From a virus, in the IMG/VR virus record IMGVR_UViG_3300029266_000261, positions 1 through 30,311 of that record: a DNA stretch of 30,311 nt. The stretch is one strand, 5' to 3'. The notes beneath the pieces were generated by a model that saw only the letters and a list, made by a program, of their open reading frames with translations, was not told where the DNA came from and did no database searches. Both the position numbers and the translations under genes were made by a program. Of this stretch, positions 1-30,311 are shown one piece after another. Each line of letters starts with the position of its first letter. The stretch's first letter is position 1.

Positions 1-1709
1 ACAGAGTTGTCAGCCCAGTAGTGTTGATATTGTGCCGCAATCTCAAGTTGTTCCCACATTGTAATCTCTCTCTTGCCCTTGACGAAATGTTCTTCGTGGA
101 CCGGAAACTCAACACACATAGTGTTTGGTGAGTAGTGGTCTGGCTCAATCTTGTAGCCGGCTTCTTCAAGAGCCGGTAGCATATCGCTATCTGCTGCGAA
201 GCGAATGCGACGAATGTAAAACTCGTCTTCGGGATAGTGAATGCCGGGAGTTGAGCCGTTGAGGAGAGACACTGTACCCGAAGGCTTGATGCTTGTCATT
301 CTGACCGACTTCGGTATACAAAGCCAATCAGAATATTCGGCGTCCAGTTCTTTGACGTGTTCATAAGCTCTGTCACACCAATCCAGCATTGCCCTGCGAC
401 CAAACTTATTGAATGACTGAACAACGCCGGACTGAGAAAGTCCAATGCGACGGTTCTTCAACATCTTTGCGTTGGTCTCAGCCCAGTGGGTGTTGGCCAA
501 AGTGACCGTTTTGCCATAAAGATAGGCAATCTTAAGAGTTGCGAGATAGTCGTCATAAGTCTCGTGCTTCGCTGGGAATGTCTCAACAAGACAGCATAGC
601 TCGGCATCTTCTAGTTGCTGCTCAACACAGGGATTGAAGCCCATAACATTTTTATCATCGTCTCTCGGAGGATCAGCGAAGCGACCACGGGTTCTGGCAT
701 TGTCTAGCCAGATGTAGCCCGGCTCACCGTTCTTCTGCGACTGCTCTGCGTGCCAAGTGTAGTCCTGCCCAACAATGGCGTGGAAGGAGTTGTTGGAACC
801 CCAGCGATGGTGAGCAAGTTTCTCGGAATCGTTCTTCATCTGTAAGTATTCAAAGTCCTCATGATTTCCGAGGGCTAGCGCAGCAGAACGGCGGACATTA
901 CCTGCCACAACACAGCGCCCGATCAAGTTCTCGGTGTCTACAATGTCAACAGAAGTAATCTGCTTCCCAGTGCGTTCTGTGTAGAGTTCAGACAGGCTGT
1001 CGTGCAGTTCCTTGAGGGGGCCAGAGCCGCTAGACGTGCCACCGAAACCACGGATGAGGGCGCCGTAAGGGCGGATAGCAGAGTAGTCAAAGTTGGGGAC
1101 TTTAGCCCCGAACAAGAATCCGTTTAATAGAACCTTGACAGATTGTACCCATCCCTCGCGGGAATCGTCAATGACAAAATTCTCGTTGGTAAACTCCGGC
1201 TTCTGAACAACCAAGGTCCCTGCTCCAAGAGTGTCGAACCCAACGCCGATGCCCAACATAAGAGCATCCATCATCCAAGAGAAAAGATAGCCACCCTTGG
1301 TGTTTATCTCTTTGGTAGAACGGAAGGCGCAGTTAAATAGCCCTGCGGCGGTGCGCTCATTGACAAACTTGGTCCCCATCATCCAAAGACCTCGCCCCGG
1401 TGGGGTCCACTTTAGATTGAAGAGGCGATCGTAGGCGTCTTTTGCTGTCTTCTGCGCTTTGTTGTCGTTCCACTCTAGGCCAAGTTTATAAACATGCTGT
1501 TTCTGCATATCAAACATTCCCTCAATAACGCGGCGGCAAGTCTGGAACCATTCTTCGGATCCTGTTGCTGTGTCGTCGAACTCGCTTAGACGGCGAGCGT
1601 AGGTGCGTTTGAAGGTGACATAGCCAAGCGGACCCCACGGCACCTCGCGAGCACTATATTGTTCGATGAAGGTGTCTGAAAGTTTAAATCTACGAATGTG
1701 TGTTTTCAT
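1..1709 (-). CDS. nrdJ: Class II (adenosylcobalamin-dependent) ribonucleoside-triphosphate reductase, 3' end beyond window
   Basis: Reduces ribonucleotides to deoxyribonucleotides for phage DNA synthesis, using coenzyme B12 to make the thiyl radical. About 569 codons are present; the C-terminus, with the usual C-terminal cysteine pair, lies off the left edge. The layout fits the monomeric Lactobacillus leichmannii RTPR family (about 740 aa): NCAF with C127 (one of the redox pair), GNVRRSA near 270-276, FNPCVEQ with active-site C361 and E363, C372 exactly 11 residues after C361 as in the family, and IKPSGTVS at 474-481. The ATG at 1709 is preceded by AAGGAG and overlaps the helicase stop as ATGA, so the two are translationally coupled. 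The family call rests on motifs and is firm; nrdJ is the usual symbol for class II enzymes. Confidence 0.9.
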   Translation of the reverse strand, partial: MKTHIRRFKLSDTFIEQYSAREVPWGPLGYVTFKRTYARRLSEFDDTATGSEEWFQTCRRVIEGMFDMQKQHVYKLGLEWNDNKAQKTAKDAYDRLFNLKWTPPGRGLWMMGTKFVNERTAAGLFNCAFRSTKEINTKGGYLFSWMMDALMLGIGVGFDTLGAGTLVVQKPEFTNENFVIDDSREGWVQSVKVLLNGFLFGAKVPNFDYSAIRPYGALIRGFGGTSSGSGPLKELHDSLSELYTERTGKQITSVDIVDTENLIGRCVVAGNVRRSAALALGNHEDFEYLQMKNDSEKLAHHRWGSNNSFHAIVGQDYTWHAEQSQKNGEPGYIWLDNARTRGRFADPPRDDDKNVMGFNPCVEQQLEDAELCCLVETFPAKHETYDDYLATLKIAYLYGKTVTLANTHWAETNAKMLKNRRIGLSQSGVVQSFNKFGRRAMLDWCDRAYEHVKELDAEYSDWLCIPKSVRMTSIKPSGTVSLLNGSTPGIHYPEDEFYIRRIRFAADSDMLPALEEAGYKIEPDHYSPNTMCVEFPVHEEHFVKGKREITMWEQLEIAAQYQHYWADNS

Positions 1710-3103
1710 TTGTTGTTGCTCCTTAGTTGCTTAAATTTATCGTATTTGTTTTTTAGAATTTCTTTTTGTTCCTTCGGCCCAACAGCCAAGGGGGTTGCTG
1801 AGATATTAGGTCCTATGCCAGAAGGAATAGCTGACTTAGGCAACATTTTGATATTGACGCAAGAGGTGTCCATAAACATATCGTAGATGATCCCGTCAGG
1901 ACCATTACGATTTTTGGCTATAAACATCTTAGCACGATTATTCTGCTTATCTTCAATAGTGCGAGAAATAGTACAAATAAAATCTGAGACAAAGCACTTG
2001 TTGAACGCCTCGCTAATCTGTTCCATTGTGACAACTTCTGCGTTGAGGCCAGACCGGTTTGTCTGTGAGGCTGTCCAGATGGGGCAGTTAAATTCACTAG
2101 ACACTCCCCGTAGTTCTTCGTAGATTGACTCCAGTTCTGCCCTTTTTTCTTTCCTAATCACCACAGGGCGTAACAAATCTGCGTAGTCTACGATGATTAG
2201 ACCGGGTTCTATGCCCCTCTTTACAAGGCGTGATAGATGTGATTTGATTGTGTTGGTAGATGCTGACTTGGTCGGATATTCTTTTACAATCAAAGTCCCG
2301 TCAAGATTTTTGATCTCCTCAAAGATGTCGTCCTTAAAGTTGGCGAGATCTGAAAGGGGATAACCTGTAATGCAAGAGTCATAACGACAAGCGACAACCG
2401 TGTCCTGTAACTCAAGAGTGTAATGAACAACAGTCTTGCCTTCCTTGATGGCCTGAGACCCCATGTGAACAAGAGCCATAGACTTACCTGCCCCAGTAGG
2501 AGCGATAACGACGCCAAGCTCATTTCTACCAAGTCCGCCACTGGTAATGTCATCAATTTCCTTCCATCCAGTCGTGACTGGCATTCTGAATTTTGGTTTG
2601 TAGCGCTCTTCAAAGTCTGCGATGAAGTCGTGCCCGAAGTTATTCTCAGAGCCAAGTTTCAAGGCATCATTGATTACCTTTGAGATCTCATCAAAAGAGC
2701 AAGTTTGTAGGAGTCCTACGGACTTCATCATTGCTTCTTTTAATTTTTGCTTTCGACAAAAGTCAAGGCTTGTCTCCTTGATGTAGTCTATGTCGTCGGA
2801 TATTTCATTTGTGTGAACTCTTGCAAAGTAGTCTCGCACCTGCTTTTGTGAGACCTCTGTCTCTCTGTCTAATTCTGTCCGTAAGATGGAAATCATCGCG
2901 TTTGTGGACGGATGCTTTCCATATTTAGTTCTGTATTCCATTATCTTCGCCACGAATGTGCGAAGGTAATCAAGCTCTAGAAAATCAATATCTAGAACCT
3001 CAGTGATCTGATCGGCAAAGGGTCGGTCCTCAAAAATGAGTTGAACGAGCCCCTCTTGAAAGGATTTGCCGTACCTTCCAAAGTCTGCTTTTTTAGCGAG
3101 CAT
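1706..3103 (-). CDS. Replicative DNA helicase, DnaB/T4 gp41-like
   Basis: Hexameric 5'-3' helicase that unwinds the replication fork. The 465-aa length is close to T4 gp41 (475 aa). Visible RecA-fold motifs: Walker A APTGAGKS at 201-208, the H1a-type HYTLELQD at about 227-234, Walker B LIIVDYADLL at 302-311, and the sensor-like SQTNR at 346-350. The N-terminal 160 residues are helical and would be the oligomerisation/primase-contact domain. A sigma70-like promoter stands 26-53 bases upstream of the ATG. The stop overlaps the ATG of the reductase gene by four bases. No primase gene is visible in the window. Confidence 0.9.
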   Translation of the reverse strand: MLAKKADFGRYGKSFQEGLVQLIFEDRPFADQITEVLDIDFLELDYLRTFVAKIMEYRTKYGKHPSTNAMISILRTELDRETEVSQKQVRDYFARVHTNEISDDIDYIKETSLDFCRKQKLKEAMMKSVGLLQTCSFDEISKVINDALKLGSENNFGHDFIADFEERYKPKFRMPVTTGWKEIDDITSGGLGRNELGVVIAPTGAGKSMALVHMGSQAIKEGKTVVHYTLELQDTVVACRYDSCITGYPLSDLANFKDDIFEEIKNLDGTLIVKEYPTKSASTNTIKSHLSRLVKRGIEPGLIIVDYADLLRPVVIRKEKRAELESIYEELRGVSSEFNCPIWTASQTNRSGLNAEVVTMEQISEAFNKCFVSDFICTISRTIEDKQNNRAKMFIAKNRNGPDGIIYDMFMDTSCVNIKMLPKSAIPSGIGPNISATPLAVGPKEQKEILKNKYDKFKQLRSNNK

Positions 3104-3128
3104 TGTACTCCTATGTTTCGCACTACTA

Positions 3129-3156
3129 AATATAACCGATCCAACTCAAAAGTCAA
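3129..3156 (-). promoter_or_regulatory. Sigma70-like promoter for helicase-reductase operon
   Basis: On the minus strand TTGACT (3151-3156) is followed after 16 bases by TATATT (3129-3134). Each hexamer matches the bacterial consensus at five of six positions. It lies in the 92-base gap between the 166-aa Lys/Cys-rich gene and the helicase, 26 bases before the helicase ATG. The -10 region reads GTTATATT, matching the GTTAYRTT form of two other promoters in this module. Confidence 0.7.
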
Positions 3157-3195
3157 GGCGAGTTAGGATTAATTTCTGCTCTTGACGATGACTAT

Positions 3196-3696
3196 CTATT
3201 TCATTGACTTGGAGCCACGGCACTTCCACTTCTTTCTGGATAGTGCATTGGCGCAAGGTGGATTCTTACATTTCTTGATCTTTGCCGATCGTGCGCAATA
3301 AGCATCGCCCTTGGCTGTGCCGGGTCTTATTCGATCACCACCACTCTTGGCTTGACCTGATTGCCCATAGGAACGACACTTGCCATCTACTCGTTTCGCA
3401 AAGCGCTTGCCCTTGGCAGGCTTGCAGGCTTTCTTCTTTTTTTCATCGAGGACGGCTTCTAGCTCTTCTGCTACCATAGCCTCCATTCTGTCTTGATCGG
3501 TAATTTCTTCTTTTAATTCAGAGTCGTCAGTTTCGCCAACTATGTCTTTGATTCGCTTAGCTTGACCAGCGTGCATCTCTGAAGCCTTCTCAAGTTCTCC
3601 AACGATTACTTTTAGTTCTTCTTCTTGTTCTTTTGAATGAGATTCTTCCAGGGTTTCTCTGACAAGATTTTCAAGTTTTGTTTTGTTTAAGATCAT
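3196..3696 (-). CDS. Lysine/cysteine-rich modular phage protein (CARSA...SRKKWKC module)
   Basis: 166 aa, function unknown. The ATG at 3696 has an AGGA about 9 bases upstream and sits just below the stop of the preceding gene, so it is preferred over an upstream in-frame start that would overlap that gene widely. The N-terminus (MILNKTKLENLVRETLEE) is an amphipathic helix of a type I recall at the start of many aquatic-phage proteins. A second acidic helix at about 70-85 ends in LDEKKKKA. The C-terminal 75 residues are basic with about seven cysteines, including CARSAKIKKCKNPPC and SRKKWKC, which looks like a small metal-binding or disulfide module. It shares the acidic-helix plus EKKKKA design with the next gene upstream. 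Nucleic-acid or capsid binding is only a guess. Confidence 0.6.
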   Translation of the reverse strand: MILNKTKLENLVRETLEESHSKEQEEELKVIVGELEKASEMHAGQAKRIKDIVGETDDSELKEEITDQDRMEAMVAEELEAVLDEKKKKACKPAKGKRFAKRVDGKCRSYGQSGQAKSGGDRIRPGTAKGDAYCARSAKIKKCKNPPCANALSRKKWKCRGSKSMK

Positions 3697-3697
3697 T

Positions 3698-4258
3698 TTA
3701 TTTTTTTCCTTTCTTAGACTTCTTGCCCCAAGACTTACCTCGACCCCTTTCTTTACAGGCTGCGGGTGTTGGTCGGCAAGAAGGATATTTGGAGCGCTTC
3801 TCGCCCTCTTTACGACCGCAAGATTTACACTTACCTTTTCTGCAAGTGTTGCAATCAACCCAGCCAGAGGAAGAACCTTTGCCGCCTTTGCGTCCGAACC
3901 AATCTTTTAACGAGGATTCTTTACTAGATTCAGTGCCGGCTTTCTTTTTTTTTTCAGAAACGACTGCTTGATATTCTTCTTGAATAATCTGTCGTAGACG
4001 ATCATCTATTTCCAAGCCCTCTTTCTTTTTGGACTTGTTGCCCCAATTGGCAGCACCAACTTTGCGGCACTTTACAAGGGCGCCGCTAGCATAAGCAGAA
4101 GGCCACACGTCGTAACGTGCCTTCACTTTGTGATAGCAGGCATCTTTCTTTCCTTTAGATTTCTTTTTCTTCTTCTTTTTTTTCTTCTTTTTCTTTTCGT
4201 CTAACTCGACTTCTTCTTCGTTAAGAGAGACTTCATCAAATTCGTAGAGTTCTTCCAT
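3698..4258 (-). CDS. Poly-lysine, cysteine-rich two-module phage protein
   Basis: 186 aa from the ATG at 4258; a GTG at 4276 would add six residues and overlap the nuclease stop as GTGA, and the choice is open. The acidic start (MEELYEFDEV, then EEEVELDE) runs into twelve consecutive lysines (4160-4195). Next comes a module with CYHKVKARYDVWPSAYASGA and KCRK; this sequence recalls the small DUF5872-type domain of phages and giant viruses, from memory only. After a second acidic helix ending SEKKKKA comes LKDWFGRKGG and a four- to six-cysteine module (CNTCRKGKCKSC, YPSCRPTPAACK) with a very basic tail. Function unknown; virion or nucleic-acid association is plausible from charge. It sits directly between the nuclease and the 166-aa relative. 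Confidence 0.6.
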   Translation of the reverse strand: MEELYEFDEVSLNEEEVELDEKKKKKKKKKKKKSKGKKDACYHKVKARYDVWPSAYASGALVKCRKVGAANWGNKSKKKEGLEIDDRLRQIIQEEYQAVVSEKKKKAGTESSKESSLKDWFGRKGGKGSSSGWVDCNTCRKGKCKSCGRKEGEKRSKYPSCRPTPAACKERGRGKSWGKKSKKGKK

Positions 4259-4263
4259 GTAGA

Positions 4264-4270
4264 TAAATAG
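4264..4270 (-). promoter_or_regulatory. CTATTTA motif (candidate late-promoter element)
   Basis: Minus-strand CTATTTATC a few bases before the ATG at 4258. It is the same heptamer found upstream of several virion genes, but here it is too close to this start to drive it with a normal leader; it would fit the GTG or the next gene better, or be chance. Confidence 0.25.
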
Positions 4271-4272
4271 TG

Positions 4273-5238
4273 TCACCTATCATTACATTCCCTAGAAATT
4301 TTATTCAAGAACACCTTAAGTTCTTCCCAGTTTAATTCTCCAAAGCCATCGTTCATCATAAGCTTCAATAGCTCAGTTTTATTGAAGTTACACTCAAAGT
4401 TATCAAGTGCATAGTCAATAGTCTGCTTACCTTGAACTGAGATGAGTGGAGAATACAACTGCATCATCTGATAGTTGTGCTCAATTATCACTTTTGACTC
4501 TGCGATGTTTTTATAGACTTTTAGTTTTGAGTCTATGTTCTCGCAGTATTCAACCAACTCATCGATGGTCACATCTCGGTCTTCGCTCATAAACTGAAGC
4601 TTGTTAGCGATTGTCTTCATCCCAACACGACTAACACCGGGAAGGTTATCACTTGTGTCCCCAGCCATTGCTCGGGCGAGAGCCATATTTGTTGGATGAA
4701 TCCCGATGTTTTCTAAAACGGTTTTCTTGGTTTCTATTTTATCTGTAATCGGGCGATAAACTACAGTCTCATCATTGCAAAGCTGTAGGAAGTCTTTGTC
4801 GTTTGAGACAATGACCTTCTGCCACCCTTTATAATGTGGAGAACCACACACATAAGAGATGATGTCGTCTGCCTCGACCCTTTCCAAGACAAGTTGAATG
4901 ATAGGCATCTGATTAAAATATTCAATAATCTGCATCTGCTGCCAGACTTTGTTCTGTAGCTCTTCGTTCTCTGTCAGGTTATGGACAGAACGATTCAGGC
5001 GTAGTGGCTTACGCCCATCTTTGTAGGACGAGTTCATCGCCTTTCTTTTTTGAGATCCGTTCGGTCCATCCCAACAGATTACAATCTCGTTTGGCTCGAT
5101 CATTCTAACAAGCTTTTGTAAGATCTTTATCGAACCTTTGATTCCGCCGATTGGTTGTCCGTGGTGGGACAGGCTGGGATCGACAATAAACGCCCTCAAA
5201 AACATATTCAATGCATCTATTACTAGAACTCTTTTCAT
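4273..5238 (-). CDS. rnh: RNase H / 5'-3' exonuclease (FEN-like flap nuclease)
   Basis: 321 aa, close to T4 RNase H (305 aa). It removes RNA primers and flaps from lagging-strand DNA. Metal-binding acidic residues are in place: D8 in VIDALNMFLRAF, D57 in ICWDGPNG, EADD at 122-125, SNDKD at 145-149, and the helix-hairpin/H3TH stretch GDTSDNLPGVSRVG at 193-206. The ATG at 5238 has GGAGG six bases upstream, but that GGAGG is the 3' arm of a 12-bp hairpin, so translation from read-through mRNA is probably restrained. It follows the recombinase gene by 43 bases. The symbol follows the T4 name and is by analogy. Confidence 0.88.
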   Translation of the reverse strand: MKRVLVIDALNMFLRAFIVDPSLSHHGQPIGGIKGSIKILQKLVRMIEPNEIVICWDGPNGSQKRKAMNSSYKDGRKPLRLNRSVHNLTENEELQNKVWQQMQIIEYFNQMPIIQLVLERVEADDIISYVCGSPHYKGWQKVIVSNDKDFLQLCNDETVVYRPITDKIETKKTVLENIGIHPTNMALARAMAGDTSDNLPGVSRVGMKTIANKLQFMSEDRDVTIDELVEYCENIDSKLKVYKNIAESKVIIEHNYQMMQLYSPLISVQGKQTIDYALDNFECNFNKTELLKLMMNDGFGELNWEELKVFLNKISRECNDR

Positions 5239-5244
5239 AGATTA

Positions 5245-5274
5245 CCTCCACCCTGTAACATAACAGGGTGGAGG
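5245..5274 (-). promoter_or_regulatory. 12-bp hairpin sequestering the Shine-Dalgarno of the nuclease gene
   Basis: Arms 5245-5256 and 5263-5274 are perfect inverted repeats (CCTCCACCCTGT / ACAGGGTGGAGG) with a 6-base loop. In mRNA the 3' arm ends in GGAGG, placed six bases before the ATG at 5238, so the ribosome site is paired. No U-tract follows (TAATCT then ATG), which argues against an intrinsic terminator. Confidence 0.75.
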
Positions 5275-5285
5275 CACCTTGTCAA
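5257..5285 (-). promoter_or_regulatory. Sigma70-like promoter whose -10 box is the hairpin loop
   Basis: Minus strand TTGACA (5280-5285, overlapping the recombinase stop codon) then 17 bases then TATGTT (5257-5262). The expected transcription start near 5250 lies inside the 3' arm of the hairpin, so transcripts from here would lack the 5' arm and have a free GGAGG. The stretch CTCTTGACA is shared with the promoter of the ssDNA-binding protein gene. Confidence 0.65.
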
Positions 5286-6409
5286 GAGGTTTCGTCTGCT
5301 TCATAGAAATCAGAAGCAGAGCCTTCACGCTTCTCAAACTTCTGGACTATAACCTCATCCATAAAGTCCATTACGTGCTGCTTAAACTCGGGATCCCCAT
5401 TAAGAGTATCAACCCATTTGCTAGGCTGGAATTTCTTTGAGTAGCCATTGCGCTCAAGTGTATACCAAGAGCCGGCGACAGTCATAAAGCTCTTAAGGGC
5501 TTCAAACCAACTTTCTTCATCTTGGACACCAATTGATTCGGTTCCCCATAAGATGCGGAATGTACAAGTTCTACCCTGTGTTCCAAAACGAGACTTTTCA
5601 AGTTTGACCCTAACCTCTGAACCAATGCGGAAGCCGTTGTCATCAAGCACATAGGCTGCCTTGCTCTTGCGGCCTGTAAGCCAGATACGAAGAGAATAAG
5701 CATAGTGCATAGCCTTGCCGCCAGGAGTGGTGTAAGGCGTTGTCATTAAAATCTGGCGAGCCATTGGTCCCTGTGGAATGTTGGTCTTCAACTGGTTGAG
5801 AACAAGGAATGTGGCTTTCTTGTCAGCAAGTGGAATAACCAACTTTGACATCGCCTTCGCAAGAATACGCGCTTTGACAGCGAATGATGATTGGGGGTTA
5901 AAATCTCCTTCCACATCAGATACTGCTGGAGTAAAAGCAAGAGAGTCCCAAATAAATAGCAGTTGTTCATCGGCTGCTCCCAAAAGTTCTTCTATGGTCT
6001 CTAATACAAACTCAACAGACTGCGCTTGGATATACATCATCCCACCCAGATCACAGCCAGCTTTCTCCAAGAAAGTAGGATCAATTGCTGACTCGGAATC
6101 AAAGTAAATTACACCAATTCCCATCTTCTGTGCGTTCGCGGCACATTGTGCTGCCAAGAAAGACTTGCCTGTTGATTCCAGCCCAGCTAACTCTGTTATC
6201 TTACCGACAGGAATACCAGCATATTTTCCCTTACAAATGATTGAATCCAGCCAACGAGAACCTGTTGGGATCCACTGTTTTACTTCTGTGGGGTTGTCCT
6301 TTCGTAGATCATGGGCAACATTGCGCCCAGCTTTCTTATTTATCATTGCCCGCATTGCGCTCATATCTACGCGACCGGCTTTGACTTCCTTCTCTTTCTT
6401 CTTAGCCAT
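5282..6409 (-). CDS. uvsX: UvsX/RecA-like strand-exchange recombinase
   Basis: 375 aa, near T4 UvsX (391 aa). It forms ATP-dependent filaments on ssDNA for recombination-dependent replication and repair. Walker A is GLESTGKS at 76-83, the catalytic-glutamate region is YFDSESA at about 102-108, Walker B is LLFIWDSLA at 150-158, and the L2-side stretch LNQLKTNIPQG is typical of the family. The N-terminus is basic (MAKKKEKEVK). It has its own promoter (6472-6501) with a leader of about 55 bases, just after the terminator of the ssDNA-binding protein gene. No uvsY-like mediator is recognisable in the window. Confidence 0.9.
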   Translation of the reverse strand: MAKKKEKEVKAGRVDMSAMRAMINKKAGRNVAHDLRKDNPTEVKQWIPTGSRWLDSIICKGKYAGIPVGKITELAGLESTGKSFLAAQCAANAQKMGIGVIYFDSESAIDPTFLEKAGCDLGGMMYIQAQSVEFVLETIEELLGAADEQLLFIWDSLAFTPAVSDVEGDFNPQSSFAVKARILAKAMSKLVIPLADKKATFLVLNQLKTNIPQGPMARQILMTTPYTTPGGKAMHYAYSLRIWLTGRKSKAAYVLDDNGFRIGSEVRVKLEKSRFGTQGRTCTFRILWGTESIGVQDEESWFEALKSFMTVAGSWYTLERNGYSKKFQPSKWVDTLNGDPEFKQHVMDFMDEVIVQKFEKREGSASDFYEADETS

Positions 6410-6471
6410 TATGTTTGTCCTTGTTTATCTTTTCTTTATTTTTTTTGATTTCAAGCCGAAGCTTGTGTGTA

Positions 6472-6501
6472 ATTATAGCACAAAACTGCTACGAGAGTAA
6501 A
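6472..6501 (-). promoter_or_regulatory. Sigma70-like promoter for the recombinase gene
   Basis: Minus strand TTTACT (6496-6501), 18-base spacer, then a perfect TATAAT (6472-6477). It directly follows the terminator hairpin at 6508-6531 and precedes the recombinase ATG (6409). Confidence 0.65.
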
Positions 6502-6531
6502 GCAAAACCCCCACCTTTTTACGGGTGGGGG
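6498..6531 (-). terminator. Intrinsic terminator after the ssDNA-binding protein gene
   Basis: Hairpin of eight base pairs, CCCCCACC (6524-6531) and GGTGGGGG (6508-6515), loop of eight, followed on the minus strand by TTTTGCTTT. It lies 23 bases beyond the stop at 6555. Confidence 0.85.
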
Positions 6532-6554
6532 CAGACTGGAGCATTGAGCTTTTA

Positions 6555-7322
6555 CTAGCCAGTCATTAGGTCCTTAAATGCCTTATCAACACTAGACTTA
6601 CCACTCTGGTTATACTGAGTGGTTTCTTTGGAGCGGCCCTCTGCTGACTTATCGCCAGAAAGCATTCCGTCAAGAATCGCACCCACTTCATCAGGGGTAT
6701 GACGAGTGAACAAGCCATCGATATCCGGCATATTCTGTAGCAAGCCTGGAATCGCGTCAGTATCACCAAGAAGACTGCTCGTGTTGCGGCGCATCTTTAG
6801 ATTGGTCTTGGGGTATGCGCCAGGGCTTGTCGGCTTCGTGTAAGTAACAGTGATGTCGGTGCCCTCACCAGGGTCAGTGATATCTCCGTACTCAGGATCA
6901 AGAATATAGCCCAGAAGCATCTCATAAGCCTGCTTGCCATAGCCATAGACCTTGATGCCTTCAGACTCAAGCCCACGAACTACCACGGGCGAAAAGTAAC
7001 GATTGCGAACAAAGAGAGACTTTGCCAACTTCTTGGTCTCCTCATCATTGTTGTCAGTTCCGTCGCGCCACAACTGTGAGGCGAACTCACAAATCGGGCA
7101 CGCTTCACCGAAGTTGCGCTTCGGGCACATAACCCCACCGCGATGTCCTTCGATGTTGTAGTGGAAGTGAACTTCCTTTAGCGGATCGCCGTCCGCTGTC
7201 GGTACGATACGCACGTCAGTGTCGCCTTCATCCGGCTTAAACCAGACGCTCGTACTGTCGCTCTTGCCATTCCCTCGTAGAGTGGATAGCTTCTTTCTCA
7301 TTAGTTCCATGTTGATTCCCAT
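6555..7322 (-). CDS. Single-stranded DNA-binding protein, T4 gp32-like
   Basis: 255 aa against 301 in T4 gp32. Coats ssDNA at the fork and during recombination. The basic N-terminus (MELMRKKLSTLRGNGK) matches the cooperativity segment. A zinc site is visible as C66, C75 and C78 (VMCPKRNFGEACPIC) with H52, H54 or H60 as fourth ligand. The aromatic, OB-fold-like core follows. The C-terminal tail is short and only weakly acidic (KAFKDLMTG), unlike the strongly acidic T4 tail that recruits partners. The ATG at 7322 has AAGGAG upstream; an internal ATG four codons in is less well placed. It has its own promoter, a leader palindrome and its own terminator, suggesting a monocistronic, separately controlled unit. 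Confidence 0.85.
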   Translation of the reverse strand: MGINMELMRKKLSTLRGNGKSDSTSVWFKPDEGDTDVRIVPTADGDPLKEVHFHYNIEGHRGGVMCPKRNFGEACPICEFASQLWRDGTDNNDEETKKLAKSLFVRNRYFSPVVVRGLESEGIKVYGYGKQAYEMLLGYILDPEYGDITDPGEGTDITVTYTKPTSPGAYPKTNLKMRRNTSSLLGDTDAIPGLLQNMPDIDGLFTRHTPDEVGAILDGMLSGDKSAEGRSKETTQYNQSGKSSVDKAFKDLMTG

Positions 7323-7349
7323 TATAATCTCCTTGATGTTGGGTAAAGT

Positions 7350-7370
7350 ATAGTAAGCGTTCCTTACTAT
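7350..7370 (-). promoter_or_regulatory. Inverted repeat in the ssDNA-binding protein leader (operator or mRNA structure)
   Basis: ATAGTAAG and CTTACTAT form a perfect 8-bp inverted repeat around a 5-base centre. It begins three bases after the -10 box and ends about 27 bases before the ATG. It could be a DNA operator covering the start site or an RNA hairpin for autoregulation, as gp32 controls its own mRNA in T4. Confidence 0.55.
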
Positions 7371-7373
7371 CTG

Positions 7374-7402
7374 AATGTAACACTCTGATCATAGCCTGTC
7401 AA
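7374..7402 (-). promoter_or_regulatory. Sigma70-like promoter for the ssDNA-binding protein gene
   Basis: Minus strand perfect TTGACA (7397-7402), 17-base spacer, TACATT (7374-7379). Located in the 141-base gap between the FtsZ-like gene and this gene. Confidence 0.75.
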
Positions 7403-7463
7403 GAGTATTTTCTTTTGGGGTATGTTTGTGAGCTTCCCCTTGCTCATTTGTAATTTAACGTGA

Positions 7464-8327
7464 TCAGCGTTTGCTGTCAAGTGCTTTTTGTCCTTGAATG
7501 AAATTTGTGTGAGCGAGACAGAACCCGAAGTCGGTTTCGTAGGGTGACTCGTAAATTCCATAAGTCACATTCTTGAAAGCATTTCTTGGCTTTTTCTTTA
7601 GGCTCTCGACTATTCTGGAATGTAGCTTCCCGTCGTTCTCAAGCCGCTCACTTGCTACACATAAATAGTAGCAAACATCACGATCTTCCTCAAGTTTATA
7701 ATACCATTTTTCAGATAGTTTATCTACCGAAATCACTCCCACAGAACGAATTTTCTGGACCTCTGACGGCTTTGATAGATTGCCAACGAGGGGCGAAGTG
7801 TGCTCAAAGACATTGAGATAATGAGTGGCATAATAGATGCTCTTGTTTATCGTCTCAAAGTATTTTTTTATTGGGATCTCGCCTATTGTCTTTTCAAGGG
7901 CTGGGTTTGACAGGATGGTAAGGCTGCTAAACAACCCTGATCTAGCATATTCTTGTAGAATGCCAAAGATTGCGCGCTCTTGTAATTTAGTGTCACCGAT
8001 AAGAAGATCGACATCTGGTTTAATGTAGAAGACATCTATCTGTCTGTCTCTTACCTGCTGTAAAATAGCAAGCGTGTAGTTCGCGGAGAAAGATGAGCCA
8101 CATAGGAACACTTGAACCCTGTCTTGAACTGCTGTAAGTGTCTTGTAAGAAGATAGTTTCGGTGCCTGTTCCTCACAATCTTCTGCTTTGGCCACTTTTG
8201 GCAGCTTTCTATTGTATTTTGTGTTCTCTTGGTCTTCCGAAAAAAGGAAGACATTATACTCTTTGTGGTTCTCAAAGAGAGAAGCCACATTACATCCCGC
8301 ATCGCCTATTCCAAAGATCGAAATCAT
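7464..8327 (-). CDS. Divergent FtsZ/tubulin-like protein, function unknown
   Basis: 287 aa. The start ISIFGIGDAGCN (2-13) has the shape of the FtsZ T1 nucleotide loop after the first strand (IGVGGGGxN). Further on, IDVFYIKPDVDLLIG and a helix-rich segment with LTILSNPALEKTIGEIPIKKYFETINKSI match, in order and spacing, the FtsZ stretch from the T5 loop through VDTLIVIPNDKLL to helix H7. But the signature loop GGGTGTG is replaced by about FSANYTL near residues 79-87, so GTP binding or hydrolysis is doubtful. The FtsZ C-terminal half is poorly matched. ATGA overlap with the polymerase gene suggests co-expression with replication. It might act in DNA positioning, inhibit host FtsZ, or be an unrelated Rossmann-like protein. 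Confidence 0.45.
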   Translation of the reverse strand: MISIFGIGDAGCNVASLFENHKEYNVFLFSEDQENTKYNRKLPKVAKAEDCEEQAPKLSSYKTLTAVQDRVQVFLCGSSFSANYTLAILQQVRDRQIDVFYIKPDVDLLIGDTKLQERAIFGILQEYARSGLFSSLTILSNPALEKTIGEIPIKKYFETINKSIYYATHYLNVFEHTSPLVGNLSKPSEVQKIRSVGVISVDKLSEKWYYKLEEDRDVCYYLCVASERLENDGKLHSRIVESLKKKPRNAFKNVTYGIYESPYETDFGFCLAHTNFIQGQKALDSKR

Positions 8328-9514
8328 AGCTTCAGATCCTTCATTGTCCCGTAGGTCTTTCCTGCTTTAGTGTTGGCCATAAACCTTCCCAGTTTATTAT
8401 TTTCAAAAATTGCTTTAAACTCTGGTATTCTTTGCTTATCTTCTTCTGCTAGATCCAGAACGATTTCGTCGTGGACTATAAACGCAACCTTCGAGCGCGA
8501 ACCCTCCAAAGCCTTGTCAATGGCGACTGCCCTATCAAGTGTCAAGTCAGATGTCGTGCTCTGGATTAGATAACTCAGAGCCTTGCGCTGATCTACCTCA
8601 ATGTGTCTCCCCGTTGGAGTGTTAATCTTACCGTCCTTGTAGAACTTTGAAAGCACGCCTTCTCGGCTATAAACGGAGCCGTTGAGCGACATATCATTCA
8701 CATTATAGAGGGTCGCAAAGAACCTTACCTTCGCCTCTTGGCGATCTACTGGGGAGCCTCCATATAGATGCCGCATATTCCAATTATGGATGTCCTCCTG
8801 CGGCTGCTCGTGACCGGAAAGGGACAGGAAGGTCCTCACTTCTGCGCCATTATAATCTAATGACAAGAACCAGTCATTCGTTGGCTTTATGAGTTCTCGC
8901 AGCTTTGACTTCATAGTGAGGATCGGATTACTATCCCTATGGGTCGTAAGGCGCCCTGTAACAGTTCCAAAAAGATTATAGCTCACATAGTGTGACTTAC
9001 TTTTTACAAGTTTCTTAATGTCCTCTCGGTCGCTTGTGCTGGTCATAAGGTGGCGGCAGCCATCCACATTGATGTTGAGTTTCTGGTAGCTGATCTTGTG
9101 GATAAGCTTGTAGATGTTATCCAATTGATGATAGTTCTTCGGCTGTTCGTAATTTTCAAAGATGTGCTGGGTGATCTTGTTCCGAACCTCGCAGAACTCC
9201 ATCAAGAAATCTGATGGGACTAGATCAAAGAAACAGTTCTGTCGCAGATCAATGCGTGCTATCTTAAGCGATAGCAGATAGGCTTTGAAGGTTTTCTGAA
9301 CCTCTGCTAGTTCTTCTTTTAAGCTCTCGGGACAAGCCTCTTGTAAGTTCTTACCGCCGGCGTAGAGCCAAGCATATTCTACATTGGGATCCTGAACGGA
9401 TCCTGTGTATTTCCACGTCTTGGTCAATCCGTCAGGGATGCCCTCAAAATGAAGGTTCCCATCAACATAAACACCGACACATTCTGACTTGTCATCAAGT
9501 GTCTGGAAAATCAT
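8324..9514 (-). CDS. Family A (Pol I-like) DNA polymerase, polymerase domain only
   Basis: 396 aa. Template-directed DNA synthesis. Active-site motifs are complete: TVTGRLTT (R188), motif A LSLDYNGAEVR (D220, E225), motif B with R258, K262, F266 and Y270 in the RxxxKxxxFxxxY spacing, Q318 in SYLIQSTTSDL, and motif C VHDE (348-351 region, D349 and E350). About 150 residues precede the palm and show no DEDD-type 3'-5' exonuclease motif; neither neighbour supplies one. Typical phage polA proteins are 550-700 aa. T4 relatives normally use a family B polymerase, so this is unexpected beside gp32-, gp41- and UvsX-like genes. It starts by ATGA overlap with a presumed virion gene, and no promoter is evident nearby. 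Confidence 0.85.
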   Translation of the reverse strand: MIFQTLDDKSECVGVYVDGNLHFEGIPDGLTKTWKYTGSVQDPNVEYAWLYAGGKNLQEACPESLKEELAEVQKTFKAYLLSLKIARIDLRQNCFFDLVPSDFLMEFCEVRNKITQHIFENYEQPKNYHQLDNIYKLIHKISYQKLNINVDGCRHLMTSTSDREDIKKLVKSKSHYVSYNLFGTVTGRLTTHRDSNPILTMKSKLRELIKPTNDWFLSLDYNGAEVRTFLSLSGHEQPQEDIHNWNMRHLYGGSPVDRQEAKVRFFATLYNVNDMSLNGSVYSREGVLSKFYKDGKINTPTGRHIEVDQRKALSYLIQSTTSDLTLDRAVAIDKALEGSRSKVAFIVHDEIVLDLAEEDKQRIPEFKAIFENNKLGRFMANTKAGKTYGTMKDLKL

Positions 9515-10689
9515 GTGTCCTCTCTAAGTCTCTGTGCCTTTACAAGATAACTCAAGGATCCTCTGTAGTCAAACGGCTGGTTTACATAACGCTCAAAAAC
9601 TCCAAGCGCGCGGCGATTGTCTGATGATCTTGAAAGTTGTAGGCAGTCCTTGATAATCCTTTGCTTCTCGGCGTTGCTGAACTGGCTTTCTTCTTCTGAG
9701 AATCTGAGAGCAAAATAGAACTTTAAGAAAAAATCATTTGAGAACTTTTCTTGTAATGACTGAAGTGTATAGCGTTCGGTGATTACGATCTTGGGGCCAC
9801 ACTCATCAAATGTAGGAATGTGTGTTGGAACCACTTCGTTGTAGAGTCTTAAGAGTCGTTGGGTCATTTGATTATAGAACCTGTTATGAGTTGTAGAAAA
9901 CCCTAGTGCTAAAATTGCGCTAGAACTTCTTAATCCATAACTGCTAGCATAACCCTTCATTGCTTCTGAGTCAATGTCGGCGATCAGTCTCCACGGAGCA
10001 CCGATGTCGATCATAAATCCATAAGAATTACAAGCATTTACATAGAACTCCCAATTTTTGCTATTTACAAAATCATTTATTTTTTGATCGTCGTTATCAT
10101 AGGGCAGATCAGCAATCTCAAGAGCAAGTCCACTATTTGTAAGATTATTTAATCTACTTTTTGTATAAGCTGGCATTGACATCGGAAAAGTTCTTGTTAT
10201 ATTAGTGACTGTTGATAGGAGTTCTTTTATGAATGTTTGAAAGTTTTGAATATTACTAACATTCAAGTTTGTTTTGAGAGCTTTAATAAAATTAACTTGA
10301 TATTCTTCATAGCTAATGTTATTATCTTTATAGCTTTTATAGACTTTTAAATTAGTAAGGTTAGGATCGTTAGAATAAATTTTGCCTGATTGTTCTGCTT
10401 TCTTAAACTGCTGAGCCAATGCTTCAAAGGCATCTACGACAAATCCTATTGCCTGGATGTTTTGTCTTGGATTGCCTGAGCTTATAAAGTTTTTGAATGT
10501 TATTAGACTTGAATTCACAGCCACTGGGATGTAGGATCTGTCTACTTTTCCATAAAGAGCTTTTTCAGCAAAATTAAAATCTATAAGGTTTGGATAATCT
10601 GTCTTAAGAACATCAGAATTATAGATGAGCTTTTTGTTGAATAATTCAAGGGAGGTTTCATTGTTGTTTTCTTTATAAAATGTTGACAT
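9511..10689 (-). CDS. Presumed virion/baseplate-associated protein, unknown
   Basis: 392 aa, not recognised. The ATG at 10689 has AGGAG eight bases upstream and sits one base after the stop of the 1141-aa gene; a longer in-frame start would overlap that gene and lacks support. The protein is Asn/Ser/Tyr-rich with mixed helix and strand, has no signal peptide or membrane segment, and carries the distinctive stretch GFMIDIGAPWRLIADID at about residue 230. Position at the end of the baseplate cluster suggests a virion component, but that is context only. Its stop overlaps the polymerase ATG (ATGA), tying polymerase translation to it. Confidence 0.6.
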   Translation of the reverse strand: MSTFYKENNNETSLELFNKKLIYNSDVLKTDYPNLIDFNFAEKALYGKVDRSYIPVAVNSSLITFKNFISSGNPRQNIQAIGFVVDAFEALAQQFKKAEQSGKIYSNDPNLTNLKVYKSYKDNNISYEEYQVNFIKALKTNLNVSNIQNFQTFIKELLSTVTNITRTFPMSMPAYTKSRLNNLTNSGLALEIADLPYDNDDQKINDFVNSKNWEFYVNACNSYGFMIDIGAPWRLIADIDSEAMKGYASSYGLRSSSAILALGFSTTHNRFYNQMTQRLLRLYNEVVPTHIPTFDECGPKIVITERYTLQSLQEKFSNDFFLKFYFALRFSEEESQFSNAEKQRIIKDCLQLSRSSDNRRALGVFERYVNQPFDYRGSLSYLVKAQRLREDT

Positions 10690-10690
10690 C

Positions 10691-13600
10691 TCAATCTCCT
10701 GTTTGAACGCTTTCGGCGACAAATTTTTGGACAAAAAAATCAAAAATCTCATCAGTCAGTCTGTTGTCTTCTGGAGAATTTTCTTGTAATGAAGATTTTC
10801 TTTTTGAAGTCGCACATTTCTTTGGCTTGTCTTCTGAGTCGTCTATAGTTGGTTTTCTGCTATTGTTATCTGCGTTTCCGCCTCCAGTGTCAGCGACCCA
10901 CTTAGCAGTGATCTTAGTGTCTGCTTTACCGGGACCTATAGAATGCTCTGATCTGGTGATCATATAATAGCCACCAATACCAAACTGAGTGAAATCGTTA
11001 CCATTCTTGTCCTTTGTCATCTCTGGCGAAAATCCTCTAGGATCTACATAAATGTAGGTTCCGGGGAATGTGTGTAGATTTAGGAGACAATCAATGTTGG
11101 CATTATAGACTTCTCTCAACTGGGTCAATCCGTCAAAACCTTCTTGTTCAAAGCGAAGCTCTTTCAATCCGGTCATATCAGTTCTGTCAAGAGAAATGTT
11201 CTTTACAACCCCCCTGTCCTTACCTAAGATGTAATGAAAAATCCCATTCTCAGCGTCGTCTTGTTCGTTGCCTGTCATCTTTCCTACAGGATAAGACCGC
11301 CCCGCATAAAAAACGTAATAGTTTATTTCTCTATTTGGCTGTGCCATAGACATTGGAAAACGAGAAGGGCCAGAAACATTTATTACTGGTTTTATTGTTC
11401 TAGCTCTAGGGTCACTTAGATTAAAAATATTTCCGGCACCAATTGTTGTTGGATTTCTTTTAATAAAATAAGAAATGTCGTCAGTCTCAGTTTTATTTTT
11501 TGCTCTTTTGAAACCAGTTATTACTGAACTATTGAGTCTAACTCTTTGTTTAGTGTTGAAAGCGAAACAACTATCATTATTTATAAAATTGCGAATTAGT
11601 TCATTTGTTATGTCTTTAATAAAATTTGTTATAGGATAATAAGCTTGATCTTTGCTTAAAACTTTTTCAGTCAAAAAACCTATAAAATAGTTAAGAGAAA
11701 TCGGAATGTTTCCAATTGAACAAAAGCTTATTTTGTTTTCGTCAAATGGATCTTTAACTTCCATTGGTCCAAGAACAATTCTTAGTTTTTTAAATTGCTC
11801 CTTGGCTTTCATAAGTTTTTCAATCTCTTTCGCTACTGAAGTCTTTTTTGCTATAATTGCGCTGGTGCCATTATTATAATTTATAGTTTCTGTGACCGTC
11901 ATTGTCTCTAAAAACTCTTCGTATTGTTTCCTGACACTAGAAAAATCAGAACTTAGTTGCGCTTCATCATAATAATTTAAAGCTTCTTTGTTGTTATCTT
12001 TAAGTTCACTTGTCAGCGTTTCTAATGATTCTTCAATGTTTTGCATAATCACATCAATTAAATCAGAGATATAGAAAAAAGAAATCTTATTTGAGTCTCT
12101 TGAATTAGAGACCAAAGAGACTTGCAGTCCACCAATCTTATCTTTGTTATCCTTTTCTACGCTGCTAAGTGCCTTCTTGAATTGATCTCTTAGTTTTTGA
12201 ACATTCGGGCCATTATCGTTAGTGGGCTTAAGAGCGACGCCCTTGGGCAGCTTTCCTGTTCGCAAAAAGTTAGAAATCTGGTCGTAGCTAAGATTGTAAT
12301 AAAAGATTTTATTTTGTTTGTTCAATTGGGTTATAATTCTAGCAAAGCTTTGTCCTTTTTCTTGCTGAATAAATTGGGCGTCTCCTTCTTTTGCATTGGA
12401 GATGGCATCAGATTCACAATTTTCGTTATTAAGAAATTCGTAAAATAACTTTCTTCCAATCCTGTTTCCCTCGATCCCAGGAGAACTAAAAATATTAAAC
12501 ATTGAGTTGTTAAAATAATCCTCTATGTAGGCAAGATAATTGATATCAAAAACAACACCGCCCATCTCATCAAAAGAAAACTCGTGGGTTGTCGGGGTTA
12601 AATTGATGTTTATAAAAGAGTCGTTTATCGCTTCTTTTTCAGATTTTGTAAAAGTTGAAAGATAATTTTGAGGGATCGCCCAGCCCATAACAACCTTTAG
12701 TCTAAAGTTTAGCTTGTCAAGATTGTCTTTTTGAATAGAACTCATATTTGTTCTCAAGTCTTCGGGCGTCCGCCCGGTCTTAAGAGCAAGATCTGCAAAC
12801 TTGTAATTTGCGATTGGTCTATCTCCCTTGAAGTCTTCAGAAACTGCCGTGTAATCTCCTCTTCTATCTTGAATCAAGTCTCCAAAGCTTGTAGCAAAGA
12901 TGCTTACCTTCGCTTCAATTGCCTTCTTAGCTGCGAATGGGTCAGATCCGTGGAAAGTGAAATTGAAATTCTTAAGTCCAACGCCCACTCCGCGTTTTTT
13001 GCTGCTGTTGAATAAATCAAGGGCGCTCTTACCGCCAGCATAGGATTTGACGGCAGGGTTTGTGTCAAACTTTATCTCAACATAGCCAACATCCTTGCCA
13101 GTGCCCGGATCAGTTTGAACTTTGTAAAGCTTTATCATTGGAACAAGGGAGGACAATTTATCTGTTGTAAGATTGAACAGATTCTTAGAATATGGCGCCT
13201 GCGTCAGCCTGTTGATAAACCCAAATGGCTCATCGTAGATTAAGATTGGAGCATTGCTGTCTATCGTTTTAGTCTCTTGCCTGAATTCCCCTTCTTGAGC
13301 AAGAATATCAATTTCAGTCATCTTGACTGGTGATATCTTTAAGGCATAGGGAAGGCGAGGACTGTGTTCTTTTCTTTTTAGTTCTATCAGAGGTGTTAGC
13401 TGAGAAAGGAGAAAGCATTGCTCTTGATAGATTGCTTTGTCTACGTTTTCAAATTGAACTCCAGCCATCCTGCTCTCTTTGGTGGCGGCTTCGCCTTGTC
13501 TGGCTCTCTCCCTCGCATTTTCATCATCAAAGGTGTTAAGTAAATTTTCTAAAGAACCCTGGTTTCTTCCGGTCGTAGCGACGCCGACTTGTTCGTTTGC

Positions 13601-14116
13601 GAGTTTCTTATATTCCTCATAAAGCTCAGCAAGCCTAAGCGCTAATACCTTGATGGTCTGGATTAAAGTAGATAATAGTCTAAATGTTGTTTTTATTTTC
13701 TTTAATTTTTCTAAATCTTCTTGATAACCCCCAGAGCTATTAATAAGGTCTTCAACTTGTTTAATTTTTGTTGCCAATTCTATGAAATTTGGCATATCCT
13801 GTGGTCTTTTAACTATTTTATCGTTTATTCGTTTGGCGGCAACCCAGCTATTATTTAGATTCACATCATCATAAGTATAACTAATAATAAGAGAAGTGTT
13901 TGATAATTTATAAACGTCGTTCTGAAAAAACTCTTTAACATCAGGGTCTAGAGCATCGATCTCACCCTTAAGTTGTTCTCGTAACAAATCCAGTTGAGGT
14001 GACTTTCTATGCAATTCAGTAAAGCCACCGACAAGCTCCGAACAGTTATTTTCAACATAAGAAGAAATTGCCTCTGGCATATCTTGATTGGTTGATGTAA
14101 ACGGACAATCAGCCAT
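10691..14116 (-). CDS. Large baseplate/tail structural protein candidate
   Basis: 1141 aa, the largest gene here. No confident family. The N-terminal 200 residues are helical and coiled-coil-like (IKQVEDLINSSGG, LRLAELYEEYKKLANEQ). A central stretch GVGLKNFNFTFHGSDPF followed by KVSIFATSFGDL is of a kind I recall in large structural proteins of deep-branching myoviruses. Near the C-terminus TFPGTYIYVDPRGFSP and GIGGYYMITRSEHSI look like the beta-rich domain of hub or gpD-like proteins. The last 50 residues are Lys/Ser-rich. It lies three bases after the gp53-like gene, in the baseplate cluster. Hub or wedge role is inference. The coding DNA is visibly more AT-rich than the capsid genes. Confidence 0.6.
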   Translation of the reverse strand: MADCPFTSTNQDMPEAISSYVENNCSELVGGFTELHRKSPQLDLLREQLKGEIDALDPDVKEFFQNDVYKLSNTSLIISYTYDDVNLNNSWVAAKRINDKIVKRPQDMPNFIELATKIKQVEDLINSSGGYQEDLEKLKKIKTTFRLLSTLIQTIKVLALRLAELYEEYKKLANEQVGVATTGRNQGSLENLLNTFDDENARERARQGEAATKESRMAGVQFENVDKAIYQEQCFLLSQLTPLIELKRKEHSPRLPYALKISPVKMTEIDILAQEGEFRQETKTIDSNAPILIYDEPFGFINRLTQAPYSKNLFNLTTDKLSSLVPMIKLYKVQTDPGTGKDVGYVEIKFDTNPAVKSYAGGKSALDLFNSSKKRGVGVGLKNFNFTFHGSDPFAAKKAIEAKVSIFATSFGDLIQDRRGDYTAVSEDFKGDRPIANYKFADLALKTGRTPEDLRTNMSSIQKDNLDKLNFRLKVVMGWAIPQNYLSTFTKSEKEAINDSFININLTPTTHEFSFDEMGGVVFDINYLAYIEDYFNNSMFNIFSSPGIEGNRIGRKLFYEFLNNENCESDAISNAKEGDAQFIQQEKGQSFARIITQLNKQNKIFYYNLSYDQISNFLRTGKLPKGVALKPTNDNGPNVQKLRDQFKKALSSVEKDNKDKIGGLQVSLVSNSRDSNKISFFYISDLIDVIMQNIEESLETLTSELKDNNKEALNYYDEAQLSSDFSSVRKQYEEFLETMTVTETINYNNGTSAIIAKKTSVAKEIEKLMKAKEQFKKLRIVLGPMEVKDPFDENKISFCSIGNIPISLNYFIGFLTEKVLSKDQAYYPITNFIKDITNELIRNFINNDSCFAFNTKQRVRLNSSVITGFKRAKNKTETDDISYFIKRNPTTIGAGNIFNLSDPRARTIKPVINVSGPSRFPMSMAQPNREINYYVFYAGRSYPVGKMTGNEQDDAENGIFHYILGKDRGVVKNISLDRTDMTGLKELRFEQEGFDGLTQLREVYNANIDCLLNLHTFPGTYIYVDPRGFSPEMTKDKNGNDFTQFGIGGYYMITRSEHSIGPGKADTKITAKWVADTGGGNADNNSRKPTIDDSEDKPKKCATSKRKSSLQENSPEDNRLTDEIFDFFVQKFVAESVQTGD

Positions 14117-14119
14117 CTA

Positions 14120-14461
14120 TCACGCCCCCAAGACCAGCAAAGCTTCGCTGATGTCTAATGGAATCTCAAGCACATCCCCTGTGTTTGCTTCGGCTTCTGT
14201 GGGGATGCCGTTGAACCAAGCAATAACCCACCAATAGCGGGCGTCGCCATAGTATTGATGTGCGAGATTGTAAAATCTATCACCGTATTTCCAGATGTGT
14301 GTGGAGGTCTTTAGTCTCATTCTGTCGGAGACTGTTGGCTGCCTTAAGCGTGGTGTTGTAAATTGTTCTATTTGTTTCACACCTCTGCGCTCACGCAACT
14401 CTTTGTAGAAGTCGGAGTCGTTTATAATTGTTTGTGATGTAAAGTTTTTGATGTCGCTCAT
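14120..14461 (-). CDS. Baseplate wedge protein, T4 gp53 / LysM-like
   Basis: 113 aa. The C-terminal half, from HIWKYGDRFYNLAHQYYGD through YWWVIAWFNGIP to NTGDVLEIPLD, is a LysM-type fold: strand, GDRxYxLAxxYYG helix, WWxIAxxN helix, then GxxLxIP. This is the arrangement of phage tail protein X and of the LysM-like part of T4 gp53 (196 aa). It would sit in the baseplate wedge or at the tail tip. It overlaps the stop of the upstream gene as ATGA and is followed three bases on by the 1141-aa gene. Confidence 0.7.
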   Translation of the reverse strand: MSDIKNFTSQTIINDSDFYKELRERRGVKQIEQFTTPRLRQPTVSDRMRLKTSTHIWKYGDRFYNLAHQYYGDARYWWVIAWFNGIPTEAEANTGDVLEIPLDISEALLVLGA

Positions 14462-15483
14462 TCTATGTAATCCTCAATGTATCCGTCTAGACCTTCTCCC
14501 AGCGCCTCATCAGCACCCTCAACCTCAGCCATTGAGCCTGCGGCGAGCCTACCCAAAGCCTTACCGTTACCTCTCCCTGATCTGCGAACATCTGCGTTCA
14601 TCCTCATGTCTCCTAAAACACCGCTATAGCGTGCTTTTGCACTATCTAACTGTTGCTGTCTTACTCTTCTTCCTTGCTCCTCTGCTTTCTCTTTTTCAGC
14701 TTGTTCTTTGTAAGCTGATAGTGCGTTAGCCGGGGAGCCATTTTGGACAACCTCTGTTGTTTTTGCGCCATAGGGGAATAGGCTATTTATTTGTTTGTTA
14801 TCTTGCCATCCCAATGTCGTTTCGTGAATCGGAGAAAAGGAAAGATTGATGTCGATGAACTTTGGCAAAATTGTGTTGACTGCTCCTTTTTTATAAAAAA
14901 CTCCATCGTCTCCTTCGAGATTGTGATTGACTGCCACATTGTCAATAATGCCCAGTAATCCAAGATTTGCTTCGGACGTGGATGTGTAATTTATAAATGT
15001 TTCTTTTTCTGCATCTTCGTGCGTCACACTTGTGCTCACTTTACCAGATGGTAAATCATTTTTCTGTAATAGATTCATCACCTTTAGTCGAATAAGCGGA
15101 GATTGTGTTATGTTTAGAGCATTGCCTGGGTCTCCTGTGTAACTTGCATAAAGCATCTGTTGTAGCGCAGAGACTCTGCCAAGATTTTCGAAAGCTTCTC
15201 CTTCGCTAGCGGCTAAAACTTTGAAAGCGAGTGTTATCTTTCTTGTTGTGTTTTTATACTGATAGATTGGATCTGTTCTACCGAACGCTTCCGTTGGAGT
15301 AAAGTTAGAGTTGTAGCTTTCGTTGAACGCTGTTATGAATGCCTTAAAAAACACGCTTCTCTTGGAGGGTTCGTGATAAAAAGAAATCACCAACTCTCTT
15401 TGGTTTGCGAGCGAATCAGATCCATCTACAAGTGTCAGCAATTCATCTTGATATTTTCTTACATCAAACAGTTTTTGTGCCAT
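14458..15483 (-). CDS. Baseplate / tail-tube initiator candidate (gp48/gp54 position)
   Basis: 341 aa. Contains GRTDPIYQYKNTTRKITLAFKV at 69-90 region (read in two parts: GRTDPIYQYKN, TTRKITLAFKV), an arrangement seen in tail-tube-like and baseplate proteins where a beta-sheet core follows a G-R-x-D-P-x-Y-x-Y turn. A second beta-rich segment is near 185-235 (GLLGIIDNVAVNH, DINLSFSPIHE). The C-terminal 80 residues are charged and helical with Gly/Arg (RRSGRGNGKALGRL). T4 has genes 48 and 54 directly after its tape-measure gene 29, which is this gene's position, so a tube-initiator role is inferred from order plus weak pattern. ATGA overlap with the gp53-like gene. Confidence 0.5.
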   Translation of the reverse strand: MAQKLFDVRKYQDELLTLVDGSDSLANQRELVISFYHEPSKRSVFFKAFITAFNESYNSNFTPTEAFGRTDPIYQYKNTTRKITLAFKVLAASEGEAFENLGRVSALQQMLYASYTGDPGNALNITQSPLIRLKVMNLLQKNDLPSGKVSTSVTHEDAEKETFINYTSTSEANLGLLGIIDNVAVNHNLEGDDGVFYKKGAVNTILPKFIDINLSFSPIHETTLGWQDNKQINSLFPYGAKTTEVVQNGSPANALSAYKEQAEKEKAEEQGRRVRQQQLDSAKARYSGVLGDMRMNADVRRSGRGNGKALGRLAAGSMAEVEGADEALGEGLDGYIEDYIE

Positions 15484-15494
15484 CTTTTATCCCT

Positions 15495-17582
15495 TCACAC
15501 CATAGCCGCGCTTCTAGCGAACTTGCCCATCACGCCTTCGCCGACCTTCTTGCCGTCAAGTTCTATGACTATGTTTTGATCGCGTTGTTGGCCATAATTG
15601 TTAGTTGTGCTGCTAACTGCGCTGCTGACTGCGCTGCTAACGGCATTGTTGGTTGCGTAAATGGGGGCACCAGCGCGGTCGGTTGTGACCTGACTCATTG
15701 ACTCCCTCATTTCATCCACGGAAGTTGCTGTGTTCTCTGTTTCGATAGCGAACTTTTTGGTAGATCCACTTAGTTTGTTAAACCTATCAGCAGTTTCCAA
15801 CAATCCTTCAAACATAGTTGGAGAATTTCTTTTATGGAACAGGTAATGCATAAGACCGCCGAGGGCACTGATAACAGCAGCAATTGCTATTGCGGTTGCT
15901 GTTATAGGCAGAGTGGCGGCTATAAAGCCTGCCGCAATCAAACCTAAACCAACTGCAAGAATCCCAAGAGAGACCCCAATAGCCTGCACAACTTCCCTAT
16001 TATCGGATAGCAAAGTCATAAATGATTGCAGTGTTGTTACCAAAGGCATAACTAGTGGGACCATATCAGCAAACAGGGCATTTAATTGTTCTTGGAATGT
16101 TTGAACTGTTTGGGCTCTCTTCGCCATTTCTTCGTATTGTGCAGAGGTCTTGCCAATGTCACCACCCAAAGCCTGCATGTTACCTGACATTACCGCAGCT
16201 AACTCACTTATGTCTTGCAGCCCCATTGCATCTTTATAGAAATTACGCTGATAGTAGGACATGTCATCGAATGCCAAGCCAGCATCGAGAACAGAATCTC
16301 TAATCATTCCGAAACGCTCGGCTGGATCAGTTGCTGTCATCAACTCCATAGCATTGACAAAGTTACCGCCTAGAGCGGCATTCAATTTGCCTGCCTGAAT
16401 CGCAGCACCTTCAAAGGTGTCGAATTTTTCGGTAATAGCGAGAAGTCTTCCGACCTCAATTCCTGCTATCTTTGCTGTGACTGACAGATCTTTGAAGGCT
16501 TGCACTCCATTTCTTCCTAGCTTAGCTATCTGTGGGCCTGCGGCGGCAAAGTCAGCAGCCATTTTAGAAGGGGCAACCCCGATGTCCATTGCCAAGGCAG
16601 CAAGCTCCCTTTGTGTTGTTGCTGCTTGAATCTCATTTTGTCCCAACGCCTTAGTGGCTATTTGGATTCCTTGTGCGAAGTCCTGAGCAGAGACACCTAG
16701 TTTACCAAGGGCGGTCCCTGTTTTAACCAAAGAGTCTCTAGAGGCTTCGCTTGCCATCGTGAAGTCTGTAAATGAAGTCTGTAGTCCCTGCGCTGTTGCG
16801 GAGACTTCTTGCATTGTTCCGCCGAATTGACGGGTTTCTTCATAATTCTTCATTATGCTGTTGGCAAATTCTGCTGATGTTCCTGTTGCTTTTTGGAACT
16901 CTGCCGAGGCGTTGAAGATCTCAAGTGCTAGCTCACCTATTGCTTTTGCAAATTGCAATCCTATCTGGGCGGCGGCGGCAAGACCCGGAGCAAAGACGCC
17001 CAATGCTTTGCTTGAAGCTACCTTCTTTACTGCCAGATCTCCCATAGAAGAGGCAAGCCCTGTAACAGAACCTAACATTTGCTCTCCAGCCTTATCGCCA
17101 GCAAACAAAGATTTAGCGAAATCGTTACCGCTTTTTGTTAAAGATTGGACAATCGCTTTGTTTTCAGCGTATTGGTTTTTTAAAGATGATAACTGACTCT
17201 TTAAGGACTCAAGCGCTTCTTCTTCGGCTTTGATGCTCTCTATATTAGATTGGCCAGTTAATAGCATAGCCCTCTCTAACTCAAGAGCAGTCTCTTGAGC
17301 CTTTATTCTTTTTTGTAGCTCTTTATTAGAGCCAGCATAGGCTGCTGCTTCTTCTTCGGCTGCTCTTTTTCTTGCTTGTAGAGAAACGACAGATGCGTTA
17401 TTAGATGCCGTTTGGGCATCAACCGCATCTTTTGCTTTTACTACTCCTTTGCTAATTTCTGATAGATCGGTGTTGCTGATGTCTGTCAAGACATCCCTGA
17501 GTTGGCTTAAGGACGATCTTTTGCCAGCAAGAGCTTCTAATTCTTTAATTAAGACAGCAATTTCAGCAGCAGTTAAAGCCAT
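15495..17582 (-). CDS. Tail tape measure protein
   Basis: 695 aa. Sets tail length and is ejected through the tube. Features: long coiled-coil region at about 60-165 (repeated EEEALESLKSQLSSLKNQ-type heptads), Ala/Gly/Gln-rich helical body, a hydrophobic segment at about 533-580 (IGVSLGILAVGLGLIAAGF and following), then a polar C-terminal part with three AVSS repeats and a final strand NIVIELDGKKVGEG. At about 1.5 Angstrom per residue this predicts a tail near 100 nm, similar to T4. It follows the gp26/gp51-like pair, as T4 gene 29 follows that cluster, but is separated by a terminator and a CTATTTA motif, so it probably starts a new transcript. Confidence 0.85.
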   Translation of the reverse strand: MALTAAEIAVLIKELEALAGKRSSLSQLRDVLTDISNTDLSEISKGVVKAKDAVDAQTASNNASVVSLQARKRAAEEEAAAYAGSNKELQKRIKAQETALELERAMLLTGQSNIESIKAEEEALESLKSQLSSLKNQYAENKAIVQSLTKSGNDFAKSLFAGDKAGEQMLGSVTGLASSMGDLAVKKVASSKALGVFAPGLAAAAQIGLQFAKAIGELALEIFNASAEFQKATGTSAEFANSIMKNYEETRQFGGTMQEVSATAQGLQTSFTDFTMASEASRDSLVKTGTALGKLGVSAQDFAQGIQIATKALGQNEIQAATTQRELAALAMDIGVAPSKMAADFAAAGPQIAKLGRNGVQAFKDLSVTAKIAGIEVGRLLAITEKFDTFEGAAIQAGKLNAALGGNFVNAMELMTATDPAERFGMIRDSVLDAGLAFDDMSYYQRNFYKDAMGLQDISELAAVMSGNMQALGGDIGKTSAQYEEMAKRAQTVQTFQEQLNALFADMVPLVMPLVTTLQSFMTLLSDNREVVQAIGVSLGILAVGLGLIAAGFIAATLPITATAIAIAAVISALGGLMHYLFHKRNSPTMFEGLLETADRFNKLSGSTKKFAIETENTATSVDEMRESMSQVTTDRAGAPIYATNNAVSSAVSSAVSSTTNNYGQQRDQNIVIELDGKKVGEGVMGKFARSAAMV
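15606..15641 (-). repeat. Three tandem 12-base units encoding AVSS
   Basis: Three near-identical 12-base copies (TGCGCTGCTAAC with one or two changes, plus strand) inside the tape measure gene encode AVSS three times, near its C-terminus. Looks like simple slippage expansion in a flexible linker. Confidence 0.8.
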
Positions 17583-17601
17583 TGTGGTTCACCTCTCCCT
17601 A

Positions 17602-17608
17602 TAAATAG
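17602..17608 (-). promoter_or_regulatory. CTATTTA motif upstream of tape measure gene
   Basis: Minus-strand CTATTTATAGGG about 20 bases before the ATG at 17582, directly after a terminator. Candidate late promoter element shared with the sheath, neck and scaffold genes. Confidence 0.4.
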
Positions 17609-17617
17609 CCAGCCACC

Positions 17618-17645
17618 CAAAAAGCAAGGGCTCCCGAAGGAGCCC
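17618..17645 (-). terminator. Intrinsic terminator with UUCG loop before the tape measure gene
   Basis: GGGCTCC-TTCG-GGAGCCC on the minus strand (17628-17645) followed by TTGCTTTTT. A seven-pair stem capped by the very stable UUCG tetraloop, five bases beyond the stop at 17650. Confidence 0.85.
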
Positions 17646-17649
17646 AATT

Positions 17650-17949
17650 TCATCTAGCGTATTCTTTTGGAATGTTTGGCTGGTTAGCAGGAGTCAATTC
17701 CTGATAAGAGGAATTGGATTGCCCATTTGAAGCTTTTTTGATTGCCTCAGACTCCATCTCAAGTTGCTTAATGGTGCGCTGAACAAACCACCTTCTTAGC
17801 CCAAGGGGTAGGCTGTAAGCTTCCGAAAAACTCCAGCCGCCACTATACTTGAGGAAGAAAATTTCTTCGTAAACTCCCTCATTGTATTCATCGGTCAGGC
17901 CAAAAAAAGTCTGCCGTAAGCGGCACCTCCATTTCCTGTGTGTGTCCAC
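17650..17949 (-). CDS. Small gp51-like ORF, probably expressed by frameshift from the gp26-like gene
   Basis: 99 codons if begun at the GTG at 17949, but that GTG has no Shine-Dalgarno and lies 62 bases inside the gp26-like gene. The part beyond the overlap, GVYEEIFFLKYSGGWSFSEAY then LPLGLRRWFVQRTIKQLE, is a compact conserved-looking helical sequence. T4 has gene 51 (baseplate hub assembly) right after gene 26 and before the hub/tape-measure genes, so gp51-like is a positional guess. A run of seven T (17902-17908) lies in the overlap; a +1 or -2 slip there would join about 83 residues to the first 270 of the upstream protein, giving about 353 aa. Tail-assembly genes before the tape measure use such frameshifts in many phages. 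A homopolymer sequencing error is the main alternative. Confidence 0.6.
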   Translation of the reverse strand: MDTHRKWRCRLRQTFFGLTDEYNEGVYEEIFFLKYSGGWSFSEAYSLPLGLRRWFVQRTIKQLEMESEAIKKASNGQSNSSYQELTPANQPNIPKEYAR

Positions 17950-18712
17950 ACTCGGTGCAAGAGAAGTTCTGGGTTAGATCGATGTTAGGTGTAGCCATCT
18001 TCATGACCATCCTTAGATGACGAGAATCGAATGATGGTAGGTTGCTAGCGAGATAATCGATTGCCTGTTGTGAAGAATCGCCATTAGCGCTAACTATGAT
18101 AGATTGTAGCTGCGTGGAGATCAAGCCTTCGTTGTTTCCTAGGTTGAGTAGTGTCTTTTCCTCTCTACCTGTTAATAGTCTGGCGACTGCCGTAACCTGA
18201 GTCTTGGGTAGGACACAAGTAATCGTCCCATCACCATTATCTGTGACTCCCAGGTCGTCTCTGGTTTCTCCATAGACTATGTTGGCAGAGTTTAAATCAA
18301 AACCATAGTTCTGTTTTGTCTCACACGCAGGGCATTGGACGCTAGTGTTATAGTCATTGCCATAACCTGAAACTCTTGCTGCGATGATGATTGCATTTCG
18401 ATCACCGATAAGAAGACTAGCAGGATTAATCGTCCTATCTATTATAAGGCTTTCTATTAGCTTGTCTAGTGCTACGCCTTTCTTTAGAAGAGTTCTCGAT
18501 GTGAGAATGTCCTCTTCTTTGGCAGTCATCTGTTTGATTTCGATGCTGTCTATCCCGTGTAGGGAATGCCCTTCAGCGTAGAATCTACCTTGTGAGGGTA
18601 GATCCACAAACTCTGTTGGGACCACAAAGGAGAAGCCCCCGCCACCTTGTTGCGGTGGAGGGCTTACATCTTTATGCTGAGCGCCACCTAGGCGATCTTG
18701 ATTTCTTGACAA
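17888..18712 (-). CDS. Baseplate hub protein, T4 gp26-like, with zinc-ribbon cysteines
   Basis: 274 aa against 208 in T4 gp26. The core EFVDLPSQGRFY, EIKQMTAKEEDILTSRTLLKKG, and GDRNAIIIAARVSGYG is the pattern of the T4-type baseplate family. Two CxxC knuckles, C127/C130 and C252/C255, would bind zinc. The N-terminal 25 residues are a Pro/Gly-rich disordered tail. It ends ADFFWPDR, with the two Phe codons in a seven-T run that overlaps the next small ORF. The gene lies between tube and tape measure. Baseplate versus tail-assembly-chaperone role cannot be settled from sequence alone. Confidence 0.65.
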   Translation of the reverse strand: MSRNQDRLGGAQHKDVSPPPQQGGGGFSFVVPTEFVDLPSQGRFYAEGHSLHGIDSIEIKQMTAKEEDILTSRTLLKKGVALDKLIESLIIDRTINPASLLIGDRNAIIIAARVSGYGNDYNTSVQCPACETKQNYGFDLNSANIVYGETRDDLGVTDNGDGTITCVLPKTQVTAVARLLTGREEKTLLNLGNNEGLISTQLQSIIVSANGDSSQQAIDYLASNLPSFDSRHLRMVMKMATPNIDLTQNFSCTECGHTQEMEVPLTADFFWPDR

Positions 18713-18741
18713 TTTACACCTCTCGTTAAGTTATTGTCTTG

Positions 18742-19329
18742 CTATGCTTTGAAGAACTCGTTGCCACCAGAACCATTGACAGCAGAAGAGTTGTTTAGAG
18801 TCTCTACTCTTGCCCAGTCAAAGCGAAGCTCTACGGTTGTTGTAGATAGTTCGTCGCTTGTGTAGTCTAGATCGTCCTGTTTTAGGCTTGTCATAAAGGC
18901 ATTCCATAAAGTCCAAGACTCCACTGGGTTGCCGTCGCCGTCAAGCTGCGTAATCAAGACTGTTCCGAGGGCGCCGGTCGCTTTTGCCTTAGAAACAGTG
19001 CCTAGGGAGTTAGCGTCGGTCGGGGGAGTGTAGCCAGAAGCAACCATAATGTCGGCAAAAGTAGCAGTAACATCTGGGTCAACCGGATCCACTAGGGTGA
19101 CTGTGACTTGTTCCCAAGTTACATTTCCGGGGTAGTAGAAAGTGTGACCGAGATATTTGTGCTCAGCAGCATTGACATTGAAGCCGGGCTTCGTGGCTGT
19201 CTTAGCATACCATAACAGGGCTCCACCTTGGGCTGCGTTAATTCCTTGGAATTCCACAGTAAAGCGATGTTTACGCTTTGGATCTTTTAAAGTTGTGTCT
19301 TGACCGAAGTTGGTTGACCAGAATGGCAT
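18742..19329 (-). CDS. Tail tube protein, T4 gp19-like
   Basis: 195 aa against 163 in T4 gp19. Forms the inner tube of the contractile tail. Typical pattern: RFTVEFQGI at the N-terminus, YPGNVTWEQVTVTLVDP in the middle, and the late stretch SWTLWNAFMTSLKQDDLDYTSDE followed by VELRFDWARVE. It comes directly after the sheath gene in transcription order, as in T4 (18 then 19). GGAG lies about nine bases before the ATG, and a TTATTTA variant of the CTATTTA motif lies upstream. Confidence 0.85.
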   Translation of the reverse strand: MPFWSTNFGQDTTLKDPKRKHRFTVEFQGINAAQGGALLWYAKTATKPGFNVNAAEHKYLGHTFYYPGNVTWEQVTVTLVDPVDPDVTATFADIMVASGYTPPTDANSLGTVSKAKATGALGTVLITQLDGDGNPVESWTLWNAFMTSLKQDDLDYTSDELSTTTVELRFDWARVETLNNSSAVNGSGGNEFFKA

Positions 19330-19351
19330 TTGTTAGGTTCTCCTGTTTTCA

Positions 19352-19358
19352 TAAATAA
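19352..19358 (-). promoter_or_regulatory. TTATTTA variant of the candidate late-promoter motif
   Basis: Minus-strand TTATTTATG 22 bases before the tube ATG, one base different from CTATTTA. Low weight alone. Confidence 0.25.
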
Positions 19359-19367
19359 GTAGTTGGT

Positions 19368-19383
19368 GGGGGCAAAAGCCCCC
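19368..19383 (-). terminator. Weak hairpin between sheath and tube genes
   Basis: GGGGGC-TTTT-GCCCCC, six G-C pairs with a TTTT loop, six bases after the sheath stop. No clean U-tract follows on the minus strand (ACCAACTACTTATTT), so it may attenuate, or protect the 3' end of the sheath mRNA, rather than terminate fully. Confidence 0.5.
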
Positions 19384-19388
19384 GTTTA

Positions 19389-22202
19389 TCAATCGTCAAA
19401 TGATGCGCCGGTAGAGGCCACCACAAAGTCAATTGCGATGTATTCAATGGCGCGAGCGGGTTTGACCATAATCTTGGCATACATAATGTTCTGATCAATT
19501 AGGTCGGGGGTAGTTGTAGACTCATCAAGAATGAGGCGGTAGTCAGAGACACCGAACTGAACCTTGACGTTTGCCAAGAACGGCTCAACTAGGCCCTTAA
19601 AGCGGTTCCAAGTTGCCTGTACATTCTGCTCGAAGAGAATCTGCGTAGAGATAATAGAAATTTGCTTCTTGAGGTAGATAACCAAGCGACGAACATTGAT
19701 TCTGTCTAGTGCTGATGAGCGCTCCTGTAGAGTTTTCTGACCGAAGACTACAATTCCGCTACTTGGGAAGCTGGCAATCGGGTTGATGCGGGCTTCGTAA
19801 AGTGTGTCGCGTTCTTTAGAAGTCAAGCGTTGGGTAACATTAGAAACCGGAATTCCTGCTGCGCCATCTGACAGTCCGCCACGGTTGAAGCCCGCTGGAG
19901 CAAACCAAACCTGTGATTGTTTCTCAGAGGACGCCAAGACACCCATCATTGCGACAGAAGGTGGAATCCAGAGAAGCTGGCCAGTTGGGGCGTCTGTGGT
20001 CTGAACCCAGGGGAAGAATGTGGCTCCGTAAGAGGAGTCTATTTGGCGAGTGCGGAGTGCGTTAGCAGAAGCTTGCGCATCACCCACAACCCTTGCCTGC
20101 TTTGAACTCTTAAGTACTTCGGCAGCCGGGATGTAGACATTTGGCAAGTCGATAAGAGCCAGAGCGTCTGCGCGCTCTTCACACAACTCTACCATTCTAG
20201 TGGTCAAGCCAGTGTTTGTAAGGCCCGGTGAAGCTAAGAGGTTCATGTCAATAAATTCTGGATCTGCCACTGTGTCTATTGCTCTCTTCATAGTGTTGAC
20301 AGCATAGTTGGTTAAGTCAGTGCCTGAAGCTAATCCAATGTTGTACATTGGGTCTGGCTTGGTAATGTCAAAGCCATCAAATCCTCCCCACATTGGGGCA
20401 GTGAAGCGATTGTGTCCGACGTCCAGTAATGCAGAGGCAGATGCTACTGCTGTGCGGCTTATTCCGAGGACACGAGAACCAGAAAGATAGTAGACGTTGG
20501 AGCCGCTAAGATAGACATCATCCATAGTGAAGATGTAGGAGTAATCAGCATCGCCAGTAATTCCGGGCCACTGTCTGTGGGGATCCGCCACACTCATGTC
20601 AGAGGTAGTGCTAGTTGCTTTTCTTGTTGTTTGCATTCCGAAGTAGGCACTTCTTCTGTCAGCGATGCCTCCATCTGAAGCCGAGTGGCGCAATCTTACA
20701 GCAGGCCAAGTAAATGAACCGGTGAATTGCACACCCCCAGTTAAGAAGCCTTCAACACCATAAACCGAAGATGTGAGCACCATGACATTGCTTAGGTCTT
20801 CTGCTGCTTCGGGGCCGCTATAAGTGAGGCCCTTTACGCCTCCATAGCGAGGGGCACCATAATAGCCGAATGGAAGAAGGGTCGCGTCCGTAGCCCCTGC
20901 TTCTACATCAGAATTCATGACGACATAGACATATTTTGAAAGATTGCCGTAATCACCATATTCTCTCAACCTGCGCTCTGCCTCAACCCATTCATAGTAG
21001 GAGTCTCCAATTCTTTTGGCGATAAAATCTGGAGAGCTTGGGTTTAGTGTTAGATTGTCGAACCTTTCGAGCACAACCACCCTGTTGTCAGTGTCTGCGA
21101 GGCTTCTTAAAACAATCGAGAATGTTCCGTAATCTGAAGTTCTGGTTGAAGAAGGTTTGATTTCCTCAATAGAAACTTTTACATTCTTATTAAGCCACTC
21201 GCTGTGTCCACGATCTTTTAGATAGAATAGTTTCTGCGCACCCTCTGGGGTGTAGCTAGCTGGAAGCCCTAAGTCTTGCCCGATGAACCAGCCAGTGCGA
21301 CCTTTAAGATCTGTTATTCCGGTCATGTCTGAAGGTGCGGCAGAATCGTTCTTTAGCGGCAATATTACACCAAAAGAATTGGCTGGAACTCCAGAAGTGC
21401 TTCCAGTTATAGAAGAGGTTATTCCATCACGAACTTCTTGCTCAAAAGTCTCACCAAGCCAGTAAGCTTTTTGAGAAGCAGCAGGATAGAATGAAGTGGC
21501 TGTTGAGTTGCCAAGCTGTGGGTTGGTGTTGAACACCTTGCGAATAAACTTGTCTGAAGAATCGTCAAAATTAAACGTAATCTTTTCTTCTCCAAGAGAA
21601 GAGGTAATGAGGACTGTAAATTCGCCAGCTTCTTGGGTTATAACTCCACCGACTGAGGCGGTTCCGACACCAGATTTGGTTAGAGCGAATGAGCCAGTTA
21701 ATAACACGGCGGCGTCAGTGTCTAGGTACCAAATTGCTGCCAAAGAGCCTGTGCCTATTTCGGCGGTGGTGCCAGAGTTGAACATCCAGAGCCCATAAGC
21801 ACCGCCATTGTCAGCAAGAGCGGAGGCGGGAGTTTTAGTTGTAGCCCAGCCATTTTCGCCAGCAGCAGTTTTATTTAGATTTTGCTCGCCCAAGAGGCGA
21901 ACATAGGTCAGAGGAGCGACATTCGCGTTTAAGAATGCCTTGGCAGCGTAGGTGCCGTACATTGGGGACTGGAAGTTGCCATCACGATAGATGTCTCCAC
22001 CACCATTTCCGGGCACTGTGTCGCCGAAAACCTGAACGAACTCTGAGTATGATTCCACCTTGATTGGTTGCATGGCAGGACCTCTCGTGGCTCTACCAAC
22101 TACAACTGGACCAATAGCGTCGGGCCGGCGCGGACGAAACGAATTATCAATTTCGTTGATAAACACACCGGGAGACACAAATTTAAAGCTTTTTACTGAC
22201 AT
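19389..22202 (-). CDS. Contractile tail sheath protein, T4 gp18-like
   Basis: 937 aa, much longer than T4 gp18 (659 aa). The N-terminus, SPGVFINEIDNS then GPVVVGRATRGPAMQPIKVESYSEF, is the classic sheath start. The C-terminal part, INVRRLVIYLKKQI then FEQNVQATWNRFKGLVEPFL and RLILDESTT, is the conserved sheath core. The extra length is in the middle (about 150-480), presumably surface-exposed insert domains rich in Gly/Ser/Thr. Two CTATTTA motifs lie upstream; SD is AGAGAGG about nine bases before the ATG. Confidence 0.92.
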   Translation of the reverse strand: MSVKSFKFVSPGVFINEIDNSFRPRRPDAIGPVVVGRATRGPAMQPIKVESYSEFVQVFGDTVPGNGGGDIYRDGNFQSPMYGTYAAKAFLNANVAPLTYVRLLGEQNLNKTAAGENGWATTKTPASALADNGGAYGLWMFNSGTTAEIGTGSLAAIWYLDTDAAVLLTGSFALTKSGVGTASVGGVITQEAGEFTVLITSSLGEEKITFNFDDSSDKFIRKVFNTNPQLGNSTATSFYPAASQKAYWLGETFEQEVRDGITSSITGSTSGVPANSFGVILPLKNDSAAPSDMTGITDLKGRTGWFIGQDLGLPASYTPEGAQKLFYLKDRGHSEWLNKNVKVSIEEIKPSSTRTSDYGTFSIVLRSLADTDNRVVVLERFDNLTLNPSSPDFIAKRIGDSYYEWVEAERRLREYGDYGNLSKYVYVVMNSDVEAGATDATLLPFGYYGAPRYGGVKGLTYSGPEAAEDLSNVMVLTSSVYGVEGFLTGGVQFTGSFTWPAVRLRHSASDGGIADRRSAYFGMQTTRKATSTTSDMSVADPHRQWPGITGDADYSYIFTMDDVYLSGSNVYYLSGSRVLGISRTAVASASALLDVGHNRFTAPMWGGFDGFDITKPDPMYNIGLASGTDLTNYAVNTMKRAIDTVADPEFIDMNLLASPGLTNTGLTTRMVELCEERADALALIDLPNVYIPAAEVLKSSKQARVVGDAQASANALRTRQIDSSYGATFFPWVQTTDAPTGQLLWIPPSVAMMGVLASSEKQSQVWFAPAGFNRGGLSDGAAGIPVSNVTQRLTSKERDTLYEARINPIASFPSSGIVVFGQKTLQERSSALDRINVRRLVIYLKKQISIISTQILFEQNVQATWNRFKGLVEPFLANVKVQFGVSDYRLILDESTTTPDLIDQNIMYAKIMVKPARAIEYIAIDFVVASTGASFDD

Positions 22203-22231
22203 TCTTTAGACCTCTCTTTATAAAATGATGC

Positions 22232-22262
22232 TAAATAGCATCGTTAATCATAATGTAAATAG
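22232..22262 (-). promoter_or_regulatory. Two CTATTTA motifs upstream of the sheath gene
   Basis: Minus-strand CTATTTA at 22256-22262 and again at 22232-22238; the second sits in the loop side of a short hairpin GATGCT-ATTT-AGCATC (22227-22242). Located 30 and 54 bases before the sheath ATG at 22202. Confidence 0.4.
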
Positions 22263-22295
22263 TAACACTAGTTCCAAACAGACTTCAGGATGTGT

Positions 22296-23183
22296 CTAGT
22301 CCATTAAAAAATTATCGTTGCCTGCTGGGACTATCGTTTCTCTTGGAAAAGTAACCTCTACTACACTTTCTTCCTTGGTTACAATAGGTCTGTCGTCGCT
22401 CTTGCCTTCGCCTATTAAGTACCCAAGAACCTTGATGCTTACTTCGCTTGTGAACTGTCTTTCATCTTCACCAAGATTGGCGACATTGTTGGACTGGGCG
22501 AACCCTTGGTCAATAAAGGCTTCGTAAAGGTGTCCGTTCCTACGCATAATAAATGAATTTATTTGTCCTGTTCTCGTCATAAACGGCTGGGTTAGATCGT
22601 TCATTTGCTGTTGATATTCGGTTTTCACTATTATCTTATAGTCAAGATTGACATAGATTGGAATTGGAATTGAAAGTGTTTCAATGACGACCTTCTTATT
22701 CACTCTCGGGAAAAACTTCTGCCTATCTCCCGATGTGTTTGTGCGTGTGTTGCCTACGACTGCGAAGTTTCTCGTCTTATCTTGTTTAATCCTCTTGGCT
22801 ATAACCATTCGGCCAGTGCGACCATTGCGCTTGTCCGAGAAAATCTGTGCTTGATAGCCACCCTTCCTTGTTGGATCTTTGACTATGCCGGTTCTCTCGA
22901 CTGTTATGACAGGTAGTGTAATGACACCGCCACCATCGTCTACTGGATGACGTAGATCTTTATCATTTTTTACTTGGAATGCTCTTTCTGGTGTTTGCCA
23001 TAGAACCGGCACTCGTTTGTTGCCTTCGTTGGTTACTGTTGAAAGGTCTAGATCTTCTTTTATCCAAGAAACCATCGCATAATCGATGTCTTCGATACGA
23101 GATCCGAGCATTCCTATTTCTTTTAAACTAAAGTCTTTTCTGTCATCAGGTAACTGGGCAAAGTCAAAGTTATCAGGTAGCAT
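22296..23183 (-). CDS. Tail completion / sheath terminator candidate (gp15-like position)
   Basis: 295 aa from the ATG at 23183, chosen because AAAGGA lies about eight bases upstream; an in-frame TTG at 23228 would overlap the previous gene by 56 bases. Beta-rich middle: VVIETLSIPIPIYVNLDYKI, KTEYQQQMNDLTQPF, then FTSEVSIKVLGYLIGEG. This resembles tail-terminator proteins that stack on the last tube/sheath ring (T4 gp15, 272 aa). It lies between the neck proteins and the sheath gene. Role by position and pattern; not proven. Confidence 0.55.
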   Translation of the reverse strand: MLPDNFDFAQLPDDRKDFSLKEIGMLGSRIEDIDYAMVSWIKEDLDLSTVTNEGNKRVPVLWQTPERAFQVKNDKDLRHPVDDGGGVITLPVITVERTGIVKDPTRKGGYQAQIFSDKRNGRTGRMVIAKRIKQDKTRNFAVVGNTRTNTSGDRQKFFPRVNKKVVIETLSIPIPIYVNLDYKIIVKTEYQQQMNDLTQPFMTRTGQINSFIMRRNGHLYEAFIDQGFAQSNNVANLGEDERQFTSEVSIKVLGYLIGEGKSDDRPIVTKEESVVEVTFPRETIVPAGNDNFLMD

Positions 23184-23664
23184 CAAATAGTCCTTTGCGT
23201 GCTCTCTTACATAGAGCAGAGATTTCAAATTTTTCGTTTACTTGTCCGAATAGTCTTCTTGATGAAGACAGGGTGACAATCTCATAATATCTCTCACCAT
23301 AAAGAACAAAATCTCCTTCGCGGACAAATAGATTTTGATCCTCGGATAATCTGCGTTTATGAAAGTGGATGGTAATCTGGGAAGTTCCATCGATCCCAAC
23401 AGAATCAAGATAAGAAGAACTTTCATCATCAAACATCACGAGTGCATAGACTCTGATTGGGGGTAGATAGGTTTTTTCTATTGCCTCGCCATAAAGATCA
23501 TGGAAGTTTGTTGTTTCTAAATCAATAGGATAGTAGAGGACCTGTTGCCCAATTACTTTCTCAATCAATTCATCGTTAACTTGCTTTACAAGGTCGCGCT
23601 CCTTCTTGCCTAGAAAGAGTGGCGGGGGCGGTGCGGCGGGTCTTGACCATTCGTTATCAGACAT
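23173..23664 (-). CDS. Neck / head-tail connector protein (gp14-like position)
   Basis: 163 aa. N-terminus is Pro-rich (RPAAPPPPLFLGKKERD). Then a helix KQVNDELIEKVIGQQ and strands LYYPIDLE, PPIRVYALVMFDD, TSQITIHFHKRRL, FVREGDFVLYGERYYEIVT, a beta-barrel-like arrangement common in head-completion proteins. It overlaps the next gene by 11 bases and follows the 426-aa neck gene by four, so the three are one translational unit. The gp14 label is by position; T4 gp14 is longer (256 aa). Confidence 0.5.
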   Translation of the reverse strand: MSDNEWSRPAAPPPPLFLGKKERDLVKQVNDELIEKVIGQQVLYYPIDLETTNFHDLYGEAIEKTYLPPIRVYALVMFDDESSSYLDSVGIDGTSQITIHFHKRRLSEDQNLFVREGDFVLYGERYYEIVTLSSSRRLFGQVNEKFEISALCKRARKGLFDAT

Positions 23665-23668
23665 TCAA

Positions 23669-24949
23669 TTATCCTACAAAGATCGGCAGCGGAACTCTGC
23701 GAAGCGTCTCTTCTGCTGCTGTGACTTTTTCTTGCTCTTTCTTGGCAAGCTCGACATATTCGATCTCTTTAAGCATCTCTGATAGTTTCTGTCGTAGATC
23801 ATCTTTTTCTTTTTGTGCCTCGGATAGAAGCGAAGAATAATTAAGGGTCACGGACTCACCGGGGATTGGCACCGTCTGGAACTTGCCGCGAATTTGCCCC
23901 AGCATTTCTTTGCATAGGGCGAGAGCATAGTTGCGGATCCATTGTTTACCCATCGAGTTAATGTTCTCATAAGGAACATTATCAAATGGGAGTGTGTTCA
24001 TGTTGTTGACACCTTCAACACCAGTTTTCGAGTCTCCACTTTCGCCCCAAGCACTATCTGCGACTCTGAAGCGAACCCAGACACGGTTTAAATAGCCAGC
24101 AAAGCCGTCATCACCTCTTGGGACTGGATAGAGTCTTAGCTTGTTATCAAAAATCTCAAATGAGTAGTGGGATGTTCTAGTGTAAAGAGCGTCTTCGTAC
24201 ATCATCGCTTGTAATTTGTTCTGCCAAGTTGGAATAATTTCAAATGTAGCATCGTCTGCGTATTGTCCGTAGGTAGAATAGTTTCCAACGACACCCATGC
24301 CACCACCATAGTAGCCGTAGAAGCGCCACATGGCGACCGGAGAGCGATAAAAAACCTTATCGATGATTATCCTTGAGTCTCCAACTTTTCCAGCATAGTC
24401 TACTACGCCGCCTGCGTCGTCAAGGCCGGTAGCAGAAGCACCAGAAATAATTGTTTGTAGATCGTAATCTTGTTGATTCTTTACTGTTGTAAAAGAAGCA
24501 GAATAGATTGGTGTTGTCCCACCAAATCCAGCCTGCGTGGCTGCGGCATCTCCTATCTTGTTAGCGTAAGAGAGAGTGACCTTCGAATACTCAAGATTGG
24601 CGCCCGATGGACCAGTTAATTTATCACCAAGGTGATCGAAAGTTCCTGTTATTTTTCCAAGAGCATCTGGCAAGATGTTCTTGCCCTGATGAATATTAAC
24701 AATGTAAGAATATTCCAAGACTGCTTCTTCATAAGCAGCATAGACATTTGAGTCTGTAAGTTCGATATCAACAACATCACCGCCAAGACGCTTATAAACA
24801 AAATCTACCTGTTTTGCGGCACCTGTTAAGAAATATTGCGAACTATTGTAGACACCGAAAGGGACAGCAGCAGCGACAGAGCCTTTGGAGCCTGTCGAGG
24901 ATAAAATTATTGCACTAGTCTCTGAGATTGGTTGTAAATTTGTAGGCAT
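23669..24949 (-). CDS. Neck / head-completion structural protein (gp13-like candidate)
   Basis: 426 aa. The C-terminal half contains WRFYGYYGGG, HYSFEIFDNKLRLYPVP, VWVRFRVAD, then QWIRNYALALCKEMLGQIRGKFQTVPIPG, a coiled coil (SEAQKEKDDLRQKLSEMLKEIE) and the end LPIFVG. I recall this whole pattern from a conserved virion protein of marine T4-like phages annotated as neck or structural protein. AGGAGG stands eight bases before the ATG at 24949. The gene is preceded by a terminator and a CTATTTA motif, so it probably heads the neck-sheath-tube transcript. Confidence 0.6.
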   Translation of the reverse strand: MPTNLQPISETSAIILSSTGSKGSVAAAVPFGVYNSSQYFLTGAAKQVDFVYKRLGGDVVDIELTDSNVYAAYEEAVLEYSYIVNIHQGKNILPDALGKITGTFDHLGDKLTGPSGANLEYSKVTLSYANKIGDAAATQAGFGGTTPIYSASFTTVKNQQDYDLQTIISGASATGLDDAGGVVDYAGKVGDSRIIIDKVFYRSPVAMWRFYGYYGGGMGVVGNYSTYGQYADDATFEIIPTWQNKLQAMMYEDALYTRTSHYSFEIFDNKLRLYPVPRGDDGFAGYLNRVWVRFRVADSAWGESGDSKTGVEGVNNMNTLPFDNVPYENINSMGKQWIRNYALALCKEMLGQIRGKFQTVPIPGESVTLNYSSLLSEAQKEKDDLRQKLSEMLKEIEYVELAKKEQEKVTAAEETLRRVPLPIFVG

Positions 24950-24971
24950 TCATGGGGCCTCCTGTTCGTAG

Positions 24972-24978
24972 TAAATAG
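24972..24978 (-). promoter_or_regulatory. CTATTTA motif upstream of the neck gene
   Basis: Minus-strand ACTATTTACTACG 23 bases before the ATG at 24949, directly after the terminator of the 52-aa gene. Confidence 0.4.
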
Positions 24979-24979
24979 T

Positions 24980-25022
24980 AAAAAGACAAACAAAAGCCCC
25001 CCATCTTGGTAGATGGGGGGCT
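24980..25022 (-). terminator. Strong intrinsic terminator after the 52-aa gene
   Basis: AGCCCCCCATCT-ACCA-AGATGGGGGGCT, a perfect 12-bp stem (24995-25022), followed on the minus strand by TTTGTTTGTCTTTTT. An outer 10-bp inverted repeat (24982-24991 with 25034-25043) could extend the stem up to the stop codon. Confidence 0.9.
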
Positions 25023-25041
25023 AACAAACAATAGTTTGTCT

Positions 25042-25200
25042 TTACTCAGCCTGAACAGTCTTCTTCTTTGTAGTCTTGACGCGGGGCATGACAGGTGTCT
25101 TTGCCTTCGCGGGTGTTGTTACTTTTTTAGGAGCAACGGCAGTTTCTACAGCTTTCTGTTTTCTGGCTCTCTTGATAACCCTACATGAATTTCTACTCAT
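25042..25200 (-). CDS. Small basic protein (52 aa), unknown
   Basis: Encodes 52 residues from an ATG at 25200 (start MSRNSCRVIKRARKQK, end KKKTVQAE), with GGAG about seven bases upstream. Composition is Lys/Arg plus Ala/Pro/Thr/Val, including VAPKKVTTPAKAKTP, like histone-H1-type tails. It lies 12 bases after the 207-aa capsid-proximal gene and ends at a strong terminator, so it is expressed with the head genes. A DNA-packaging or capsid-interior role is possible from charge only. Confidence 0.7.
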   Translation of the reverse strand: MSRNSCRVIKRARKQKAVETAVAPKKVTTPAKAKTPVMPRVKTTKKKTVQAE

Positions 25201-25212
25201 TTAAAGCTCCTA

Positions 25213-25836
25213 TCAAACGTCATCAAAGGCGTTATAGCCGTAAAGTCTAACGATAAACTTACCAGCAGTGTAAGCGGCACCAGGGATGCCACCAATGTTG
25301 CCAGAGTGAACTAGGTATAGGTATTGATTATCCAAATTTTGATCTAGCTCAAAGACTTCATTTCGACCAAGAGACTGAGAAACGGGAGCGATAAACTTAA
25401 GGCCGCCGTCATTCATTGGAGACCCACTACCAGACAGCTTTGTGCCGCCCCATAGGCCGATAGCAGTGCCTGCACCGGTGGGTGTCTCAACACAAACAAG
25501 TTCTCCGCTGGTCACGATGCCGTTGCCATCAGCGGCACTAGCTGTGCCGTTGATTTGCACAAAGTTAGCATCATTGTGGGGTTCTGTGGATGAGCTAAGG
25601 CCGATGACCATAACTCCGTCACCCGAATCGGGGGCGCCCACTCCGTTACCCCAAGCATACGCCGCACTGCCGCTCGCCGCCAAGTCGATTGTGAATTCAC
25701 TAATAATCTCTTCACCTGATCTCAATCTAGTTGAAGCACCAATATTAGTATCAATGCCAGTTCCTGCGGTATCTGTTAAATCATCGCCGATTTTGTTAAG
25801 CTCGTATAATCTTGCACGAGCGATTCTTCTACTCAT
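25213..25836 (-). CDS. Capsid-proximal structural protein candidate (decoration or head fibre)
   Basis: 207 aa, not recognised. Starts MSRRIARARLYELNKIGDD with AAAGGAG eight bases upstream. The rest is Gly/Ser/Ala/Thr-rich and probably all-beta, ending KFIVRLYGYNAFDDV; no membrane segment. It is the first gene after the major capsid terminator and lies upstream of the neck genes, so a virion surface protein is likely. The predicted composition resembles that of the 255-aa protein at the right end, without clear sequence similarity. Confidence 0.55.
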   Translation of the reverse strand: MSRRIARARLYELNKIGDDLTDTAGTGIDTNIGASTRLRSGEEIISEFTIDLAASGSAAYAWGNGVGAPDSGDGVMVIGLSSSTEPHNDANFVQINGTASAADGNGIVTSGELVCVETPTGAGTAIGLWGGTKLSGSGSPMNDGGLKFIAPVSQSLGRNEVFELDQNLDNQYLYLVHSGNIGGIPGAAYTAGKFIVRLYGYNAFDDV

Positions 25837-26039
25837 AATAATTTCTCCTTTATAATTGTGTTATTGCAATAACTCGATTTATTCAATGATTTTATACCAG
25901 CCACCTCGGTATAAGATCTTTCTGTGGGCAGTGGCCTCGCCCAAAGGAGAACATCTCAAGTTATTGTAATTAGTTACTTAAACGCAAAAAACCCCCCTAC
26001 CAAAGTAGGGGGGTTTTAAGTTTTAGTGAAAGCCGACTA
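25837..26039 (-). other. 203-base intergenic region between capsid and 207-aa genes
   Basis: Holds the capsid terminator (25984-26017), a possible 26-codon micro-ORF (25879-25959), and a perfect 14-bp palindrome GTTATTGCAATAAC (25860-25873) close to the ribosome site of the 207-aa gene. No clear sigma70-type promoter and no CTATTTA motif were seen here. Confidence 0.6.
25984..26017 (-). terminator. Strong intrinsic terminator after the major capsid gene
   Basis: Inverted repeat AAAACCCCCCTAC / GTAGGGGGGTTTT (25988-26000 with 26005-26017), a 13-bp stem with a 4-base loop, followed by a T-run on the minus strand. It lies 23 bases beyond the capsid stop at 26040. Confidence 0.92.
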
Positions 26040-27878
26040 TCAGGTAGAGTATTCCTCACCGAGTAGACCGCGAACAACAACTAGACCGTACATATCTGGA
26101 CGGACCATCTTCTTGGCGTAGCGGGTCATAACACCCTTGCGCGGCACGAAGTCTTCAGGTCCGAAGATTGTGGGAGTAGTCTGTAGTGGCACGTAAGGTG
26201 CGTAGACATAACCAGACTCTAGGAAGCTAGAACCACGGCGACCGATTAGAATCACGTTGCGGAGGAAGTAGGGGTCAACGATGACATCAAACTTCTTGCT
26301 TAGTGAACCAGTCTTGAGAGCGCCGATAGAACCCTTCTCGTCGTCGTGAGTAACACTTGCGCGGAAGCCAGCGGTGAACTCAAGGATGTTGGCAACCTCG
26401 GGTCCGCAGACGACGAAGTTAGCACCACCACGGAGAGTCTTGCGATGGATCTGAGCAGACACGTCGTTTACTGTCTCGACGAGAGTCTCGTACCACTCGC
26501 TGACGGTGCCGGTGAAGTCAGGAGCAGCCTTGGTAGCACCTAACTCGTTACCGTTGGAATCAACGAAGAGACCTGGAGCGCGTGACCAGTAGCGGGTAGC
26601 TGCGGTAGCTCCCCCAATGAGGTCAGCGAGGATCTCACGGTCAATCTCAAGAGCAATCTGCTCAGAGAGAAGTGAGGTAAGTTCAACTTCAGCGTCTAGG
26701 TTGTGGTAGGCGTTTAGATCCTGACCTAGTTCTGGTGTCCACTTGGCCTTTAGCTTCTTGGTCTGAGCGGTAACAGCGATAGAATCCACCTTGATGTCGA
26801 TCTCAGGGATCTGAGTATTGCCTTCGAGGCCCCAAACAGCCTGCCCAACAACAGAACCGACGGCGCCACCGGTGGTGATATCATCGGTCTGTGGGAACTG
26901 AAGGTTTCCAGCAGCGACAGTTATACCGGAAGCACCAGTGGTTCCTTCGGTGAAAGTACCAGTACCGACCAAGAAAAGCCTCACAGCGTCAACAGAGGTG
27001 GCTGCGCTTGCAGCTAACACTCTTCTGGTCAATCTGCGAATCTGAGAAGTAGTTGACTCCCCGGTGAGCGCAATGCCAGTGATGTTATTAAGACAGGCGA
27101 CAAGGTCGGTGGTTCCTGCTGCGCCAGCAGCGATACCTAGGGAAGAAAAGGCAGACATGTTGTCATAGTCAGCCTGATCAAAGGCGGTTTGTTTAATGTC
27201 AACAATAACAACAGAGAGAGTGCTATCGGTGCTAGAAAGAAGATCGGGATCAAAATCGATCAACTTCTTTCTTGCGGGTGTAATGCTTCCATCGAGAGTG
27301 AAAACATCCTGTACTGCTAGGTGTGCAACACCGGCAGCAATGAGGGTGTTGGAACCACTCGGGCTTGAGTAAGCGTAACCACGGGCAGAAGAGCGAGGAC
27401 CACTAAGGTCTCCGCCGCGAGCGTCAACTAGGCTGACACCATCGACAACTTCAGAACCAACCTTGTCGGTACCATAGATAGACTTGCCATCTAAGTTACC
27501 AAAACGGCTTCCGTCGCCAGCAACTCCACCAAGATCACCAGAGAAGGTGAAGTCGAGGAAGAAGATGAGACCAGACGGTAGGCTCATTGGCTGAACGCTA
27601 ACGAGGTCGTTGGCGATTAGACCAGCGAAAACGCGGCGGACAATGGGGAATGCGACGGCTGCGAAGCCTTCGACATTGCCACCAGACATGGTGTTACTCT
27701 CGCGGAGAAGCTCCTTGGCTTGGTTCTCAAGTAGACGAGCCATTGAGTTTTGCTTGCGCTCAGTCTCGATGCCCTCTAAAAGACCAGTTTTCTTCCACTT
27801 AGATAGAAGAGCGTGGGACTCGGCACGCATATCACGGTTGACTACACCCTCGGTGAGTCTTTCTAGAATATTAGACAT
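26040..27878 (-). CDS. Major capsid protein, T4 gp23-like
   Basis: 612 aa against 521 in T4 gp23. Builds the capsid hexamers. The N-terminus parallels T4 gp23 closely: LLSKWKKTGLLEG (24-36), ARLLENQAKELL (47-58), then AFPIVRRVFAGLIANDLVSVQPM (read as AFPIVRRVFAG and LVSVQPM) and SGLIFFLDF. A prohead-protease site of the [IL]-x-E type may be LRE at 58-60; the exact site is not certain. The C-terminal FVPRKGVMTRYAKKMVRPDMY region is typical too. AAGGAGG precedes the ATG at 27878. Codon use is more GC-rich than in the baseplate genes, as expected of a highly expressed gene. Confidence 0.92.
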   Translation of the reverse strand: MSNILERLTEGVVNRDMRAESHALLSKWKKTGLLEGIETERKQNSMARLLENQAKELLRESNTMSGGNVEGFAAVAFPIVRRVFAGLIANDLVSVQPMSLPSGLIFFLDFTFSGDLGGVAGDGSRFGNLDGKSIYGTDKVGSEVVDGVSLVDARGGDLSGPRSSARGYAYSSPSGSNTLIAAGVAHLAVQDVFTLDGSITPARKKLIDFDPDLLSSTDSTLSVVIVDIKQTAFDQADYDNMSAFSSLGIAAGAAGTTDLVACLNNITGIALTGESTTSQIRRLTRRVLAASAATSVDAVRLFLVGTGTFTEGTTGASGITVAAGNLQFPQTDDITTGGAVGSVVGQAVWGLEGNTQIPEIDIKVDSIAVTAQTKKLKAKWTPELGQDLNAYHNLDAEVELTSLLSEQIALEIDREILADLIGGATAATRYWSRAPGLFVDSNGNELGATKAAPDFTGTVSEWYETLVETVNDVSAQIHRKTLRGGANFVVCGPEVANILEFTAGFRASVTHDDEKGSIGALKTGSLSKKFDVIVDPYFLRNVILIGRRGSSFLESGYVYAPYVPLQTTPTIFGPEDFVPRKGVMTRYAKKMVRPDMYGLVVVRGLLGEEYST

Positions 27879-27904
27879 AATAATAAATCCTCCTTAAATT
27901 TGAT

Positions 27905-29173
27905 TTAATTAATACCTGCTAGTTTACGCATTCTCGTAGTGAATGGATCGGCCTTTGGCTCTTCCTTACGAGATGCACGGATAATGGAAGTTGGACGGTT
28001 GATAGCTTCGCTTAGTGATTGTGGTCTGTTCTTAGGAACCGACGCCACTGTGCTTTGAAGTGTTTCGTGGATTGTCCTTGCTTCCTCAACCGAACCAGCT
28101 TTAGAAATCGCTTCGACAATTCTTTGTTTTTGTCGCTCATTCAGGGAGGTATTTCCTAGCGTGCGGTTGGTGTAAAGAAGACGCGCATTACTAAGATTTA
28201 CATCTTGCACGTTCTCTTTGAGTGAACCAACTACCTCTTGGTAGTTAGTCAAAGTTTGTTTTAGTTTCTTGTTCTCGAAGACTAGTGCCTCTTGGGCTTG
28301 CTTGAGAGCTTCTAGTTCATCTTTCATATCGGTGCTGCGGCGTTTAGCCAACTCAAGCTCCATCTGGTGTTTGGTGTCCTCTGAGGAACGACCAGCCCAA
28401 CCAGAGAGCGAGGCACCTATATCTACAGTAAGTTTTTCGGCGATGGCGTCAAGAAGCCCATCAGAGATTTCTTCGTAAAGATCATCTTCATCTGCCTCTT
28501 CAAGACCAGCCTTCTCCATAGCATCAGAGTCTGCCTCTTCTTCTTCGGCAGGATCCTCGGAAAGCATCTTGGCAACCATTTCCATAATGGTGTGCTCATC
28601 GAGTTCGATCTCTTCGTCCACAGTTTCACCGGCCATCTTCTTGGCTGTAGCTTTTGCGTCGGCGAGGTCGTCTGTGTGATAGCCTGTGCCGGAAGCACCC
28701 TTCTTCTTGACGGTGTATTCGTCATGACCCTCGGGGTCTTTTCTGATTTCAACCTTATCGGAGTGAGCATGTTTTACTATGCGGCCCTTGGCTTCCTCAA
28801 TGGTCTCATCATCTTCTACTCCTTCGCGAAGCTCCTTAAGTGCTTCAGCAAGCTCTGCGAAGTCTATAGTGACGGTCGCTTCGTCGCCCTCATTGACACC
28901 GCCTATCTCTGGCATCTCTTCAGTAAAAGCATCAGGGACACCCTCAGCAATCTCGTCTTTCTCGACTTCCTCATCCATTATTGCTTCTGCTGTTGGGGAA
29001 GGTTCATCCACTCCTCCTAATAGCGCGTCAAGTTCGTCCTGCTCTAACAACTGATTGAGGGTTGATTTAACCTCTGTTGAATACTTGTCGATAATTGTGG
29101 CTTCCGCATTTTTCAATGCGGCTTCCTTCAGCGCCTTGGCGTCTACAACTGCTTGCTCTAATAATGAAGACAT
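27905..29173 (-). CDS. Prohead core scaffolding protein, T4 gp22-like
   Basis: 422 aa from the ATG at 29173 (AGGAG nine bases upstream; a TTG two codons earlier is less likely). T4 gp22 is 269 aa. The protein is very acidic in the middle (EEEEADSDAMEKAGLEEADEDD, read as two acidic runs near 200-235), has a coiled coil at about 260-330 (ALKQAQEALVFENKKLKQTL), and then LNERQKQRIVEAISKAG, a gp22-type element, and a basic C-terminus (TTRMRKLAGIN). Contains ELDEHTIMEMVAKML, similar in style to the acidic helices in the Lys/Cys-rich proteins. It lies 26 bases before the major capsid gene, as 22 precedes 23 in T4. The longer N-terminal part is unexplained. Confidence 0.78.
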   Translation of the reverse strand: MSSLLEQAVVDAKALKEAALKNAEATIIDKYSTEVKSTLNQLLEQDELDALLGGVDEPSPTAEAIMDEEVEKDEIAEGVPDAFTEEMPEIGGVNEGDEATVTIDFAELAEALKELREGVEDDETIEEAKGRIVKHAHSDKVEIRKDPEGHDEYTVKKKGASGTGYHTDDLADAKATAKKMAGETVDEEIELDEHTIMEMVAKMLSEDPAEEEEADSDAMEKAGLEEADEDDLYEEISDGLLDAIAEKLTVDIGASLSGWAGRSSEDTKHQMELELAKRRSTDMKDELEALKQAQEALVFENKKLKQTLTNYQEVVGSLKENVQDVNLSNARLLYTNRTLGNTSLNERQKQRIVEAISKAGSVEEARTIHETLQSTVASVPKNRPQSLSEAINRPTSIIRASRKEEPKADPFTTRMRKLAGIN

Positions 29174-29207
29174 AAACAAAAACTCCTATAAAACTAGTTT
29201 TTCAAAT

Positions 29208-29214
29208 TAAATAG
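29208..29214 (-). promoter_or_regulatory. CTATTTA motif upstream of the scaffold gene
   Basis: Minus-strand ACTATTTAA 35 bases before the ATG at 29173, next to a 12-base palindrome AAAACTAGTTTT (29190-29201). Confidence 0.4.
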
Positions 29215-29274
29215 TCTGTAATTAAACTAAAAGCAAGTAGTTTGTTGCTATGAGTCCATAAAGACCAAGGGTTT

Positions 29275-29514
29275 TTATCCCTCATCCACCTTTGCTTTTA
29301 GGGCTGAGAGGATTAAACGCGCGGTGGCGCGACTTATTTCTATGCTTGGGCTGTTAGCATCTGCTTCATTGTAAGCGCTTAGCAAGGAAGTAGCGTCAGA
29401 TAATGGAACAACAACAGGGATGATATAACACTCTTCACTAAAAGAAGCATCTTCGGTATCTGTTGAAGAGATGGTTGAGACTTCTATTTGTTGATAATCT
29501 ATTTTGATGCTCAT
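29275..29514 (-). CDS. Hypothetical protein (79 aa)
   Basis: Not recognised. Starts MSIKIDYQQIEVSTIS with GGAGG five bases before the ATG. Acidic, Ser/Thr/Ala-rich, N-terminal beta strands (CYIIPVVVPL) and a C-terminal helix (SRATARLILSALKAKVDEG). No membrane segment or cysteine motif. It lies between the 255-aa gene and the scaffold gene and is probably late-expressed. Confidence 0.6.
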   Translation of the reverse strand: MSIKIDYQQIEVSTISSTDTEDASFSEECYIIPVVVPLSDATSLLSAYNEADANSPSIEISRATARLILSALKAKVDEG

Positions 29515-29522
29515 GGTCCCTC

Positions 29523-30290
29523 CTATGCTAACGGATTAAGCTTTATGATTTTGTATTGTATTCTGAAAGATGTATCTTCGTCTTCCAACACAGCATCGCC
29601 AGTGCCTCTTGTGCCAACACCGACCATAAAGAACAGGTTGGCTCCGGCGGACATAGCACTCGCGTTATTGTTTCTGCTAGTTTTATTGTCCAACGTCCCA
29701 TCTGACTTGATGACAATTGAAGTTGATTGTACCAAGCCAGCAGCTAAGATAGAGACAACAAAGGTGCCGGTTGCATTTCCTGTGCCGGTTGCTTGCGAGG
29801 CGTTTAAAGCCCACACTCCATAATCAGGAACACCCGTGGCGGTGTTGTTGAAAGTCGCGCCAGCCCCGTTTAAAGTAGCAAGAGTGTTGGAAGTCGGATT
29901 CACGCAGATTCCAACAACAACATTGGCATTCCAAGTGTCAGTAATGATATCACCGCGCTCTAGTTTCGTCACGACAGCAATCGTGTCGTTACTTGTAAGC
30001 TGGACATTTTGTCCTGTAGAATCTGTTGCGTAAAGAGGTGTGTGCCATCTAGGAGCATCACAAATGGTTCCGTTAATCCAACAGTTGTTTGTGCTGCCGG
30101 TCATCGCGTTCATTGTAATTCTGTTGTAATTGCTTCCGCTGGCTGCTAAAGTTTTAATGTCAGAATTTACGTCAACCTGTGTCCAAGTCGAGGTGTCAGT
30201 TAAATCAGCATAAGCCATGTTCACAGAAGAAAAATTTGTCACATCTGTTACTAGCGTCCATTCGCTTGAACCTGAGACTAAAGCAGCCAT
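29523..30290 (-). CDS. Thr/Asn/Gly-rich putative virion surface protein
   Basis: 255 aa, not recognised. Starts MAALVSGSSEWTLVTD. Composition (Asn, Thr, Ser, Ala, Gly) and alternating short hydrophobic stretches suggest an all-beta fibre or decoration protein; examples are ERGDIITDTWNANVVVGI, GTGNATGTFVVSILAAG and the end FRIQYKIIKLNPLA. Only 21 bases upstream are in the window, so its ribosome site is weakly assessed (GAGCACAAACTA before ATG). It precedes the 79-aa and scaffold genes. Confidence 0.55.
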   Translation of the reverse strand: MAALVSGSSEWTLVTDVTNFSSVNMAYADLTDTSTWTQVDVNSDIKTLAASGSNYNRITMNAMTGSTNNCWINGTICDAPRWHTPLYATDSTGQNVQLTSNDTIAVVTKLERGDIITDTWNANVVVGICVNPTSNTLATLNGAGATFNNTATGVPDYGVWALNASQATGTGNATGTFVVSILAAGLVQSTSIVIKSDGTLDNKTSRNNNASAMSAGANLFFMVGVGTRGTGDAVLEDEDTSFRIQYKIIKLNPLA

Positions 30291-30311
30291 TAGTTTGTGC
30301 TCACAATATAA

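Follow-up and report, generated by a model that had tools for sequence, protein, structure and literature searches.

We analyzed a 30,311-base fragment of an uncultured marine phage (the whole of which we call the window), in which tail, head, and replication genes lie on the minus strand. The replication region encodes, in order, a gp32-like protein, a uvsX/RecA-like recombinase, a 5'-3' exonuclease, two small genes, and a DnaB-like helicase. The recombinase gene (5282-6409, minus strand; 375 aa) matches Pfam RecA (4e-33) and the UvsX-like PHROG (1.6e-60), and the exonuclease gene (4273-5238, minus strand; 321 aa), which is the gene whose control concerns us here, matches Pfam 5_3_exonuc_N (4.3e-27) and a PHROG exonuclease family (3.3e-28). 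Searching the exonuclease against bacterial and archaeal genomes returned no relative. Upstream of uvsX, a promoter scan gave a candidate promoter, TTTACT-N18-TATAAT (6472-6501, minus strand), which we propose as the source of read-through transcripts, and a terminator scan found a hairpin resembling an intrinsic terminator in the interval that separates uvsX from the gp32-like gene (6507-6532, minus strand). On the minus strand between the candidate uvsX promoter and the exonuclease gene, the same scan detected no terminator-like site, so read-through messages would be expected to reach the exonuclease gene.

Two further stretches of the window are of separate interest. At 8324-10752 (minus strand), a family-A DNA polymerase signature is confined to the C-terminal part of a 396-aa ORF, and no family match was obtained for the neighboring ORF of 413 aa, suggesting that two genes may between them encode the polymerase. 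Within an ORF at 3698-4276 (minus strand), whose protein matches PHROG 727 (function unknown), about 130 bases (4021-4155) share 71-79% DNA identity with 227 cyanophage records, in which the matching genes are annotated as hypothetical or structural. The remainder of the 2.6-kb query around this stretch had no such cyanophage match among the records listed.

The junction between the recombinase and exonuclease genes reads ...CTCTTGACAAGGTGCCTCCACCCTGTTATGTTACAGGGTGGAGGTAATCTATG... on the minus strand, and within about 50 bases it combines a promoter-like sequence with a hairpin (all coordinates below are on this strand). A -35 hexamer, TTGACA (5280-5285), within which the TGA stop codon of uvsX falls (5284-5282), is followed by a 17-nt spacer (5279-5263) and a -10 hexamer, TATGTT (5257-5262), with a TG one base upstream as in an extended -10. 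Starting 7 nt past the uvsX stop codon, 12 of the 17 spacer bases form the 5' arm of the hairpin (CCTCCACCCTGT, 5263-5274). This arm pairs perfectly over 12 bp with the 3' arm (ACAGGGTGGAGG, 5245-5256), so that the hairpin spans 5245-5274 and its 6-nt loop is the -10 hexamer itself. The 3' arm includes the ribosome binding site of the exonuclease gene, with the Shine-Dalgarno sequence GGAGG (5245-5249) separated by 6 nt from the ATG (5238), and the 5' arm is thus an anti-Shine-Dalgarno strand. Judging from the position of the -10 box, transcription from this promoter is predicted to start at about 5250 (5248-5252), which would give the short mRNA a leader of about 12 nt (UGGAGGUAAUCU-AUG). A preliminary description of this DNA had called the two genes a recombinase and a nuclease, had drawn a perfect 12-bp hairpin over the GGAGG of the nuclease gene, and had recognized its loop as the -10 hexamer of a TTGACA-N17-TATGTT promoter; the anatomy given here agrees with that description and with its coordinates.

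The hairpin stands out from the sequence around it. The window contains three separate perfect hairpins of at least 12 bp with loops of 3-10 nt, compared with none in 60 dinucleotide-preserving shuffles, and on this count, together with the shuffled-spacer controls described below, we reject a chance origin. The other two, of 12-13 bp (24995-25022 and 25988-26017), are both terminator-like, and the one at 25988-26017 was scored as a terminator on both strands. As a 65-nt RNA, the junction folds at -35.2 kcal/mol (z = -6.6), and none of 200 shuffles folded as well. Rfam gave no match to any described RNA family up to E=1, and we accordingly rule out a described family as the identity of the hairpin. 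The predicted accessibility of the GGAGG is about 0.0001 in the long RNA versus 0.65 in an RNA starting at 5250.

To place the nested promoter among others of its kind, we turned to a 191-kb relative (G001), which carries 57 TTGAC[A/T]-N17-TAxxxT sites where 4.75 are expected. Most of these lie at 0-60 kb before small genes, with others again near 180 kb in the replication region; promoters of this early/replication type cluster away from structural genes. The gp32-like and uvsX genes carry a promoter of the same kind. By its sequence, then, the nested promoter is of a sigma-70-like class that appears also to serve other early or replication genes of the phage. A T4 late promoter is ruled out, as there is no TATAAATA box at the junction and that word occurs at chance level in the window. 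These observations bear on a T4-style temporal switch, in which an early upstream message would be silent, the nested promoter would fire later, and the hairpin would delay the exonuclease. The anatomy is that of T4 e, soc, 49, I-TevI, segB, and Aeh1 mobE, whose downstream promoter is late; however, the -35/-10 pair here is like those of the early/replication promoters that cluster away from structural genes, and it is of the same kind as those of the gp32-like and uvsX genes, with no mark of later firing. We therefore regard a switch in time as rather unlikely, and since the nested promoter shares its class with the other early/replication promoters, we prefer a reading in which the hairpin insulates the exonuclease from its upstream neighbor.

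Closure by the promoter's own spacer is not a general habit of the promoters of this phage: among 31 promoter-Shine-Dalgarno-start units in G001, the exonuclease unit is the only one that owes its closure to its own spacer. At 21493-21544 of the same genome, the ribosome site of another start is predicted to be almost inaccessible once 80 bases upstream are folded with it, and there the promoter spacer is not the cause. Between about 35 and 56 kb of G001 (loci L207-L208), small genes are preceded by early-type promoters, TTGACA-N17-GGTTACATTAcaagaGTAAC, that form a dense array in which a GTTAC...GTAAC inverted repeat spans the -10 box.

Searches of IMG/VR with the exonuclease and the recombinase found many relatives. 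In a near clade, with recombinases about 82-96% identical, the -35, the -10, the hairpin, and the Shine-Dalgarno sequence recur in register, and we aligned 30 distinct 50-base cassettes of this clade (alignment A2). TTGACA is invariant, the five bases separating it from the stem vary, and relatives have TATATT, TAGATT, TACATT, or TATAAT as the -10 box in the loop. All 12 positions of the 5' arm are conserved or altered jointly with their partners, a constraint that a promoter spacer alone would not impose. Pairs change from A-U to U-A (L005, L006, and L098), from C-G to G-C (L013 and L014), and from C-G to U-A (L003, L046, and L116); the tenth pair is found as U-G, U-A, C-G, or G-U, and two-sided (compensatory) changes occur at 5 of the 12 pairs. 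Paired cells amount to 98.0%, versus 94.1% in shuffles, and 0 of 500 shuffles were as high on any measure, with the qualification that the sequences are related, which inflates the covariation counts and means that the permutation counts are not independent probabilities. When the partner was slid by one column, a control that keeps the relatedness, pairing fell to about 50%. The group of L013 and L014 carries CG where the extended -10 has TG, yet it has kept the stem, so promoter sequence alone cannot explain the conservation. Stem mismatches are present in some relatives (L003, L016, L031, L035, and L044).

The same alignments speak to a DNA operator, in which a dimeric regulator would bind the palindrome that spans the -10 box, with RNA pairing as a by-product. 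The center of the palindrome is indeed the -10 box, and symmetric changes in an operator would resemble compensatory pairs. However, wobble cells number 44 G-U versus 2 A-C in the near clade, which includes the window, and 70 G-U versus 16 A-C in a more distant one. This asymmetry points to RNA pairing on the coding strand, as an operator offers no reason for tolerating G-U on one strand alone. Loop length and stem sequence moreover vary between the clades, and the stem of the distant clade is anchored on the ribosome site and not on the -10 box, all of which makes an operator very unlikely.

In the distant clade (recombinase about 75% identical), TTGAC[A/T]-N17-TAxxxT is found again at the post-uvsX junction, and the spacer again carries a Shine-Dalgarno complement, with other sequences and larger loops (for example, GCCCTTCTACAA with TTGTAGGAGGGC in L154). 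Our promoter filter was passed by 102 of 131 distinct post-uvsX sequences, including four that we discounted as CTGACA matches within the next coding frame, and 29 of the 131 pass none. Among 91 non-identical cassettes, the spacer-to-leader stem beats 99% of shuffled spacers in 55 and covers the ribosome site in 71. For 84 cassettes, the ribosome site has a median predicted accessibility of 0.001 in the long RNA; the value is 0.31 when the spacer of that RNA is shuffled and 0.58 in the short RNA. Those cassettes that lack the main motifs of the window clade go in the same direction (medians of 0.20 in the long, 0.37 in the shuffled, and 0.63 in the short form). Some junctions retain the promoter with little pairing (L122, L340, L346, L350, L387, and L416). 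These poorly paired junctions, the mismatched stems, and the 29 sequences that do not pass the promoter filter indicate that the arrangement is not indispensable. The hairpin might also be a stabilizer of the uvsX mRNA 3' end or an RNase III site that hides the ribosome site as a side effect, and its start 7 nt past the uvsX stop would suit such protection or processing. We find this highly improbable, given that in both clades the Shine-Dalgarno sequence is what anchors the stem and that shuffled spacers rarely close the site.

Parts of the distant clade fit a different reading, in which the hairpin would serve as an intrinsic terminator, or else would attenuate the uvsX message, and would house a promoter. 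A U-tract lies right behind the stem in L125, L303, L305, L306, L364, and L374, two of which (L364 and L374) resemble terminators, and the ribosome site lies outside the stem in L312, L313, and L374. In the cultured Microcystis phage Mel-JY01, too, a terminator-like hairpin separates the recombinase and exonuclease genes. Against this reading, no U-run comes after the stem in the window or in its close clade, where UAAUCUAUG or a similar sequence stands instead, and the terminator scan did not score the window hairpin. We accordingly reject an intrinsic terminator in the window and consider this explanation of the junction improbable overall. Those relatives with a U-tract at the junction hairpin would probably terminate transcription there and so reach the same insulation by another route. 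In the cultured Flavobacterium phage immuto, the recombinase and exonuclease genes overlap, which together with the hairpin of Mel-JY01 suggests that this junction has been solved in several ways.

The gene behind the cassette also differs among distant relatives: it encodes the exonuclease in L125, L148, and L312, UvdE in L126, a dCMP-deaminase-like protein in L124 and L342, and a pyrimidine-dimer glycosylase-like protein in L282. In three relatives, a GIY-YIG/NUMOD3 homing endonuclease gene is inserted directly after the hairpin cassette (L040, 2123-3001; L055, 2105-3001; and L078). The insertion point is the start codon of the exonuclease, which in these phages uses a new ribosome site, and two others (L001 and L033) contain apparent decayed remnants of the insertion. 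The adjoining of segA and uvsX in T4 is comparable (PMC2988022).

From these findings, we think it likely that the junction is a cis-acting, gene-specific translational insulator of the exonuclease with a promoter nested inside it. Messages from the uvsX promoter would cross the junction without terminating, and their long leader would hold both arms, so that the 12-bp hairpin whose pairing is supported by covariation could form and, by analogy with the known T4 cases, shut the ribosome site of the exonuclease. Polymerase starting from the nested TTGACA-N17-TATGTT at about 5250 would begin inside the 3' arm; the resulting short message would lack the 5' arm, could not form the hairpin, and would expose the GGAGG 12 nt before the AUG. 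With the long message closed and the short one open, the exonuclease would depend for its level on its own promoter and not on the recombinase message, and the uvsX message could still serve genes farther downstream. Opening of the stem by the ribosome that terminates on uvsX would be possible only for the lowest pairs, since the stem, 7 nt past the stop, lies at about the edge of the ribosome footprint. The likeliest role of the arrangement is to shield the exonuclease from uvsX read-through. The preliminary description had already suggested that read-through mRNA hides the site and that a transcript from the nested promoter would be without the 5' arm, and had named stem covariation in relatives as a check. 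That covariation is present, it supports the hidden site together with the predicted accessibility, and the promoter-like sequence and its predicted start agree with the proposed layout. In view of the covariation, the deep recurrence, and the predicted accessibility, a T4-like logic is well supported as the mechanism, with a predicted start site and a presumed effect on translation.

More tentatively, we propose that a widespread family of marine phages may carry a fixed 'insulated promoter' behind uvsX, in which a sigma-70 spacer doubles as the anti-Shine-Dalgarno strand. The cassette would stay and the gene behind it would be exchanged (exonuclease, UV endonuclease UvdE, deaminase, pyrimidine-dimer glycosylase, or homing endonuclease), with lineages alternating between a translational block and transcription termination for the same insulation. 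The junction would place the read-through-silencing logic of T4 outside the T4 late system, with an ordinary bacterial-type promoter and in 50 bases, and it suggests that hairpins hiding a ribosome binding site can act as insulators instead of timers, and that a single junction design is able to host various DNA-repair genes. The many natural variants in which both sides of a pair have changed offer ready test pairs for measuring how well a hairpin insulates neighboring genes.

The trick of silencing read-through messages is itself already known from phage T4. In T4 gene e, as in soc and 49, long transcripts fold over the ribosome site and a promoter in the 5' strand yields a short translatable mRNA; in gene e, the DNA that encodes this strand of the hairpin contains the late promoter (PMC3014915). 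I-TevI, segB, and Aeh1 mobE have layouts similar to that of gene e (PMC3014915, PMC2988022), and all six share this logic, each with a late promoter (PMC2988022, PMC3014915). The fusion of hairpin and promoter, earlier put forward as a novelty of this junction, is therefore not one, since T4 gene e, I-TevI, segB, and Aeh1 mobE are already so laid out. The likeness that had been drawn to T4 e, soc, and 49 stands for a ribosome-site hairpin with a nested promoter and not for an early/late switch, as the promoter here is sigma-70-like. T4 depends on a late TATAAATA promoter and on gp55, whereas the junction described here has a sigma-70-like promoter that overlaps the preceding stop codon with its -35 and supplies all of the loop with its -10, and its client is a DNA-repair gene instead of a late gene. 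As in the T4-type class of hairpins, the Shine-Dalgarno sequence lies inside a stable stem and the promoter's transcript, from its predicted start, would lack the 5' arm; the junction would thus work like the T4 systems but falls outside their class, because its promoter is not of the late type and has no TATAAATA. I-TevI, I-TevII, I-TevIII, segB, and Aeh1 mobE likewise combine a hairpin with an internal promoter for an endonuclease within another transcription unit (PMC2988022). They differ from our case in that the client here is a core exonuclease with an early-type promoter, and in that a GIY-YIG endonuclease is inserted just behind the cassette in phage relatives. New at this junction are a sigma-70-like promoter whose -35 overlaps the stop codon and whose -10 box fills the loop completely, and a core repair gene as the client. 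New as well are covariation this deep and a design that recurs with various genes behind it. The closest functional parallel is the fold-back of IS10 and IS50, in which read-through messages hide the ribosome site of the transposase and messages from its own promoter do not, with insulation as the function; there the arrangement is found at transposon ends, whereas here it occupies a fixed phage gene junction. The PeSL cassettes of T4-type phages, reportedly described in a 2010 study by Arbiol et al. that PMC4177764 cites, are said to consist of a short promoter and a stem-loop at places where the neighboring gene varies. The junction has a promoter-like sequence, a stem-loop, and a next gene that varies among relatives, and may be akin to them in this, but its promoter and stem-loop are nested rather than adjacent and are anchored on the Shine-Dalgarno sequence.
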